Assembly (NCBI GenBank): GCA_002839605.1
Contig: PGYK01000002.1
Span: 186,001 to 250,000 of the forward strand
Reading direction: 5' to 3'
Length of the DNA stretch: 64,000 nt
From: Methanomicrobiales archaeon HGW-Methanomicrobiales-3
GTDB lineage: Archaea > Halobacteriota > Methanomicrobia > Methanomicrobiales > Methanospirillaceae
Under the pieces are notes generated by a model. That model did no database searches, was not told the DNA's origin, and saw only the letters and a program-made list of their open reading frames with translations. Both the position numbers and the translations under genes were made by a program. Numbering within the stretch: position 1 is the stretch's first letter; every line of letters starts with the position of its first letter. Below are positions 1 through 64,000 of the stretch, one piece after another.

Positions 1-225
1 ACTTGTGGGAAGGGATCTCACCTTCACGATTACGCTGTCCGAGATAGCCCGGTAACGGCTGACAATCTCATCTGTTTTTCTTCAGCATCGCCCGGTGTTC
101 TCCAAACCAGCCCGGGTGTGGTGCAGGAGGATGGTTCCGGTTGCTGCGGTCAATCCGACCTTCCGGAAACCCCTGAAGCGGGAGAGGATAGGTGAAGTAC
201 CTTTCGTAACACTCACAAAAGAAGA
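1..225. other. no gene recognised at window start
   Basis: Two short open frames here (minus 82-327, plus 95-280) run across the tRNA and show no recognisable protein, so I treat them as chance. I see no tRNA, CRISPR repeat or clear hairpin. The stretch may be the tail of a feature outside the window. Confidence 0.4.
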
Positions 226-299
226 TGGGCCCGGCCGGATTCGAACCGGCGATCTTCGCCGTGTAAGGGCGACGTCATAACCGACTAGACCACGAGCCC
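226..299 (-). tRNA. tRNA-Val (anticodon UAC)
   Basis: On the minus strand the 74 bases fold as a cloverleaf. The 7-bp acceptor stem pairs GGGCTCG with CGGGCCC and has discriminator A. The anticodon stem TCGCC/GGCGA closes the loop CTTACAC, giving anticodon UAC, which reads GUA valine. The T loop is the usual TTCGAAT. CCA is not encoded. No intron is seen in the anticodon loop. Confidence 0.95.
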
Positions 300-336
300 T
301 GATTCCTACTAATGTCGCCCTGCTCACTATTAATGA

Positions 337-355
337 TACTGTTTTTTAAAAAACC
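337..355 (-). promoter_or_regulatory. probable TATA box for tRNA-Val
   Basis: An A/T-only block reading TTTTTTAAAAAAC on the minus strand lies about 40-55 bases upstream of the tRNA 5' end. That is suitable for an archaeal TATA box with a short 5' leader. Assigned by position and composition only. Confidence 0.4.
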
Positions 356-424
356 CGAATGACAGACCACGGGTCGGTGGATGCCAGTAAAAAATGAAGA
401 GTCTGATCCGGATGGAGACCGCTT

Positions 425-934
425 TTAAGCAACCGGGTCGAACTGGAGGATCTTCTTGCCGCTCTTGTCGAAGAAGATGAGCTGCCCATCGGTTATTGCG
501 TACGTCTCTGACCATTCAAGATCCGTAAAGTACGCGGACTCCTGGCTCATCACGCCGGTCGGGGTCTGGCAGATCTTCTGGGACACTCCCGGGCGGCGGA
601 ACCAGACATGCGGGGATTCGGTGAGCTGGTAATCCGTGACATAGTCGCTGCATCCCGAGAAGCCGCGGACTTTGCCGTCAGCAGAGAAATCAGCGGTGAT
701 GGTGCTGCCTTCGGCAACCTTGGACCACATGCCTTTTGTGTCATCGAACCAGCCGAGCTTCCAGGAGGTTGCAAGGAGTGTCTCGGCATTGGTGGGGGCC
801 GGGGTTGCGGACGGTTGTTCAATGACTGGTGCAGGGGCCGGGGTTGCAGGAGCAGCCGCCGGTTCGCTGGTACAGCCGGAGATCAGCACAGCAAGGACCA
901 GGAGACCAAAACAAACGAAGAAACACGGTTTCAT
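425..934 (-). CDS. META-domain-like lipoprotein
   Basis: 169 aa. The frame is open further upstream, but I place the start at the ATG at 934 because it begins a typical lipoprotein signal: MKPC, a hydrophobic run, then a lipobox ending SGC at about residue 20. A Pro/Ala-rich linker (about 25-50) follows. The rest, with a W-K-L segment, a turn carrying GFSGC and a hydrophobic C-terminal strand, resembles the META/HslJ fold of secreted stress proteins. Probably anchored outside the membrane; function unknown. No strong ribosome binding site precedes it. It has no partner in an operon. Confidence 0.65.
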   Translation of the reverse strand: MKPCFFVCFGLLVLAVLISGCTSEPAAAPATPAPAPVIEQPSATPAPTNAETLLATSWKLGWFDDTKGMWSKVAEGSTITADFSADGKVRGFSGCSDYVTDYQLTESPHVWFRRPGVSQKICQTPTGVMSQESAYFTDLEWSETYAITDGQLIFFDKSGKKILQFDPVA

Positions 935-1125
935 AGTAGTACGGGAGGTTTTTCTGGGGAATAAATATAACGATTTGCAATTATCCTGCGATATACAACC
1001 GCCGTCGGGAAACGGGTGCAGCGGTGGCACTTCGATGTTCTTTTTAAAATACCTCGCAGGTGCATGAATCCGTGCCATCAATGCCCCGGTTGTTCCCGGG
1101 CAAAATAAGAAAAAATGGGAGGGGA

Positions 1126-2034
1126 TTATTCTTTCTTTGGCGGGAGCTTGATATCCAGCCCGTACTTCTCTGCATTCCGGTCGGCAATGGCCTGGATGGC
1201 GGCGATCTCGGTCTCCTGCAATTTTGGCTTGAAGAGGTGACGGAACCGTTTCTGGGTCTTGAGATATTCGGTGACCGGTTTCCTCACAACCTTTTTGACC
1301 TTCGTGACTTTGCCGTCCACCATCTCGAAGTTCACCCAGAGGCCGGTCTCGATGGCCAGCTTGGCAATGGCTACCGTCTGGTCGCCTTCAAAGCCCCAGC
1401 CGGTGCAGCAGGGGACATGAACCTGCACGTAGCAGGGCCCGGGGGTGTTGATGGCCCTCTCGATTTTCTGCATGAGGTCGGCCGGATAGGCAACGGACGC
1501 AGTGGCGACATAGGGTGCGCCGTGGGCGGCAAGGATCGCGGGCATATCCTTTTTGGGCAGTTTGTTCCCAAACGAACATTTCCCGGCCGGGCTTGTTGTG
1601 GTGCTGGCATCGTACGGCGTTGCCCCGGACCGCTGGATACCGGTATTCATATAGGCCTCGTTGTCGTAGCAGATGTAGGCAAAGTCATGGCCCCGCTCGA
1701 ACGCACCGCTGATACAGATCATGCCGATGTCAAACGTTGCCCCGTCCCCGGCCATGATAACGACTTTTTCCTTCCTGCCCTGTTTTTTCAAGGACGCTTC
1801 AATCCCCGATGCAACGGCCGCGGCGTTCTCGAAGAGCGAGTGGATCCACGGAACTTTCCACGCGGTCTCGGGATAGGGAGTGGAGAAGACTTCCATGCAT
1901 CCCGTGGCATTGACCACGATGGTCTCGGTCCCGGCAGCCTGCATGACAAGCCTGGCGGCAAGGGCTTCCCCGCAGCCTCCGCAGGCGCGATGGCCACAGT
2001 CAAAGAGATCACAGGTATTTTTCTTCTCTGCCAT
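1126..2034 (-). CDS. porB: pyruvate:ferredoxin oxidoreductase, beta subunit
   Basis: 302 aa, normal for PorB. It binds thiamine diphosphate and a [4Fe-4S] cluster and helps convert pyruvate, CoA and oxidised ferredoxin to acetyl-CoA and CO2 (reversible; in methanogens mostly pyruvate synthesis). Visible are cluster cysteines C18 and C21 (CGGC), a third in NATGC and a fourth near VPCC. The ThDP motif starts at GDG (about residue 95) and ends in the [10 protein letters not shown] region. It is the last gene of porGDAB, one base after porA. A 2-oxoisovalerate (Vor) activity cannot be fully excluded, but gene order and sequence favour pyruvate. Confidence 0.93.
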
Positions 2035-2035
2035 T

Positions 2036-3193
2036 TCAGATCAACTCCTTTCGTAAGCCATAGAACTGGTCGCCGGCACCGTTCTCGCAGAGCGAGACGA
2101 TCTCTTTGATGTCCTTCTTCCTGATATCCCGGCCGCCAAGACCCAAAACGTACCCTTTCACCGGAATCGTGGAACCATACATCGCGTCCCTGACCTCGAT
2201 TGCGGTTGCACCGCCCTTAGCGCCAAGGGAGATGTTCTTGTCGAGCACGGCAATGCGCTGTACGTGTGCCAGTGCCTTCTTTATCTCTTCATACGGGAAC
2301 GGGCGGAAGACGCGGATCTTCAAAAGACCGACTTTCTTTCCTGCTGCCCGCATCTCGTCAATGGCGTCCTTGACCGTGCCGCAGATCGAACCCATGGCTA
2401 TGATTGCCGTCTCGGCATCAGCGAGCTGGTATCCTTCCACAAGGGCACTGTAGTCCCGGCCAAAGAGGGTGCCGAACTCTTTTCCGTATTTTGCGATCAC
2501 GTCTTTTGCCCGCTTCTGGGCCTCGTCCATCTCATACCGGAACTCCATGTAGTAGTCGGGGGTCGCGTACATGCCAAAACTCATGGGGTCCTTTGCATCC
2601 AGTTTCTCGGCCGGGTTGTAGGCCGGGAGGTACTGGTCGACCTGCTCCTGCGTGAGCATGTCGATGGGCTCGTAGGTGTGGGAGAGGATGAACCCGTCAA
2701 AGCAGACGAACGCGGGGAGCTGGATGGTTGCGTCTTCTGCCACTTTATAGGCAAGGAAGTGGAGGTCGGTTGCTTCCTGGTTGTCCTCTGCGTAGAACTG
2801 GAGCCAGCCGGAGTCCCGCATGGCAATCGAGTCCTGCATGTCATTCCAGATCGAGAGGGGTGCACCCAGGGCACGGTTGGCAATCGACATGACAATGGGC
2901 AGGCGCATGCCGGCGGCATTGAAGACGACCTCTGCCATGAGCATCAGGCCCTGTGAGGTGGTTGCCGAGTAGGTCCGGGAACCCGCCGCGCTTGCACCAA
3001 CACAGGCTGAAAGCGCTGAGAGTTCGCTGTCAACCGTGAGGTATTCTGCATCGAGCGTGCCGTTGGCAACAAAGTCCGCGAGTGCCTCGACGATATGGGT
3101 CTGGGGGGTGATCGGGTAGGCGGAGACCACCTGCGGCCGGCTGAGCCGGACTGCCTCGGCCACCGCGTGGGAGCCTTCGGTAATTTCCATCAT
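2036..3193 (-). CDS. porA: pyruvate:ferredoxin oxidoreductase, alpha subunit
   Basis: 385 aa, the pyrimidine-binding and domain II half of the enzyme. The N-terminus has the AYPITPQT substrate/ThDP-binding segment (residues about 25-32). The central TSQGL and the [12 protein letters not shown] segment are standard for archaeal PorA. It follows porD with one base between and is followed closely by porB, so the subunits are co-translated. The start at 3193 is followed by the family-typical [13 protein letters not shown]. Acts in the cytoplasm as a heterotetramer. Confidence 0.93.
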
Positions 3194-3194
3194 C

Positions 3195-3455
3195 TTATTT
3201 TTCCTCCAGTTTCATGGTGATTGCCTCCTTGGGGCATTCGGTTGCGCAGAGCCCGCACCCTTTACAGAACGAATAATCGGGATCGAAGAACCCCCCTGCA
3301 TCCTCGTGGATGCACCCTTCGGGGCAGAGGGTTCGGCACATCCCGCACTTTGAGCATTTCTCGTGGTCAAAGACCGGCTTGAAGACCCGCCACGAACCGG
3401 TCTTGTTGTCCCGTGATTTTCCGGGCCGCGCCCGGCAGCCGACTGCAACTGCCAT
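3195..3455 (-). CDS. porD: pyruvate:ferredoxin oxidoreductase, delta subunit (2 x [4Fe-4S])
   Basis: 86 aa ferredoxin-like subunit. Two cysteine sets are visible: CSKCGMCRTLC about residues 35-45 and CKGCGLCATEC about 64-74, each followed by a later C-P. Together they can hold two [4Fe-4S] clusters that pass electrons from PorB to ferredoxin. The start overlaps the stop of porG by one base. Length matches archaeal PorD. Confidence 0.93.
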   Translation of the reverse strand: MAVAVGCRARPGKSRDNKTGSWRVFKPVFDHEKCSKCGMCRTLCPEGCIHEDAGGFFDPDYSFCKGCGLCATECPKEAITMKLEEK

Positions 3456-4000
3456 TATGCTGCCCCCTTGATCGAATCATACGCGATCTTTGCTGCGGCA
3501 ATATTCTTTGTCGCAAGTTCGCCCGGGAACCGGTGTTTTAACGCGTTCTCCAGGGCAGTGAACTGGATCTCCCCGGAGGCTGCGGCAAAGGCGCCCATGA
3601 GCGTGGTGTTGGTGATCGGAAGCCCGATTGCTTTGAGCGCGATGGAAGTGGCATCGATAAGGATGAGTTTCACTCCCTCCGGCACGGCAAAATCTGCATT
3701 CTTGTCGGCCGTGTTAACGATTGCAATGCCGCCCGCCTTTACCCCGGCAAAGACATTGACATCCTTGATTAAGGTGCTGTCCTGCACGATGATGTAGTCC
3801 GGTTCGTACACCTGGCTCCGGAGCCGGACCCGCTGGTTATTGAACCGGACAAACGCCTGGACCGGTGCCCCGCGGCGTTCGACACCGAACGCCGGGAATG
3901 CCTGGGAAAAGACGCCGCCTTCAAACGCGGCGACTGCGATCAGTTCAGCAGCCGTGACCGACCCCTGGCCACCCCTGCCGTGGATACGTAATTCTCTCAT
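3455..4000 (-). CDS. porG: pyruvate:ferredoxin oxidoreductase, gamma subunit
   Basis: 181 aa. First gene of the operon porG-porD-porA-porB. It carries the GRGGQGSVTAAELIA beginning of the 2-oxoacid:acceptor oxidoreductase gamma domain, then a Rossmann-like fold with FGVERRGAPVQAF. The gamma subunit bridges CoA binding and the other subunits. A TATA-like box at 4033-4041 and an AGGGAT ribosome binding site sit upstream, so the operon probably has its own promoter. Confidence 0.92.
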   Translation of the reverse strand: MRELRIHGRGGQGSVTAAELIAVAAFEGGVFSQAFPAFGVERRGAPVQAFVRFNNQRVRLRSQVYEPDYIIVQDSTLIKDVNVFAGVKAGGIAIVNTADKNADFAVPEGVKLILIDATSIALKAIGLPITNTTLMGAFAAASGEIQFTALENALKHRFPGELATKNIAAAKIAYDSIKGAA

Positions 4001-4032
4001 GAAAAAATCCCTAATAATCTTACATGATAAAT

Positions 4033-4041
4033 CAATATAAA
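4033..4041 (-). promoter_or_regulatory. TATA box for porGDAB
   Basis: TTTATATTG on the minus strand, about 33-41 bases before the porG ATG, directly after the stop of the marker-12 gene. It predicts transcription starting near 4008-4012, leaving a very short leader that includes AGGGAT. Confidence 0.5.
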
Positions 4042-4042
4042 T

Positions 4043-4915
4043 CTAGAGATCCGTTTCGAGCCCGAGGATCTCCTTCTTCCCTGAGAAGACATCCCGGGCG
4101 ATCCGTGCAAGCCCGCGGGAAGCGCACCATTCATCGTACACTGCCACATCACACGCGAGCAGTTCCTTAACTTCCGGTGCGATCACCGGCGCAAGGCTGC
4201 CGGCAAGAGCGACTTTTGCACTATGGTTGAGCAGCCGGAGCGCGGCACACTCCATGGCGGCAAACATTGCAAGAGCCCGCACGCGTTCTCCCTCCGGCAG
4301 GGAGAAGTTCACACCCGCGTGCTGGAAGGCCTCGTTCGCTGTCCACCCTCCCGCGTCAACCTTCCGGATCGCGTCAACATCGAGCGCGCCATGCACTGTG
4401 CCCGGCGCAAAGATGCAGGCATCGAACGCCCCGACCAGTTTCCCCCCGGATACGAGGAGTGAGACCGTGTTCGAGCTGACATCGGAGACGATCACATCGC
4501 CGCCCAGGGCATGGCAGGCTTCGTAGGCAATGCCGATCTTCTCGGGGCTGGTCTGGTGGGAGTACGCCTTGAAGCGCGGATCCGTGGGAGACCCGCGGTG
4601 GAGCCCCGGGATCACGATTGCCGGGATTTTGCTTTCTGCCACAACATCGAAGACCCGTGTCCCGCCGCCGATGTGCTTGCCGGCGCCGTCCCGGCTCACG
4701 ATCCCCCGGTTCTTCACTTTTTTGATATTTGTGATCGCTGCGATGTTGTCGCCCATGGAATAACAGAGGGCGATGCCTTCGATCTCGTCAACGGGACAGA
4801 TGCGATTGAGGTCCGGGATGGAAAACTCCTTTGCTGCCTCGCGCGCGATCCTGAACTCACCATTTTCACCGGCAAACCGCATCGCGGTGGTGCCGTGGTC
4901 AATGCCGATGAACAT
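4043..4915 (-). CDS. methanogenesis marker protein 12
   Basis: 290 aa, start at ATG 4915 giving MFIGIDHGTTAMRFA, the family-typical N-terminus; the frame upstream lacks similarity. The protein has an ASKHA/sugar-kinase-like phosphate-binding beginning (GIDHGTT) and a second glycine-rich segment, and belongs to a family nearly restricted to methanogens. Biochemical role unknown. It lies directly upstream of porGDAB on the same strand and diverges from the epimerase gene with 39 bases between, so promoters must overlap there. Confidence 0.8.
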   Translation of the reverse strand: MFIGIDHGTTAMRFAGENGEFRIAREAAKEFSIPDLNRICPVDEIEGIALCYSMGDNIAAITNIKKVKNRGIVSRDGAGKHIGGGTRVFDVVAESKIPAIVIPGLHRGSPTDPRFKAYSHQTSPEKIGIAYEACHALGGDVIVSDVSSNTVSLLVSGGKLVGAFDACIFAPGTVHGALDVDAIRKVDAGGWTANEAFQHAGVNFSLPEGERVRALAMFAAMECAALRLLNHSAKVALAGSLAPVIAPEVKELLACDVAVYDEWCASRGLARIARDVFSGKKEILGLETDL

Positions 4916-4954
4916 ACCAGTAATCCTATAGGATTGGTGACATATTAGGTAGTG

Positions 4955-5890
4955 ATGTTTGATGTGGTGACGGGCGGTGCCGGGTTCATCGGCTCCCATC
5001 TGGTTGACGCGCTAGTAACGCAGGGCGATGAGGTTCTGGTCATCGACTCCTTTTGTGGCGGGCGAAAGGAGAATATCGCCCGCCACCTGGAATCCGGCAG
5101 GGCACGTCTTGTACAGTGCGACCTGCTCGATGACGGCTGGCAGGCTTCCTTAAAGGGGGCAGACCGGGTGTATCATCTCGCCGCGGACCCGGATGTCCGC
5201 CAGAGTGCCATGACTCCTGATCCCACGTTCAGGAACAATATCGTTGCCACCTACCGGGTACTCGAAGCGATGCGGGCGGGCAATGTTCCGGAACTGGTCT
5301 TCACCTCCACCTCGACCGTGTACGGCAATGCAGCAGTTATCCCCACACCGGAGAACTATTCACCGCTCGAACCGGTATCCGTGTACGGCGCAAGCAAGCT
5401 TGCCTGCGAAGCCTTGATCTCGTCCTACTGCCACTCGTTTGGCATGCGTTCATGGCAGTTCCGGTTCGCCAACATCATCGGCGCCCGGAGCGGTCATGGC
5501 GTCATCACCGATTTTGTCCGGAAACTTCGGGAGAACGCAGGGGAGCTTGAGATCCTTGGTGACGGGAAACAGACCAAGTCATATCTTGAGATCAGCGAAT
5601 GTATCGCCGCCATGCAGTTTGCCATCAGTCATTCCCGTGAACCGGTCAATACGTACAATATCGGCTCCGAGGACTGGATCGATGTGAAGACGATCGCCGA
5701 TGTCGTGGCCGAGGAGATGCGGCTTCCTGCAGTCCAATACCGCTTCACCGGCGGGGCGCTGGGCTGGGTCGGGGATGTGCCAAAGATGCAGCTCTCTATC
5801 GAACGGCTCAAGGCTCTTGGCTGGAAACCGCAGAAAGGCTCCCGCGAGAGTGTGCGGATGGCCGTGCAGGCCGCGGTCCGGGGAGTGTAG
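4955..5890 (+). CDS. NAD-dependent nucleotide-sugar epimerase/dehydratase (SDR)
   Basis: 311 aa extended short-chain dehydrogenase. The Rossmann motif GGAGFIGSH is at the N-terminus and the catalytic Tyr-Lys pair appears as YGASK about residue 145; the preceding STSTVYG supplies the Ser. It resembles UDP-glucose/UDP-GlcNAc 4-epimerases (GalE/WbpP type). GTG 4952 and ATG 4955 are both possible; AGGT at 4947-4950 fits ATG 4955 better. The mutase gene starts one base after its stop. The substrate sugar cannot be fixed from sequence; surface glycan or lipid supply is likely. Confidence 0.85.
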   Translation: MFDVVTGGAGFIGSHLVDALVTQGDEVLVIDSFCGGRKENIARHLESGRARLVQCDLLDDGWQASLKGADRVYHLAADPDVRQSAMTPDPTFRNNIVATYRVLEAMRAGNVPELVFTSTSTVYGNAAVIPTPENYSPLEPVSVYGASKLACEALISSYCHSFGMRSWQFRFANIIGARSGHGVITDFVRKLRENAGELEILGDGKQTKSYLEISECIAAMQFAISHSREPVNTYNIGSEDWIDVKTIADVVAEEMRLPAVQYRFTGGALGWVGDVPKMQLSIERLKALGWKPQKGSRESVRMAVQAAVRGV

Positions 5891-5891
5891 A

Positions 5892-7043
5892 ATGAAGTAT
5901 ATCGTCGTCCTTGGCGATGGTATGGCGGACGAGCCGATTGCAGGCCTTGGAGGAAAAACCCCGCTCGCGCATGCAAAGACCCCGAACATGGACCGGATGG
6001 CCCGCGAGGGCGCCTGCGGGATGCTCCGGACCGTTCCCGACGGTTTTGAAGCAGGCAGCGATATCGCCAACATGGCAGTCCTTGGCTATGCCCCGGAACA
6101 GTACTATACCGGACGGGGGCCGCTCGAAGCGCTGAGCATGGGTGTTGACCTTGCGCCGGAGGATGTTGCGTACCGGTGCAACCTGGTTACCATTGAGGAG
6201 AACACCATGGCCGACTTCTCGGCCGGCCACATTACGAGCGCCGAAGGAGCGGAGCTCTTCGCCTCCCTCCAGCAGGAGATTCCGGAAGTTGCCCTGAAAG
6301 CCGGGGTCAGCTACCGGAATTTGCTTGTTATCCATGGTGGGAAAGGAGCAGTTACCACCCCCCCGCACGATATCGTGGGCCAGGACATCTTTCTCTCCCT
6401 TCCCGAGGGCGGCGATGCGGACCTCCTCCTCCGGTGCATGGAGACCAGCCGGCAGGTCTTTGACCGGCACCCGTTGAATGCCGGAAGGGTTGCTGCGGGG
6501 AAGCGGCCGGCAACCAGCATCTGGCCCTGGAGCGGGGGGCACAAACCCGCGTTCCCACAATTTATCGACAAGTATGGAAAGAAAGGCGGGGTAATATCAG
6601 CCGTCGACCTCCTCAACGGGATCGCCCGCTGTGCCGGCATGGAGGTCATCTCGGTCCCGGGCGCAACCGGCTATCTTGATACCGATTACGATGCCAAAGC
6701 CCGGTACGCGCTTACGGCCATCGAACGGCTGGACTTTGTCTACGTCCACATCGAGGCGCCGGACGAAGCCGGCCATCTCGGGAGTGTTGAGGAGAAGGTG
6801 AAGGCGATTGAGCGGGTGGACGGGGTTGTCGGCACGATTCTTGACGGGTTTGATGGTATTGTTGCCGTGCTGCCCGATCACCCGACGCCGATCCGGGCAA
6901 AGACTCACACCCGTGATCCCGTACCGTTCGTTGTCCGTGGCAAAGGCACGGATACTACGGAAACCTATTCGGAAGCGGCCGCAGCAAAGGGCGGACTCGG
7001 GATGAAGAACGCAACGGAATTCTTACCGTTCCTCTTCAGTTGA
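5892..7043 (+). CDS. apgM: cofactor-independent phosphoglycerate mutase family (archaeal ApgM type)
   Basis: 383 aa of the alkaline-phosphatase superfamily. Metal-binding and nucleophile motifs are visible: GDGMADEP near the N-terminus, a GSDIANMAVLGY segment holding the likely Ser nucleophile, DEAGHLG late, and a C-terminal PDHPTPI. It would interconvert 3- and 2-phosphoglycerate in glycolysis/gluconeogenesis. Start ATG 5892 lies one base after the epimerase stop; the longer open frame upstream is only a shadow of that gene. A subgroup of this family is proposed to be homoserine kinase; with thrC also in this window and no GHMP-type homoserine kinase seen, that remains possible. Confidence 0.82.
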   Translation: MKYIVVLGDGMADEPIAGLGGKTPLAHAKTPNMDRMAREGACGMLRTVPDGFEAGSDIANMAVLGYAPEQYYTGRGPLEALSMGVDLAPEDVAYRCNLVTIEENTMADFSAGHITSAEGAELFASLQQEIPEVALKAGVSYRNLLVIHGGKGAVTTPPHDIVGQDIFLSLPEGGDADLLLRCMETSRQVFDRHPLNAGRVAAGKRPATSIWPWSGGHKPAFPQFIDKYGKKGGVISAVDLLNGIARCAGMEVISVPGATGYLDTDYDAKARYALTAIERLDFVYVHIEAPDEAGHLGSVEEKVKAIERVDGVVGTILDGFDGIVAVLPDHPTPIRAKTHTRDPVPFVVRGKGTDTTETYSEAAAAKGGLGMKNATEFLPFLFS

Positions 7044-7109
7044 ACAAAAGAGCGGCATCAGACCCCTGCTTCATCATCAATTCAGTGGGGGTAACTTTCA
7101 TCATCGCCG

Positions 7110-7131
7110 CTGGTTAGTGGTCGATAACCAG
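7110..7131. promoter_or_regulatory. inverted repeat upstream of orc1/cdc6
   Basis: CTGGTTA and TAACCAG form perfect 7-bp arms around an 8-base centre, in the 244-base gap before orc1/cdc6. It could be an operator or an initiator-binding site. No run of origin-recognition boxes is visible beside it. Confidence 0.4.
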
Positions 7132-7260
7132 CAATTTATTTCTTTTTACCCGGGGATTGGGGGACAGCAGCTTTTCCCCTTGCGGGCATGGAAGAGATCC
7201 CCTCTCCTTTTTGCTCCGGACACCGGGCCCGGATACACAAGAACCAGTCCAATGCAGTTA

Positions 7261-7275
7261 TTACCGATGCGGTAA
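7261..7275. promoter_or_regulatory. palindrome TTACCG-ATG-CGGTAA before orc1/cdc6
   Basis: Perfect 6-bp arms around three bases, ending 12 bases before the orc1/cdc6 ATG. Its position suits a repressor site or a hairpin near the ribosome entry region. Archaeal Orc1 proteins can bind their own promoters; this is inference. Confidence 0.4.
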
Positions 7276-7287
7276 ACCTGTACAGCA

Positions 7288-8412
7288 ATGAAGAAGAACC
7301 TGCTCATGTGGGACGAATCGCTCTTCCGCGACCCGGACGTTCTCGAGATCGACTATGTCCCCGAGCAGTTCGAGTTCCGTGACCCCCAGATGCGCGAACT
7401 CGCGTTCCAGATCCGGCCCGGGCTCCGGGGCGGCCGGCCGCTCAACACGGTCTGCAAAGGGCTCCCCGGCACGGGAAAGACCACGAGTATCCGGAAACTC
7501 TTTACCGAGATCGAGGAGACGACAAAGAAGCTTGTGCCGGTCTACATCAACTGCCAGATCGACAACACCAAGTTTGCCATCGTCTCCCAGATCTACCGGA
7601 AACTCTCCGGCCACCTGCCCCCCTCGTCCGGCACCTCCTTCAAGCAGGTCTTCGATGCGATTGCCCGGATGCTCATAAAGGAAGATATCGTCCTCTTGGT
7701 CTGCCTTGACGATGCCAACTACCTCCTGTACGAGAACGAGATCAACAAGGTGCTCTACACCCTGCTCCGCTCGCACGAGACCTACGAGGGTACCCGGATC
7801 GGCGTTATCGTTATCATCAGCGACATGGACGTGGATTTGTCCCGGGCGGTTGACGCCCGGGTGGCATCGGTCTTCCGCCCCACCGAGATCTATTTCGCGC
7901 CCTATGGCGATGCGGAGATCCGCGAGATCATGAAAGCCCGCGTTATGCAGGGGCTCTTCTCCGGTGTCCTGTCCGATGAACTCCTCGACCTTGTTGTTGA
8001 GCAGACCCAGAACAGCGGGGACCTCCGCGTGGGTATCGACCTCTTAAAGCGGGCAACCCTCTCCGCTGAACGGGCTGCCCGGCGCAGCATCGAGCGGGAG
8101 GACATCTGCGGGGCGTACGAGATCTCGAAGTACCTTCACCTCAATTACACCGTGAAGACCTTAAAGGACGAAGAACGTCTCATCCTACGGTTCCTTGCCG
8201 AACGGAGTGCAAAAGAGCACGAGATGAACGCGGGTGATGTGTACAAAGCGATCAAGGAGAAGAATGCAATCGGGTACACCCGTTTCTACGAGATTGTAAA
8301 AAAGATGGACGCGATGCGCCTCATCAACCTCCAGTACCGGGAAGGCAAGGGCCGGACCCGGATCATCACGCTCCGGTACGATCCGGCAAAGGTGCTCGAA
8401 TACCTTGGGTAA
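7288..8412 (+). CDS. Orc1/Cdc6-type replication initiator ATPase
   Basis: 374 aa. AAA+ domain with Walker A GLPGTGKTT (residues 58-66), Walker B region LLVCLDDAN (about 136-144), sensor-1 IIISD (about 176-180) and the DARV segment with a candidate arginine (about 189-192), then a winged-helix domain from about 290. It would load the MCM helicase at an origin. Walker B ends D-D-A where most relatives have D-E; the second acid is Asp, so ATP binding is likely kept and hydrolysis may differ. It may be one of several paralogues; nothing here proves an origin beside it. Confidence 0.9.
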   Translation: MKKNLLMWDESLFRDPDVLEIDYVPEQFEFRDPQMRELAFQIRPGLRGGRPLNTVCKGLPGTGKTTSIRKLFTEIEETTKKLVPVYINCQIDNTKFAIVSQIYRKLSGHLPPSSGTSFKQVFDAIARMLIKEDIVLLVCLDDANYLLYENEINKVLYTLLRSHETYEGTRIGVIVIISDMDVDLSRAVDARVASVFRPTEIYFAPYGDAEIREIMKARVMQGLFSGVLSDELLDLVVEQTQNSGDLRVGIDLLKRATLSAERAARRSIEREDICGAYEISKYLHLNYTVKTLKDEERLILRFLAERSAKEHEMNAGDVYKAIKEKNAIGYTRFYEIVKKMDAMRLINLQYREGKGRTRIITLRYDPAKVLEYLG

Positions 8413-8510
8413 ACCGGTACCACCCCACTTTTAATCACGGATAGTAGAAAAAATCCCTGATATTGCCGTATACCCGGATCCTGCGCGAATTTTTCACCTG
8501 TTGCTTTTCA

Positions 8511-8553
8511 AAAATATTATACGGTAATGAGACCTCTTTTATGATACAGGGGT
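8511..8553 (+). promoter_or_regulatory. mch promoter and ribosome binding site
   Basis: A TATA-like AAAATATTAT lies at 8511-8520, predicting a start of transcription near 8543. AGGGGT at 8548-8553 is a ribosome binding site nine bases before the mch ATG at 8563. The leader would be only about 20 bases. Confidence 0.5.
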
Positions 8554-8562
8554 TTTTCGTAA

Positions 8563-9507
8563 ATGTTAAGTGTTAACGAACTGGCACTGGAGATTTTTGA
8601 CAATCTGGCCGATCTTGCCGAGGAATTCAACTGCGCCTACCATGAACTGGACAATGGCGCACGGATTGTGGATTGCGGAGTATCCGTCCGTGGAGGCTAC
8701 GCTGCCGGCAGGGCATTTACCGAGATCTGCATGGGCGGTCTTGGTGAAGTGAACTTCCGCAACGGGGAGATCAAGGGCATCCCGATGCCCTTCATCGATG
8801 TGAACACCGACTTCCCCGCCATCTCGTGCCTTGGTGCACAGAAGGCCGGCTGGACGGTCAAGGTGGGCAACTTCTTTGCCATGGGCAGCGGCCCGGCCCG
8901 GGCGCTCTCGTTAAAGCCCAAACACACCTTCGAGGTCATCGAGTACGAGGACGACTACGATGTCGCCGTCATCTGCTTAGAGTCCGACCACCTTCCGAAC
9001 GCAGAAGTCATGAGCAAGATTGCCGAAGAATGCCACATCGATGTCGCCAATGTCTGCGCTGTTGTCGCACCGACCTCATCCATGGTCGGCTCCATCCAGG
9101 TTGCCGGCCGCTGTGTCGAGACCGCGATCTACAAGCTCAACGAGCTCGGGTTTGACACGAAAAAGGTCATCTCCGCCATGGGCTCGGCCCCCATCCCGCC
9201 GGTCCGCGGACCCAAGCTTGCCATGGGCGTAACGAACGATGCCACGATCTACTACGGCAGGATCAGCCTCACCATGAACGCGCCCGAGATCAAGGACTAC
9301 CTTGACAAGATCCCGAGCAACAAGAGCAAGGGCTACGGCAAGCCGTTCAACGACATCTTCAAGGAAGCGAACTACGACTTCTACCAGATCGACACCTCGC
9401 TCTTCTCGCCTGCCGAGGTTGTCATCAACGAAGTTTCAAGCGGCTCCGTCTACCATGTCGGTGCGGTCAACGCCGATGTCACGCTGAAGTCCTTTGGGCT
9501 CCAGTAA
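8563..9507 (+). CDS. mch: methenyl-tetrahydromethanopterin cyclohydrolase
   Basis: 314 aa, the normal length. It catalyses the reversible hydrolysis of methenyl-H4MPT to 5-formyl-H4MPT, a central step of CO2 reduction to methane. Family landmarks are the N-terminal MLSVNELALEI, the GARIVDCGV segment, MGGLGEVNF and AMGSAPIPPVRGPK. It is monocistronic with its own TATA box and a T-run after the stop. Its presence fixes the methanogenic/methylotrophic C1 physiology of the organism. Confidence 0.97.
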   Translation: MLSVNELALEIFDNLADLAEEFNCAYHELDNGARIVDCGVSVRGGYAAGRAFTEICMGGLGEVNFRNGEIKGIPMPFIDVNTDFPAISCLGAQKAGWTVKVGNFFAMGSGPARALSLKPKHTFEVIEYEDDYDVAVICLESDHLPNAEVMSKIAEECHIDVANVCAVVAPTSSMVGSIQVAGRCVETAIYKLNELGFDTKKVISAMGSAPIPPVRGPKLAMGVTNDATIYYGRISLTMNAPEIKDYLDKIPSNKSKGYGKPFNDIFKEANYDFYQIDTSLFSPAEVVINEVSSGSVYHVGAVNADVTLKSFGLQ

Positions 9508-9517
9508 CCATCATCCC

Positions 9518-9523
9518 TTTTTT
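9518..9523 (+). terminator. oligo-T terminator after mch
   Basis: Six T residues 11 bases past the mch stop, the usual form of intrinsic archaeal terminator. Confidence 0.4.
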
Positions 9524-9561
9524 CATCATTGTTGAGGTACCGTACGGTCCGATAAAATTCT

Positions 9562-9569
9562 AAAAAAAA
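9562..9569 (-). terminator. oligo-T terminator after the winged-helix membrane protein
   Basis: Eight A residues on the plus strand (eight T on the minus strand), about 35 bases past the stop of the gene ending at 9605. With the T-run after mch it separates two convergent units. Confidence 0.4.
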
Positions 9570-9604
9570 GATTCGAATACCCTGGGCCGGGTGCCCGGGG
9601 CCGG

Positions 9605-10549
9605 TTATCCGGTCTCATCCGTCTTCAGCCGGATAAGGTTCTCCCGCCCTTTCCGCACTTTAATAATGATTCCTTTCTGGTGGAGTCCATGCAGTGATGC
9701 GCTTACGGTTGACCGGGGAAGGCCGAGGAGCCGGACGATCTCGGACTGGAACTGTTCCCCACCGTTTGCAGCAAGGAGCCGGACAATCCGGTCCTCGACA
9801 CTTTTTGCTTCTTCAGCAGAAAGGGATGGCGCTGGTTCCCGGGGCTCGTCATCCACGGCCCCCTCCCGCTTTCTTCTGAACAGGACAAACCCGGCAATGA
9901 TGAGAATCAGGGCGACCACTCCTGCTGCGATCGGGATCAGCGGGAGGGTGGAAGCGGTCTTTTCAAGGACCACCCGCGGCTCGCCAGGGGCAAAGGATCG
10001 CTGGCCGTACCAGGTGATGCCGTCACGCTGCAGATCGGGCGCAGGTTCGATGCCTGCCGGGGTATAGCCTTCCGGGAACCGGAGGATGAGTGTACTGTCC
10101 CTTGCAAGGTAGAGCCCTCCGGCAAAAGCATCGCCGATGGCAAGACCCGTACCAGTCTCCTTTGCAAACCCTTCCCACGTGAACGTGTACACCACAACAC
10201 CGTACTTCCCTGTCGGGGATACCTGGATTACGGCATCGCTATCCACATTGCTCACGGTCATTATACGCGATGCGCCAACCGATGCCTGTGCCGCTGACCG
10301 TTGCATGAGGTCCTGGACCTCGGGAAGGTAGACTGTTGGGAGGTCACGGGTATAGGTTTCAAAGCTGGTAATGTCCGCGTCGGATTCCAGCAGTGTACGG
10401 TATTCCACACGCCAGGTTGCACTCCCGTCGTCCATTACCGTGATGGTATAGGTGGTGGTATATTCCGGAGCCGGGGCTGCTGCCAAAGCACCGGCAGCCA
10501 GGAACAGGAGCAGGCATGTTGCAATCGTATACCGGAATTTTGTGTTCAT
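9605..10549 (-). CDS. membrane-anchored winged-helix (MarR-like) regulator
   Basis: 314 aa with four parts: a signal sequence (1-25), an extracellular domain rich in beta strands (about 27-200), one transmembrane helix (about 202-224), and a cytoplasmic winged helix-turn-helix (about 250-308; SEIVRLLGLPRSTVSASLHGL is the likely HTH). The layout lets an outside signal reach DNA or a DNA-bound partner without a kinase. Similar one-piece membrane HTH proteins are common and uncharacterised in Methanomicrobia and haloarchaea. It is the last in a row of minus-strand envelope genes. Ligand and targets unknown. Confidence 0.75.
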   Translation of the reverse strand: MNTKFRYTIATCLLLFLAAGALAAAPAPEYTTTYTITVMDDGSATWRVEYRTLLESDADITSFETYTRDLPTVYLPEVQDLMQRSAAQASVGASRIMTVSNVDSDAVIQVSPTGKYGVVVYTFTWEGFAKETGTGLAIGDAFAGGLYLARDSTLILRFPEGYTPAGIEPAPDLQRDGITWYGQRSFAPGEPRVVLEKTASTLPLIPIAAGVVALILIIAGFVLFRRKREGAVDDEPREPAPSLSAEEAKSVEDRIVRLLAANGGEQFQSEIVRLLGLPRSTVSASLHGLHQKGIIIKVRKGRENLIRLKTDETG

Positions 10550-10636
10550 ACGTACCTAAGAGTTTTTTGGTATTCTTCGTTTCACCAATAAAAAACATTC
10601 CTGTCCGGATTTTTGGACAGGTCGTTTTCTTAAAGA

Positions 10637-11518
10637 TTAATTCCTGCGTGAATTCCCGTTTCCTGTATCATCACTGTTTCCGTTTGCGTTCCCGCTTCCC
10701 TGTTTTGCCGTATCAGTGATTTTTCCCGGCTGGGGGGACGCGGGATTTGATGGACCGGGGGTTTCCTGGCCGGATCTGTTGCGGGTATCCGAAGCATTGC
10801 CCTGCTGCTGCGTTCCCGTTGCAGTGTTGCCGTTCTTCCCTTTCTCTTCATTTTGGGCCTGTACCTGGTTCGCGTTTTGGTCGCCTCCGTTGTTACCTGA
10901 CCGGTTCTCCGTCCCAACTCCGATACGATAAGCCCTGATGATCGTCCTGTTGCCCATCTCAAGGCCCTTCTCAAAGCGTGTCTGCGTTTTTTCTTCGAAT
11001 TTTTGTTCGAGTCCCAGGCTGTTGTTATACGCCCGGGCAAGGCCCGGGTTTCCGGGATGGGTGATCATGAGATTCTCAAGAACGATCCGGTGTTTTGCAT
11101 GCATCTCCTGTGCGTGCAGGAGACCTGTTGCATTGGACCCAAAGTAGGCAAGCCTCGTCTGCGTGAGGTTGACCTTCTGCCAGTACAGGTCAAGTGCCTG
11201 TTCTGCGGTGTCGGTACGATTTTGTGCAAGTTCACGTTTTGCTTCTGATAAGCGAACCTGCGCGTGATTCATCTGCTTGGTGATCCGCTCGCTCTCGTTT
11301 GCGGTGAAGGATTCATCAAGATCTTCCCAGGCAAGTTTCAGCCCGTAGAGTGGGCTGTCGGCACCAATCGATTCATCATACGGGGGGAGATCTTCAAATT
11401 CTATGGCATCCGGTGTATCCAGCGCACCGGTTGCTGCGATCTCTGCGGCGGCTGTCCCGGGTATGCAGAGCAGCGCAAGTGCAATGATGCCTGCAAGGAT
11501 TATTGAGTGTATTTTCAA
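10637..11518 (-). CDS. secreted helical protein (DUF5667-like), Asn/Gly-rich tail
   Basis: 293 aa. I choose TTG 11518 because GGAGG (11527-11531 on the plus strand as CCTCC) stands eight bases upstream and the resulting N-terminus is a clean signal peptide cut near TAAAEIA. Residues about 40-190 form long amphipathic helices with E/K-rich sequence like the secreted DUF5667 family. The last 90 residues are low complexity (N, G, Q, S, T). Probably exported and at the cell surface. Function unknown. Confidence 0.7.
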   Translation of the reverse strand: MKIHSIILAGIIALALLCIPGTAAAEIAATGALDTPDAIEFEDLPPYDESIGADSPLYGLKLAWEDLDESFTANESERITKQMNHAQVRLSEAKRELAQNRTDTAEQALDLYWQKVNLTQTRLAYFGSNATGLLHAQEMHAKHRIVLENLMITHPGNPGLARAYNNSLGLEQKFEEKTQTRFEKGLEMGNRTIIRAYRIGVGTENRSGNNGGDQNANQVQAQNEEKGKNGNTATGTQQQGNASDTRNRSGQETPGPSNPASPQPGKITDTAKQGSGNANGNSDDTGNGNSRRN

Positions 11519-11526
11519 TTGGCAAA

Positions 11527-11531
11527 CCTCC
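11527..11531 (-). promoter_or_regulatory. strong ribosome binding site fixing a TTG start
   Basis: AAAGGAGGTTT on the minus strand, eight bases before TTG 11518. It overrides the longer in-frame ATG at 11611, which would bury the signal peptide inside the protein. Confidence 0.7.
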
Positions 11532-11785
11532 TTTGAGCGGCATGCTGCCGCTGGTTTTGAGGTAGGTTTCCGGACAAAATAAGAGTCGCGAAGATCCCGA
11601 TACGATCCCATTGTTCCTGGTGTGATGGATCCTGTGGATACGGTTCAGGATTGTTCGGATTGGCAAAAGGGAGGAGATTTGGCAATATCGCAAAAACCAC
11701 AAAAACCGGCCCTGATATGGGGAGATCTCGCAGGATCCGGTTGACTGTCGCGCAGTCACTGGGATAGTTGCGGCACAAAAAATGA

Positions 11786-12286
11786 TCAGGCCAGTGCTGC
11801 GGTGATCCCGAGCACTCCTGACTGGATGATGACCGCAACTGCAATGATGACGCCAGCCATCTCGAGGGCAACAGCAACGTTGCCTTTTTTGAGTTCCTCG
11901 AACTCTTCAACGCCCTTGGTGAGTTTGTCAAGGATGTTGAGGGCAAGGTAGATTGCGGCAACGGCGAGGGCAATGCCGATGACCAGCTGGAAAATGGAAA
12001 GGCCGATGGCAATAATCCCGTCTATAGACAAGAGTCCGACACCGAGTGCCTTGCCGATACCTGCGGAAAGGCCCCTGATCCCGGACTCTACCACGATTGC
12101 GATAGCAATAAAGACCACGGCAACGATGATACCAACCGCCGCGTTCCCTTTGGCAAGTTCCTGTTCCATGTTGATACTACTCATGATCCTGGCAAGTGTC
12201 CAGAACCCGATATACAGGGCCATGACAGCAAGGACGATTGCAACGACTAACTGGACCAGACCCACAACTGCGTTCTCAAAAAGCAT
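11786..12286 (-). CDS. DUF350 membrane protein, duplicated domain
   Basis: 166 aa with four hydrophobic segments arranged as two similar halves (about 1-83 and 88-166). Each half carries a charged loop of the form E-x-L-x-K-G-N-x-A-V (ELAKGNAAVG and ELKKGNVAVA), the DUF350 hallmark. Integral membrane protein of unknown role. It sits among secreted-protein genes on the same strand, about 265 bases before the next one. Confidence 0.8.
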   Translation of the reverse strand: MLFENAVVGLVQLVVAIVLAVMALYIGFWTLARIMSSINMEQELAKGNAAVGIIVAVVFIAIAIVVESGIRGLSAGIGKALGVGLLSIDGIIAIGLSIFQLVIGIALAVAAIYLALNILDKLTKGVEEFEELKKGNVAVALEMAGVIIAVAVIIQSGVLGITAALA

Positions 12287-12481
12287 AGGTATCCTCTTTC
12301 TGGTATGAGGTGTGCCATCGGATGGTAAAAATATTTCTCCGGAATAATGGCAGGGAAAATATCAGAATGCCGGGCGGAACAGGCACTGCCGGGCACCCGT
12401 CACGGACAGGAAGTCATCGTAACCCGTGACAGCAGGGGAAAATTCAACGATCGGAAAGGAAAGTTGTGGGAAGAAGAAAGA

Positions 12482-13123
12482 TTACTGGTCCTTTCTCATC
12501 GAGATAACGTACGGGATAACTACCAGCACAAGGACGAGGATTGCCATGAACTGGAAGAAGATAAAGAGGATGTCGGCCTGGGTCTGCGAGTAGAACCGCA
12601 GGTCGAACAGGTAGGTGTTGTTCCAGGTTACCGTTGTGGAATTGTCGGGATGGGCGGTCACGTGTGCGCCATTGCTGAGGCCGGCAAGGAGCGGATTTTG
12701 GACACTGAAATTCTGCGGTATCGTAACGCTCACGTTATAGGGCTTTTTGTAGATGGATTTGAGGTTGTTGTTCCCCAGCGGGGCGATAAAAGAGACGGTG
12801 TAATTGCCTGTATCAAACGAGATAGACGAAGGGGCTCCCCAGGGTCTGCTCCAGTTGAATGCCGCCGGGAGGCCATCCCTGTCGGTGAGTGTCACGTCCC
12901 CGGCAGCAAGCGGCACCTCTTCTCCCATGAATCCGGTGTCGGCAAAAGTATACCGTTCGGTATTGGTAATTCCAACGGTGGCATGGTAGGCCGTGCCGTT
13001 TGGGAATATGCTGTACTCTGCTGACAGGGCTCCGGCCGGGATGGCGAGCCAGAGCAGGATTACAAGTGCAGCGCAGCGAGCAGCGAGGGCAGATCTGCGT
13101 CGATCTCGGTCGGGGGTTCGCAT
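12482..13123 (-). CDS. DUF5803-like exported membrane protein
   Basis: 213 aa: a basic N-terminus and hydrophobic signal segment (about 10-35), an extracellular beta-rich domain with several N-x-S/T sites (about 36-175), and one C-terminal transmembrane helix (about 183-205) ending MRKDQ. This matches archaeal DUF5803 proteins. The ATG at 13123 lies inside the end of thrC, a 64-base overlap; no other start codon fits the signal peptide, so the overlap seems real and expression is probably coupled to thrC. Function unknown. Confidence 0.68.
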   Translation of the reverse strand: MRTPDRDRRRSALAARCAALVILLWLAIPAGALSAEYSIFPNGTAYHATVGITNTERYTFADTGFMGEEVPLAAGDVTLTDRDGLPAAFNWSRPWGAPSSISFDTGNYTVSFIAPLGNNNLKSIYKKPYNVSVTIPQNFSVQNPLLAGLSNGAHVTAHPDNSTTVTWNNTYLFDLRFYSQTQADILFIFFQFMAILVLVLVVIPYVISMRKDQ

Positions 13124-14265
13124 TGTTTGATCACCGTGTCCGGGTCCTTGAGGAGATGACCGGTAACAACGCAGACAATCCGCTCGTTCCGGTCGATTGC
13201 TCCCATCTCAACGAGTTTTCGAATGCCGGCCACGGATGCGGCGGATGCCGGTTCAACGCCGATGCCCTCTTTCCGGGCAAGGTCCCGCTGCATCTGCAGG
13301 ATCTCATCGTCAGTCACGGACTCAGCAAGACCGCCGGTTTTCCGTATTGCGACAAGGGCTTTCTCTGCGTTCACGGGAGCCCCGATCCGGATTGCGGTTG
13401 CAATGGTCTCGGGGTTCTGCTCCGCGACCACTTCCGGCAGGTTCTCGCGGATTGCCTTAACCACCGGGCTCGATCCTGCCGCCTGGATGCCGGTCATCAT
13501 CGGGAGCCGGTCGATGAATCCCAGTTCCTCAAGTTCCATGAACCCTTTATGGACTGCCGAGATGTTGCCGGCATTTCCTACCGGGAGCACGAACCGGTCC
13601 GGGACGTCCCCGAGCTGGTCAAGGGCTTCAAACCCGATGGTCTTCTGCCCTTCGAGCCGGTAGGGATTGATGGAGTTGAGAAGGTAAAGCCCGTGAGAGA
13701 GGCAGAGTTCGTGGACCATCTCAAGAGCCCGGTCGAAGTTGCCGCGAATGGAGATGACCTTTGCCCCATGCATCAGGGCCTGGGCTACCTTGCCAACGGC
13801 CACTTTTCCCGCCGGCAGCAGGACGATTGCAGGAATTCCAGCTTTTGCGGCATAGACTGCAAGGCTTGCCGAGGTGTTGCCGGTGCTGGCACAGGCCACG
13901 CTCTTCATTTTGAGCTGGATGGCCATCGAGACCCCGACGGTCATGCCCCGGTCCTTGAATGAGCCGGAGGGGTTCATGCCCTCGTGCTTGGCATAGAGAT
14001 GGGGAAGCCCCATCTCTTTCCCGAGACGCTCAAGGTGGTAAAGCGGGGTGCCGCCTTCCTGTAAGGTGACCGGGGGGATGGTCACCGGAAGGAGTTCCTT
14101 ATACCGCCAGAGCGAGATCGGCCGGCTGTTCCAGGTTTCCCGCTTCACGGACAGGGTATCGAGCGGGTATTTTACCGCGAGCAGGTGACCGCACTTTTTG
14201 CAGTTATAGATGATCTCGTCAGCGGGGTAGGTGGCTCCACAGTTGACGCATGCGAGATGGTACAT
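13060..14265 (-). CDS. thrC: threonine synthase
   Basis: 401 aa PLP enzyme turning O-phosphohomoserine into threonine. An N-terminal zinc-ribbon-like pair (C6, C9, C22, C25) precedes the fold-type II domain. The PLP lysine is K104 in GSFKDRGM, and the phosphate-binding glycine loop is PVGNAGN. Length and layout match archaeal ThrC with the Cys-rich start. A short gap separates it from the nitrilase gene upstream. Confidence 0.94.
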   Translation of the reverse strand: MYHLACVNCGATYPADEIIYNCKKCGHLLAVKYPLDTLSVKRETWNSRPISLWRYKELLPVTIPPVTLQEGGTPLYHLERLGKEMGLPHLYAKHEGMNPSGSFKDRGMTVGVSMAIQLKMKSVACASTGNTSASLAVYAAKAGIPAIVLLPAGKVAVGKVAQALMHGAKVISIRGNFDRALEMVHELCLSHGLYLLNSINPYRLEGQKTIGFEALDQLGDVPDRFVLPVGNAGNISAVHKGFMELEELGFIDRLPMMTGIQAAGSSPVVKAIRENLPEVVAEQNPETIATAIRIGAPVNAEKALVAIRKTGGLAESVTDDEILQMQRDLARKEGIGVEPASAASVAGIRKLVEMGAIDRNERIVCVVTGHLLKDPDTVIKQCEPPTEIDADLPSLLAALHL

Positions 14266-14338
14266 GGCATACTATTGGTCGTGTACTTACATATTAGCGT
14301 GCGGTTCACGAGGGGAAGATGGCTGGAGCCGGCAAAGG

Positions 14339-15175
14339 TTACGGCAAGAGTCCGTGGTAGAGCGCGTTCCTGCGGTCCTGGAGCACCGGAAATGTTGAAC
14401 GGGCTGCATCCACTACAGCGGGATCGAGATCTGCAAAAACGAGTTGCTCTGCTTCTCCCGCCCGGCTGATGATTGTCCCGTTTGGATCTGCGGTCATGGA
14501 TGCACCACAATAGGTGTCAACCGGCGTTGTCCCGGTCATATTCACGCCAATAACATACATCTGGTTCTCGGCAGCGCGGGCAGAAATGAAGAGCTCCCAG
14601 TGCCGGATCCGGCTTTTCGGCCAGGCCGCCGGGACAAAAACTGCCTGGACTCCCTGAGCAGCATATGCGCTGAACAGTTCCGGGAACCGGAGATCATAGC
14701 AGATTGCCAGGCCGCATTTCATGGTGCCAAGCCTGAAGATCCCAAGGTCTGTGCCGGACGTGAACGTCGCGTCCTCCCCGGCAGGTGAGAAGAGGTGGAT
14801 CTTGGCATAGGATGAGAGAACCGAGCCGTCTTTTGCGATAACCACTGCTGTGTTCCTCGGGCCAAGGGCAGTTCGCTGACGGAATGAACCGATAATATCG
14901 ATCCCGGCATCCTGTGCAGCATGCGTAAGCGCGGAAACGATTCTCCCGTCCATACCCTCGACATTCTCGCGGGATTTCGGATCCCAGCCGGTGGCAAACT
15001 GCTCGGGAAAACAGATGATGTCGACTCCGCTTGCAGCAGCATGGCGGATAAAGACCTCTGCTTTGGCAAGGGATCTTTTTACGTCTTCCCAGGCACTGCA
15101 CATCTGGGCGCAGCAGACCCTGATACCTGTATCAGGTCTTTGGCCAGTTCTTGTTTGGCTCATGCTTTGCATCAT
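14339..15175 (-). CDS. carbon-nitrogen hydrolase (nitrilase/omega-amidase family)
   Basis: 278 aa. The Glu-Lys-Cys triad is visible: E58 in CFPEQF, K125 in YAKIHLF and C159 in AICYDLRFPE. The family hydrolyses amides or nitriles; omega-amidase or N-carbamoyl-type substrates are typical for this sequence style. The exact substrate is unknown. The start at 15175 overlaps the end of the small membrane protein gene by 44 bases; the internal ATG 15163 is an alternative. Translation is probably coupled to the upstream genes. Confidence 0.85.
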   Translation of the reverse strand: MMQSMSQTRTGQRPDTGIRVCCAQMCSAWEDVKRSLAKAEVFIRHAAASGVDIICFPEQFATGWDPKSRENVEGMDGRIVSALTHAAQDAGIDIIGSFRQRTALGPRNTAVVIAKDGSVLSSYAKIHLFSPAGEDATFTSGTDLGIFRLGTMKCGLAICYDLRFPELFSAYAAQGVQAVFVPAAWPKSRIRHWELFISARAAENQMYVIGVNMTGTTPVDTYCGASMTADPNGTIISRAGEAEQLVFADLDPAVVDAARSTFPVLQDRRNALYHGLLP

Positions 15176-15362
15176 AATAGACGATAATAACGGCGCTGAT
15201 GACGATCAGGAATGCGGTGGTGAGGAGCAGGAAGGGGGCCATTGGTAACTGCGCCCCGAGGAGCAGGGCTGCGATGATCATGCCGGCGACTGTGATGCTG
15301 CTCCCGATGAGGACAAGGCCAATCGAGGTTAAGTCCCAGTCCCCTTCTTCGAATTTACTCAC
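15132..15362 (-). CDS. small two-helix membrane protein
   Basis: 76 aa. I place the start at GTG 15362 because AAAGGAGGATAAG stands just upstream, within the end of marC. The product has two hydrophobic helices (about 13-35 and 42-62) and a charged tail ending NKNWPKT. Its 3' end runs 44 bases into the nitrilase frame. I do not recognise the family. The tight overlaps suggest co-expression with marC and the amidase. Confidence 0.6.
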   Translation of the reverse strand: MSKFEEGDWDLTSIGLVLIGSSITVAGMIIAALLLGAQLPMAPFLLLTTAFLIVISAVIIVYYDAKHEPNKNWPKT

Positions 15363-15366
15363 GTTC

Positions 15367-16017
15367 TTATCCTCCTTTGAGTGCCGGAAATGCCATCCAG
15401 ATCCCGTTGATGATGAACTGTACCGCAATGGCAATCAGGAGCATCCCCATCAGGCGGTTGATTGCCCGGTACTCCCGCTGCCCGATCTTTGACATGATAT
15501 AATCTGAATTCCGCATCATATAATAGGTGATCCCGATGGAGAGGATGACTGACAGGATAACAACGAAGATCGCAAACGGGGTTAAGGTAAGTGCCTCGTT
15601 CATCAGCACGATGCAGGTGGTGATTGCGCCCGGCCCGGCGATCATGGGCATGGCGATTGGCATTATTGCAATATCTTCCATGTCCTGCGATTCGTACTTC
15701 TCGGTGGCGGTCATCTTGGTTCTGGAGGTTTTGGCATAGGCCATCTCCATGCCGATACCAAAGAGAAGGAGCCCGCCTGCTATCCGGAACGCTTCAAGGC
15801 TGATGCCGAACAGCTGGAGGATCCAGGTGCCAAGCACGGCAAAGAAGAGAAGGATAAGGAGAGCAAACCGGCAGGAATCCTTCACGATACCCGCCCGTGT
15901 TACCGGATCGAGACCGGATGTTAAGGAGACATAAAACAGGGTTGCGCCCAGGGGATTGACAATAATGAGAACCGAAGAGATTGCCAGCAGCGCAAAACTG
16001 AGCACGTCTCCATCCAT
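15367..16017 (-). CDS. MarC-family integral membrane protein
   Basis: 216 aa with six hydrophobic segments. NPLGATLFYVSLT near the N-terminus and the PMIAGPGAITTCIVL segment are typical MarC/UPF0056 signatures. The family was once linked to antibiotic resistance, but its transport substrate is not established. First gene of a short cluster followed by the small membrane protein and the amidase. Confidence 0.88.
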   Translation of the reverse strand: MDGDVLSFALLAISSVLIIVNPLGATLFYVSLTSGLDPVTRAGIVKDSCRFALLILLFFAVLGTWILQLFGISLEAFRIAGGLLLFGIGMEMAYAKTSRTKMTATEKYESQDMEDIAIMPIAMPMIAGPGAITTCIVLMNEALTLTPFAIFVVILSVILSIGITYYMMRNSDYIMSKIGQREYRAINRLMGMLLIAIAVQFIINGIWMAFPALKGG

Positions 16018-16057
16018 AGAGGATAGTGCGTTCTCGTGAGGTAATAGAAGTTACGGT

Positions 16058-16065
16058 AAAAAAAA
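16058..16065 (-). terminator. oligo-T terminator after the L7Ae-S28e-L24e-Ndk operon
   Basis: Eight A on the plus strand (eight T on the minus strand), immediately past the ndk stop at 16067. Confidence 0.5.
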
Positions 16066-16066
16066 G

Positions 16067-16519
16067 TCAGTATTCGTACAGCACGGATTCATCGATCCGT
16101 GTGTACGTGCAGACCTCGTCAGCCTTGAAGTGAATCCCGATCTCGCGGGCTGCACTCTCGGGCGAGTCCGAGGCGTGGATGACATTCCTGCCGATATCGA
16201 TCCCAAAGTCGCCGCGGATGGTTCCGGGCATTGCTTCCTGGGGATTGGTTGCGCCGATTACCTTTCTTACGATTGCAACCACGTTCCTTCCTTCCCAGAC
16301 CATGAGGAAGACCGGCCCACCCATGATGTAGGTCTTGAGACCGGGGAAGAAGGGTTTTGATAAGTGTTCCTTGTACTGCTCGGTCACCCGTGCCTCGGGA
16401 AGTATCTCGAAACGGGCGGCCACGAGCTTTAACCCTTTCTTTTCGAGCCGTGAAACGATCTCGCCGACAAGGCCGCGCTGGACCCCGTCAGGCTTGACCA
16501 TTACAAAGGAGCGGTCCAT
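16067..16519 (-). CDS. ndk: nucleoside diphosphate kinase
   Basis: 150 aa, normal size. Transfers phosphate from NTPs to NDPs through the active-site histidine in [29 protein letters not shown] is the standard beginning and fixes the ATG at 16519; the open frame upstream is not similar. It ends the archaeal operon rpl7ae-rps28e-rpl24e-ndk, an order seen in many Euryarchaeota. Confidence 0.96.
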
Positions 16520-16526
16520 GGAACCC

Positions 16527-16718
16527 TTACTCCTTGCCGAGTGCCTTTCTTCCGGCCGCGGTCCACTGGACCCGGCGGGAGACCCGTCCAAGCTTGTGAT
16601 TGTTCTGGCACTTGGTGCTGCAGAAGTACAGGACAGAGCCGTCCTTCTTCACGTACATCTTGCCCGTGCCCGGCTCCATCTGGATTCCGCAGAAACTGCA
16701 GACATGCTGCTCAACCAT
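16527..16718 (-). CDS. rpl24e: 50S ribosomal protein L24e
   Basis: 63 aa zinc-ribbon ribosomal protein. Two pairs of cysteines (CSFC near residue 7 and CSTKC near 33) hold zinc. I prefer ATG 16718 ([11 protein letters not shown]) over GTG 16727 because GGTGA stands five bases upstream and homologues begin with this sequence. It lies between rps28e and ndk with gaps of a few bases. Confidence 0.93.
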
Positions 16719-16723
16719 ATGCT

Positions 16724-16933
16724 TCACCGCCTCGACATTTTCTTTGCTTCGCGCTCGGTCTCAAGGAGCATGATGATGTCTCCTTCCCGGATCGGGCCAA
16801 CCGTGTTCCGGGTGATGATCCGGCCCTTGTTGTTGCCGTCGAGGATGCGGCATTTGACCTGCATTGCCTCACCGTGCATGCCGGTTGAGCCAACAACCTC
16901 GATTACTTCTGCCGGCGTTGCATCGTTTGCCAT
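16724..16933 (-). CDS. rps28e: 30S ribosomal protein S28e
   Basis: 69 aa OB-fold ribosomal protein. The [14 protein letters not shown] segment and [12 protein letters not shown] are characteristic of S28e. Second gene of the operon, ten bases after rpl7ae. Confidence 0.95.
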
Positions 16934-16943
16934 GATACGATCC

Positions 16944-17312
16944 TCACGCCTTCAGCGCTTCAAGCTGCTTTGCAAGTTCGTCGATCGTCTCTTTTGCCTT
17001 GCCGGGCTTGACGACTGCTGCTGCGGCAGAACCGACATCGAGACCGCTTGCAGCGCCGATATCGTTTTGCTTGTTGATGAAGATGTAGGGGACCTTCTTC
17101 TCATCGCAGAGCGGGCCAAGGTGCATCACGATCTCTTCAGGTTCAACATCGGCACCAATGACCACGAGTGCTGCAATGCCGCGCTCGATGGCTTTGGTTG
17201 CTTCGTTGGATCCCTTCTTGATCTTTCCGGTGTCCCGTGCGACTTCAAGGGCTTCAAGCGCCTTGTTCTGGAGCTCTTCTGGAGCCTCGGTTTTAACGTA
17301 GCCTTTTGACAT
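16944..17312 (-). CDS. rpl7ae: 50S ribosomal protein L7Ae (kink-turn-binding protein)
   Basis: 122 aa. In archaea this protein binds kink-turns in 23S rRNA, in box C/D and H/ACA guide RNAs and in RNase P RNA. Family landmarks are the EATKAIERG segment, [12 protein letters not shown] and the [11 protein letters not shown] region. It is the first gene of the operon, with GAGGTGA three bases from the ATG. A kink-turn-like hairpin lies directly in front of that site (see separate entry), consistent with feedback on its own translation. Confidence 0.96.
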
Positions 17313-17315
17313 AAC

Positions 17316-17348
17316 TCACCTCATTCAGGAGTTCTTTTTGCTCCTTCA
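17316..17348 (-). promoter_or_regulatory. candidate kink-turn in the rpl7ae leader, abutting the ribosome binding site
   Basis: Read on the minus strand, AGGAG (17345-17341) pairs with CUCCU (17331-17327) around a nine-base A-rich loop. The 5' strand has GA (17347-17346) directly before the stem and the 3' strand has GA (17326-17325) directly after it. That gives the tandem sheared G-A/A-G pairs of a kink-turn or kink-loop. The ribosome binding site GAGGUGA follows within three bases. A box-C-like CUGAUGA lies 5' of it. L7Ae binding its own leader kink-turn is known in Sulfolobus; here it is predicted. Confidence 0.6.
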
Positions 17349-17395
17349 TTACTCATCAGTTTGCAATGATGTAGCCATATCATTACGGCAGGAAC

Positions 17396-17406
17396 CGAAA
17401 TAAAGG
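17396..17406 (-). promoter_or_regulatory. TATA box for the rpl7ae operon
   Basis: CCTTTATTTCG on the minus strand, about 85-95 bases before the rpl7ae ATG. It predicts a leader of about 60 bases that contains the kink-turn-like element. Confidence 0.45.
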
Positions 17407-17469
17407 TTTGTGAACGCCGGGGTTCGGGCCGGGAAAAGAACGGGGATATCCGGCGAGGAAAAAATGCCT

Positions 17470-19305
17470 TCAGGCCGCAAGCCGGTATACTTCCGTCCCG
17501 TGAGCAGAATAAACCTGCGCAAGTCCCGCGGGCGGTATGTTCACGGAATACCGCTCACGTTCCGGATCCCCGATATACAGGAGCGTTGCATTGTACTTCT
17601 TCATCAGGAGAATGGTCTTCTCTGGTTGCTCATACATTGCCCGGATATCGGCAGGCCGCTCCGAGTACCAGCCGGTATCGTCCCCCCGCCACATGAACTC
17701 GTGGAAAGGCTGGCCGACAACCGCGGGAATGCCCGTAAAGGACGAGACCCGCGAGTAGTACGAATAATCGCCCTTCTCCGCTTCCACGAGGATCTCATCG
17801 CCGCTCAGGGTTTGGAGGTAAGCGATTGCACCGGCATCGCCCGGGTGTTGCACCTGAAGATATGCAAGCCCGTCAAGGGTCCCCGACCCGGAACCGGCCA
17901 TCGGGGATCCAAGGGACGGGAGGATGAACAGCAGGGCTATGGTGATGATCGTAAGGGCGGTTGCATCTCTCCTGGAGATCCGGGGTATCTCAGGGCGCGA
18001 GGAGAGCCAGCGTCCGGCCATGACTGCTGCGGCAGTCCCGAGCATCATCCATGCCGGGAGATAGCACTTGAAGACGGTGTTCATCCGGAAGAATGTCTCT
18101 CCCATGTTGTCCTTCATATAGATGAGTTCGCAGGCGATGAGGATGGCAAGGCCGAATGCAGCAAGGATATCCGGAATATCGCGGTCGGCTTTTGCAATGA
18201 AATAGACAAAGGGGATGACAGCGATCGCTGCTGCGGTGTACCCGGCCAGGGCGAACGGGAGGCACGCGACGAGGAGCAACGGCCGCTTCCGGATCTCCGG
18301 AACAAGCAGGGCAAAGAAGATGGCAATGAAGATGCCGTTGACCCAGAGAAACTCTAGTGGGTCTGACGGTGTCCTGACCAGGGCGATTGCCCCGGTGCTG
18401 GTCTTCAACTGGATATAGAATGGCAGGTAACAGAGGACTGATACGGGAGGGATGGCGAGCAGGTACGCCCAAGCCGTCCTGTCCATGGTTGCCCGGTTTC
18501 TCCAGATGAGAAGAGATGCCATGACCAGAACCAGCGGCGCATAGATGAGCACATTCCAGGTGTTGATGAGGGGCATTGATCCCAGGCTCAACGCGGTCAA
18601 GGCCATGATGAGAATCTTTCCCTTTCTGTCAAGGGTTTCCCAGCGCTTGTATGCAAAGACGAGGAGAAACAGCAGGAAACACTGGTTGAAGATCGAGATA
18701 ACGTGGGCGTGGACATCCCCCCAGATGAACGAGAAGAGGGGGAACTCGTTGATGGTATTGGTGATCGTCCGGGTTCCGAGCCATGAGAGGGATGCATCAT
18801 ACGCAGGGTTGACCGCTTTTCCCGTGATGATTTGGAAGATGAGCGCCGGGTTGGGCAGAACGAGGACAACGAGTGGCAGCCAGCGGAAACGGTTGAGGAG
18901 CAGGGTGCCGGTGGCATACAGGCTGACCGCTGATAGGGCAAAGACCGTGGGGAGCGCGAGGTTGAACGCGATGTTCGAGGGCACTCCGCTGACAATTGCA
19001 AGGCACCCGAACATCCAGTATCCCAGGTAGTAATAGACATTCAGGGTACCTCCGGCAAACCAGGGATCAAGGGGGGGAACGACCGGGTTCCTGATGACCG
19101 ATGCAAGGAACCCGTGGTCCATGAATTTTTCTGCAAAGGAGATGGCAGGGCTGACAAACCGGACATCCAGCATGAGGAAGAAGCAGACGAGGAAGAGGGC
19201 TTCCCAGCGCCAGGCACGTTTGAGGTCTTCTAGCGAATACTGATGGTAGTACAAGTGATACGCGATGAGGAAGAGGAACGGCAGGAGTGCAAGCTGGACC
19301 GGCAC
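17470..19305 (-). CDS. DUF2298 polytopic membrane protein (start probably near 19470)
   Basis: 611 aa from the first ordinary start (GTG 19305), with about 12 hydrophobic segments and a soluble C-terminal domain. Sequence such as WGDVHAHV and DPWFAGGTLNVYYYLGY marks the DUF2298 (Chlor_Arch_YYY) family, thought to be glycosyltransferase-like (GT-C fold). The same frame continues upstream as membrane-helix sequence (ending TIISWYCGLARV) as far as CTG 19470, with an in-frame stop at 19512-19510 and no ATG, GTG or TTG between. True translation therefore probably begins at a rare codon just after the flippase stop. Last gene of the four-gene envelope operon. Confidence 0.8.
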   Translation of the reverse strand: MPVQLALLPFLFLIAYHLYYHQYSLEDLKRAWRWEALFLVCFFLMLDVRFVSPAISFAEKFMDHGFLASVIRNPVVPPLDPWFAGGTLNVYYYLGYWMFGCLAIVSGVPSNIAFNLALPTVFALSAVSLYATGTLLLNRFRWLPLVVLVLPNPALIFQIITGKAVNPAYDASLSWLGTRTITNTINEFPLFSFIWGDVHAHVISIFNQCFLLFLLVFAYKRWETLDRKGKILIMALTALSLGSMPLINTWNVLIYAPLVLVMASLLIWRNRATMDRTAWAYLLAIPPVSVLCYLPFYIQLKTSTGAIALVRTPSDPLEFLWVNGIFIAIFFALLVPEIRKRPLLLVACLPFALAGYTAAAIAVIPFVYFIAKADRDIPDILAAFGLAILIACELIYMKDNMGETFFRMNTVFKCYLPAWMMLGTAAAVMAGRWLSSRPEIPRISRRDATALTIITIALLFILPSLGSPMAGSGSGTLDGLAYLQVQHPGDAGAIAYLQTLSGDEILVEAEKGDYSYYSRVSSFTGIPAVVGQPFHEFMWRGDDTGWYSERPADIRAMYEQPEKTILLMKKYNATLLYIGDPERERYSVNIPPAGLAQVYSAHGTEVYRLAA

Positions 19306-19471
19306 CCGGGCGAGTCCGCAGTACCACGAGATTATGGTAAACGCAAGGACCGATGCGGGGAATGCCAGCGGGAAGGCAAACTCCCCGAACGGTTTTTTGA
19401 GCGAGGGGTAGAGCGAGATCTGGAGCAGGGTGAGGATGACCAGCCAGCTGACAACTGCGAGGATCTGCAGT

Positions 19472-20443
19472 TCAGGGTTCAGGTTTAGGCCCCCCGCCGA
19501 GTTTTGAGTTCAGCGCGTCCTTGATGCTCGGGATAACCCAGTCGCCGAAGTAGTAGATCGAGACGATCCCTCCTGCCAGTGTAACAAGATTCTTGATCAG
19601 GTGGTCGATCACGGCAATCAGGGTGGCGATTGCCGGGGCTACTCCGACCAGGAGGAACGTGGCTGCAAGGGCAAACTCATAGGTGCCGATTCCCCCCGGG
19701 GTCAGGGGAACTGCCTTGACGAGATTCCCGATAACGATTGCAAGAACTATTACGGCAAAAGGGATCTCCTGCCCGAACATCCGGACGACCGAGAAGCACA
19801 CCAGAACATCAAGGAGCCAGATGACTATCGATGAACTCCCAAGAAGAACGATCGCTTTTGGGGAGAGTGAGGCTTTGCGGATCTCGTGCAGCATCGTGAG
19901 GATGATGCCAATGTACCGGTTCGTTGTCGAGAATTTCCCGATAAAGAGGAGGAAGATGAAAAAACCGATACCGGCCAGCAGGGGAATGAGAATGATCGTG
20001 TAGAACCATGACGGTGCATTGAGCACGAACAGGACAGAGATCGCACCCAGCAGCGCCACGGTGAAAATATCAAACACCCGTTCCACGACCAGTGATGAAA
20101 CCCCTTCGGAATAGGTGGTGTTGTAATCGTGTTTGAGGATAAAGACGCGGACAAAATCGCCCAGCCGGGCAGGGACGACCAGGTTGACGGTCTGGCTTAC
20201 GAAGATACATGCTGTTGAGACCAGGACTCCGATAAAATACCCAAGGCTCTTTAAGATGGAATGGTACCGCCAGCCCCGAAGTACCCATGCGGCCAGGCAG
20301 ATAAGTACTGCAACGACAATATAGGCGGGGACGATGAGTTTTAGTGATTGAATGAGGTCGTCCCTGATATTGAAGAGCATCCAGGCGATGATGCCTGCGG
20401 CAAGCAGGGTGGGGATGACGATAGCGCTAATCTTCCGATACAT
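19472..20443 (-). CDS. flippase-like integral membrane protein (LPG synthase TM/UPF0104 family)
   Basis: 323 aa with about eight hydrophobic segments. Landmarks are RGWRYHSILKSLG, NLVVPARLGDFVRVFIL and a late PLTPGGIGTYEFAL, as in the MprF/AglD-type flippase-like family. Family members move or modify polyprenyl- or phospholipid-linked material. It overlaps the GT2 gene upstream by 17 bases and leads directly into the DUF2298 gene. Substrate unknown. Confidence 0.85.
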   Translation of the reverse strand: MYRKISAIVIPTLLAAGIIAWMLFNIRDDLIQSLKLIVPAYIVVAVLICLAAWVLRGWRYHSILKSLGYFIGVLVSTACIFVSQTVNLVVPARLGDFVRVFILKHDYNTTYSEGVSSLVVERVFDIFTVALLGAISVLFVLNAPSWFYTIILIPLLAGIGFFIFLLFIGKFSTTNRYIGIILTMLHEIRKASLSPKAIVLLGSSSIVIWLLDVLVCFSVVRMFGQEIPFAVIVLAIVIGNLVKAVPLTPGGIGTYEFALAATFLLVGVAPAIATLIAVIDHLIKNLVTLAGGIVSIYYFGDWVIPSIKDALNSKLGGGPKPEP

Positions 20444-21143
20444 GGACCTGCCACCATAACCGCAGGATCGAAGACCCCATGGAAAAGATATCCTTTAGTC
20501 TGACCGTTGTTCCCTTGCCGGCCCGCCAGTGGACGGGAAATTCATACACCGCATATCCTCGGAGCTGTGCCCGCACCAGGATCTCGGTATCCCAGAACCA
20601 GTGGTCGGAACGGATTTTTTCAAGGAGCGGCAGGATGCGTTCCCGCCGGAACCCCTTAAACCCACACTGGTGATCGTAAATACGGCTGCCCAGCAGGAGC
20701 CGGACCAGGAAATTGTAACTCCTGCTTGCAATCTCCCTGCCCCCGGTCCGGACGGTGTCGCTTGCAGGGAGCAGCCGTGAACCGGTTGCGATGTCAGCAC
20801 CGTTCCTGAGTGCCAACACCAGTTCTCTGACATGCTGCATATTTGTTGCAAGGTCAACATCATAGTAGCAGACAATCTCTCCCTGTGCCCGGGTGATTGC
20901 CCGGTTGAGCGCTTTTCCGCGTCCAAGCCGCGTGTCGCTGTGGAGGAGCTGCACCCGTGCATCCCTGGCTGAAAATTCCCTGACCAGATCTGCACTGCCA
21001 TCGCTGCTCCCGTCTTCTGCAACGATAATCTCGAACCGGGGGGTTATCGCGTCAAGCACCTCAATGGAAACCGGGAGTGCCGTTTCGAGCGATGCCCGGT
21101 CGTTGAAGACCGGAATAATCGCGGTGATCTCCGGGTTGCTCAT
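20427..21143 (-). CDS. family 2 glycosyltransferase (dolichol-phosphate sugar synthase-like)
   Basis: 238 aa from ATG 21143, which overlaps the upstream stop as ATGA. GT-A motifs are visible: IPVFNDRASLE, EDGSSDGS, the metal-binding DVD in YYDVDLAT, and HQCGFKGFRRE. No transmembrane helix follows, so it is the short DPM1 type that loads a sugar on polyprenyl phosphate at the cytoplasmic face. Its neighbours, a flippase-like and a GT-C-like protein, fit the next steps of such a pathway. Confidence 0.87.
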   Translation of the reverse strand: MSNPEITAIIPVFNDRASLETALPVSIEVLDAITPRFEIIVAEDGSSDGSADLVREFSARDARVQLLHSDTRLGRGKALNRAITRAQGEIVCYYDVDLATNMQHVRELVLALRNGADIATGSRLLPASDTVRTGGREIASRSYNFLVRLLLGSRIYDHQCGFKGFRRERILPLLEKIRSDHWFWDTEILVRAQLRGYAVYEFPVHWRAGKGTTVRLKDIFSMGSSILRLWWQVHVSED

Positions 21144-22369
21144 GGGGCTCCTGCGTTTCGTATGCATTCCGCAACCTCAAATCCTGCCCGGATGGACCCT
21201 TCCATGCTCCTCTCGGGATAATTGGTCTGCGAGAACATTCCTGCCATGAACAATCCTTTCTGTTCGTAGCGGGGTATCAGTGACCGGTACCCGGTGGTAT
21301 ACACGGGACCGGCAAAAGGATCTACAGCCATCCGGTGCCAGGTAATCTCCCCGGGTCGGACCGAGAACCGCGAGCAGAAATCAGCAAGCATCCGCTCGTC
21401 CAGTCGCGGAGGAACGGTGCCGGTGAAGTATGATGCAAGATAGACGAGATGTTCGCCGTACTGGTCAACCGGGATGAAATTGGTATGCGTGACAACCGCC
21501 CCGTACGGTGCCGGATCTTTCATGTTCAGCCAGTAGATCCCGTTTGTCACCTGGCGGTTCATGGCAAGGGTCAGGCAGGCGGCACCCTGGTAGGGGATAT
21601 GGGGCAGGGCGGGTCCTCCGCAGCGTTCCAGTTCCTGCGGGGGGATGGTTGAAAGTATCGTATCGAATTGTTCCCCGTTGATGGTCCACCCCCCTTTCTC
21701 CTGAATGGCCGAGGTGACCGGAGTCTGGAGGCAGATCGTTCCTCCCTTTGCCTGAATGGAGGATACAAGAGCATCGATAAGGTGGTGGAATCCCCCGCGG
21801 ATATACCCCAGCCGTTCCCCCTCCACACCGCGATTCGACCGGATTGCGATCCGGGAGATCAGCCATGCAGCAGATACGGCTTTCCGGTGGTCGCCGAATT
21901 TGCTTTTCAGGAGGGGTTCAAAGAACGAGGTATAGATGTTCGCGCCAAGGTTTTTTTGGATAAACTGGTCGGCAGGGATGTCATCTAAGATCGTGATGTC
22001 TGCTTTTTTTGCAGTCAGGGTCAGCCATCCTAACCGGGCTTTGTCCAGGAACGTGAGTTCCGGGTACCGGAGGATCTCCATGGGGGTATTGAGCGGGTAG
22101 ATGGTGTCCCGTGCATAGTATCCCGTTGATCCGGTCTTCCACTCAAGGTCTTTCTCAATTCCCAGTTCCTTTAACAGGGAGAAGAGCATCGCATCGGATG
22201 AAAAACAATGGTGGTAGTAGCGCTCGATCCAGTAGTCGTTGATATGATAGGAGGAGAGGCATCCGCCGGGATAGGGCAGCTTCTCAAATACGGTGATCTC
22301 ATGGTCCCGTGCGAGTGCATGTGCGGCGACAAGCCCGGTCAACCCCCCCCCGATAATCCCGATCCTCAT
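21140..22369 (-). CDS. NAD(P)/FAD-dependent oxidoreductase (protoporphyrinogen oxidase-like)
   Basis: 409 aa. The dinucleotide motif GIIGGGLTGLVAAHALA opens the protein, followed by FEKLPYPGGCLSS. The C-terminal end has the second FAD-contact segment (GLFMAGMFS, then EGSIRAGFEVA). It belongs to the amine oxidase/PPOX/UDP-galactopyranose-mutase fold group. First gene of an operon with GT2, flippase-like and DUF2298 proteins, so a desaturase or sugar-mutase role on a lipid-linked substrate is more likely than haem synthesis. That is inference. Confidence 0.8.
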   Translation of the reverse strand: MRIGIIGGGLTGLVAAHALARDHEITVFEKLPYPGGCLSSYHINDYWIERYYHHCFSSDAMLFSLLKELGIEKDLEWKTGSTGYYARDTIYPLNTPMEILRYPELTFLDKARLGWLTLTAKKADITILDDIPADQFIQKNLGANIYTSFFEPLLKSKFGDHRKAVSAAWLISRIAIRSNRGVEGERLGYIRGGFHHLIDALVSSIQAKGGTICLQTPVTSAIQEKGGWTINGEQFDTILSTIPPQELERCGGPALPHIPYQGAACLTLAMNRQVTNGIYWLNMKDPAPYGAVVTHTNFIPVDQYGEHLVYLASYFTGTVPPRLDERMLADFCSRFSVRPGEITWHRMAVDPFAGPVYTTGYRSLIPRYEQKGLFMAGMFSQTNYPERSMEGSIRAGFEVAECIRNAGAP

Positions 22370-22507
22370 GATTGCTGATCTATAGTATTTTCACGGGGAA
22401 ATGAAAAAGGCTCCGCAGATTTGGGAGATTACGCCTTCTTTTCCTCGGAGTTTTCATAAGAAGGTTTTTGTACTCTCGGAAATAAACGTTCTTACGAGCA
22501 AAAGGAC

Positions 22508-22514
22508 TTAAAAG
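22508..22514 (+). promoter_or_regulatory. TATA box for cetZ
   Basis: TTAAAAG within ACTTAAAAGAATT, about 50 bases before the cetZ ATG. It predicts a leader near 25 bases. A GGTGTCACC palindrome with GGTG overlaps the ribosome binding region. Confidence 0.4.
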
Positions 22515-22562
22515 AATTAAGGTAAATTACTTATCTGTTAGCCCATTGGACGGTGTCACCAG

Positions 22563-23741
22563 ATGCGGGTATTTTTCATAGGTTTTGGCCAGGCGGGCGG
22601 CAAAATTGTCGATATGTTTATCGAGCAGGACAAGAAGCTCGGGACAAATAGTTTCAGGGGAATTGCCGTAAATACCGCACGGACTGACCTGATGGGACTC
22701 AAAAATATTGAGATGAAAGACCGGATTCTTATCGGTCAGACCATGGTCAAGGGTCACGGGGTAGGCACCGACAACGTGACCGGGGCCCGGGTGACCGCTG
22801 ACGAGATCGACAGCATCATCAGTGCAATCGATATCCGTGGCACGCATGATGTGGATGCGTTTGTCATTGTTGCAGGTCTTGGTGGAGGTACCGGATCCGG
22901 TGGCTCACCGGTTCTCGCCCGGCACCTCAAACGGATCTACCGGGAACCCGTGTATGCACTCGGCATCATCCCCGCTCCGGAAGAAGGACGGCTCTATTCT
23001 TACAATGCTGCCCGCAGTCTTACCACCCTCGTGAATGAAGCGGATAATACATTCATTTTTGATAACAGTGCCTGGAAGAACGAGGGTGAGAGTGTCAAAT
23101 CAGCATTTACCCGCCTGAATAATGAAGTGGTGCGGCGGTTTGCCGTTCTCTTCCGTGCCGGTGAGATGAGCCGGATGGGTGTTGGTGAGATGGTGGTGGA
23201 TTCCAGTGAGATCATCAACACGCTTCGCGGTGGCGGTATCACCACGGTCGGGTATGCTGTCAGCGAAGTGATGAGCAAGCAGACAAAAGACAAGCGGGGA
23301 ATATTTGGCGGGCTGAAGGACAAGTTCGGGGGCAAGAAAGATGCAAACGTGGAGGTCCTGATGGGCGAGGACCGCTCCGCGAAGATCGTAGCTCTTGTTC
23401 GTCGGGCAATGCTCGGGCGGCTGACCCTTCCCTGCGATTATTCAACTGCCGAACGGGCACTGGTTCTCCTCGCGGGTCCCCCGGATGAGATGGATCGTAA
23501 GGGAATTGAGAAGGCGAAGAGCTGGGTTGAAGAAAATATTGCCGGTGTCGAGGTTCGTGGCGGTGACTACCCGGTCAACAGCGAGTACGTTGCTGCGGTT
23601 GTCATGCTGGCAACGGTTGGCAACGCTCCCCGTATCAAGGAGCTCCTCGATATCGCCAAGGAAACAAAAGAAGATGTTATTAAGTCAAAAGAGAAAAAAT
23701 CCACAATGTTTGAAGAAGGCATTGAGCCGTTATTCGAGTGA
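22563..23741 (+). CDS. CetZ-type tubulin/FtsZ homologue
   Basis: 392 aa GTPase. N-terminal FIGFGQAGGKI and the tubulin signature GLGGGTGSGG (about 105-114) bind GTP; a T7-like segment VVDSSEIINTLRGGG would complete the catalytic site of the next subunit. Overall it is closer to CetZ/non-canonical archaeal tubulins than to FtsZ1/2, because the T7 loop and the C-terminal part differ from the division FtsZ pattern. CetZ controls cell shape in haloarchaea; the role in methanogens is not known. The downstream secreted-protein gene begins within a few bases, so they share a transcript. Confidence 0.85.
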   Translation: MRVFFIGFGQAGGKIVDMFIEQDKKLGTNSFRGIAVNTARTDLMGLKNIEMKDRILIGQTMVKGHGVGTDNVTGARVTADEIDSIISAIDIRGTHDVDAFVIVAGLGGGTGSGGSPVLARHLKRIYREPVYALGIIPAPEEGRLYSYNAARSLTTLVNEADNTFIFDNSAWKNEGESVKSAFTRLNNEVVRRFAVLFRAGEMSRMGVGEMVVDSSEIINTLRGGGITTVGYAVSEVMSKQTKDKRGIFGGLKDKFGGKKDANVEVLMGEDRSAKIVALVRRAMLGRLTLPCDYSTAERALVLLAGPPDEMDRKGIEKAKSWVEENIAGVEVRGGDYPVNSEYVAAVVMLATVGNAPRIKELLDIAKETKEDVIKSKEKKSTMFEEGIEPLFE

Positions 23742-23746
23742 GGTTG

Positions 23747-24865
23747 ATGATGAAGAGTGTAATTAAGTGGATAATTTTATCGGCAATTCTTATATTCTGT
23801 ATCCCGATGGTATCGGCATTTACGGTTTCATCCGTCAGCGTCGAACCATCCGGGTCCCTGGTACCAGGAGATTCTGTCATTGTCTCGTATAAACTCCAGT
23901 TCCCTGCATCCGGTGGGGAGACCTTCCCTTCCGGCAGCGAGCTGCAGATGTCAACGGATCTGGAAGGTGCGAAATGGACCTGGGTTCTGGTCCTTGATAC
24001 GATCGACAACCCCCGTCCTTCGGCCGCAGGCCGGATGCTCTCACTCTCCGGGTTTGAACTCTCCTACCCGGCCGCTGTCGATCAGGCTGTTCGGGTCACG
24101 ATGGAAGGAAAAGTTCCCACCGTTGACAAAACCACCAATAAGACCATCATCAGGATCCAGGAAGTGGATGCGAATGGCAACATCGTGACAAGTTCCAAAG
24201 TGGAACACACGAGAATGGTAGTTAATGTTGGTGAAGTTACCCAGCAGATAACCCAGAAGAGAAATGATCTTCAGACCTTCCGTACCCATATCGATGAGAA
24301 GGCCGCCATTGGCGCCGACACCTCGGTTGCAGAATTAAAATACAGTGATGCAAAGTCAAAGATCGATGCTGCCGCTGCACTGCCCCCAACTCAGTATGCA
24401 ACCGCACTCGCCTACCTCAATACGGCAACAGCGCTGATCACCGATGGTGAGACAGCTCTTGACCGGGCATGGGCAGAGAGTGAAGTGATCCATGCCCAGA
24501 CCCCTATTGCGAATGTTGACCGGGTCATTGCCTGGTTCAAAGGAAATACCAGTACTGCAAATAACGCAGAACTCCCCCCGATCATTGCCAAGCGGGAGAT
24601 TGCGGTGAGTTACATCTCTACGGCAAATGACCAGATTGCGAGCGGGCAGTATTCCCTTGCACGTTCAAAGGCTGCCGAGGCATTTGCCAAAGGGAATGAA
24701 TCCTATACTGAGGCACTTGCACTCCAGGATAAAGTTGGCAAGGGCTTTGTTATTCCCCCGATTCCCGGTATCGTTCCAATCATTGTCGTGGTAATTCTCA
24801 TTGTGCTGGTGGTCGTTGGTGTGATAATCTACCGGAAACGCTCCCAGTGGGATGAACTTGGATAA
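23747..24865 (+). CDS. secreted, C-terminally anchored protein co-transcribed with cetZ
   Basis: 372 aa. GAGG at 23740-23743 supports ATG 23747 or 23750 rather than the open GTG 23738. It has a signal peptide (about 1-25, cut near VSAF), a beta-rich extracellular half (about 26-165), helical segments with many Ala (about 170-330), one transmembrane helix (about 340-362) and a short basic tail. I do not recognise the family. Its gene begins five bases after the cetZ stop, which suggests a link between the tubulin-like polymer and the envelope. Confidence 0.7.
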   Translation: MMKSVIKWIILSAILIFCIPMVSAFTVSSVSVEPSGSLVPGDSVIVSYKLQFPASGGETFPSGSELQMSTDLEGAKWTWVLVLDTIDNPRPSAAGRMLSLSGFELSYPAAVDQAVRVTMEGKVPTVDKTTNKTIIRIQEVDANGNIVTSSKVEHTRMVVNVGEVTQQITQKRNDLQTFRTHIDEKAAIGADTSVAELKYSDAKSKIDAAAALPPTQYATALAYLNTATALITDGETALDRAWAESEVIHAQTPIANVDRVIAWFKGNTSTANNAELPPIIAKREIAVSYISTANDQIASGQYSLARSKAAEAFAKGNESYTEALALQDKVGKGFVIPPIPGIVPIIVVVILIVLVVVGVIIYRKRSQWDELG

Positions 24866-24866
24866 T

Positions 24867-24873
24867 TTTTTTG
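24867..24873 (+). terminator. oligo-T terminator after the cetZ operon
   Basis: A T-run directly past the stop at 24865, with a second T-run near 24893-24899 and a perfect hairpin GGAGCC-GT-GGCTCC at 24951-24964. Confidence 0.4.
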
Positions 24874-25072
24874 ACTCTTCTTTCTCTTCCAATCCTTTTT
24901 TGTAAACCGTTGAAATCGTGAATTTGTAATTGCTCGTGAGGGTATACGCTGGAGCCGTGGCTCCTTGTTCGATGGTGATGAATGACCGGCAGCAGGAACT
25001 TCAAGTCTATCAGCTGATATTCCTGAACCCGGGTGGATGGACCACTCTGTTCCTGTATCAGCATATCCAGAA
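24874..25072. other. intergenic DNA before the tandem repeat
   Basis: Apart from the T-runs and the GGAGCC/GGCTCC hairpin at 24951-24964 I see no gene or known element. The short open frames here lack ribosome binding sites and family signs. With the repeat that follows, the convergent gap totals about 915 bases. Confidence 0.6.
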
Positions 25073-25698
25073 CCGATCCTATGATCAAAATCGGATCGCG
25101 ATTTTTTCCGGATTGGTTTTTGATCGCGATCGTGATCGTGATCGCAGTTCCAAATTCGGGATCCGGTTATGAAATGAAAATCGCCGATCGATTTTGCGAT
25201 CAGAATCGCTGATCGATTTCCATAAAAAAACCGGGATCCGAATTTACGCTCCGTCAGTAATCGCGGTCAAAAACCGGTTTTCAATCGCTGCCCGATTTGC
25301 AGATGAAAATCGCTGATTGATTTTTTCGAAAAGATCGGGATCCGATTCTGCGATCAAAATCGGATCGTGATTTTTCCGGATTGGTTTTTGATCGCGATCG
25401 TGATCGTGATCGCAGTTTTAAATTCGGGATCCGGTTATGAAATGAAAATCGCCGATCGATTTTGCGATCAAAAACGCTGATCGATTTCAATAAACAAATC
25501 GGGATCCGATTGTATGCTCAGTCTGTACCCCTGGTCAAAAAACTGGTTTTCAATCGGGATCCGATTTGCAGATGAAAATCGCGGATCGATTTTTGCGAAA
25601 AGATCGGGATCCGATCCTGCGATCAAAATCGGATCGCGATTTTTCCACATTGTTTTTTGATCGCGATTACAGTTTAAAATTCGGGATCTGATTGCACA
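25073..25698. repeat. 269-bp tandem repeat, GATC-rich, about 2.3 copies
   Basis: Copies start at 25083, 25352 and 25621, exactly 269 bases apart. The third stops after about 80 bases, and about 10 bases before the first copy also match. I count about 33 GATC sites in roughly 610 bases, one per 18. Each unit contains several imperfect palindromes of the form AAAATCG...CGATTTT, several TCGGGATCCG blocks and a short GATCGC/GATCGT run. The array lies between the 3' ends of two convergent genes, so it is not a promoter region. No protein is credible in it. Function unknown. Confidence 0.9.
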
Positions 25699-25781
25699 TG
25701 ATGTTTAAAAAAATCATTGCCATTCGCGAAAATACTCACGGGGGCTTCAAGGCGTATACCCCCCGCCTCCATGATTTTTTT

Positions 25782-27446
25782 TCAGGCTGAGTTGTTCCTT
25801 GTGAAGACATCAATATTGATGCTGCCCATCTTTCCGTCCCGGTGAAGATAGTAGTCGATCATCCGTTTCTCGTTGTCATATACCGAGAACCAGTAACTCA
25901 GTTTGAAGGTTCTCTTCTCATATCCTTCAAGGGATGAATAACTTTCACCATCATGAAGGATGATAAGATCCGGATCATTCTTCGTTATGGTCTCTTCATC
26001 TTCCCGGCTGCCATAAAATTTGATCTTGCTCCACCGGTCTCCCCGGTAGTACCAGGGCAGTGGCCAGTAATCCTTGGATGCGATAACAACATGGTCCGAG
26101 GCATCCATGAGCTGCATCACGAGCCGGAGATCCTCGGAATTCTGAACCTGAACGATCGGTTCATTGATATCAGCAGGAACAAATGCCACGTGCCATGTCA
26201 TGGTGAGAAGGAAGAGACATCCCACAAGGGCAATGACGGTCTTTTGCCAGTTCAGCTGGTACACAGCGACAAAGCACATCGGCAGCAGCTGGGGGATGAT
26301 GAGCCACGGGACTTTTTCCCCGACATAGGCATAGAAGGCCATGGTGAGGATCATCCAGTAAATACAGAGCCGGAAAAATTCATCGGATTTTGTCAGGGGC
26401 GATTTTTTCTCTTGTAATTGCCGTATACTGATCGTGGCAAGATCCCCCACCGGAACCGCGGGATTCCGGCGCCTGATCGCGAGTTTCAGCCGCATCAGGA
26501 GGAGACGGAGATCTATTCCTTTGAAGAGAAACTGGAGTGTCCCGATAAGGGCAAGGAAAAATATCGGCAGCTCGTAGAGGAGGTAGAGGGGAATATAATA
26601 GAACCAGGGTCCGCCCAGGCGCTGCTGCTTGTGCATCGAAGTCCAGTGATCAATTGCTTTGTACCACCCGGTTGAATGGAGATCGAAATGGACGCCTTCG
26701 GTTGTTATGCCGAAATCCTGTCCCACCAGGGTTTCCGAATGGCCGCCAAATCCGGTATACAGCACGCTCATGATCGCAACGACAATGAGGATGCCAAGGA
26801 TCAGGTCCCGTTTCCAGGCAGCAGGAAGCTTGAATGACTTCCTCCAGATTGCGATGAGGAAGAACGACGCAAAGATCAAAAGGATCACCGGCATCTCTTC
26901 CTTGCAGCTGAGCGCTCCCGCCATGGCTATTGCAGAGATTATCGCGAACCGGACCTGCCCGCGTTCAAGGTAGTACAGGAATGCGACAAGCAGGAGGAAC
27001 GTAAAAAACAGCATGAAAATATCGTGCCGGAGGAACCGGGAGAAGTAGGTCATGTCCGGTGAGATTGCAAGGAAGAGTGCCACCAGGAGGGTCTGGTTTT
27101 TCGTGATATACTCAAGCCGGTAGATGCAGTAGACGAGCGGGATGAGCAGCGTGCCGAACAGGCAGGGCAGAAGCCGGGCAACAAGATCGGAACTCCCGAG
27201 CGTTGCAAAGATACCTGCCGTTACATAGTACAGGAACGGGCCATGGTAACTGGGATCATACATCCATGCTCCCCTGGTGAGGAGCTCGTACGAGAACCAT
27301 GCATGAATTGCTTCGTCATGGTGCAGGAGTTTGAGATCAAGGTGCCAGAAGCGTAGAACAATGGCCCCGATTAATATCAGGAGAAAAATCCGTTCAAAAG
27401 TAAAAATTTTTTTGATGGTTTGGGAAAATCCCGCGGCCTGCTGCAC
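25782..27446 (-). CDS. Agl23-like flippase-associated membrane glycosyltransferase
   Basis: 554 aa, about 11-12 hydrophobic segments. The first external loop has HHDEAIHAW (D44-E45), the acidic motif expected of GT-C enzymes, and SRFLRHDIFM follows. This matches the TIGR03663/Agl23 group (PMT-like GT39 relatives). Likely acts on polyprenyl-linked sugars or surface-glycan assembly outside the membrane. The GTG start at 27446 has AGGTG just upstream and lies nine bases after the rps10 stop, so it seems to be transcribed with tuf and rps10. Confidence 0.82.
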   Translation of the reverse strand: MQQAAGFSQTIKKIFTFERIFLLILIGAIVLRFWHLDLKLLHHDEAIHAWFSYELLTRGAWMYDPSYHGPFLYYVTAGIFATLGSSDLVARLLPCLFGTLLIPLVYCIYRLEYITKNQTLLVALFLAISPDMTYFSRFLRHDIFMLFFTFLLLVAFLYYLERGQVRFAIISAIAMAGALSCKEEMPVILLIFASFFLIAIWRKSFKLPAAWKRDLILGILIVVAIMSVLYTGFGGHSETLVGQDFGITTEGVHFDLHSTGWYKAIDHWTSMHKQQRLGGPWFYYIPLYLLYELPIFFLALIGTLQFLFKGIDLRLLLMRLKLAIRRRNPAVPVGDLATISIRQLQEKKSPLTKSDEFFRLCIYWMILTMAFYAYVGEKVPWLIIPQLLPMCFVAVYQLNWQKTVIALVGCLFLLTMTWHVAFVPADINEPIVQVQNSEDLRLVMQLMDASDHVVIASKDYWPLPWYYRGDRWSKIKFYGSREDEETITKNDPDLIILHDGESYSSLEGYEKRTFKLSYWFSVYDNEKRMIDYYLHRDGKMGSINIDVFTRNNSA

Positions 27447-27455
27447 GCGGCACCT

Positions 27456-27764
27456 TCAACTCTCTAAAACAATCTCAATGCCGATATCTTTTGGCACCTG
27501 AATGCGCATGAGCTGCCGGAGTGCACGTTCGTCTGCATCGATATCGATGAGGCGTTTGTGAACCCGCAGCTGCCAGCGATCCCATGTGGCGGTCCCCTCG
27601 CCATCGGGACTTTTGCGGATCGGAACAACCAACCTCTTGGTCGGAAGTGGTATCGGTCCTGCCAGATTTACACCTGTGCGTTCGGCTATCTCTCGTATTC
27701 TGTCACAGACCATCTCAACTTTGTTGAAGTCTGTTCCTGTCAGGCGAATTCTGGCTTTCTGCAT
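27456..27764 (-). CDS. rps10: 30S ribosomal protein S10 (uS10)
   Basis: 102 aa. [14 protein letters not shown] at the start and [18 protein letters not shown] in the middle are standard uS10 sequence. It follows tuf with 20 bases between and GGTGAAG as ribosome binding site. The order tuf-rps10 is conserved in Euryarchaeota. Confidence 0.97.
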
Positions 27765-27784
27765 GATACTTCACCACAAAAAAT

Positions 27785-29062
27785 TTAGAGCATCTGCTTT
27801 GGCTGAATGGCGATGCACATGCCGGCAGCAATCGTTGATCCCATATCCCGGACTGCGAACCTTCCCAGCTGGGGGAGTTCCTTGACGTTCTCGATGACCA
27901 TCGGCTTGGTCGGCTTGATGACGACGATTGCGGCATCTCCTGACTTAAGGAAGGTCGGGTTCTCTTCCTTGACCTGGCCTGAGCGGGGGTCGAGTTTCTT
28001 CTTGAGCTCCATGAAGGTGCATGCAGTCTGGGTTGTGTGGCAGTGGAAGACCGGGGTGTATCCGACGGTCAGTGCGCTCGGGTGCTGGAGCACGACGATC
28101 TGTGCAGTGAATTCATCTGCAACGGTCGGGGGTGCTTCTGCCGGGCCCATGACATCGCCGCGGCGGATGTCGCCCTTGCCGATACCACGGACGTTGAACC
28201 CAACGTTGTCCCCGGGGAGTGCCTGAGGGATTTCCTCATGGTGCATCTCAATGGACTTGATTTCTCCCTGCTTGTTGGCGGGCATGAAGGAGACTTTCAT
28301 TCCTTTCTTGACGATGCCCGTCTCAACACGGCCGACCGGCACCGTGCCGATACCGCTGATACTGTAAACGTCCTGGATGGGCAAGCGCATGGGCTTGTCG
28401 GTGGGCTTCTCGGGTTCCTTGAAGAGGTCGAGTGCCGTGATAAGTGCCGGGCCCTTGTACCAGGGGGTCTCGGGGCTGTTGACCTTGATGTTGACACCAG
28501 TCATGGAGCTGATAGGGATGAACGGGGTCTCTTCTGGCTTGTAGCCGACCATCTTGATGAGGTTGCTCATCTCGGTCTTGACCTCGTTGTACCTCTTCTC
28601 GTCATACTTGACGGAGTCCATCTTGTTGATGGCAATGATGATCTGGGTGATGCCAAGGGTCCTTGCAAGGAATACGTGCTCCTTTGTCTGTTCCATCGGG
28701 CCGTCAGGGGCTGCGACCACGAGGACTGCTGCATCAGCCTGGGATGCACCGGTGATCATGTTCTTGACGAAGTCCCGGTGTCCGGGGCAGTCCACAACGG
28801 TGAAGTAGAACTTGGCGGTGTCGAACCTCTTGTGGGCGATATCGATGGTGATACCTCTCTCACGCTCTTCTTTGAGGCTGTCCATGACCCATGCAAATTC
28901 AAAGGTACCCTTGCCTTTGTTTTCGGCTTCCTTCTTGTATCCTTCGATGATGTGGGGCGCTACAGCGCCGGTCTCGAACATCATTCGTCCGACGGTTGTT
29001 GACTTTCCGTGGTCGATGTGGCCGATGACGGCGAGATTCATGTGGGGTTTGTCAGATGCCAT
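27785..29062 (-). CDS. tuf: translation elongation factor EF-1alpha
   Basis: 425 aa GTPase that brings aminoacyl-tRNA to the ribosome. G1 [10 protein letters not shown]3 DCPGH, and G4 NKMD are all present, followed by the two beta-barrel domains. A near-perfect ribosome binding site GGAGGATCAC precedes ATG 29062, with a TATA box at 29138-29150. Confidence 0.98.
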
Positions 29063-29137
29063 TTATGTGATCCTCCAAAACATAGAGACTGTCCGCTTAC
29101 AGTCTGGTTATGCGAGTATTACTTATATGAGACCCAA

Positions 29138-29150
29138 CTATTTAAAATAT
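29138..29150 (-). promoter_or_regulatory. TATA box for tuf-rps10
   Basis: ATATTTTAAATA on the minus strand, about 75-88 bases before the tuf ATG, giving a leader of about 55 bases. Confidence 0.5.
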
Positions 29151-29227
29151 TTCGATTACGCTGCCTGTTTTACGGTGAGAACTCAACATCGGTATTATCA
29201 TATCCCATTGCTGATTATCCTTTTTGT

Positions 29228-29524
29228 ATGAAGACCCTGCCATTCCAGCGTGATGAGAAGAAACAGCGGGTAACGGTTGCCTGTGCCGATGGTGATGTAT
29301 CCGTGTACAGCCACTGCGCGTATTGCCGTCACTGTACTGGTGTAAGAATCGGGACACGTGTATCTCCTGCACCCCAGAACCAGGCACTTAAAGACATACG
29401 GGGTGGCCGCATTTCTGATGATAACCTGATGAATGCAGCAATGCTCTTCAACTCACTGGTTCGAGATGGTTCTGCGATTGAATGTGCAGATGATGAGGGC
29501 CGCGGGTTTACCAATCTCTACTGA
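29228..29524 (+). CDS. conserved-looking small cysteine protein
   Basis: 98 aa from ATG 29228 (MKTLPFQRD). A central CAYCRHC gives two close cysteine pairs that could bind metal; the rest is soluble and charged. I do not recognise the family. The frame is open upstream, but that part crosses the tuf promoter and has no start signal. It diverges from tuf and stands alone. Confidence 0.55.
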   Translation: MKTLPFQRDEKKQRVTVACADGDVSVYSHCAYCRHCTGVRIGTRVSPAPQNQALKDIRGGRISDDNLMNAAMLFNSLVRDGSAIECADDEGRGFTNLY

Positions 29525-29676
29525 CACCATTTTTCCTGTCTTGCTTTTCCCCCATTCTTTGCACGAGATCGAATAACTATCCCGGTTCTGCGCGAGAGCA
29601 CCCTGTTTTTCTTAAGGAAAAGATGGATTATCCGGAATGACTCTGCACATTTCCAGCGTGGGACTAAATCCCCCGT

Positions 29677-30387
29677 TTACAGGAGTACTATTGCGAGGAT
29701 TGCGCCTGCCCGGGTAATTTCATTGGATGCGCCTGCAACATCGCCGTTGATGCCTCCAAAGAGCCGTTCGGATACGAGAAGCAAAATTGTCGGGCAGATG
29801 ATCATCATGAGGAATGCACCAACGATCTTCACGGGGGCAATGGGGATGAGGAAGAGCGGGATGCAGAGGATGAATGACAGCGCGGGGAAATATTGCCGCG
29901 AGTACTGGTGCAGATAACTGTGGATTCCCTCACGGAACGGTTTTCCGTAGGTTGTCAGGAACGCCATGGAAAATTTTGCGCAGACTTCCCCGATGATCAG
30001 GGCATAGATGATGGAGGAAGCTTCCGCAAGTCCTGCAAACAGAAGAAGCGTGACCGCAACACCTGCTGCAATTCCCCCGGCACCGACATTACGATCCGTG
30101 AGAGCCCCGATTCGCTTCTCCCGGCTCCCGTGGGCCATCAGCCCGTCCCCGAGATCCAACAGACCGTCGAAATGGTGGGCACCGGTGACCAGCAGCAGAA
30201 GTGCCACTGCAATTGCTGCCGCAATTGGCGGGCTTGCGATGAAAAAAACCGGGAGGGCGACGAGAGCACCGATACAATATCCTGCCAGCGGGTAGAGATA
30301 CGAACGCCGGGCAAACAGTTCCAGATCCCGGGGTTTTCCTAAGGGGAGTATAGTGGTGAATTGTAAGAGGGACAGGAGGGTTTTCAT
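29677..30387 (-). CDS. cobS: cobalamin synthase (adenosylcobinamide-GDP ribazoletransferase)
   Basis: 236 aa, about six hydrophobic segments. Joins adenosylcobinamide-GDP to alpha-ribazole (or its phosphate) at the membrane, the last assembly step of the nucleotide loop. The signature HFDGLLDLGDGLMAHGSREKR region is clear, as is DRNVGAGG. I choose ATG 30387, which overlaps the cobZ stop as ATGA; ATG 30393 is the other option. Cotranslated with cobZ. Confidence 0.92.
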   Translation of the reverse strand: MKTLLSLLQFTTILPLGKPRDLELFARRSYLYPLAGYCIGALVALPVFFIASPPIAAAIAVALLLLVTGAHHFDGLLDLGDGLMAHGSREKRIGALTDRNVGAGGIAAGVAVTLLLFAGLAEASSIIYALIIGEVCAKFSMAFLTTYGKPFREGIHSYLHQYSRQYFPALSFILCIPLFLIPIAPVKIVGAFLMMIICPTILLLVSERLFGGINGDVAGASNEITRAGAILAIVLL

Positions 30388-30818
30388 ATGCATTCACTAT
30401 ACAGGCGCGAGGTGCATCCTGCTATCAGTCCTGCTACGGCATCATCAAGAAACGGCCCGAGCGTTGCAAGGATGCCGGGCTTCTTCTGGTCATACCGGGT
30501 GAACTCAAAACGCGCATAGGTTCCCCCGATACATTCAGCAATTGCCATCCCGATGATCTCATCGCTTAACAGGAAGACCGGGTCATCTGCGATCTCGGAG
30601 TTTTTCCGTTTGGTATAGAGTTCATCTTCGAGAAGGATCGCTCCGAGAAGGAGGGATGCAACATTAGGATCATCTAGGTATTTCCCGATCTTCTTTTTAA
30701 TCTCAACTGCAGCCTGATCCTCCGGCATGCCATGTGAGACATAGAGGCCCATGGCTGCAGTAACAATATCGTCAGGTGTGATCCCCTTGTCACGCAACCG
30801 CTGTTCGATCTCAAACAT
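30384..30818 (-). CDS. cobZ: alpha-ribazole-5'-phosphate phosphatase CobZ (PgpA family)
   Basis: 144 aa. A soluble PgpA-like protein, the archaeal replacement for CobC, which removes phosphate from alpha-ribazole phosphate. The LDDPNVASLLLGAILLED segment and a C-terminal LGPFLDDAVAGLI are typical. It is upstream of and overlapping cobS, which supports the cobalamin assignment over phosphatidylglycerophosphatase. The divergent neighbour also belongs to the pathway. Confidence 0.85.
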   Translation of the reverse strand: MFEIEQRLRDKGITPDDIVTAAMGLYVSHGMPEDQAAVEIKKKIGKYLDDPNVASLLLGAILLEDELYTKRKNSEIADDPVFLLSDEIIGMAIAECIGGTYARFEFTRYDQKKPGILATLGPFLDDAVAGLIAGCTSRLYSECI

Positions 30819-30908
30819 GTCATAAGGTGTTGGATCGATATGACTATTATATCGTTGTGGAATTATCCCGAATCGATATCTTCAATCCTCCCCATGCCGA
30901 TATATGCG

Positions 30909-31928
30909 ATGAATACTATGGCATTCCTCTCTTCAGAACCCGGTATTTCATTTACCAAACCGGTCTTTTGTGGTATCCTTGCCAACACCCTGCTCTCCAC
31001 GGTGCCGGGTGTTTCCGGAGCCGGCCCATCCGCGGAAAAAACCCTCTTAACTCCTGTCCTGGATGCAGAGTTGATCTCGAACGGGGCAATAACGAGTTAT
31101 CCGGGCAACCCCAACACCCCGACAGGGTGCCCGACACCGGCAAGCATCACCCGGTCAATGATTGACCTCTGCAACCTTCAGCCCGTTTTCATCAATGCCG
31201 GCCTTCGCCATACTCCCACGGTTCCCTGTTATGACGTCTATGGTAATGTTGGAGAGGATCCCCGGTTTACTAATGCCGTTCCTCTGGCACATGACCTGTT
31301 CAGCCGTGGGGAAGCGCTCGGAAAAATTCTGTCCGCCTACACTGATCTGCTCGTGCTTGGCGAATGCGTCCCCGGTGGCACAACGACGGCACTCTGTGTC
31401 CTTCGCGCACTTGGTTATGAAGCATCCGTGAGCAGCAGTTTTGCTGCCAACCCTCTCGGCATCAAAGAGGAAATCTGCCGCGCATCGCTTGCACGAATTA
31501 AAAAAGACGGTGTTACGGATCCGTTCAGCATGGTAAAATATTCCGGGGATCCGATGATGCCGGTCGCCGCAGGCATCGCCAAATCCTATTCGGGTAGTAT
31601 CCTGCTTGCCGGGGGTACCCAGATGCTTGCTGTTGCTGCTTTCATTAAAGCATTGAAAAACCCTTTGCCGCCCATCGTGACAACGTGTTATGTGCGCGAT
31701 GATCCCTCGGCAAATGTTCAGCAGATCGCAAGGGAGATTGGTGTTGAAATGTTCTACATTGATCCCGCATTTGGATCCCTTGGCCATGCCGGTCTTGCCC
31801 GGTATTGTATCGGGGAGGTGAAGGAGGGGATGGGTGCCGGTGGTGCGATGTGTCTTGCCCACCTTCTCGGCTATAAGGAGGAAGAGATCCGTACCAGGAT
31901 CCTCTCTACCGTGAATGCGTATGTCTGA
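30909..31928 (+). CDS. cobT: nicotinate-nucleotide-dimethylbenzimidazole phosphoribosyltransferase-like (CobT, archaeal form)
   Basis: 339 aa if begun at ATG 30909. ATG 30840, 30894 and 30918 are alternatives and no good ribosome binding site decides. PGVSGAGPSAEKTLLTP, a GGTTTALCVLRALGY glycine-rich phosphate loop and a central GDPMMPVAAGIA match the archaeal CobT (TIGR00303) family. It would make alpha-ribazole phosphate for cobZ and cobS, which lie on the opposite strand, about 90 bases away. Divergent genes of one pathway suggest a shared control region. Confidence 0.83.
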   Translation: MNTMAFLSSEPGISFTKPVFCGILANTLLSTVPGVSGAGPSAEKTLLTPVLDAELISNGAITSYPGNPNTPTGCPTPASITRSMIDLCNLQPVFINAGLRHTPTVPCYDVYGNVGEDPRFTNAVPLAHDLFSRGEALGKILSAYTDLLVLGECVPGGTTTALCVLRALGYEASVSSSFAANPLGIKEEICRASLARIKKDGVTDPFSMVKYSGDPMMPVAAGIAKSYSGSILLAGGTQMLAVAAFIKALKNPLPPIVTTCYVRDDPSANVQQIAREIGVEMFYIDPAFGSLGHAGLARYCIGEVKEGMGAGGAMCLAHLLGYKEEEIRTRILSTVNAYV

Positions 31929-31966
31929 ACAGGCTTATAGGATCAGAAAAACCACGGTAAAGTACA

Positions 31967-32530
31967 ATGCTTCCCATCTATGTTGTCAATAATTATGGGC
32001 AGTTCAATCACCTCATCCATCGTGCATTACGCGATTTGGATATCGAAGTATCGTTAATTCCCAACACAACTCCTGCTGATGAGGTTACCGGAAACTGCCG
32101 GGGCATTATTCTTGGCGGTGGACCGACCCTTGATCGTGCCGGCAACTGTGCCCGGTATTTGGATCTTGGTCTTCCCGTTCTTGGGATATGTCTTGGTCTT
32201 CACATTATCGCAACACGGTTCGGAGGATCTGTCTCTTCGGGAAAAAGCGGGGGATACGGCCCGGTAGATGTTGAAATACTCGAAACTGCGGATATCCTTG
32301 ATGGGTACCCTGAAAAGATCAGTGTCTGGGCCTCCCATGCCGATGAGGTTTCCCAAGTACCTGAAGGATTTGTCCGCCTGGCCCGGTCATCGATCTGTGG
32401 TGCTGAAGCCATTGCGCTGCCAAAAAAGCAGATCTACGGTCTCCAGTGGCACCCGGAAGTGAGCCATACCTTCGAAGGTAACAGGATATTTGAGAACTTT
32501 AACCGGATCACTCTTGAGGATTTGCGATAA
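31967..32530 (+). CDS. guaAA: GMP synthase, glutamine amidotransferase subunit A
   Basis: 187 aa class I glutamine amidotransferase. The triad is Cys75 in GICLGLH, His161 and Glu163 in QWHPEVSH. In archaea the amidotransferase and the ATP-pyrophosphatase halves of GMP synthase are separate genes; the partner is not in this window. Followed closely by the YkgJ-like gene. Confidence 0.94.
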   Translation: MLPIYVVNNYGQFNHLIHRALRDLDIEVSLIPNTTPADEVTGNCRGIILGGGPTLDRAGNCARYLDLGLPVLGICLGLHIIATRFGGSVSSGKSGGYGPVDVEILETADILDGYPEKISVWASHADEVSQVPEGFVRLARSSICGAEAIALPKKQIYGLQWHPEVSHTFEGNRIFENFNRITLEDLR

Positions 32531-32546
32531 GCGGTTACAGCAGTCC

Positions 32547-33089
32547 ATGAACGAGATCAAACGGATTGCTGGCATCATCCAGTCGATCGGATTTGAATGC
32601 ACGCGGTGTGGCACCTGCTGTTCTGCGGTGGAACCGGATTCAAATCTTGTGATGGTAACCCCTGCAGAGATACGGGAGATCATGGAAGGTTCCGGCTTCT
32701 CATGGCAGGAGATTGCCAAACCCTATCCTGAAAAAATTTCCCATGGGGCAGATCACACTTACACCCTCGGGTGGTGTATTCATCGTATTGATGGGAACTG
32801 CGTGTTTCTTGAAAATTCTGGATGCCGGATTTATCAAAACCGGCCCTGGATCTGCAGAACCTATCCTTTTGTTCTTGATGGTGATATCGTCCGGACGTAT
32901 CCGTGTCCCGGTCTTGGCCGGGAAATTTCCCATAAGGATGCCATGGCAATTGCAAAAAATTTACGTGATAGAAAAGTGGCAGAAGAGACCGATGAGGCAA
33001 AGATCCGAGCAGTACTGCAGAATGAAAAAATTCCTCCTGGTATTTTTGTTGTGATCGATGGTGAGGGAATCCATCCGGTCCCGCGATAA
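32547..33089 (+). CDS. YkgJ-family cysteine-cluster protein
   Basis: 180 aa from ATG 32547. The motif CTRCGTCC near residue 18, then single cysteines in GWC, GNC and SGC, then CRTYP and YPC, make a dense cysteine set typical of the YkgJ (UPF0153) family, thought to bind a metal or Fe-S cluster. Function unknown. It follows guaAA by 16 bases on the same strand. Confidence 0.83.
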   Translation: MNEIKRIAGIIQSIGFECTRCGTCCSAVEPDSNLVMVTPAEIREIMEGSGFSWQEIAKPYPEKISHGADHTYTLGWCIHRIDGNCVFLENSGCRIYQNRPWICRTYPFVLDGDIVRTYPCPGLGREISHKDAMAIAKNLRDRKVAEETDEAKIRAVLQNEKIPPGIFVVIDGEGIHPVPR

Positions 33090-33160
33090 ATTACTTCTTG
33101 AATCTGTTTATCAACGGATATCAGTCACATCCGATTGAGATAGTTCCTGCACTTGAAATG

Positions 33161-33168
33161 TTTAAATA
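33161..33168 (+). promoter_or_regulatory. TATA box for the DUF3821 surface protein
   Basis: TTTAAATA with BRE-like GAAATG before it. The expected transcription start is about 33191, at the chosen start codon, so the mRNA may be almost leaderless. Confidence 0.4.
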
Positions 33169-33190
33169 GTCCGAAAGGGAGAGGATGTTT

Positions 33191-34219
33191 ATGGCAATTC
33201 CGTTTCCACATTTCCGGATTCTGTTCGTTTTCATTCTTGTTTTTTTCATTGGTCCTGCAAGTGGAGCGATCAACGACATCTCCCCGGGAGGCACAGTCTT
33301 CATAGGTGAACAAGGGCTTGATATTACGCATGCGATGGCGGGGGATTCGCAAATCGGGTGGTGGGCTTCAGCAGCATCGATTGCCGAGAGTTCCCCCTCC
33401 CAGATTATTTCCATATCGAGCCTGACAAGTTTCTCCATCACCCCGAGTGCGTTCGCGTCCTATACCGGTTCATGGCTCCATCTTGACCCTGCGGGAAAAG
33501 CCAATGGGACGGCCTTCAATGTGGTGGATCCCAATCTTGAAATCCGTGTAGAAGATACGACCGTGGGTGTTGACGTGACGGATAAATGGGTGTCAACCGA
33601 TGATGAGATCCGGTTCCGGATTGACACCAACCTTGTCCCGATAGCCCAGCGCAGTGGCGTGACCTCGGTTCCGATCACCATTAAGGTGCAGGATCCCAGC
33701 GGGTCAACCTACTCTTCCCTGGTCAACAGTGCCGGGACCGCAACCTCTCTTGTGGATTATCCGATAACAACAACTCCTCAGTACACAGCTGCGATCTGGG
33801 ATACCGGCCAGCGGTCGATATACTCTCCTGGAACGTATGTCATCTGGGCGGAATGTAATGTCAATTCGATGAAGGATAATTACAACAATGCCGGAAAAAC
33901 CGTAAGCCAGAAGGTGACCGTCCAGAATCAGGATCATAATCCGCTCATCACCGGAAACTATCCTCAAACCACGGCAACGCAGGGGATAACTCCTGTCATG
34001 ACCACGATAACAACGCCGCTTCCGGTATCTCCAACCCCTGCGGTTGTAAAAACCCCGACAATTACCAGCACCACGATCGCCCCTGTCGTGCAGACTGAAA
34101 CTCAGGTCCCAACCCCGGTTGCTCCCACTCCTTCACCAACTCACTCCCCCGGGTTTGAAGGAATCTTTGCAGGAGTTGCGCTGATGGTTGCAATCCTGGC
34201 ATGGTGCCGGAAAGACTGA
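33191..34219 (+). CDS. DUF3821 surface protein with PGF-type sorting signal
   Basis: 342 aa. GAGG at 33181-33184 favours ATG 33191 over 33185. The parts are a signal peptide (about 1-25), a DUF3821-like beta domain (about 26-250), a Thr/Pro-rich stretch likely to be glycosylated and span the S-layer (about 255-318), and a C-terminal SPGFEGIFAGVAL plus hydrophobic helix and basic end (CRKD). That tail fits PGF-CTERM proteins processed by an archaeosortase. Function unknown. Monocistronic. Confidence 0.75.
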   Translation: MAIPFPHFRILFVFILVFFIGPASGAINDISPGGTVFIGEQGLDITHAMAGDSQIGWWASAASIAESSPSQIISISSLTSFSITPSAFASYTGSWLHLDPAGKANGTAFNVVDPNLEIRVEDTTVGVDVTDKWVSTDDEIRFRIDTNLVPIAQRSGVTSVPITIKVQDPSGSTYSSLVNSAGTATSLVDYPITTTPQYTAAIWDTGQRSIYSPGTYVIWAECNVNSMKDNYNNAGKTVSQKVTVQNQDHNPLITGNYPQTTATQGITPVMTTITTPLPVSPTPAVVKTPTITSTTIAPVVQTETQVPTPVAPTPSPTHSPGFEGIFAGVALMVAILAWCRKD

Positions 34220-34268
34220 TTCCTTTTTTCACGCAACCTTTTATTGCTTGCCTTTCCCATTCCGGTGT

Positions 34269-34775
34269 ATGAACATAGTCACAACGATCATCAAATCGCG
34301 TCACAGTGTCAGAAAATTCAAACCCGGTGAAATTGATGGACAGGTGATCCGCGATGCCCTTGAATGTGCAGCGCAGGCGCCAACCGCAATGAATATTCAG
34401 CCCTGGCTTTTTGGTGTCGTCAAAGAGAAGGACACCTTGCAAAAAATTGCAGATCTCACGGATCATGGAAAATTTATTGCAGAATGTGCCGTCTGCTTTG
34501 CCGTTTTTGGGGAAAAGAAAGAGACCTATTATCTCGAAGACTGCTGTGCAGCGACTGAGAACCTCATCCTGGCACTCCAGGCTCATGGTGTCAGTTCGTG
34601 CTGGGTTGCCGGTGAAAAAAAGGCTTATGGGGAAAAAATCAGGCAGATGCTCGCTGTTCCGGATATGTATACGCTGGTCAGCTTAGTTGCTGCAGGAAGC
34701 CCGGCTGATATCACCATTACCAAGAAGAAAGAGATGAAGCATATTGTTTTTTATGAGGGATTTAAAGCTGAATAA
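34269..34775 (+). CDS. nitroreductase family protein (FMN)
   Basis: 168 aa from ATG 34269. SRHSVRKF is the FMN-phosphate segment at the start, AAQAPTAMNIQPW follows, and GVSSCWVAGEK comes later, as in small nitroreductases that act as NAD(P)H-FMN oxidoreductases on unknown substrates. Cysteine-rich in the middle (ECAVC and EDCCAA). The frame is open upstream but lacks similarity. Confidence 0.85.
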   Translation: MNIVTTIIKSRHSVRKFKPGEIDGQVIRDALECAAQAPTAMNIQPWLFGVVKEKDTLQKIADLTDHGKFIAECAVCFAVFGEKKETYYLEDCCAATENLILALQAHGVSSCWVAGEKKAYGEKIRQMLAVPDMYTLVSLVAAGSPADITITKKKEMKHIVFYEGFKAE

Positions 34776-34932
34776 TCTCCCTTCGTTTTTCTGAGCCAGA
34801 CCGCTCTTACGTGAGATACATATCCAATATCTGCCACCCCCGATTACCCCCTTTTGTAAGTACGTTGATTTTTTAATGGAGCCGAGCCGCCCCTCGTAAT
34901 CATTAAGCATCCTGCCATGCAGATCATTGATC

Positions 34933-36219
34933 ATGAAAAAAGCAGTCCTGCAAGTGGCACTGGATCTCCTCGATCTTTCCCGGGCCCTGCAGATTGCTCA
35001 TGAAGCGGTTCTTGGCGGTGTGGACTGGATTGAGGCAGGGACCCCCCTGATAAAAAGTGAGGGCATGCATGCCATACGCGCCTTGAGGAAAGAATTTCCC
35101 GAATCAACTCTTGTTGCCGATATGAAGATCGCAGATACCGGTGCTCTTGAAGTAGAGATGGCAGCAAAAGCCGGGGCTGATATTGTCTGCATCCTTGCCG
35201 ATGCAGATGATGCTGTTGTTAAAGAGGCGGTCAGGTCTGCAGGGAAATATGGCGTACGGCTCATGGCGGACCTGATTAATGTTACCGATCCGGTTTCCCG
35301 TGCCCGCCAGCTTGAGTCGATGGGAATCGATATCATTTGTGCGCACACGGGCATCGACCAGCAGATGACAGGGAAAGATTCGCTTGAATTTTTACACCAG
35401 TTGTCTGCAAATACTGGTTTGCCACTTGCGGTTGCTGGTGGTATTGATGCAGATACGGCTGGTATTGCGGTAAAAACCGGCGCTGACATTGTTATTGTCG
35501 GGGGTTGGATTGTCCGCTCTGCCGATGTGACCGGTTCTGCAAGGAAGATCCGCTCGGAGATGGACAGTCCATCCAACCAATCACGGGAAAAGAAACCGGT
35601 TGATGAGGAGATCCGATCGCTCCTTATCCAGGTTTCTGCCCCCAATGTTACCGATGCCATGCACCGGAAAGGATCCATGACCGGCATCTTTTCCGTCTGC
35701 GGGAATGTAAAAATGGTCGGAAAAGCCATAACGGTCCAGACTTTTGCCGGGGACTGGGCAAAGCCGGTGGAGGCGATCGATGTCGCGGACAGGGATGATA
35801 TTCTTGTCATCAACAACGATGGCGGGCTCCATATTGCTCCCTGGGGAGAACTTGCAACACGGAGCTGCATCCAGAGAGGGATTGCGGGTGTGGTGATAGA
35901 TGGTGCAGTCCGGGATGTTGATGATATCCGGGCACTCCATTTTCCCCTGTTTGCAAAGGCAATTGTGCCTAATGCCGGTGAGCCAAAAGGGATGGGCGAG
36001 ATCAATACGGAGATCCAGTGCTGTGGCCAGATCGTCAGGCCGGGTGACTGGATCATTGGTGATGAGAGCGGGGTTGTGGTGATCCCTGCAAGACATGCCC
36101 TAGAGATAGCCCGCCGGGCACTCGAAGTTCGGAAAAATGAAGAGCGGATTCGGGAAGAGATCCGTCGCGGCAGCACACTGTCGCAGGTTGCAGAACTGAT
36201 CAAATGGGAAAAAAAATGA
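34933..36219 (+). CDS. bifunctional 3-hexulose-6-phosphate synthase / RraA-like protein
   Basis: 428 aa, starting at ATG 34933. Residues about 1-210 are an OMP-decarboxylase-superfamily barrel of the hexulose-phosphate synthase type (ADMKIADTGALE, then a late GGIDADTA and VVGGWI phosphate-binding end). Residues about 225-428 are RraA-like (NVTDAMHRKG, GGLHIAPWGELA, GVVIDGAVRD). In methanogens HPS supplies ribulose 5-phosphate by the reverse RuMP route. The role of the fused RraA half is unclear; it may be an aldolase/decarboxylase-like enzyme rather than an RNase E inhibitor, since archaea lack that RNase E. Confidence 0.85.
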   Translation: MKKAVLQVALDLLDLSRALQIAHEAVLGGVDWIEAGTPLIKSEGMHAIRALRKEFPESTLVADMKIADTGALEVEMAAKAGADIVCILADADDAVVKEAVRSAGKYGVRLMADLINVTDPVSRARQLESMGIDIICAHTGIDQQMTGKDSLEFLHQLSANTGLPLAVAGGIDADTAGIAVKTGADIVIVGGWIVRSADVTGSARKIRSEMDSPSNQSREKKPVDEEIRSLLIQVSAPNVTDAMHRKGSMTGIFSVCGNVKMVGKAITVQTFAGDWAKPVEAIDVADRDDILVINNDGGLHIAPWGELATRSCIQRGIAGVVIDGAVRDVDDIRALHFPLFAKAIVPNAGEPKGMGEINTEIQCCGQIVRPGDWIIGDESGVVVIPARHALEIARRALEVRKNEERIREEIRRGSTLSQVAELIKWEKK

Positions 36220-36223
36220 ATTT

Positions 36224-36658
36224 TTAATGGAACACGGATCGTTCCAGCAATGTTGCACCAGAATCTAATATCCTGATTATTGCGTCCTCGATCTGGTCTA
36301 CCCGGAGGATGAGGACCGCACCATCTTTTCCGGAGTAAGCATAAGAATATTCGATGTTGATTCCTGCATCGCCCAAAATCTTTGCAACCTCATACAGGCC
36401 GCCGGGCTGATCCTTCATTTTTACGGCGATAACTTCTGTGAACGCAATATTGAATCCCAATGACTGGAGTTTGTCGTGGGCTTTTTCCGGGTGATCCACG
36501 AGTGCCCGAACCACGCCAAAACCATTGGCCTCAGCAATGCTGAACGCAAGGATGTTGATCTTTTCCTCACCCAGTGCATGGGCAATGGCAGCAAGCCTGC
36601 CCGGGCGGTTCTCAGAGAATATCGAGATCTGCCTGATCACATATTTTTTTGCATCCAT
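36224..36658 (-). CDS. ACT-domain protein, probable amino-acid-sensing regulator
   Basis: 144 aa with two ACT-like halves (about 5-70 and 72-140): QISIFSENRPGRLAAIAHALGEEKINILA starts the first, DQPGGLYEVAKILGDAGINIEYSYAY the second (segments quoted in part). No catalytic domain. Such proteins often sit next to phenylacetate-CoA ligase genes in archaea and probably sense an aromatic amino acid or regulate the ligase. Its ATG directly follows the paaK stop. Confidence 0.8.
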   Translation of the reverse strand: MDAKKYVIRQISIFSENRPGRLAAIAHALGEEKINILAFSIAEANGFGVVRALVDHPEKAHDKLQSLGFNIAFTEVIAVKMKDQPGGLYEVAKILGDAGINIEYSYAYSGKDGAVLILRVDQIEDAIIRILDSGATLLERSVFH

Positions 36659-37960
36659 CTATAACGACCTCTTGTCGATCACTTTCTTTGATTTACCCTC
36701 AAACCGGGGTAAGGATCCGGGTTCTACGAGTTCAACATTCACGTTGACATTCAGAGAACTCCTGAGCCGGTGTTCAACGTTCTTCCGTACCTGCATAATA
36801 TCATTGATCTTGTCACTGAATGAATCCCGGGTGAGTTCGACCCGTACCAACAGATCATCAAGTGCACCTTTTCGGTCAACAACTATCTGGAAGTGCTGGC
36901 CCACTTCGGGGATTGCCATGAGTCCATACTCAATCTGTGACGGGAAGACATTGATGCCCCTGATGATGAGCATATCGTCAACCCTTCCCTGGATCCGCTG
37001 GATCCGTGGATGGGTTCTCCCGCAAGCGCAGGTATCAGTTTGCATGCAGGTAATATCACCGATGCGGTACCGGATCATCGGCAGCGCCTCTTTCTGGAGG
37101 ATAGTTATCGTGAGTTCGCCCTTCTCACCTGCTTCCAGCGGCTCCTCGGTCTTTGGATCGATAATTTCCACAAGTGCAATGTCCGACCAGATGTGGAATC
37201 CTTTCTGTTCCGTGCATTCGGTGAACATCGGCCCTGAAAGTTCACTCGTGCCATAGATGTCGTATGCCTTTATGCCCAGCCAGTTTTCAATCCTCACCCG
37301 CATTCCTTCTGTCCAGGGTTCTGCACCAAGAATCCCGGTACGAAGCTCGGTGTCTTTTTTGATATTTATCCCCATCTTCTCGGCAACTTCTCCGATATGC
37401 AGGAGGTAGGAGGGGGTGCAGGCAATGGCGGTTGCCCCGAGATCCTGCATCAACTCGATCTGCCGTTCGGTATTCCCGACACTGGTTGGAAGAACGGTTG
37501 CTCCGATACGTTCGGCACCATAATGGAGCCCGAGCCCCCCGGTGAACAGCCCGTACCCGTAACTGACCTGGATGACGTCTCCGCGTCCAAGCCCGCTCGA
37601 AGTGAGTGCCCGTGCAAGAGATGTTGTCCAGGTGTTCAGGTCATTCTGGGTGTACCCGACCACCGTGGGTTTTCCCGTTGTTCCGCTTGATACGTGATAC
37701 CGTACAAGTTCCTCTTTTGGTGCCGCGAAGATCTTGTCCGGATAATTATCCCGAAGATCGCGTTTGAACATGAACGGGAGTTTTTTTACATCGGAAAGCT
37801 GCCGGATATCGTCAGGATGAACGTTCTGCTCCTTCATCCGGTCATGATAAAACGGGGAAAAACTATACAACCGGTATACAAGTGTTTTCAACAGCTTATA
37901 CTGCATTCTCTGGAGATCTTCACGGGGCATCTCCTCTATACGCGGATCCCAACATACCAT
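36659..37960 (-). CDS. paaK: phenylacetate-CoA ligase (paralogue 2)
   Basis: 433 aa AMP-forming ligase. The P-loop SSGTTGKPTVVGYT, YGxxEl-like IYGTSELSG and the late DMLIIRGINVFPSQIE give the ANL family layout. It activates an aryl acetate with ATP and CoA; phenylacetate from aromatic amino acid metabolism is likely, and indole-acetate is possible. It overlaps the first paralogue as TGATG, so the two are translationally coupled. Confidence 0.88.
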   Translation of the reverse strand: MVCWDPRIEEMPREDLQRMQYKLLKTLVYRLYSFSPFYHDRMKEQNVHPDDIRQLSDVKKLPFMFKRDLRDNYPDKIFAAPKEELVRYHVSSGTTGKPTVVGYTQNDLNTWTTSLARALTSSGLGRGDVIQVSYGYGLFTGGLGLHYGAERIGATVLPTSVGNTERQIELMQDLGATAIACTPSYLLHIGEVAEKMGINIKKDTELRTGILGAEPWTEGMRVRIENWLGIKAYDIYGTSELSGPMFTECTEQKGFHIWSDIALVEIIDPKTEEPLEAGEKGELTITILQKEALPMIRYRIGDITCMQTDTCACGRTHPRIQRIQGRVDDMLIIRGINVFPSQIEYGLMAIPEVGQHFQIVVDRKGALDDLLVRVELTRDSFSDKINDIMQVRKNVEHRLRSSLNVNVNVELVEPGSLPRFEGKSKKVIDKRSL

Positions 37961-39249
37961 CAGACTACCTCTCTTCGATCGACTACTCGTTTTGCTTTCC
38001 CTTCAAATCGTGGAAGTGATCCCGGTTCAACCAGTTTTACCGTGGTCCGGAGTTCAAGAGCATCCCGCAGTTCCTTGACTACCTTTTTCTGGAGGTTGGC
38101 AAGATCTGCCAGTTCCCCGCTGAAGGAATCCCGGTTGATCTCGACATCCACGGTCATCTCATCCAGATGATTAATTCTGTCAATATAGACCATAAACTGA
38201 TTGCCTACTTCGGGAATTTTCAAGAGCACATGCTCTATCTGTGACGGGAAGACATTGATTCCCCGGATTACGAGCATATCGTCGCTTCTGCCGGTTATCC
38301 GGGCGATCTTTTTCCCTCTCCTGCAGATGCAACCGTCCTCCATTATCAGGGTAACATCGCCTGTCCGATATCGGAGGAGGGGCATTGCCTCCTTGACAAG
38401 TGGCGTGACAACCATCTCTCCGCGTTCACCATCGGCAACCTGCTCACCGGTTTTTGGATCGATGATCTCCACAAGATAGGAATCGTGCCAGATATGGAGC
38501 CCGTCGCGTTCAGGACATTCGAATGCTACCCCGGGCCCGAACAGTTCCGAGAGCCCGTATGAATCGTATGCAGTTACCCCAAGCCGGCTCTCCAGTGTTT
38601 TCCTTGTGCTTTCCGACCATGCTTCGGCCCCAAATATGCCCGTTTTGAGACTATCCATGGTTGTTCCCATTTCTTCGGCAACTTCGGAAAGGTGCATTGC
38701 ATAACTGGGGGTACAGTGGATGGTCGTGACCCCGAAATCATTAATCATCTCGATCTGGCGTTTCGTGTTCCCGGTCGCGCTGGGGATAACGGTCATTCCG
38801 ACTTTTTCTGCACCATAATGAAATCCAAGTCCCCCGGTGAACATCCCGTAGTTCACCATGTTCTGGAATACGTCCTCCTCCGTTATTCCGACCATGGTCA
38901 TGTTGCGGGCGATGAGATCTGACCATGTATCGAGATCCTTTCTGGTATACCCGACAACGGTGGGTTTTCCGGTTGTTCCCGATGTTGTATGGATCCTGAC
39001 GATCTTTTTTAACGGTACCGCAAAAAAGCCAAACGGGTACCCGTCACGCAGGTCTTGTTTTTTGGTAAACGGAATCTTCCTGATGTCATCCAGTGTTTTT
39101 ATCGAAGATGCTTTGACTCCCGCTTCAGCAAGGCGTTTTTGGTAAAAATCTACGTGCTGAACCTGTGCGAGGGTTTTTTTTAAACGTTTGAGCTGAAGTG
39201 CCTTGAGGTCAGCAGGTTTCAGTGTCTCAGTTTTCTTATCCCAGAACAT
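37960..39249 (-). CDS. paaK: phenylacetate-CoA ligase (paralogue 1)
   Basis: 429 aa, same layout as its neighbour: TTSGTTGKPTVVGYT, SYGLSELFGPG, and DDMLVIRGINVFPSQ. The two are similar but clearly diverged, so a gene duplication with different specificity is likely. First gene of the paaK-paaK-ACT operon, about 210 bases from the divergent cas1. No indolepyruvate oxidoreductase gene (iorAB) is in this window. Confidence 0.88.
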   Translation of the reverse strand: MFWDKKTETLKPADLKALQLKRLKKTLAQVQHVDFYQKRLAEAGVKASSIKTLDDIRKIPFTKKQDLRDGYPFGFFAVPLKKIVRIHTTSGTTGKPTVVGYTRKDLDTWSDLIARNMTMVGITEEDVFQNMVNYGMFTGGLGFHYGAEKVGMTVIPSATGNTKRQIEMINDFGVTTIHCTPSYAMHLSEVAEEMGTTMDSLKTGIFGAEAWSESTRKTLESRLGVTAYDSYGLSELFGPGVAFECPERDGLHIWHDSYLVEIIDPKTGEQVADGERGEMVVTPLVKEAMPLLRYRTGDVTLIMEDGCICRRGKKIARITGRSDDMLVIRGINVFPSQIEHVLLKIPEVGNQFMVYIDRINHLDEMTVDVEINRDSFSGELADLANLQKKVVKELRDALELRTTVKLVEPGSLPRFEGKAKRVVDRREVV

Positions 39250-39444
39250 CTGTTGCCCCTGTTATGCTATTGCATGACAACTGTATATATGACGTTTGAT
39301 TCGGTTTAAAATCACCGGAATTTGTGGATATGGTTACATCAGACATCCTGGGTGAGTGACCATCAGTTTTCCACCTGTACAATAAAACGATGAATTAATC
39401 CGTGGAGATGTGATAGTATTTTAGAGAAATCCGGCAGTTTTTTC

Positions 39445-39451
39445 AGGTGAT
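39445..39451 (+). promoter_or_regulatory. strong ribosome binding site for cas1
   Basis: AGGTGAT, fully complementary to the usual archaeal 16S 3' end, five bases before GTG 39457. It fixes the GTG start and argues that the solo cas1 is translated rather than decaying. Confidence 0.65.
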
Positions 39452-39456
39452 GAGAA

Positions 39457-40386
39457 GTGACAGAATTTCCCTGGGTATCGGTCAGCGGTTTTGGAGCCCG
39501 GATTACCTCAACCCGAAAAAACTTAATAATCCAGAAGAGGAAGACCGATGAGATCTATCCCCTTGATTCGATAAAACACCTCCTTATCGTCGGGGGTCAT
39601 TTTTTAAGTTCTGCTACAGTAAACCAGTTGATCCGTCAGGGATCCTGTATCTCCTTCTTTGAACCTGACGGTACGCCAGTGGGGACCATTCGGCCATTTG
39701 GGAAAAAAAACCCATTTCCACTCCGTGAACTGCAACAGGAGATCCCACGGCAGCGAAATTCCATTATTATAGCGCAGGCTTCGATGAGATCCCGGATTTT
39801 TTCGATAGAAAAAACCGAGGAACTCTCGAATGCCCATCTTTTGTACGAGGGCGAACTGGAAATATTACAAAAATCCCACGATGAGGTAGCGTACCTGATC
39901 AAGCTCGAAGAGATCTGGCGGCTGCATCGTCTTGCATCAGATATGTATTACGAGATCATGGCTCGGAACCTGCCTGCTGAACTTGGGTTTCGCAGGCGAA
40001 CCCTGCGCCCCCAGATGGACCCGGTTAATGCAATGCTCTCATTTGGTTATGCTCTGCTTTTTGGTACCTGTTCCGTGGCGGTTACTGGTGCAGGACTTGA
40101 TCCGGATGTCGGATTTCTGCACGAGGGAGATGGGAGCCTGGTCCACGACCTTATTGAACCTTTAAAAGCTGGAATGGTTGATCCAATCGTATTCCATATT
40201 GCCAAAGAATCGCTTAAACCTGCAGACTTTGAGATCTCGCAGGAACGGTGTTTGTTGTCAGATGATCTCATGCAGGTCATGATAAAGTCGTTTTATTCAG
40301 GTATCAACACAGAAAACGTCAACAATCAGGTCCTTTGCATGAAGGCCTCACTTGAAAAAACCGAAGAATTCAGAGTCCAGTACTGA
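39457..40386 (+). CDS. cas1: solo CRISPR-type Cas1 integrase homologue, catalytic Glu apparently replaced
   Basis: 309 aa, full length for Cas1: beta-rich N-terminal domain (1-90) and helical catalytic domain. Strong family motifs are DPVNAMLSFGYALL (188-201), GLDPDVGFLHEGD (213-225, His222) and SLVHDLIEP (227-235, Asp231). Cas1 normally has an E-G-x-x-A-x-x-Y-F metal site before these; the corresponding stretch reads HRLASDMYY (157-165), so the Glu position is His157. Glu151/152 are close but out of register. No cas2, effector gene, CRISPR array or casposon polymerase is visible. Neighbours are metabolic. The gene is intact with a strong ribosome binding site. Its 3' end overlaps acylphosphatase by 17 bases. 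Confidence 0.88.
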   Translation: MTEFPWVSVSGFGARITSTRKNLIIQKRKTDEIYPLDSIKHLLIVGGHFLSSATVNQLIRQGSCISFFEPDGTPVGTIRPFGKKNPFPLRELQQEIPRQRNSIIIAQASMRSRIFSIEKTEELSNAHLLYEGELEILQKSHDEVAYLIKLEEIWRLHRLASDMYYEIMARNLPAELGFRRRTLRPQMDPVNAMLSFGYALLFGTCSVAVTGAGLDPDVGFLHEGDGSLVHDLIEPLKAGMVDPIVFHIAKESLKPADFEISQERCLLSDDLMQVMIKSFYSGINTENVNNQVLCMKASLEKTEEFRVQY

Positions 40387-40663
40387 TCCTTCCTTCGCCT
40401 TTGATGACGGAAAAATCATCGTATGATTTCACCGGGATATCTGCGGATCGGATCTCCCTGATAACGGCCCGGGGGCACCCATAGATCATGGAAATGAATT
40501 TTTCCAATATCATCTCGTCAGCTGTGGCATAAATCTGAACCCTCCCATCCGTCAGATTGATAACGGTTCCGGTAACATGCAGGTCGGATGCAATCTTTTT
40601 CACACAGGCGCGGAATCCAACTTTCTGGACCCTCCCGCTGATTAAAAGTTCAATGGTCTTCAC
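40370..40663 (-). CDS. acyP: acylphosphatase
   Basis: 97 aa. SGRVQKVGFRACVKK holds the phosphate-binding loop and catalytic Arg (R18); VTGTVINLTDGRVQIYA holds the catalytic Asn region. Hydrolyses acyl phosphates such as carbamoyl or acetyl phosphate. The C-terminus is slightly longer than most. It is convergent with cas1 (17-base overlap) and follows the large helical protein by five bases on the same strand. Confidence 0.92.
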   Translation of the reverse strand: MKTIELLISGRVQKVGFRACVKKIASDLHVTGTVINLTDGRVQIYATADEMILEKFISMIYGCPRAVIREIRSADIPVKSYDDFSVIKGEGRISTGL

Positions 40664-40668
40664 TCCTT

Positions 40669-43600
40669 TTACATCTCCTGCATGACTTTTATTGCAAGTC
40701 CCAGTTCATCGAAGACTTCATCCCTGAGTGCAGACTGGCGGATATTTGTTGCGGCATCAATTGCATAATCAAGGATCTCCTGGGCGGCATGTTCGCAACC
40801 GGCTGCATACAATTTCAGTGCAATATCACACATGACAAAAGAACGTCGTGACAGTGGCCGGATGATCCGGGCTTCCCTGACCGCATTCTGTATCATACGA
40901 CGGGAGAGTTTTTCCTCCCCCTCTTTTTTGAAAAACACCGCCAGATCGCAGAAGTGGATAGACTCTTTTCCCCGGTCAGCAACGGTGCGGACCAACCGCT
41001 CGAGAACGGTCACCTGGGCGGGAGTAACACCATCTTTAACAATCTTTTCAGAGATCGCCCGGATTCTGGCGTACTGGGGGGTAATCTGGAGTGTTTCTGC
41101 ATGCCCCAGGTGCTCAAGTCTCCCGATGCGCAGCGTGTCGTCAGTAATGGTTTTTGCAATCTGAACTGCAGATTCCCGGTATTTCTCATTATGTTCTTTC
41201 TCGTACAGCATGGTGTACACCTGCACGATATTTTCACGAATTGTATCAGCAATGGATGGGATGTTGATCTTGCCGGTTAACTGTTCTGTCTTTTTTAACA
41301 GTGCCAGAGGAATCTCATAATCATCACAATCATTCAGTGCAAGTGGCAGTACATCGAGCAACAGGGTTGCTTTTACGTACGGTGACGGGATCCGGCTCGC
41401 AGCGGTAATCATATTATGCAGGAGTTCTCCACAGCGATTCTTGTGCTGGCGCACCATACCATAAACGGAAATCATTGCATGAATGTACTCAACAGGATCG
41501 TTGATCTTCTGGACAATGGTAAATGCAGAGTCCAGCCACTCTTCACGAGGATTTGTAGCATTCAGGCTGACCAGTGCAATGACAATCTGTCGCCGCACGA
41601 GTTCTCCCTTGTCATATTCAACGCCATCCAGCAATTGTATGCTCTGCTGGATGCAGTTTGTGGCAATTTTGCTATCGGTCTGGCTATAGAGTGTTGCCAG
41701 ATCTGCAAGGATTAAGGCTTTTTCGTATTCGGCATCCAGGTTCGGGATATTGGAAATGATATCATCCAGGATACCGGTTGCACGTTTTGGATCGTTTGCT
41801 TTGAGTGCTGCATCCAGTAAATTACATAACCCGGTGAGTTTAGCGTAGGGGCTGGCTACTCTCTGGATGATGCGATAGATAAGCGAGATGATGATGGGGT
41901 ATTTCCGAATCCCCTCGTTTCTCTGGAGGAGATATGCCATGATCTCATAAGGATCTGTTGAATCGGGATGAATGATATCGTCACTCAGATTCGAGATGAT
42001 CCGGGCCATCATGGCATCCCGCTCGTACATATTATCAATTTCTACTGCATACATTGCCAGCGGGATGATGAAATCGGGATTGGCGCTGGTGCGGGAGAAG
42101 GAGATGATCACATCGATTACTCCTGCAATCTTTAACGATTTTTGAGGGACCTTAATATTCTGGCTGATTATCTCAAGCCCCCTTTCGAATGGTCGCAGGG
42201 CCGAATTCAGGTCAGCGTCGTGAGCCGGATAGCGTGGATTTATCAGGATTGTGCACCCGATTTTCACAAAACATTCCGCTATGCGTTCAAACAACTGTGT
42301 TTTGAGTGACGGATCATCAATATCGCCGGCAATTTTGTATGCCTCTTCTAATGCCTCTGGTGACTGCTTGTCGATTGCGTATTTTATCACCCCGTCGACA
42401 ATGTTTGCCATGGCATATCCTGCCAGTTCCATATCGAGAAGCGATGAGCTCCATACCCGCATCCTTAAAAGCAGGTCAAGGTCCCCCTGCTGTGCTGCAA
42501 GAATCGAAGCCTCATCGATAATACTGCTCAATGTTGAGGAACGGGTATTCTGTCCCTCAATTTCACAGGTAAGCCCGACAGCCCGTTGCAAAAAGTCCCT
42601 GTTCTTTGCCGCAACACCGATCTTTGCGATTTTTATCACAATGGTTGAGATTGCCCGCTCTTTGTGCTGCTGATCGACGATGAGTTCGGCCAGTTTGATA
42701 AGGATATCCGGATCATGGGAATCAAGAAATCCCCGGTCGATGAGGATTGTAGTCATTTCCAGAATGAGATGATCTCTGCGTGGATGCAGGGTGATCAACC
42801 GTGAGATGGACTGGATGTGGGTGATGATATCCGTAAAGGAAGATTCCTTGTTCAGTTCAATGACAGATCGATAGATTGCATTATGGGCAGTGTCAACCGA
42901 AAGTCGCGAGAGGATCTCCTGGTCAATGATGTTGATCTGATCATGGTGTATCCCACCTTTCAGGAGCTGGATTAAGCAGTCAGAATAGAGGGGAAGACTC
43001 TCGCTATCCTGGTGGATTTCCCGAAATATTGAAAGTGCATCGGGAAAATCGCCAAAATCGAGCATAATTTGTGAGAATTGCAGGTAGACCCGGGATAGTG
43101 TTTGCGAACTGCATTGCTTATTGATGACAGGAATCAGATCTGAAAGGATGTGCATTTTTCCGGTTTTTTTGGCAATGGAGATACCAGCCCGGACAATCTC
43201 ACGGGCAGGATAATTCTCTGCATCGGACTGTCTTCCCTGCAATCCCATCGCTGTTTTCAGGAACCATGGATCCCCGGTTCGTTCGGCTTTTTCCAAAATG
43301 TCGATGACGATTGTGCCGGTAACAGAAGGGTTCTTTTCACACAATTCATCAAGAACCTCAAAAACCTGCGATTTGTCTTTGACCCGGTCGAGGAGTTGTC
43401 CGGCAAGGGTACTGATGACTTCCAGATACGCATCCTGTGTAATATTCACAAAACTGTTCATAAACGCGGGGATGTTCGCCATCTCTTTGCCGAAATGGGC
43501 TTTTGCTCCCTTCTCAATAATATAGGCAAGACACTGCTGTCTTCGGATTTTCTGATGAATTTGCGTAGCACTCTGGATACTGGTGATGAACAGTTGATGA

Positions 43601-44229
43601 TCTTTGTCAAGTACGGCAATGGTAGCCAATGCTTTTGCGAGTTCTGCGTGGAGAATCGATCGTTTGGAAATATCTCCGATGTCTTCAATGAGTTCTAAAC
43701 TGGTGAAGAGGAGCTTTCTGTCCCGGATCGTTATTGCCCAAACGATGAGAAGAGGGATGATATCGATCATAATCTCAGATCGGTATTTCCTGAAACTGAT
43801 CCGGTTGAGCATAATCATACCGGTAGTTATCAGGCCGGGATCTGCATCAGAGACTCCGGCATCGATGAGATCCCGTGCAATCATAGCATAAACGCGGGAC
43901 TGGTTGCTCTTTTTTTCCAGGTTATCTGAAAGCATCAGGAAGGATTTGAGCCAGACCTCCTCTTTTGTCCTCACATACTGGCTGATGATCTGGGAAAAGA
44001 GGGACTCGATCTCACCTCCCTGGATGTATTGAAGGGCTGACAACAAAGTAGGATTATTCGTGTTCAGCGCAGTATCGATAATGACTTTATTCATCTCAAT
44101 CTGGATGTTCTTTCTTGCCTTTCGGCCCTGTTGACGATTGATCTCCGTAATTGCTGGCCCAATGATCTTCCACTCATCCGGAGGGAGTGTATGTTGTATC
44201 ACCTCGATAAGTTCATTTGACCGGGCCAT
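40669..44229 (-). CDS. giant alpha-helical-repeat protein (unrecognised)
   Basis: About 1186 aa from ATG 44229 (GTG 44238 is in frame). The sequence is almost wholly helical, with repeated pairs of amphipathic helices of roughly 35-45 residues, often with Ala/Gly-small-residue turns and patterns such as IAKAL..G and R..ML..IA, as in TPR/HEAT-type solenoids. No signal peptide, transmembrane helix, P-loop or cysteine cluster is seen. It probably forms a large cytoplasmic scaffold. I do not recognise the family. Acylphosphatase follows five bases later. A TATA-like box and a perfect palindrome precede the gene. Confidence 0.65.
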   Translation of the reverse strand: MARSNELIEVIQHTLPPDEWKIIGPAITEINRQQGRKARKNIQIEMNKVIIDTALNTNNPTLLSALQYIQGGEIESLFSQIISQYVRTKEEVWLKSFLMLSDNLEKKSNQSRVYAMIARDLIDAGVSDADPGLITTGMIMLNRISFRKYRSEIMIDIIPLLIVWAITIRDRKLLFTSLELIEDIGDISKRSILHAELAKALATIAVLDKDHQLFITSIQSATQIHQKIRRQQCLAYIIEKGAKAHFGKEMANIPAFMNSFVNITQDAYLEVISTLAGQLLDRVKDKSQVFEVLDELCEKNPSVTGTIVIDILEKAERTGDPWFLKTAMGLQGRQSDAENYPAREIVRAGISIAKKTGKMHILSDLIPVINKQCSSQTLSRVYLQFSQIMLDFGDFPDALSIFREIHQDSESLPLYSDCLIQLLKGGIHHDQINIIDQEILSRLSVDTAHNAIYRSVIELNKESSFTDIITHIQSISRLITLHPRRDHLILEMTTILIDRGFLDSHDPDILIKLAELIVDQQHKERAISTIVIKIAKIGVAAKNRDFLQRAVGLTCEIEGQNTRSSTLSSIIDEASILAAQQGDLDLLLRMRVWSSSLLDMELAGYAMANIVDGVIKYAIDKQSPEALEEAYKIAGDIDDPSLKTQLFERIAECFVKIGCTILINPRYPAHDADLNSALRPFERGLEIISQNIKVPQKSLKIAGVIDVIISFSRTSANPDFIIPLAMYAVEIDNMYERDAMMARIISNLSDDIIHPDSTDPYEIMAYLLQRNEGIRKYPIIISLIYRIIQRVASPYAKLTGLCNLLDAALKANDPKRATGILDDIISNIPNLDAEYEKALILADLATLYSQTDSKIATNCIQQSIQLLDGVEYDKGELVRRQIVIALVSLNATNPREEWLDSAFTIVQKINDPVEYIHAMISVYGMVRQHKNRCGELLHNMITAASRIPSPYVKATLLLDVLPLALNDCDDYEIPLALLKKTEQLTGKINIPSIADTIRENIVQVYTMLYEKEHNEKYRESAVQIAKTITDDTLRIGRLEHLGHAETLQITPQYARIRAISEKIVKDGVTPAQVTVLERLVRTVADRGKESIHFCDLAVFFKKEGEEKLSRRMIQNAVREARIIRPLSRRSFVMCDIALKLYAAGCEHAAQEILDYAIDAATNIRQSALRDEVFDELGLAIKVMQEM

Positions 44230-44260
44230 AGGTATCACGTACGCAAAATCTCGTGGTTAA

Positions 44261-44290
44261 AGTCAATTTGACTAAAATATTATTTAAAAT
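44261..44290 (-). promoter_or_regulatory. promoter with operator-like palindrome for the solenoid gene
   Basis: On the minus strand an A/T block ATTTTAAATAATATTTT (about 44274-44290) is the likely TATA box. Directly downstream lies AGTCAATTTGACT (44261-44273), a perfect inverted repeat with a one-base centre, between TATA and the start codon. That is the classical place for an archaeal repressor operator. Confidence 0.5.
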
Positions 44291-44479
44291 TTTCGATATT
44301 CTATGTGCTCAAATTTAATTTTTTTTGTTATAATCAGGGAAATTTGTGGGTTTTCGCACATTTCACCGCGTATTTTGGGTGGTTTCTCAATAAACGGGCA
44401 AATTCTCCAAGTTTTTAATAACCTGTTTCATCGTTCGAGAGCAAAAATTGTTCTTCCCAGACTTTCACAAAGGGATCAA

Positions 44480-45850
44480 TTACGTTTCATTGTTTTTTTG
44501 CACGCTGCTCCGAAGATCCTGGTGCAATGTATTGGCATTCGCATCAGAGTCTGCATCAATAATAATCCGGATTATCGGCTCTGTGCCGGAAGCGCGGACG
44601 AGTCCCCACGAGTCCCCCCGGAAGATCTTGAGACCATCTGTTTGATCGGTCTTTTCCTGTGAATATTCGTTTTTCAGGGCTTCAATGATTCTTAACCCGC
44701 GGGTGGTGGTGAGTTTATCTTTTATTATTTTGCGCTGCGGGAGCAGGTTCACATTCTCTGATAAGGTTTTTCCGCTCTCTTTTTGAATTGCAACCATCGT
44801 TGCTGCGGTCATCCCACCGTCACGGCAGAACTGGTGGGCAGGGAAGATCAAACCCCCGTTTCCTTCGCCACCAAAAATAATCTTCCTTCCTTGATCAATG
44901 AGGGAACGCATTGCCCGGGCAACGTAAATGCTTCCGACGGGTGTATACACGACGTCCGATCCTTCCAGTTGTGCCACCCGCTCGACAACCTGACCCGTAC
45001 TCACCGGTGTAACAATGGTGCCGGGATTTTCATGACAGATATGCCTTGCAACGAGAGCAAACTCCTGGTTTTCCTCAACATACCTGCCCATCTCATCAAT
45101 GAAGACTGCCCTGTCCGCATCCCCGTCATGGGCAACACCAAATGCCGCACCGCTGCTCACAACAAGGTCTGCGAGATTACGGAGCCCTTCTACTGTGGGT
45201 TCCGGCATTCTTCCGGGAAATGTTCCGTCTATAACCCCGTTGACCGTGAGTACATGGCATCCCATGTCCGTGAGAATGCGGGCGGTAGTCAGGCACGCGG
45301 GGCCGGAGCCAGGATCGACTGCGACAGTCATTCCAGCACCTGTATCGGGGGGAAATGAATCGACTATCGCGTTGATATAATGCTCAAGAAGATTTGGGGA
45401 ATATGATTCTTTTCCTGCGCGATCCCAGGGCACTGGTGTGAATGTGCGGGAGAAGATGATCTGCTCCAGTTTAACCGTTTCGGCATCTCCCATTTCAGTG
45501 CCATCAGGCTCGATGATCTTAACGCCGTTATATTCAGGGGGATTGTGTGATGCCGTAATCATCACGCCGCCATCGAACTGCTCGCGGACAAGATACTGGA
45601 GAGCCGGTGTTGGAAGGATCCCGCAGTCAACAACTTCGCATCCGGTTGCCAGAAGGCCTGCTTTTGCTGCGTGCACCAGCGTCTCTCCGGATGTTCGGGT
45701 ATCCCGGCCAATACCGATTCGCCCCTTTCTCATGGTGCCAAAAGCTTCAGCAATGGAAAGGACCAGATCGGGGGTGAGGTCTTTTCCCACTACACCTCTG
45801 ACTCCGTTCGTCCCGAAAAGTTTTTTCTCTATTTTTTTTTGTGATGTCAT
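44480..45850 (-). CDS. glmM: phosphoglucosamine/phosphohexo-mutase
   Basis: 456 aa alpha-D-phosphohexomutase. The catalytic Ser101 is in TASHNPP; the metal loop is DGDADR (242-247); the sugar-binding GEGNGG and the C-terminal phosphate loop RASGTEP are present. By sequence it is closest to archaeal GlmM (phosphoglucosamine mutase), though phosphomannomutase activity is hard to exclude. It supplies amino-sugar nucleotides for surface polymers. mobB ends two bases before its start. Confidence 0.9.
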   Translation of the reverse strand: MTSQKKIEKKLFGTNGVRGVVGKDLTPDLVLSIAEAFGTMRKGRIGIGRDTRTSGETLVHAAKAGLLATGCEVVDCGILPTPALQYLVREQFDGGVMITASHNPPEYNGVKIIEPDGTEMGDAETVKLEQIIFSRTFTPVPWDRAGKESYSPNLLEHYINAIVDSFPPDTGAGMTVAVDPGSGPACLTTARILTDMGCHVLTVNGVIDGTFPGRMPEPTVEGLRNLADLVVSSGAAFGVAHDGDADRAVFIDEMGRYVEENQEFALVARHICHENPGTIVTPVSTGQVVERVAQLEGSDVVYTPVGSIYVARAMRSLIDQGRKIIFGGEGNGGLIFPAHQFCRDGGMTAATMVAIQKESGKTLSENVNLLPQRKIIKDKLTTTRGLRIIEALKNEYSQEKTDQTDGLKIFRGDSWGLVRASGTEPIIRIIIDADSDANANTLHQDLRSSVQKNNET

Positions 45851-45852
45851 TG

Positions 45853-46287
45853 CTACACTCCAACAGGGGATGACACCGGATACTCAGCAAAGAGGTGAAG
45901 ATGAGTAATTACATCTTCAATGTCCGGATTTTCTAAAACACAATGATCTATTTTCAGGCTGCCGATAACAATTTTTGGAAACGGTTTTTGTTTGAATCCT
46001 TCAATTACAACGTAATCCATCATCAGATTTTGCATCAGGTCAAGTGTCATCTCAAGCGAGTTGTTACGTATCGCAATAACCGATTTTTGGGAATCGATTC
46101 CCACGGCAATTTCTGCACCGGCATCGTAGAAATGGGTAGTATCCTTTTCTGGTTCCAGCTGGTAATCGTGGTCTCCCAGGTGTTTGATAACAGCAACTTT
46201 TCCGGTTTTTGTCAGTTCGGGAACAAGATTCCGGATAAAGGTAGTCTTACCGGAATTGGATCTACCAACAATCTGGATGATCTTCAT
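45853..46287 (-). CDS. mobB: MobB-like molybdopterin-guanine dinucleotide biosynthesis protein
   Basis: 144 aa P-loop GTPase-like protein. The Walker A is GRSNSGKTT; IKHLGDHDYQLEPEKDT and YVVIEGFK follow, as in MobB. It is thought to help attach the nucleotide to molybdopterin for formate or formylmethanofuran dehydrogenases. Overlaps the DUF5806-like gene by four bases. Confidence 0.87.
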   Translation of the reverse strand: MKIIQIVGRSNSGKTTFIRNLVPELTKTGKVAVIKHLGDHDYQLEPEKDTTHFYDAGAEIAVGIDSQKSVIAIRNNSLEMTLDLMQNLMMDYVVIEGFKQKPFPKIVIGSLKIDHCVLENPDIEDVITHLHLFAEYPVSSPVGV

Positions 46288-47174
46288 GAGGATGCTCCCT
46301 GCTCTTCATCATTGTCTTGTAAAGGCCGTTGTATTTGTTCTGCCGGGGATTGCGTCTTCCAAAAGGGGGATCCCTCCTTCACATCGTTTGGGATTGTTTT
46401 TTCTTCTGGTATGGTAACATCACATTCTACAATTTCTTGGGGTGAATTCAGTGCCTCGGGGGGAGTAATTGTTTGGATTGGGGCGCTTATTTCCGGTAGT
46501 TCCGGATGCGTGGGTTCAGGAATGGGATCATGTGTCTCGCGGTTCTTATCGCCAAAGGCAGATAGCGAATCTTCATGATGCACCGGGTTTTGTTCTTCAG
46601 GACTGGTGGAAACGGTACTTTCAATAGGTGCTGGAGCATGAGATATCATCTGATCCGGAAGATCAATCTCCTCTCCGCGGGCTTTCAATAATGTTTTAGC
46701 TGCTTCGCCCACGCCCCTCATGACCTGAGTTATCCTGTCTTCAATGTCAATTTCTTCATCAATATCCAGAGTGGTTCCTTCAACCTCTAACAGGAATCGT
46801 GCCACCTCACTTGCCTCAAAGAGCAGATCGTCAAGTTCATCTGTGGTAAAAAAACCGCACATTGCACCATAAAAAAACGTGGAACTTGCTTTTCGGACTT
46901 TCTTCTTAAATGAGTTCCGTGCCTGGTTTACCGCCTGGGGGGAGTAGGTATCTTCCATGAAGGGGACCAGTTGGGGGAGATTCTGGCCGATGAATGTCAT
47001 CTCGGCGCCCCCGGATGTGCGGAAGTCTGTACATAACCGGGCGAGTGCCCATTCGCGGGCGGTAATATAGGTGCGTTTCCGCAGGAACTGGTTGACTTTT
47101 CGGTAGGTTGCGCCATCAACCTTTTTGAATTTTTTATACTTGTTTATCTCATGTTGAATTCGGGTGTCATCCAT
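46284..47174 (-). CDS. DUF5806-like protein with disordered tail
   Basis: 296 aa. Residues about 10-165 (KYKKFKKVDGATYRKVNQFL, REWALARLC, NLPQLVPFM, QARNSFKKKVRKA) resemble the DUF5806 family of haloarchaea and methanogens; role unknown. Residues about 175-296 are Pro/Glu-rich and probably disordered. AAAGGAG stands six bases before ATG 47174. First gene of a mobB-glmM unit, bordering the AT-rich island. Confidence 0.7.
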   Translation of the reverse strand: MDDTRIQHEINKYKKFKKVDGATYRKVNQFLRKRTYITAREWALARLCTDFRTSGGAEMTFIGQNLPQLVPFMEDTYSPQAVNQARNSFKKKVRKASSTFFYGAMCGFFTTDELDDLLFEASEVARFLLEVEGTTLDIDEEIDIEDRITQVMRGVGEAAKTLLKARGEEIDLPDQMISHAPAPIESTVSTSPEEQNPVHHEDSLSAFGDKNRETHDPIPEPTHPELPEISAPIQTITPPEALNSPQEIVECDVTIPEEKTIPNDVKEGSPFWKTQSPAEQIQRPLQDNDEEQGASS

Positions 47175-47656
47175 TTTGTTACTCCTTTTAAAATCTACAA
47201 ACGGATCGGATTTTCGGATACCACATGATTTTTTTTAATTTCAATCAGACTAATGTATAGCATTATGCGGTTTACTGGCTTTAAAATAATCGTCTGAACT
47301 TCTCAATTCCTCTCCTGAAAATGAATCAGAGTCCTTATTGACAGGGTTTTTTTCGACCAACCAAGTCAATCTCCGGGAAGTGAATCATTTCCCCAATGAG
47401 GAGCAATTCCGCTGAACATATTTTCCGCGGTGTGGGTAAAGAGAAATTTCCTGATAGTCACCGGAAAAACTGAGTACGTGTGCTTATTGGATTACACATC
47501 ACTTCCCGTGGTAAATCCAGTTTTTCCCATGGGATCCGAATCGTCAGCAACCAAACCAATTGCCGTTCAACTGAACGATCTCAAGGTGGCCAGTGTGGAG
47601 ATACTCATGAGTCTGGGCTATTGGGTCTGATTTTTATGGTGGATTTCCTTGAGTGT
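47175..47656. other. gene-free start of the AT-rich island
   Basis: Besides one copy of the 28-29 base repeat (47253-47281) I see no gene. A 66-residue plus-strand frame (47430-47630) has no ribosome binding site or family sign. The region is clearly richer in A and T than the flanking genes. Confidence 0.5.
47253..47281 (+). repeat. third, diverged copy of the TIR core repeat
   Basis: ATGTATAGCATTATGCGG and following bases match the core of the inverted repeats at 48172-48215 and 50626-50669 at most positions. It has the same orientation as the left one, 934 bases before it. The broken IS5 transposase lies between. Confidence 0.7.
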
Positions 47657-47967
47657 CTATTCCTGTTTTTTCATTGGAATAATGAGTGCGATGTCCATAT
47701 TCTGAAGAAACGATAACCGGTCCATTGCCAGAAGTTCAAGCTCAGAATCAGACAAACCGTGCCATCCGGCCAGAACACGCATCTTGATCATCAGGATCTC
47801 ATTGTTGTGAGGTCTCCCACCAACCTCTTTGTTATCACGGTACATGTCCGCGATTATTGGTTGAAATTTCTCCCTGTCGCGATGTCCTGGATCTCGCGTC
47901 ACGTGTTGCCCAATAAGGTGATCTTTGGGTATTTCTGGTTCAGGAAAGAGTCACCAAAAACGCTCAT
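47657..47967 (-). pseudogene. IS5-type transposase, N-terminal remnant with frameshift
   Basis: The minus strand reads MSVFGDSFLNQKYPKITLLGN from ATG 47967, then hits a stop. The frame shifts, and after it GGRPHNNEILMIKMRVLAGW and HGLSDSELELLAMDRLSF continue the usual N-terminal part of IS5-group transposases. The match ends at about 47700 with no DDE catalytic core downstream. So this is a dead fragment of roughly 90 of about 330 residues. Confidence 0.75.
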
Positions 47968-48171
47968 AGATTTCCATTCGTTGTACTAATATAAAATATA
48001 AGTGAGGTTTTTCGCTATACTCGGTTGCTTTGATCTTTTAGCTTTGTGCATTGACACTCTTTTTCATTCATGCATTGCCGGGCTCGTCCCCAATTGACAG
48101 ATATCATTCAGCCCGGATGCAACGGATTCCTTATGAAATTGATTTTTTGCTGAATGTTGCTGGAAAATGAT
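47968..48171. other. AT-rich gap between the transposase remnant and the left inverted repeat
   Basis: No gene, hairpin or repeat recognised. It may contain the decayed left end of the IS element. Confidence 0.4.
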
Positions 48172-48215
48172 GGAAAACTCCCCTTTATGTATAGCATTAT
48201 ATGGTTTATTGCTGG
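48172..48215 (+). repeat. left terminal inverted repeat (TIR-L)
   Basis: 44 bases beginning GGAAAACTCCCC and ending ATTGCTGG. It matches the reverse complement of 50626-50669 at about 37 of 45 aligned positions; the inner part ATGTATAGCAT-ATATGGTTTAT is almost perfect. The pair bounds about 2.5 kb containing the recombinase gene. Confidence 0.75.
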
Positions 48216-48514
48216 AATGCTCTCAATCCTGTGAGAAATTCCAATCTCTGCAATTTTGGGTTTATTTGTAAAAAAAACGGCAAATTCGTGGGAATAGAAT
48301 TTTCCAACTCAACCAACCCCTGGTAGAATCCGATTCGGCTCACTGGTTGCAACAATCAATTCCCCAGATTCTTTTTATTTTTTCAGTAAGGGATTTGCAA
48401 CATAAAAGTCCAGAGGTGTTCGGACTTCAAATTTATACCTTACTGTAATTTTAGGCTCTCCGCTATTTCAAATTGGTAAGAAAACATGTATTCATCTGCC
48501 ATTGCTTTGCCATA

Positions 48515-48548
48515 TCCGCCGCGGGACTGTCTCTTCAGGGGCGGCGGA
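48515..48548. repeat. hairpin TCCGCCGC / GCGGCGGA
   Basis: Perfect 8-bp arms around 18 bases, strikingly GC-rich in AT-rich surroundings. Together with the next hairpin it may be a structured RNA or the end of an IS200/IS605-type element. Confidence 0.55.
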
Positions 48549-48562
48549 GTTCATCTTAATGG

Positions 48563-48598
48563 TGGGGGTTTGGAGGCGTTAGCCCCCATCAACTTGTT
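48563..48598. repeat. hairpin TGGGGG / CCCCCA
   Basis: Six-bp GC arms around a 24-base loop with TTTGGAGGCGTTAG, 14 bases after the previous hairpin. The style resembles subterminal hairpins of IS200/IS605 elements; no tnpA or tnpB is beside it. Confidence 0.5.
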
Positions 48599-49630
48599 TA
48601 TTGGGATCCAGGTTGCCCACATAGATCCGCGAAGAGCCCAATTATCATGTTTTTCGGGTAATCTCTGTCGTTATTGTGTATAATTCTGTGAAGTTTTCTC
48701 ATTTCGCATTGGTCGAATCATGGGATATTCTTTGGTTTAAACGAAACCAGACTCTTCAAAATGGGATGAATGGCGGGGTAATTAGCTTTTTGGGAGTGTA
48801 TTGGGCAGATTTTGTTTCTTGTTCTGGTGCGGGGAATCAGCAGTGAAAAAAAATCACCCCCGGTTACACAAACGGAAATACATATCATTGGATCACCGTC
48901 TTGTCATCGTCAAATTCTTTCGAGACATCTGTCATTCATCCAAAAAAATCCCGATAATAAACCTTCCAGTTTCGTGTCAGGATAATGAGCACGAAATTAC
49001 TCAGAAAAATTCGAGCAGTGGAAATCTTCGAAGGGTTTTTGTGAAAGCGGTTTAGTTATGATTCTATGGAAACGGTATCAGTAATACAGATTCTGGTGGT
49101 GCATGAGACCGGGAACTGATGAGAACAAAAATCCATCCTGAAGAAAAACCATACCGTAGAGACGATTAAAGAATAAGTAGCGTATTCTTATTAAAAAGAA
49201 TTTTTCAGTGGAATTTTCTTCACCCTTGAAATTTTTTCAGAAGGGCAGGAAAAATCCCGACCTTTTTATTGTATGGAGAATCTGGTATTTTTTTCATATA
49301 ATGCCAGATTGATCGCTCCCAATTACTTATGTACCTGCTCGTTTGCTGTCTTACAAATTTCACCCACTTACATGCTCCTTCACTTTTTTTACGACGTAAA
49401 AGGGTCATATTGCAATTCTGTGGGCATTTTCTCCTTCCGTTGGAGAATTGTGTGACACTTTTGAAAAAAACCTGTTTCTGAATGTTCTCTTCAGGGTTTC
49501 AGATTCCAGTGGAAATCGAGGCTGACCCATCGACATTTTAGATTATTTTGAAGAAACGGTCAGGAGCACAATCCGGGATGCATTAGAAATTCTCTCGAAA
49601 TCCTGCCGTGCAATTGTAAAATACAGACTT
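48599..49630. other. AT-rich stretch without recognisable genes
   Basis: Short open frames (for example plus 48801-49055 and minus 49220-49408) lack ribosome binding sites and family features. Nothing like a CRISPR array, tRNA or known RNA is seen. Probably decayed mobile DNA. Confidence 0.5.
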
Positions 49631-49665
49631 CGCAGAGTACCTATTCTGCGCAAACCTTTATTTAT
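49631..49665 (+). promoter_or_regulatory. palindrome and TATA box upstream of the recombinase
   Basis: CGCAGAGTAC-CTATTCTGCG (49631-49650) is a 20-base near-perfect palindrome with 6-bp perfect outer arms. TTTATTTAT (49657-49665) follows as TATA box, and the ATG is at 49688, so the mRNA is nearly leaderless. The palindrome could be an operator or a core recombination site. Confidence 0.5.
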
Positions 49666-49687
49666 TCGAGATATGAAAGAATAGAGC

Positions 49688-50608
49688 ATGGAAAGCGGGT
49701 ATTTTTCGGAATGGCTCAAAAGCTACCGGAACTACCTGCGGATGCGGAACTATTCTCCCCGAACCCTTGACAGTTACGAGCAGGTCATCAAGCACTTTGG
49801 CTATTACATCTGGCTCCGCAGAAATGCGGATATCACGAAGCTTGTCTTCTACTGGAAAGATTTCGAGAAGGCCCGGCTGGATACTTCTGTAGATGTCACA
49901 CCGGTCATCGTCAATGATTTCCTCTCTTTTGTCTCTTCCATGCAGACGTATAAGCCAAAAACGTTCCACCGGATTATCTCAACGCTCAGCTCCTTTTACC
50001 GGTTTCTCTACACCCAGGGGATTGTCACGGCAAACCCCCTGACCGGCATTGACCGTCCCCGCATCAAGCAGCAGGAGGTGAAATACCTCAAGCATAATCA
50101 GGTCCTTCGCCTTATCGATTCGATTGAGGATCCACGGGACAAGCTTATCGTGAGGACCATCTACGCCACCGGAGTCCGGGTTTCTGAACTCTGTAACATG
50201 AACATCGAGGATATTGATTTCGACGAGCACACCATCCGGATTAAAGGTAAGGGTGATAAGATCCGCATTGTGTTTGTCGATGATGAGACCCTGTCAGACA
50301 TCCTCCGGTTCATCGGAAACCGGATCGTTGGTCCGCTCTTCGTCGGCCAGCAGGGCAAGCATATTTCCTCGCGGGCGATCCAGCATATTTTCAAGCATTA
50401 CGCGCCCTCGGGAATCACTCCTCACAAGATACGGCACAGTTATGCAAGTGAACTCTACAAACGCTCCAAGAATCTCCGGGTTGTCCAGGAGAATCTTGGG
50501 CATACGTCAATCAAGACAACGGAGATTTACCTGCATACGGATATCGACGAGCGCAGGCAGGTGTACCAGCAGTTTTTCCCGTTGTCGGAATCGAATAATA
50601 CCAAGTAA
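49688..50608 (+). CDS. xerA: tyrosine recombinase (XerA/XerD-like)
   Basis: 306 aa. An N-terminal core-binding domain (about 5-110) with SPRTLDSYEQVIKHF and a C-terminal catalytic domain with the full set: Arg164 (TGVRVSE), a Lys in KGKGDK (about 188), His246-x-x-Arg249 (HKIRHSYAS), His272 (LGHTSIKTTEIY) and Tyr281. It looks active. Either the chromosomal dimer resolvase XerA (which would act at a dif site) or an element-borne integrase; inverted repeats on both sides and the AT-rich setting leave both open. Confidence 0.88.
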   Translation: MESGYFSEWLKSYRNYLRMRNYSPRTLDSYEQVIKHFGYYIWLRRNADITKLVFYWKDFEKARLDTSVDVTPVIVNDFLSFVSSMQTYKPKTFHRIISTLSSFYRFLYTQGIVTANPLTGIDRPRIKQQEVKYLKHNQVLRLIDSIEDPRDKLIVRTIYATGVRVSELCNMNIEDIDFDEHTIRIKGKGDKIRIVFVDDETLSDILRFIGNRIVGPLFVGQQGKHISSRAIQHIFKHYAPSGITPHKIRHSYASELYKRSKNLRVVQENLGHTSIKTTEIYLHTDIDERRQVYQQFFPLSESNNTK

Positions 50609-50618
50609 TTTTTTTTTT
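50609..50618 (+). terminator. oligo-T terminator after the recombinase
   Basis: Ten consecutive T immediately past the stop codon. Confidence 0.5.
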
Positions 50619-50625
50619 ATTTCGG

Positions 50626-50669
50626 CCTGCATAAACCATATGATGCTATACATAACGAGCGATTTTTCC
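50626..50669 (-). repeat. right terminal inverted repeat (TIR-R)
   Basis: Reverse-complement partner of 48172-48215. On the minus strand it begins GGAAAAATCGC and contains ATGTATAGCATCATATGG. It lies just past the recombinase terminator. Confidence 0.75.
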
Positions 50670-51711
50670 TGTAGGTTATTGCGAATCACTGATATTCAAA
50701 AAAATCTGTACAGAAACGTTCTATGGATGCGTGGTCTCTTCTTCTTTATCGACCAACTTTTCACTGTACGATCCTGAATGCCAGGTAAGATTCCAGTATT
50801 TTCTTTTTGTCAGATTTCAAGCCCCGGGAATATTCGGTAGTGGCGTGGAGATCGTATTCGTTCCCACGGGGCCCGGTTTTGGGTATTTCGGATTTCGATC
50901 CCGTGAGAAATTTGCCTGGTGGACCGTAACTCCGTGTCAAATTTGTAAAAATTTTTCGAATTTGTCTAATCTCAGATGAATAACTAAATAAATTAAAAAT
51001 TTTTGATTTTCAATTTCTCTCGTATATTCAAAAAAACTATTTCAATATGATTCAATATGTTATCGTGGATCCTTTTCAAAAATTAAATTAATTTGGATTT
51101 CCATTGTATTGGAGTATTTTTTTAAATAATCTGGAAAATTCCAAATTGAGATTTCTCATTCAAAAGAATGTAAAAATGAAATAATGGGATTCCAATCTTT
51201 TATCACAAAAAGATTTAATCTAATCTTTTGAAAACCCCCCTCTTTGTATGCGCGTACATCGCCTAAATTGATTCTTTCAAATGAAATGGTTCTCGCACGA
51301 TTTCAATTCTTTTTTTAAATTCTATTTGAATTTGCCAGACACTTCTTTTTCTCGTCATATTTCCATTCCATTAGTGATTTTCCCGGAAAAAAATTTAAAA
51401 TTCTATTCAAAGGTTAGATTTTGTGTCGTAAGAATAGCTTTTCCATTGTTTTGAAAATGCTCATTGTACGAAGGAAAAATAAATATATCCATTTAATTCC
51501 AGAAAAATCCATTTATTCTCTGATACACCCGGATGTTGAGTCAAATTTTCGTATTATGAAATTCATTCGCAAAATGGATTTCTAAAATTTTCCAAATGGG
51601 ATTTCTAACGGTGTAAAATTTTGCAATTGAACAAAAATGGAAATCATCCATTTTTTTAGATTCATACCGCAATTCTTTTTTCCTGACCCGTTCAACTATC
51701 CGGTGACTCCC
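50670..51711. other. 1.04 kb AT-rich non-coding stretch
   Basis: Very rich in A/T runs (AAATTTTT, TTTTTAAATAAT and similar), far from the GC-rich style of flanking genes. AAATGG-ATTTCTAA occurs twice near 51571 and 51594. A 9-bp hairpin AAAAATGGA-aatca-TCCATTTTT lies at 51633-51655, before the next gene. No gene recognised. It could be an origin-like, matrix-like or simply horizontally acquired tract. Confidence 0.5.
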
Positions 51712-52170
51712 ATGCCAAAGGTCCATAAACGAAAATACGAGAAGATCGATGAGGCCGAGATCAATCTGGTCGTCCAGTGTATCGACAGTCACGAGTTTTA
51801 CGAGCGATACCGGGAAGAGTTCCCGACCCGGAAAAAAGGCATTGACAGCATCAGCAAGATCTGGAAACGCCGCGGTGAATTCATCAAAAAACAGCAGGGC
51901 ACAGAACAACCGGACTCAGACGGATCAGGATCAACCCGTGAACTCGAATTGTTAATAGCAGCCCAGAATAAGATCTTCGCGGAACTCACCTCGCTCATGC
52001 AGGAACAGCTCAAGGTGAGCAGGGAGACGCTCGCCCTCTTCCAGAGACCTTCACAGAAAACCGAGGACCATTCGCATAAGCCCGCTGCCGCAAAAACTCC
52101 GGACCAGAAAGAACCGGCCAAAAAAACCGGCCACGACAAACCCCCGGCCGATATCATGATCGGATCCTGA
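51712..52170 (+). CDS. small basic helical protein next to tRNA-Gln (unrecognised)
   Basis: 152 aa from ATG 51712 (MPKVHKRKYEKIDEAEI). The first 75 residues are helical and strongly basic, with a pattern (RKKGIDSISKIWKRRGEFI) compatible with an HTH-like DNA-binding fold. A second helix (about 80-120) may be coiled coil. The tail is Lys/Pro/Ala-rich. I know no family. GC content and codon style return to that of the chromosome here, so it may be a resident gene rather than part of the island. Confidence 0.55.
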   Translation: MPKVHKRKYEKIDEAEINLVVQCIDSHEFYERYREEFPTRKKGIDSISKIWKRRGEFIKKQQGTEQPDSDGSGSTRELELLIAAQNKIFAELTSLMQEQLKVSRETLALFQRPSQKTEDHSHKPAAAKTPDQKEPAKKTGHDKPPADIMIGS

Positions 52171-52313
52171 AGAGCCGGGAGGATCCCGTTTTTTTGCATA
52201 ACCACACTGCGAATGCATCTGTCACAACGGGTTCAAAGGTATCCTTAATAGTTCCAAAAAGCCAAATGATACATCGCCTTTCCTCATTTGAGAATTGGCG
52301 TATGAAACGTTTC

Positions 52314-52386
52314 ACCCCCGTAGTGTAGTGGTCAATCATGCCAGCCTTTGGAGCTGGCGACACCAGTTCGAATCTGGTCGGGGGTA
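52314..52386 (+). tRNA. tRNA-Gln (anticodon UUG)
   Basis: 73 bases. Acceptor ACCCCCG pairs with CGGGGGT, with discriminator A. The anticodon stem CCAGC/GCTGG closes loop CTTTGGA, giving UUG (glutamine, CAA). The T loop is TTCGAAT. CCA is not encoded. This tRNA is first charged with Glu and amidated by GatDE, whose genes are in this same window. Confidence 0.95.
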
Positions 52387-52453
52387 TTTGGAGTTTTACA
52401 AAAAAATCACACAAAAAAGGGCCAGTTTATATTTTTAAAAATAGGATCACTGA

Positions 52454-53278
52454 ATGATGGATCTCTCCCTCTCGATCAGGATGCGGGTATATCTAAGCAT
52501 CCTGGTGTGCGTGCTTGTTGCCGGCATGATCGGTCTCATGGTTCTTGAGCACCTTGAGCCCCTTGATGCCTTATATTTCCTTATCGTAACGATAGCAACG
52601 GTTGGCTATGGTGATATCCATCCGGTAACACCCGCGGGTAAAATTCTTGTCATGATCGTTATCCTGACCGGGGTGGGCTGTTTTGTTGGTGTTGCAGCCA
52701 ATTCCGTTGAATCCATGATCGATGACCGTGAACGGAAGAGCCGGCTTGAGAAACTCAACATGATCATCGGGATCTTCTTCTCAGAAGTGGGAATCCAACT
52801 CCTCAAAACAATGAGCGAGCAGGACCCCGCAATTGATGAGATCCGTTCAGCGCTGATCGTAACCAACAACTGGACCGATACAGAATTTAAAAAAGCCCGC
52901 CAGACTCTTGTAAACCACTCCTGCAATATTGACAGTTGTTCCATCTCCATGGATGAGCTGCACAGTTTCCTTAAACATCAGAAGGGATTCCTCCTGACCC
53001 TGCTGGAAAACCCGCAGATGATCGAACACGACAGCTTCACCCCTCTCCTCCAGGCGCTTTATCACCTGGTCGAGGAGATGCTTGCACGGGAGAACCTTAC
53101 CTCCCTGCCCCTTGCAGACTGTGCTCATCTGTCCGGAGATCTCAACCGTGTGTACCGTCTCCTTATCCTGGAGTGGCTGACATACATGCAGTACCTCAAA
53201 CACAATTACCCGTACCTGTTCTCGCTCGCCATGCGAAAGAACCCCTTTGATAGAAATGCCTCCGTGGTTGTTCAGTGA
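52454..53278 (+). CDS. two-helix potassium channel with cytoplasmic helical domain
   Basis: 274 aa. TM1 about 12-32, pore helix and selectivity filter TVGYGD (49-54), TM2 about 63-84, then about 190 residues of cytoplasmic helices. This is the KcsA/MthK 2TM plan but without a recognisable RCK (Rossmann) domain; the C-terminal domain has no GxGxxG. ATG 52454 or 52457 are equivalent starts. A tetramer conducting K+ is expected; the gating signal is unknown. Confidence 0.83.
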   Translation: MMDLSLSIRMRVYLSILVCVLVAGMIGLMVLEHLEPLDALYFLIVTIATVGYGDIHPVTPAGKILVMIVILTGVGCFVGVAANSVESMIDDRERKSRLEKLNMIIGIFFSEVGIQLLKTMSEQDPAIDEIRSALIVTNNWTDTEFKKARQTLVNHSCNIDSCSISMDELHSFLKHQKGFLLTLLENPQMIEHDSFTPLLQALYHLVEEMLARENLTSLPLADCAHLSGDLNRVYRLLILEWLTYMQYLKHNYPYLFSLAMRKNPFDRNASVVVQ

Positions 53279-53296
53279 AAAAGTATCAAAAAAAAA

Positions 53297-54055
53297 TTAC
53301 ATCTCTTCCAGGACCGCGAGCAGGTTTGTGCACCGGGTATTGTCGCTACCTGGCGGAGGTTGCAGTGCGGATTTCATCTGCTCCCGGATCTGTCGCCGCA
53401 TCTCTTTCTTTCCATTGCGGGCATGCGACTCTTCCCGGTATGCCAGGCATTCACCTGACGCATTTCGCAGGGATGCTGCGGCAATATTAAACGCAGCATT
53501 CACATCAGCATGGGCAACGTACCCGCAATGCGGGCACTCAAAGCGTTTCTTTGACCGTCTGCCATAGGCGCCGCACCGGCAGCACCGCCGGGATGTGTAA
53601 GCAGGGTTGACATACATGACCGGAATGCCCCGGACACCTGCACGTTTCTCCACCTGCTGCTGGAGCGAATAAAACGAGCCGTTCTGAAATGAGAATTCAT
53701 ACGATGCACCCACGCCATGACGGTGAGCATAGCGTTGTGAGAAGAGTTTTTCAAATTTGATACCCGAGCCAAGCGACTCTGCAAAGGAGACGATCTGGCG
53801 GGAGATGGCGTTAAGCGCCGATTTGAATGTTTTCCGTTCACGGGACTTGACTTTTTTAAGTTTCCAGAGTTTGCCTTCTTTGTAAAATTTTGTGCAGTTT
53901 TTCGATGACTGGCGGTGATGATAGTGGATGTTTTTTCCCAGTTTCATGGTCTTCCCGCTGATCATGTCGGCAGCAACGGCCACATGGCCCGTCGTGTTCA
54001 GGTCGACACCGATCCAGCGGGTTGCAATGAGTGTGGCTGGATGAACTTTGATCAC
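53297..54055 (-). CDS. tnpB: short TnpB/OrfB-like RuvC nuclease (IS200/IS605 family)
   Basis: 252 aa; full TnpB has about 370-420. The RuvC acids are present: Asp18 in GVDLNTTG, Glu102 in IKFEKL, Asp184 in HADVNAAFN. The zinc ribbon is also there (C158, C161, C174, C177). The N-terminal wedge/HTH half is missing. GTG 54055 has AGGGGTG just upstream and an in-frame stop before it, so translation seems to begin here. The missing part would overlap the DUF2070 gene. No tnpA is beside it. Either a truncated copy or a reduced protein kept for a cellular job. Confidence 0.8.
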   Translation of the reverse strand: MIKVHPATLIATRWIGVDLNTTGHVAVAADMISGKTMKLGKNIHYHHRQSSKNCTKFYKEGKLWKLKKVKSRERKTFKSALNAISRQIVSFAESLGSGIKFEKLFSQRYAHRHGVGASYEFSFQNGSFYSLQQQVEKRAGVRGIPVMYVNPAYTSRRCCRCGAYGRRSKKRFECPHCGYVAHADVNAAFNIAAASLRNASGECLAYREESHARNGKKEMRRQIREQMKSALQPPPGSDNTRCTNLLAVLEEM

Positions 54056-54250
54056 CTTTCACCCCTTGAAAGATTCAAACCGCTTTACGAAAATCTGGAC
54101 GTTGGATCTGTTTTTGAAGTGCTCCGGTCTCCCCCTCCTTCCTTACCAGAGCATACCTGCCCAATCATGAATAAATGTTGCGGTCAGAAGCCCCGGATTT
54201 GAAAACCGGTGAAAAATTAAAGGTATTAAAAACCGGGCTCCCATGTCCGG

Positions 54251-56065
54251 TTATCCCATCACGAGATAGGCAAGAATGGAGAGAAGGAACGCGAGAAGGA
54301 GCATTGCAAGGGAGAGCGGTGCCACAAAAACCAGCATGGCATTGACCGTGCTTGCGAGCTGGACGATCCGGTTTGACCCAAAGACGATCACGTTCTCGCA
54401 CTGGGCCGTAGCCGCAGCAGTCTTTGCGGGGGTGAGATCCACCACGGCATCGCGGACTGCCTGCATAACCACGGGGATGATCTCCTCTGCCGGTACTGCC
54501 ATCCCGACCGGGTTCTTCCCGGTGATGGTATTTACCACATGCGAGTCCGTGGTCATGATCTCCGCATAGTCCACCAGCGTGAGAACCTGCGCAAGCAGGA
54601 TCTCCCGGACCCCCTGAGCAACATTGTTCCCGTCAATCAGGATATAGGCGGTCTTCTGGTCTTCAACTTCGGCTACCATCACCTGGATGCCGAGATCCCC
54701 AAATCCCTGTTCGCGGGAAAATGCCAGTGGACTGTGCGAGATCCCGATCCGCAACGGGTGCAGGGACGCATCCTTGCACGCCTCCATTGCTTCAAGGGAA
54801 GCCTGCTGGTACTCCATTGCGGTATGGGTGGCGAGCAGTACAGGTGATGAGAGATCCGTCATACAGTTATGGGCATCAACCACCGCGACATGCGGGAACC
54901 AGCGGTGACCTTCCGCCATGATTGCCATACCGATCGAGAAGTCCAGGTCCTCGGTCATCTGTGGGGATCGGGAGGTAACAAGCAGGACCGAGTCCCCGAA
55001 CCGCTGGTACAACACCTGCACGCTGCCCACGGTGTGTCGGCCGGATTTTCCGGCCAATGCGGTGTAGTCAAGACCGGTGCGGGACTTCTGAACGGCACTG
55101 ATGACTTTGGCGATCTCGGTATCGGAGACCAGGTTGAAATCATGGGTGGCGCACCCGTGTGCAACAAACATCTCTTCGGGGCAGAAATAATCATACAGCA
55201 CTTTTGGCAGGTTGCCGCCACCGATCTCCCCCATGGGGCCGGGATGGAGGTTCGGGACCGTGAAGATGACCGGGGTTTTCTTATCCCGGGAGAAGAAGAA
55301 GCTGACTTGCGGGACATAGATACCTTCCCCGATGTCCCGGAAGAAATCCTCCATGCCTTTTGAGCCGTCAGTCATGTGGGCAATGAAGGCGTTGATGAAT
55401 GCCAGCCCCCGGATCTTAAATGCCCGTTTGAGTGGCCGCTCGATCATCCAGATCAGGATGGCAAAGCCCATGCCAAAGACAAGGTGGAGCACCAGCGCGA
55501 AGATGGCAAACGAGGGTGAGAAGAGGATCATCCCGACAATGATCCCAACGCCGCTCTGGGTGAGGGCAGGGAGGATCATGCGGGGGACCCGGTAATCTGC
55601 AATCGCCACCAGGACCAGCAGCCGGAGACCGAAGATGAATCCCAGCGAAATTGCATATGCAAGGGGAATGAGGGTCACCGATACGAAGAGGGCGGATATG
55701 GTGATGATGACCCCAAAAACCGTACAGGTGAGCGCAAGCAGCGCTGACCGGTTCCATGTCATGGTCTTGCCGCCCAGTTCGATTATGGGTTTGGTCAGGG
55801 CAAGCGCAGCAATGGCCGGGATCGTGAAGATCAGGGTGCCGGAGAAGACAAAGGTCGCCGGCAGCGAGAGGTAACTGCTGACGACCGTTGGCAGGGTGAA
55901 GGAGATGGGGCCCGAGAGGTTGAGGTTTAACCAGGATTTTACCCCGGCGCCATCGATGAGGAAACCTAAGAGAAGGATGAGGACAAGTGACCGTTTCCAT
56001 GACGGGGCGGTAAAGATGTACCGGGCCAGCTGCCCGAGTTTTACATCGCTGCCCTGCGGAGTCAT
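54251..56065 (-). CDS. DUF2070 archaeal membrane protein
   Basis: 604 aa: about seven hydrophobic segments in the first 200 residues, a large soluble middle (about 210-560) with FTVPNLHPGPMGEIGGG and VAVVDAHN, and two C-terminal membrane helices. The DUF2070 family is restricted to archaea. The middle domain resembles a metal-dependent enzyme (H/D-rich motifs), but no reaction is known. It follows dph6 without a gap and ends a six-gene operon. Confidence 0.85.
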   Translation of the reverse strand: MTPQGSDVKLGQLARYIFTAPSWKRSLVLILLLGFLIDGAGVKSWLNLNLSGPISFTLPTVVSSYLSLPATFVFSGTLIFTIPAIAALALTKPIIELGGKTMTWNRSALLALTCTVFGVIITISALFVSVTLIPLAYAISLGFIFGLRLLVLVAIADYRVPRMILPALTQSGVGIIVGMILFSPSFAIFALVLHLVFGMGFAILIWMIERPLKRAFKIRGLAFINAFIAHMTDGSKGMEDFFRDIGEGIYVPQVSFFFSRDKKTPVIFTVPNLHPGPMGEIGGGNLPKVLYDYFCPEEMFVAHGCATHDFNLVSDTEIAKVISAVQKSRTGLDYTALAGKSGRHTVGSVQVLYQRFGDSVLLVTSRSPQMTEDLDFSIGMAIMAEGHRWFPHVAVVDAHNCMTDLSSPVLLATHTAMEYQQASLEAMEACKDASLHPLRIGISHSPLAFSREQGFGDLGIQVMVAEVEDQKTAYILIDGNNVAQGVREILLAQVLTLVDYAEIMTTDSHVVNTITGKNPVGMAVPAEEIIPVVMQAVRDAVVDLTPAKTAAATAQCENVIVFGSNRIVQLASTVNAMLVFVAPLSLAMLLLAFLLSILAYLVMG

Positions 56066-56722
56066 TTACCCAAACCCCCCAAGGACCAGCTCGTGCCGGC
56101 CGGGCGATGAACGGATCTCAGATGCGGAATAAGTTACCGGCCGGGAATAGAACGGGGCATTGAGGGTGAGACTCTCGTACTCTCCTCCTTCGCCGGCGAG
56201 GTTGATGCGGTGCAGCTTTGCCACTGCCTTCAGCCTGCCGATCAGTGCCTCATCGAACCGTGCGCCAAGGAAACTCTCGTCAAGTCCTTCAGCGGCAGTT
56301 ACGACAATGCGGGCATCCATTCGTTCTGCAACCTCCCGCACCAGCGCTTCGGTATCCATGTGCCAGAGCGGAGTATAGAGGGTGAGTCCCAGCCGGTCCG
56401 TGATCGCCCGCACCCGGTCCGCCTGGTACACCGATGCAACCGCGCCGGCAATCACGCCCTCGATGTCAAGGGCAGCAAGCCCGGTTTCGAGATCGTCAAG
56501 TTCCTCCTCCTTCTTCCCGTGGGTGGCGATCTCCACATATTCCATGCCGGCAACGCGGGCGATGACCGGAACGGCATCGAGATTCGCCGAGTGGAACATG
56601 TAGGAATCCGGATTTTTGGGCCGGGCCGTGACCATGTACCGGACCTCTTTTCCGGTATCGATAGCCTTCTGGCAGGAAAGGATGGAGTCCTTCCCGCCCG
56701 ATGTCAGCGCAGCCCAGCTCAT
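56066..56722 (-). CDS. dph6: diphthine-ammonia ligase (Dph6/ATP-binding PP-loop protein)
   Basis: 218 aa from ATG 56722. The PP-loop is TSGGKDSILS (about residues 7-16); GVIAGAV and the C-terminal GEGGEYESLTL match the TIGR00290/Dph6 family. It would finish diphthamide on elongation factor 2. The longer open frame upstream is not similar. It is five bases after pfkB and directly before DUF2070. Confidence 0.86.
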   Translation of the reverse strand: MSWAALTSGGKDSILSCQKAIDTGKEVRYMVTARPKNPDSYMFHSANLDAVPVIARVAGMEYVEIATHGKKEEELDDLETGLAALDIEGVIAGAVASVYQADRVRAITDRLGLTLYTPLWHMDTEALVREVAERMDARIVVTAAEGLDESFLGARFDEALIGRLKAVAKLHRINLAGEGGEYESLTLNAPFYSRPVTYSASEIRSSPGRHELVLGGFG

Positions 56723-56727
56723 TTTCC

Positions 56728-57621
56728 TCACCGTATCTTCGGGGTTTCCAATGGCCCGAAATGCTTCCCGTACCGTTCCGTCATTGCGTCCCATGCCGGC
56801 AGGTGCGTCTGGCAGCCGACATGCTCGACCACGAACGAGGCGGTGACCGCGCCGATCCGGCAACAGGTTTCTGGTGCATATCCCCGCACGTACGCGGTGA
56901 GGAACCCGGCCCGGTAGGAGTCGCCGGCTCCCGTGGGATCGGCAAGCGTTACCGGGACCACGGGAATGACAACCTCTTTTCCTTTGGTGTACAGGGTACT
57001 CCCGTCCCCGCTCATGGTAAAGATGGCGGTACCCACCCGCTTCACGATCTCCTCCCGGGTTGTGCCGAGCGTCCGGCACATGTGGGCAACCTCGTGCTGG
57101 TTGGCAAACAAAATCTCGATGTTATCGAGGATTGAATCGAGCTGCTCACGGGTGTACCAGAAAACGTCCTGGCCCGGGTCGAAACAGGCAAACTCGCTCT
57201 TCTCCGCCACCCGGCAGTTAAACTCCGGGTCCGCGGTTGCCATGTGGACGAACGGGAGGCTGGGAGCTTCTGCTTTGTTGAAGGCCTTTGATGCTCCCCA
57301 TTCAAAGAAGGTCATCTGGTCGCCTTTCTCGTCCGTGAACATGAATGCCGTCGGGGTATGGGCATCGGGAACAACGAAGAACTGCTGGTGAACCCCGAGC
57401 CTGCGGAGCCACTGGTCGTACTCGCTTCCGGCAAAATCGCCGCCAACACAGGAGACGAGCGTCACTTCGCCGTTCAGCATTGCGATACCGGCGGCGATGT
57501 TTGCCGCCCCGCCGCCATAATAGATCTGCCGGTCAGAGATGTGGGTCGAGCAGTTCTTCTCGGGGAGATGGGCGACTTTTGAGATATGGTCGACAGCCGT
57601 GTGGCCCACGATATGGATCAT
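56728..57621 (-). CDS. PfkB-family sugar/nucleoside kinase
   Basis: 297 aa ribokinase fold. [12 protein letters not shown] (about 36-47) is the first PfkB signature, [14 protein letters not shown] (227-240) the second, with catalytic Asp234. Archaeal members phosphorylate nucleosides, ribose or fructose 6-phosphate; the substrate is unclear, and nucleoside kinase is plausible. It overlaps the DUF555 gene by four bases (ATGA). Confidence 0.87.
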
Positions 57622-57956
57622 TGTTCCTGCACATCCAGTAATTTCAAGGGAACTTCGCGGAGGGCTTTTCCGATCACGGACTTAGCGATCCGGCCGGCAT
57701 GTTCCGGCGACTCGGCACGGAAGACCTTCATCTCGAGGACAAGGCCGACCAGGGCAGTGTCGGCCACCACGATGGCGCTTGAGAGTTCCTGTTCGCAGTA
57801 CGGGCAGGAGAGCATCCCTGCATCAACTTCCACGTATTTTGCCTGCGGGTTTAAGCGCTTTCCCGCCTCGCTGATAGCTATTCCAATCGCATCGTCAAGC
57901 GATTTCACGTCCTTGATAAACCAGGCCGATTCCAGGGTAACAGTATAATCCGGCAT
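57618..57956 (-). CDS. DUF555 (UPF0212) protein
   Basis: 112 aa. Contains CPYCEQEL, a single CxxC, in an otherwise small alpha/beta protein. The family is found almost only in Euryarchaeota and has no known function. It lies between the nitroreductase and PfkB genes with very short spacing. Confidence 0.87.
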
Positions 57957-57964
57957 CTTTCACC

Positions 57965-58492
57965 TTACCATTGTTCGCGGTGCACGTGCTCTCCGGCGTC
58001 CATCCGTTCCGTGAGCGCTGCCGGCGGGTGTCCTCTTCCCGTGGCAAGCAGGGCAACGGGACGAATATGCTGGGGGAGGTCGAGGACTTCCCGCACCGCG
58101 GCTTCATCGAATGCTCCTGTCCAGCAGGAGTGCAGTTTTCTGGCATGGGCCGCAAGCATCATGAACGTGCAGGCGATGGTTGCATCCTGAACCGCGTACA
58201 GGATCCCGCGTTCGCCATATCGCGACATTGAACGGACATAGTTCGCACAGACAACAAAGACCGTTGATGCCCGCGCCAGGTGCTCCTGATCAAAGGCTGC
58301 TTCTGCAAGGGCATAGCGTGCATCCTCCTCTGTCACGACAACGACATCCCATGCCTCAAGATTGCCGGCGCTCGGTGCGGTGCTGGCACAGGCAAGGATA
58401 TAATCCGTCTCCTCCTCCGTCAGCGGCTCATCCGTGTACTCACGGACCGATGAGCGGTGTGCGAGAAACCCGAAAAACTCAGAGGAATCCAT
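57965..58492 (-). CDS. nitroreductase family protein (FMN)
   Basis: 175 aa from ATG 58492. HRSSVREYTDEPLT opens the FMN site; ASTAPSAGNLEAWD and AVQDATIACTFMMLAAHA follow. Different in sequence from the nitroreductase at 34269. Overlaps the helical protein upstream by 14 bases. Confidence 0.86.
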   Translation of the reverse strand: MDSSEFFGFLAHRSSVREYTDEPLTEEETDYILACASTAPSAGNLEAWDVVVVTEEDARYALAEAAFDQEHLARASTVFVVCANYVRSMSRYGERGILYAVQDATIACTFMMLAAHARKLHSCWTGAFDEAAVREVLDLPQHIRPVALLATGRGHPPAALTERMDAGEHVHREQW

Positions 58493-58835
58493 GTTCAGAG
58501 AGAACCTGCCATGCGTTCTGTGCAGGGGTGGTCGAGGCACTGATCGCTGCTGCAATCTTCTGGGACGCCTGCTCGGGCTGGTTGCCTTCAAGGAGGGAGA
58601 TGGCATCGTTGAGCGAGGTTACCGCGTTCCCAAACTCATTCTGCCCGGTGCTGTTTTGGGCAAACTGCAGTTCGCTTCGCACGGACTCCAGGAGGAGGAG
58701 GAGCATCCGTTTTCCCCCGGCTTTCTCTCCCTCTGCAAACCCGGTCAGCGCAAGGCATAACTGGGACGACACAATCAGCTCGGACTTTGCCCGTTCGCCG
58801 AACTGGTAACTCTTGACTGCGGTTTTCAGATCCAT
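58479..58835 (-). CDS. small helical protein (unrecognised)
   Basis: 118 aa from ATG 58835 (ATG 58844 also possible). Three or four long amphipathic helices (about 5-35, 45-65, 70-90, 95-112), no cysteines of note beyond one, no membrane span. Possibly a four-helix bundle. First gene of the operon leading to DUF2070. Family not recognised. Confidence 0.6.
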   Translation of the reverse strand: MDLKTAVKSYQFGERAKSELIVSSQLCLALTGFAEGEKAGGKRMLLLLLESVRSELQFAQNSTGQNEFGNAVTSLNDAISLLEGNQPEQASQKIAAAISASTTPAQNAWQVLSEHGFL

Positions 58836-58984
58836 ACACACCATGGGAATTCTTGAGTAAAATAGCGTTCTGTTTAAAAGATATAATCACCTGATATAGA
58901 TCCCCGTCATTTCCGGGGATGCACGAAAAAAATTCCGGGGTCTGGGTAAACCCCCTGACCCGTTACGGGCACGTACCGGCTGAA

Positions 58985-59317
58985 TTACCGGCTTGATTTT
59001 GCCTTTGAACCGAGCGCGGAGACCTTTGCGCGCTTCATGCGCCGGCGGATCATCGGGTTTGCCGTGGATTCGTTCATGCCGGATCCACCGGACCGGTCGC
59101 CGCCGCGCCTGCCTCCACGTCCGCCACGGCCCCCGCGTGCCCCTCCGCGTCCGCCCATGGCCTCGTTCATCTGGTCGATCTGCTTGACATTTGCGCCTGC
59201 CTTGAACCGCTGGTTCGGTCCCGGGGTCTTGGCTTCGCCTTCTTTCTTCGGGACGAGCCTGATCTGTCCTTTAACGCCTTTTATCTGTGCCCAGAGGGTT
59301 GTTCCTGTTTTACCCAT
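58985..59317 (-). CDS. RGG-rich small protein (DUF5350-like)
   Basis: 110 aa. An N-terminal conserved block (GTTLWAQIKGVKGQIRLVPKK, quoted in part) is followed by a run of Arg-Gly-Gly repeats (about 56-78) and a basic C-terminal end. RGG boxes usually bind RNA. I believe it belongs to DUF5350, found in Methanomicrobia, but I am not certain. Stands alone between two operons. Confidence 0.65.
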   Translation of the reverse strand: MGKTGTTLWAQIKGVKGQIRLVPKKEGEAKTPGPNQRFKAGANVKQIDQMNEAMGGRGGARGGRGGRGGRRGGDRSGGSGMNESTANPMIRRRMKRAKVSALGSKAKSSR

Positions 59318-59397
59318 AATGAAACTCCTTATGTAATTCTGCTGTCCCGCTCATAAAGGTTCGCGCCTGCACGTTTTGGAAACGGGAGTGCGAAGAG

Positions 59398-59405
59398 AAA
59401 AAAAA
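59398..59405 (-). terminator. oligo-T terminator after gatE
   Basis: Eight A on the plus strand (eight T on the minus strand), touching the gatE stop at 59406. Confidence 0.5.
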
Positions 59406-61262
59406 TCAGGGTGTTTTCGGGGAGGTTGCGGCCGCGATCTCCTTCTTTAAGAGTTCGCTGACAACCTTGCCATCCACCGAGCCGCGCACTTCAGCCATCA
59501 CCACGCCCATGAGGGGGCCGAGCGCTGCCATCCCTTTCTGCTGCACGAAATCCGCCCGCCCGGCAATGATCGTCTTCACGATCTTCTCCAGTTCTTCGCG
59601 GGAGACTGCCGGTGCAAGTTTACCCAGTGCTTCGGCAAATGTGCTCCCCTCAGCGATACTCCGGAAGATCTCGGGGATCGCTTCCCGTGCCGCTTTTCCG
59701 GAGTCCACGGCATGCCAGGTAGCAAGATACGCCTGGTCCGGAATCTTTGCGATATCAACGCCGTCCCTGCGGAGTTCGGTTGCCGTTGAGAGGATGGTGA
59801 ATACGGCAAGTTTGGGTTTGATGCCTTCTGCCACAGCCTGCTCGAAGAGCGGGAGTTTATCCGACGCTGCCAGCTGGAGAGCATAGTTCCGCTCGATCCC
59901 GTACGCAGCAACGAACCGGTCTGCCTTTGCAGTGATCAGTTCGGGGATAGCAACCGCCTCCCACCGGGCCTCGTCAATCAAAACCGGCAGCACATCGGTC
60001 TCCGGGTACATCCGGGCAGCCCCCGGGAGCGGGCGCATGTACGCCGTACTCCCGCTCTCGAGCATCTTCCGGGTCTCTTCCGGTACCGGCTTGTCCGAGA
60101 GCGCGAGCTTTGCCCGGGTGAGAACCTGGCCAATCGCACAGGTGGCCTGCTTCTCGCTCGCGCCGGCAACGAGAATGACGCAATCCGGTTCCGTCGCATG
60201 CATATACGAGCGCAGGTGGGCGACCTCTTCTGCGGTGACCCCGTAGGCCGGAAGTTCGTCGGTATGGAAGATACCCCCGACCCCGCACTTCTTGGCATAG
60301 TCCGACATCTCGCTGCCGAGCCGGCGTTCCGGCTGGATCTCGCGGCCGACAAGGCCGGCGAACCCTTTGAGCACAACCGCGTGGATCTTTTTTGCCTTTT
60401 TGAGCACCGCTGATGTGGTCTCCTTAAAGAGCGCGGTCACCTCAACACCCGCGACAGCATCCACGACTGCCCCGCGCATCACCAGTTCGTCGCGGATGGC
60501 AAGCAGGCTCTGCTGCCGCTGCACCTCGCGCCGGACAACTTCTGCGATCAGATCAAGATCCTGTACGCCTTTGATCTCGACCCGGGCTCCGGCCGCAATC
60601 GAGATATTGACATCCTGCCGGATCGTGCCAAGACCGCGCTTCACCTTGCCGGTGGAACGCAGGACCATGCCGATATGTTCAGCAGTGTTCCGGACCTCCT
60701 CGGGCGTATGCATGCACGGCGAGGTGGTGATCTCGATGAGCGGGATCCCGAGCCGGTCAAGGGAGAATACCTCGTCTTTCACCCGCTGGGCTGCTTCCTC
60801 CTCAAGGCAGATCGTCTCGATGAGCCCGCCATTGGGGAGAGCACCGTTGAATGCCACAAGGGCGGTTCTCTGGAACCCGCTCGTGTTGGATCCATCGATG
60901 ACGAGTTTTCGCATCGTATGCACCTGCGGCACGGGAGTCATACCGAACATCTTCCCGATCGTGAGGCAGACCGAGAGGGCCTCGTCATTCACCGGCGCTG
61001 GTGGCTCCTCGTCGTTCTCGACAAGGCAGGTGGTGTCGTACGAATAGTACCGGAACATCCGGTTGCTTTTCATCTCCTCCTTTGCCGCCCGGTCGATCTC
61101 GCCCATCTCGCTCACGGTAGCCCGGAGGTAGCGGGAGAACTCGCCATCGTGCTCCGCGATCTCCCGGAGCATTGTCGGGCAGTGGCAGAAGAGTTTCTCG
61201 TGTGTGTCCAGCTGCTGGTGGATCTCGATTCCGGCCACGAGGCCGAGTGCCTTATAATCCAT
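59406..61262 (-). CDS. gatE: Glu-tRNA(Gln) amidotransferase subunit E
   Basis: 618 aa, the archaeal-specific kinase subunit. The GatB/E core begins GLVAGIEIHQQLDTHEKLFC (20 residues); an AspRS-like insertion lies in the middle; a YqeY-like helical tail (about 470-610) binds tRNA. With GatD it amidates Glu-tRNA(Gln) to Gln-tRNA(Gln). Overlaps gatD by 11 bases. Confidence 0.96.
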   Translation of the reverse strand: MDYKALGLVAGIEIHQQLDTHEKLFCHCPTMLREIAEHDGEFSRYLRATVSEMGEIDRAAKEEMKSNRMFRYYSYDTTCLVENDEEPPAPVNDEALSVCLTIGKMFGMTPVPQVHTMRKLVIDGSNTSGFQRTALVAFNGALPNGGLIETICLEEEAAQRVKDEVFSLDRLGIPLIEITTSPCMHTPEEVRNTAEHIGMVLRSTGKVKRGLGTIRQDVNISIAAGARVEIKGVQDLDLIAEVVRREVQRQQSLLAIRDELVMRGAVVDAVAGVEVTALFKETTSAVLKKAKKIHAVVLKGFAGLVGREIQPERRLGSEMSDYAKKCGVGGIFHTDELPAYGVTAEEVAHLRSYMHATEPDCVILVAGASEKQATCAIGQVLTRAKLALSDKPVPEETRKMLESGSTAYMRPLPGAARMYPETDVLPVLIDEARWEAVAIPELITAKADRFVAAYGIERNYALQLAASDKLPLFEQAVAEGIKPKLAVFTILSTATELRRDGVDIAKIPDQAYLATWHAVDSGKAAREAIPEIFRSIAEGSTFAEALGKLAPAVSREELEKIVKTIIAGRADFVQQKGMAALGPLMGVVMAEVRGSVDGKVVSELLKKEIAAATSPKTP

Positions 61263-62439
61263 GAGCGCTCCTCCGCGTGCATTCGCCTTTGAGATCGTCC
61301 TGCATCAGTGCTGCTGCCTTTGTTCTGTCCATCTCATTCCCGAGCACCCACATGAGCTTGACGAGCGCGGCTTCGGGAAGCATGTCCCCGCCCTCGATGA
61401 CGCCGGCATTGAGGAGGTCGCGGCCGGTATCATACACCCGGTCGCAGACCCTGCCGTTCATGCACTGGGAGGTCATGACAACAAGCGTCCCGTTGTCGAC
61501 AAGACGTTTCAGTGGTGGTATGAGGGTGGTGCTGGTGTGGCCAAGACCCGTGCCTGCGATGACGAGCCCGTGGTACCCTTCATACGCCTTCAGGAGTTCG
61601 GGGGACATGCCCGGGTAGAACTGGATGAGGGCGCAGTGCGGGTCGAGCGCGTCGTGGAGTGCAAGCGTACGGGTTCCGCGCCGGACCGCATCCGGTACGA
61701 GGGTCACCTTCCGCGAGGGGTACTCTACCGCTCCGATGGGGGCAAGGCCGAGGCTCCGGAACGCATCGCGCCGGGAGGTGTGCATCTTGCGCACCCGGGT
61801 ACCCCGGTGGATGGCGCAGGTATCGTCATTCGTGGTCGCGTGCATCACAACGGCCACTTCCCCGAGTTCGCTTGTTGCTGCCGCAGCGGCGCAGACCGCG
61901 TTCATCGCATTGTCGCTCGATGGCCGGTCTGCTGACCGCTGGGAGCCGACAAAGACGATGGGGACCGGGGTATCGACCATGAAACTGATGGCTGCTGCGC
62001 TGTATGCCATGGTGTCCGTGCCGTGCGTCACGATGATCCCTTGTGCCCCGTTTTTGATCTCGTCATAAACGGCCCGGGCAAGTTCCTGCCAGATGGCCGG
62101 AGTCATGTTCTCCGAGAGGATCGTGGCAAGAGGGATCGTGCGGTAGTTGGCAATCTCTGCAAGTTCCGGAATCGCGGTGAGGATATCGCTTGCATTGAAC
62201 TGGCTCGTCACCGAACCGGTCCGGTAATCGATCCGGCTTGCGATCGTCCCCCCCGTGGAGACGATGGCGAGGTCCGGGAGGTTTTTGTTCTGGACCACGT
62301 CAATCTGCCGGGAAGGTTGTGGGGCGGGTCGCTCAACCAGGGTGCATGAGCCCGGAGGAATACCAATATTGTACCCGGAATCGAGTTTCACGACTGCCAT
62401 GCCGTCGCGTTCAGTAATAAATACGCCATTTTTGCTCAT
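61252..62439 (-). CDS. gatD: Glu-tRNA(Gln) amidotransferase subunit D (start probably upstream)
   Basis: 395 aa from the first ordinary start (ATG 62439). Asparaginase domain: STGGTIASRID with the nucleophile Thr, THGTDTMAYSA, and SSDNAMN. It releases ammonia from Gln/Asn for GatE. The N-terminal barrel normally begins with a G-D-R/F strand; the frame upstream of 62439 reads SGDRIQCSYQG, which fits, but no ATG, GTG or TTG precedes it before the argH stop. So translation may begin at a rare codon near 62475. Confidence 0.93.
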   Translation of the reverse strand: MSKNGVFITERDGMAVVKLDSGYNIGIPPGSCTLVERPAPQPSRQIDVVQNKNLPDLAIVSTGGTIASRIDYRTGSVTSQFNASDILTAIPELAEIANYRTIPLATILSENMTPAIWQELARAVYDEIKNGAQGIIVTHGTDTMAYSAAAISFMVDTPVPIVFVGSQRSADRPSSDNAMNAVCAAAAATSELGEVAVVMHATTNDDTCAIHRGTRVRKMHTSRRDAFRSLGLAPIGAVEYPSRKVTLVPDAVRRGTRTLALHDALDPHCALIQFYPGMSPELLKAYEGYHGLVIAGTGLGHTSTTLIPPLKRLVDNGTLVVMTSQCMNGRVCDRVYDTGRDLLNAGVIEGGDMLPEAALVKLMWVLGNEMDRTKAAALMQDDLKGECTRRSAHGL

Positions 62440-62486
62440 GCCCTGGTAGGAGCACTGGATCCGGTCTCCGGATATGAACTGTGAAG

Positions 62487-63968
62487 TTATGCTACCATCC
62501 TCCGTGCATCGGTGATGAGTTTCTCCCGCGATTTTGCCAGGAGGGCAAGCCGCTTGTCGGTGAGATCTGAGTCGGCTTCGAGCTGCTTTTTGCGCCCGGT
62601 GATGGCACGCTTCGTTGCTGCCGGTGCCGGCCCGCCCGGGGCTTTCCGGAGGTTGAGGGAATAGTTCACGTCCAGGACCTCGTCGATCTTCTTCTGGGTA
62701 AGCCCCTTCTTCTTTAACGAGATCTTCGGCCCGACTTCCTGTGCCGCCGCTTCGAGTGTGGCAAGCGAGAGGCTGCCTTTCATAACTGCCCTTCCCACGA
62801 TGTTATGGGCCGTCCGGAACGGGAGCCCGTAGGTGCGGACCAGCGTGTCGGCCAGTTCGGTTGCCGTTGAGAAGCCTTTGCCTGCCTCTTCCTTCATTCT
62901 CTCTGTGTTGAACTCGGCACTGGCAAGCATGTCGGAAAGGAGCCGGAGGCTCACCTTTGCATCGTGTATCCCGCGCCAGATGTTCGGCGTGAGTTCCTGC
63001 AGGTCACGGTTGTAACTCATCGGCAGGCCCTTGACGGTCATGAGCGCTCCCGTGAATGCCCCGAAGACCGATGCGCTCTTGGCCCGCATGATCTCGGCAG
63101 TGTCCGGGTTCTTCTTCTGGGGCATGATGGATGAGGTTGAACAGAAGGCGTCATCGAGCGTGACGAACTTCACAAAGGAAGTGGACCAGATGATCAGTTC
63201 CTCGCAGAGCCGGCTCGTGGTTGCCATCATGATGGAGAGATCGGCAAGAGTCTCAAGCGCAAAGTCGCGGGTTGCAACCGCGTCCATTGAGTTCTCCACA
63301 AGACCATCGAACCCGAGGAGCGATGCGGTATATTCCCGGCTGATCGGGTATCCGGTGGAGGCAAACGCGGCAGCGCCAAGCGGTGAGAGGTTGACCCGGG
63401 CATACGCGTCTTTGAGCCGGTCAAAGTCGCGGGAGAATGCCTGCTCGTACGCGAGAAGGTGGTGGGCGAGGGTCGTGGGTTGGGCGTGCTGGAGGTGGGT
63501 GAATCCCGGCATCACGCTGGTTGTGTGTTTTGCGGCAATGGCAAGGAGGACCTGCCGTACGGTGACAAGTGCTGCCATCTGTTTGAGGATTTCCTCCCTG
63601 AGTTTTATCCGGATACAGGTTGCCACTTCATCGTTCCGCGACCTGCCCATATGCATCCGTCCCCCGACATCCGGGCCGGCAGATTCGATTAAGAGCGACT
63701 CGATCCCTGCATGGACATCTTCAAACCGGGTGTCAAATGCTTCATCGGGGATTCCCACCTCATAGAGCACCAGGAGCGCTGAGAGGATCTGTCGTGTCAC
63801 CTTCCGGTCATTGATCTTCTGCTTGTCCAGCATCAGGACATGGGCGATATCCACCATGATATCGGCATCGGCAATCTGGCGGTCTGCCTCCATGGATGAG
63901 AGGAACTGCATCATCTCACCGGACCTCTCTCCTGCAAGGCGCCCCAGTCGTACTACATCGGTTCGCAT
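62487..63968 (-). CDS. argH: argininosuccinate lyase
   Basis: 493 aa, last step of arginine synthesis. The fumarase-superfamily signature is SSIMPQKKNPD; HTHxxxQ-like GFTHLQHAQPTT and MGRSRNDEVAT are also clear. GGTGA just before the tandem ATGATG supports ATG 63968 (63971 also possible). Complete in this window. gatD follows within 50 bases, so argH-gatD-gatE are probably one unit. Confidence 0.95.
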   Translation of the reverse strand: MRTDVVRLGRLAGERSGEMMQFLSSMEADRQIADADIMVDIAHVLMLDKQKINDRKVTRQILSALLVLYEVGIPDEAFDTRFEDVHAGIESLLIESAGPDVGGRMHMGRSRNDEVATCIRIKLREEILKQMAALVTVRQVLLAIAAKHTTSVMPGFTHLQHAQPTTLAHHLLAYEQAFSRDFDRLKDAYARVNLSPLGAAAFASTGYPISREYTASLLGFDGLVENSMDAVATRDFALETLADLSIMMATTSRLCEELIIWSTSFVKFVTLDDAFCSTSSIMPQKKNPDTAEIMRAKSASVFGAFTGALMTVKGLPMSYNRDLQELTPNIWRGIHDAKVSLRLLSDMLASAEFNTERMKEEAGKGFSTATELADTLVRTYGLPFRTAHNIVGRAVMKGSLSLATLEAAAQEVGPKISLKKKGLTQKKIDEVLDVNYSLNLRKAPGGPAPAATKRAITGRKKQLEADSDLTDKRLALLAKSREKLITDARRMVA

Positions 63969-64000
63969 CATTCACCCCGTACTCGTATATCCGGTTATTA

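Follow-up and report, generated by a model that had tools for sequence, protein, structure and literature searches.

The window, i.e., the whole stretch of 64,000 nucleotides analysed here, carries a tandem repeat array that occupies most of the 916-bp gap separating two convergent genes. The left flanking gene (23738-24865, plus strand) encodes a protein of 375 amino acids without a Pfam match and lies directly after a CetZ gene of the tubulin/FtsZ superfamily (22563-23741), and the right flanking gene (25782-27446, minus strand) encodes a PMT-family glycosyltransferase. A second orc1/cdc6 gene (orc1/cdc6-2, 7321-8370, TIGR02928 257 bits) is located 17 kb from the array. The initial annotation described the flanking genes as convergent, and indeed the plus-strand gene ends at 24865 and the minus-strand gene at 25782, but its argument that such a position excludes a promoter is not general, because members of the same repeat family were found in convergent, tandem and divergent gaps (crude gene calls).

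TRF analysis of the window returned a period of 268, 2.2 copies and 89% matches at 25073-25667, and blastn homology to other copies of the family widened the limits of the array to about 25060-25715 (plus strand, as are all features below). It is GATC-rich, belongs to the type designated A and consists of about 2.2 units. The first core palindrome, CGCGATCGTGATCGTG, with one mismatch to the family core CGCGATCRYGATCGCG, was placed at 25125-25140 by pattern search in the source genome, and the second at 25393-25408, 268 bp after the first. A degenerate third core, TGATCGCGATTACAGTTTA, at 25658-25676 marks the start of a truncated third unit, as judged from the direct-repeat register and the sequence. 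The variable centre of unit 1, which contains CTCCGTCAGTAATCGCGGTC, lies at approximately 25247-25285 by sequence comparison with type A and type B units, and that of unit 2 at approximately 25516-25553 by comparison with other units. The two copies and partial third reported initially were thus recovered by TRF, and the spacing given as exactly 269 bp was nearly right; find_repeats gave spacings of 268 and 269 bp, owing to a 1-bp difference from one copy to the other.

The high GATC density noted initially was also confirmed. There are 34 GATC sites in 25073-25698 (626 bp), whereas dinucleotide-preserving shuffles averaged 10.2 with 17 at most, and 626-bp stretches elsewhere in the window averaged 5.2 with 13 at most. 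AATC-N7-GATT dyads occur 11 times against 0.19 expected, and GGGATCC occurs seven times against 0.09 expected. The array is real and far above chance.

Anatomy of the repeat unit

Across the family, the unit is bounded by two of the 16-bp palindromic cores. Among the 78 core pairs spaced 225-300 bp, the core-to-core distance was 281±1 bp in 46 and 270±1 bp in 17, across loci and species, so that 63 of the 78 pairs from several species fell at 280-282 or 269-271 bp; the p-value for this spacing assumes independence and is not to be taken literally, because the units have a common descent. In the 281-bp class, 33 distinct units aligned without gaps at a mean identity of 72% (range 51-96%). Since these units were chosen by length, more weight attaches to the proportion of all units that fall in the two length classes. 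The top autocorrelation lag was 25 bp, the step at which dyad modules recur between the cores, seven per unit in type B and eight in type A, arranged in two blocks. The centre between the blocks is about 57 nt in type B and about 38 nt in type A; it is nearly unconserved in sequence and its length hardly varies. The 271-bp class corresponds to the 281-bp class minus 10 bp of centre, which is about one helical turn, and some units of odd length (256 and 231 bp) are shorter than 281 bp by a whole number of 25-bp modules. By predicted intrinsic curvature, the arrays are straighter than shuffles or similar to them, and not bent. The arrays are not coding, and the main period of 281 is not divisible by 3.

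Two types of dyad were distinguished, type A (AATCGATCAGCGATT), which is GATC-rich and is the type of the window, and type B (AATCAAACCTTGATT). The modules of one unit agree in dyad type, the distribution over units is bimodal, and almost all units are pure. In the alignment of the 33 units, the symmetry was lost in several modules. The high density of GATC arises as a side effect of one of the two dyad types, and methylation is therefore not the common theme; what is conserved is the dyad and the spacing, not GATC.

Distribution, dynamics and chromosomal position

The search of the genome and its relatives for the unit, suggested in the initial annotation, revealed a dispersed family. The consensus unit matched 27 of the 39 Methanoregula genomes and only 1 of the 69 other genomes of the archaeal family to which the genus belongs, and 12 of the 39 gave no match. 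In the source genome (2.59 Mb, 18 contigs), the window array had 25 blastn matches, and the core CGCGATCRYGATCGCG was present in 24 exact copies and in 39 with at most one mismatch, whereas the reversed control gave none. Of the one-mismatch copies, three that were read sit in apparently coding sequence. Arrays of one to three units occupy about 10-25 intergenic places per chromosome. The named records with paired cores include several Methanoregula, and the others (GC-rich bacteria, cyanobacteria and a haloarchaeon) look like coincidence. The three viral contigs with paired cores, at core-start spacings of about 273-291 bp, were likewise taken as chance. Other genomes of Methanoregula carry half-units (about consensus 1-133), seen in L118, L119 and L120 and in matches in G175, G176, G177, G180, G185-G187 and G191, and some of these have diverged cores, suggesting that further subfamilies may exist. 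Literature searches gave no match for an intergenic repeat in Methanomicrobiales and, for a tandem intergenic repeat in Methanoregula, a volume of conference abstracts as the single match; a term search of the Methanomicrobiales genome paper yielded CRISPR repeats only. This is an apparently unnoticed, non-coding, dispersed family at the level of the methanogen genus Methanoregula.

Among the 20 relatives in which both neighbours are in place and the gap is readable, no array was found at the window locus, which is occupied in the source genome only; in the closest relative (G190) the gap is cut by a contig end. The family is not essential to Methanoregula, because the window array is absent from these syntenic relatives and 12 of the 39 genomes have no match. 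The close relatives G193 and G194 have most of their arrays at corresponding positions but differ in unit number (L136 has four cores, L145 two), and what separates them at the arrays is contraction or rearrangement. Of five G193/G194 array pairs, three had clearly higher identity and fewer gaps than the neighbouring 400 bp (86 vs 51%, 91 vs 76% and 83 vs 72%), whereas the remaining two have mostly genic flanks that are conserved to a similar degree or more. This conservation points to selection or conversion acting on the arrays and is not proof of function. Some array positions are also common to more distant species (one neighbour gene, 64-89% identity).

An inversion between G194 (L134/L135) and G193 (L143/L144) has both breakpoints in arrays, from which the arrays appear to act as recombination substrates, and another array lies at the end of synteny between the two genomes. 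At L008:1756-2265, a type A array is interrupted by an element of about 480 bp, which has imperfect inverted ends (GCTCTGTAGAAA..TTTCTACAGAGC) and contains GC-rich stretches, and similar sequences adjoin arrays in L004, L017 and L025.

In G194, 10 of the 11 arrays are located within 0.80-1.94 Mb, a sector including orc1 at 0.938 Mb. The clustering of arrays round orc1, measured as mean distance, gave p values of 0.0008 in G194, 0.06 in G192 and 0.54 in G195, and the type B arrays of the source genome are concentrated on the orc1 contig (p 0.0006, post hoc). Origin-proximal clustering is inconsistent between genomes and serves as a lead only, because the distance test was chosen after the data were seen and array positions are partly inherited. 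Next to orc1 in G194 (L238:8951-9156) are two ORB-like repeats (ACCCCTTTAnTTCnnGTGGAA) at a spacing of 185 bp, which support a putative origin there. The initial annotation had also proposed a check of the GC-skew position; in G194, the noise in the sampled skew was too high for the origin to be located.

A candidate assembly site and its rivals

We propose, with about even confidence, that the array is a cis-acting non-coding DNA element at which a candidate protein complex assembles at fixed geometry. One dimeric protein may bind the cores, and another, or the same, may bind the modules cooperatively. With binding of this kind the core-to-core length would be held by selection, and the centre would need only the right length. 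Proteins of different binding specificity would recognise types A and B. With less confidence, we suggest that such complexes might serve in chromosome organisation or segregation, much as bipartite iteron centromeres or dispersed SegB or MatP sites do. A more specific form of this proposal is a putative, undescribed Methanoregula chromosome-organising system, with a dedicated protein filament between two palindromic cores at a helically phased fixed distance, 10-25 chromosomal sites, and two dyad specificities (A and B) possibly marking different chromosome regions; we consider this form rather doubtful. The protein-binding array put forward in the initial annotation is still the best reading in view of the spacing fixed across loci and species, the regular 25-bp dyads and a conservation that in most close comparisons exceeds that of neighbouring non-coding DNA. 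On the other hand, the units are related by descent, so that part of their common spacing is inherited, and equal unit lengths could be maintained by gene conversion without any function.

The main rival to the fixed-geometry assembly site is a passive selfish dispersed repeat of MITE or REP type, without host function, which would spread by copying into intergenic sequence and whose copies would be kept alike by recombination and gene conversion, and we regard it as a serious, if less probable, explanation. The family is multi-locus, intergenic, genus-limited and patchy, its presence at the window locus is lineage-specific, and unit number varies between close relatives with rearrangement breakpoints lying in arrays, all of which would be expected of such a repeat. 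The empty-site alignment at the window locus was too diverged to define terminal inverted repeats or a target duplication. However, a Y1 transposase of the RAYT type (Y1_Tnp) is absent from the source genome and G192 (one was found in G194), and the copies are 51-96% identical without length drift, whereas recently active elements are near-identical. The initial annotation held that a common dispersed repeat of clear mobile-element origin would speak against a protein-binding array; the array does belong to a common dispersed repeat, but a mobile-element origin was not found.

The other explanations fare much worse. Transcription of the unit into a structured non-coding RNA would account for the many palindromes and for cores able to pair with each other, yet it is very improbable: RNAalifold on the 33 ungapped units gave weak energy and an unfavourable covariation term on both strands, no Rfam match was obtained over the array, and several modules lack the symmetry needed by a hairpin. 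A role as target of GATC (Dam-like) methylation, the other reading offered initially, or of binding that depends on such methylation would fit the excess of GATC over shuffles in the window array, but it hardly deserves credence: sister arrays of type B share the cores and the spacing but have CAATCAAACCTTGATTG-type modules without GATC, and GATC persists chiefly in the core and in GATCCGGATC next to it. Equally implausible are origin-associated elements bound by Orc1/Cdc6, suggested by orc1/cdc6-2 at 17 kb and by the clustering round orc1-1 in G194, since 25.6 kb of array DNA contains no ORB dyads, the ORB-like repeats lie beside orc1 instead, the majority of arrays lie far from both orc genes, and the clustering is not significant in G192 or G195.

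For the organisation and segregation of methanogen chromosomes, a length-locked intergenic element found across the genus would, under the assembly-site reading, offer a concrete DNA bait for the responsible protein. If the family is selfish instead, a unit length kept through up to 49% sequence divergence would itself call for explanation.

Comparison with known systems

MITEs resemble the arrays in being dispersed non-coding repeats, but the tandem units of Methanoregula arrays share cores. REP, BIME and REPIN sequences with RAYT are likewise intergenic palindromic repeats with constant spacing and many copies, whereas the Methanoregula units are about 281 bp. The likeness to the bacterial parS/ParB system lies in a dispersed 16-bp palindrome and a possible origin bias; in contrast to parS, the Methanoregula elements are long multi-site arrays, and ParB_N (PF02195) had no match in the source genome, G192 or G194, in searches in which the controls matched. 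In Sulfolobales, about 46 palindromic SegB sites are scattered unevenly on the chromosome as single 13-bp TCTAGASTCTAGA motifs, mostly inside genes (PMC12284271). The arrays are similarly palindromic and unevenly dispersed on an archaeal chromosome, and the SegB motif TCTAGASTCTAGA with up to two mismatches occurred 0 times in 25.6 kb of arrays.

The bipartite iteron centromeres of plasmids, such as parC of R1 and tubC of pBtoxis, are composed of blocks of short repeats and a spacer within a few hundred bp. No partition operon was seen adjacent to the arrays, and as compared to parC and tubC the Methanoregula arrays are chromosomal, occupy 10-25 loci, and have 25-bp modules and terminal palindromic cores. 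The likeness is in the architecture, i.e., two blocks of regularly spaced repeats round a spacer, and the Methanoregula units have this arrangement, with the variable centre in the place of the spacer.
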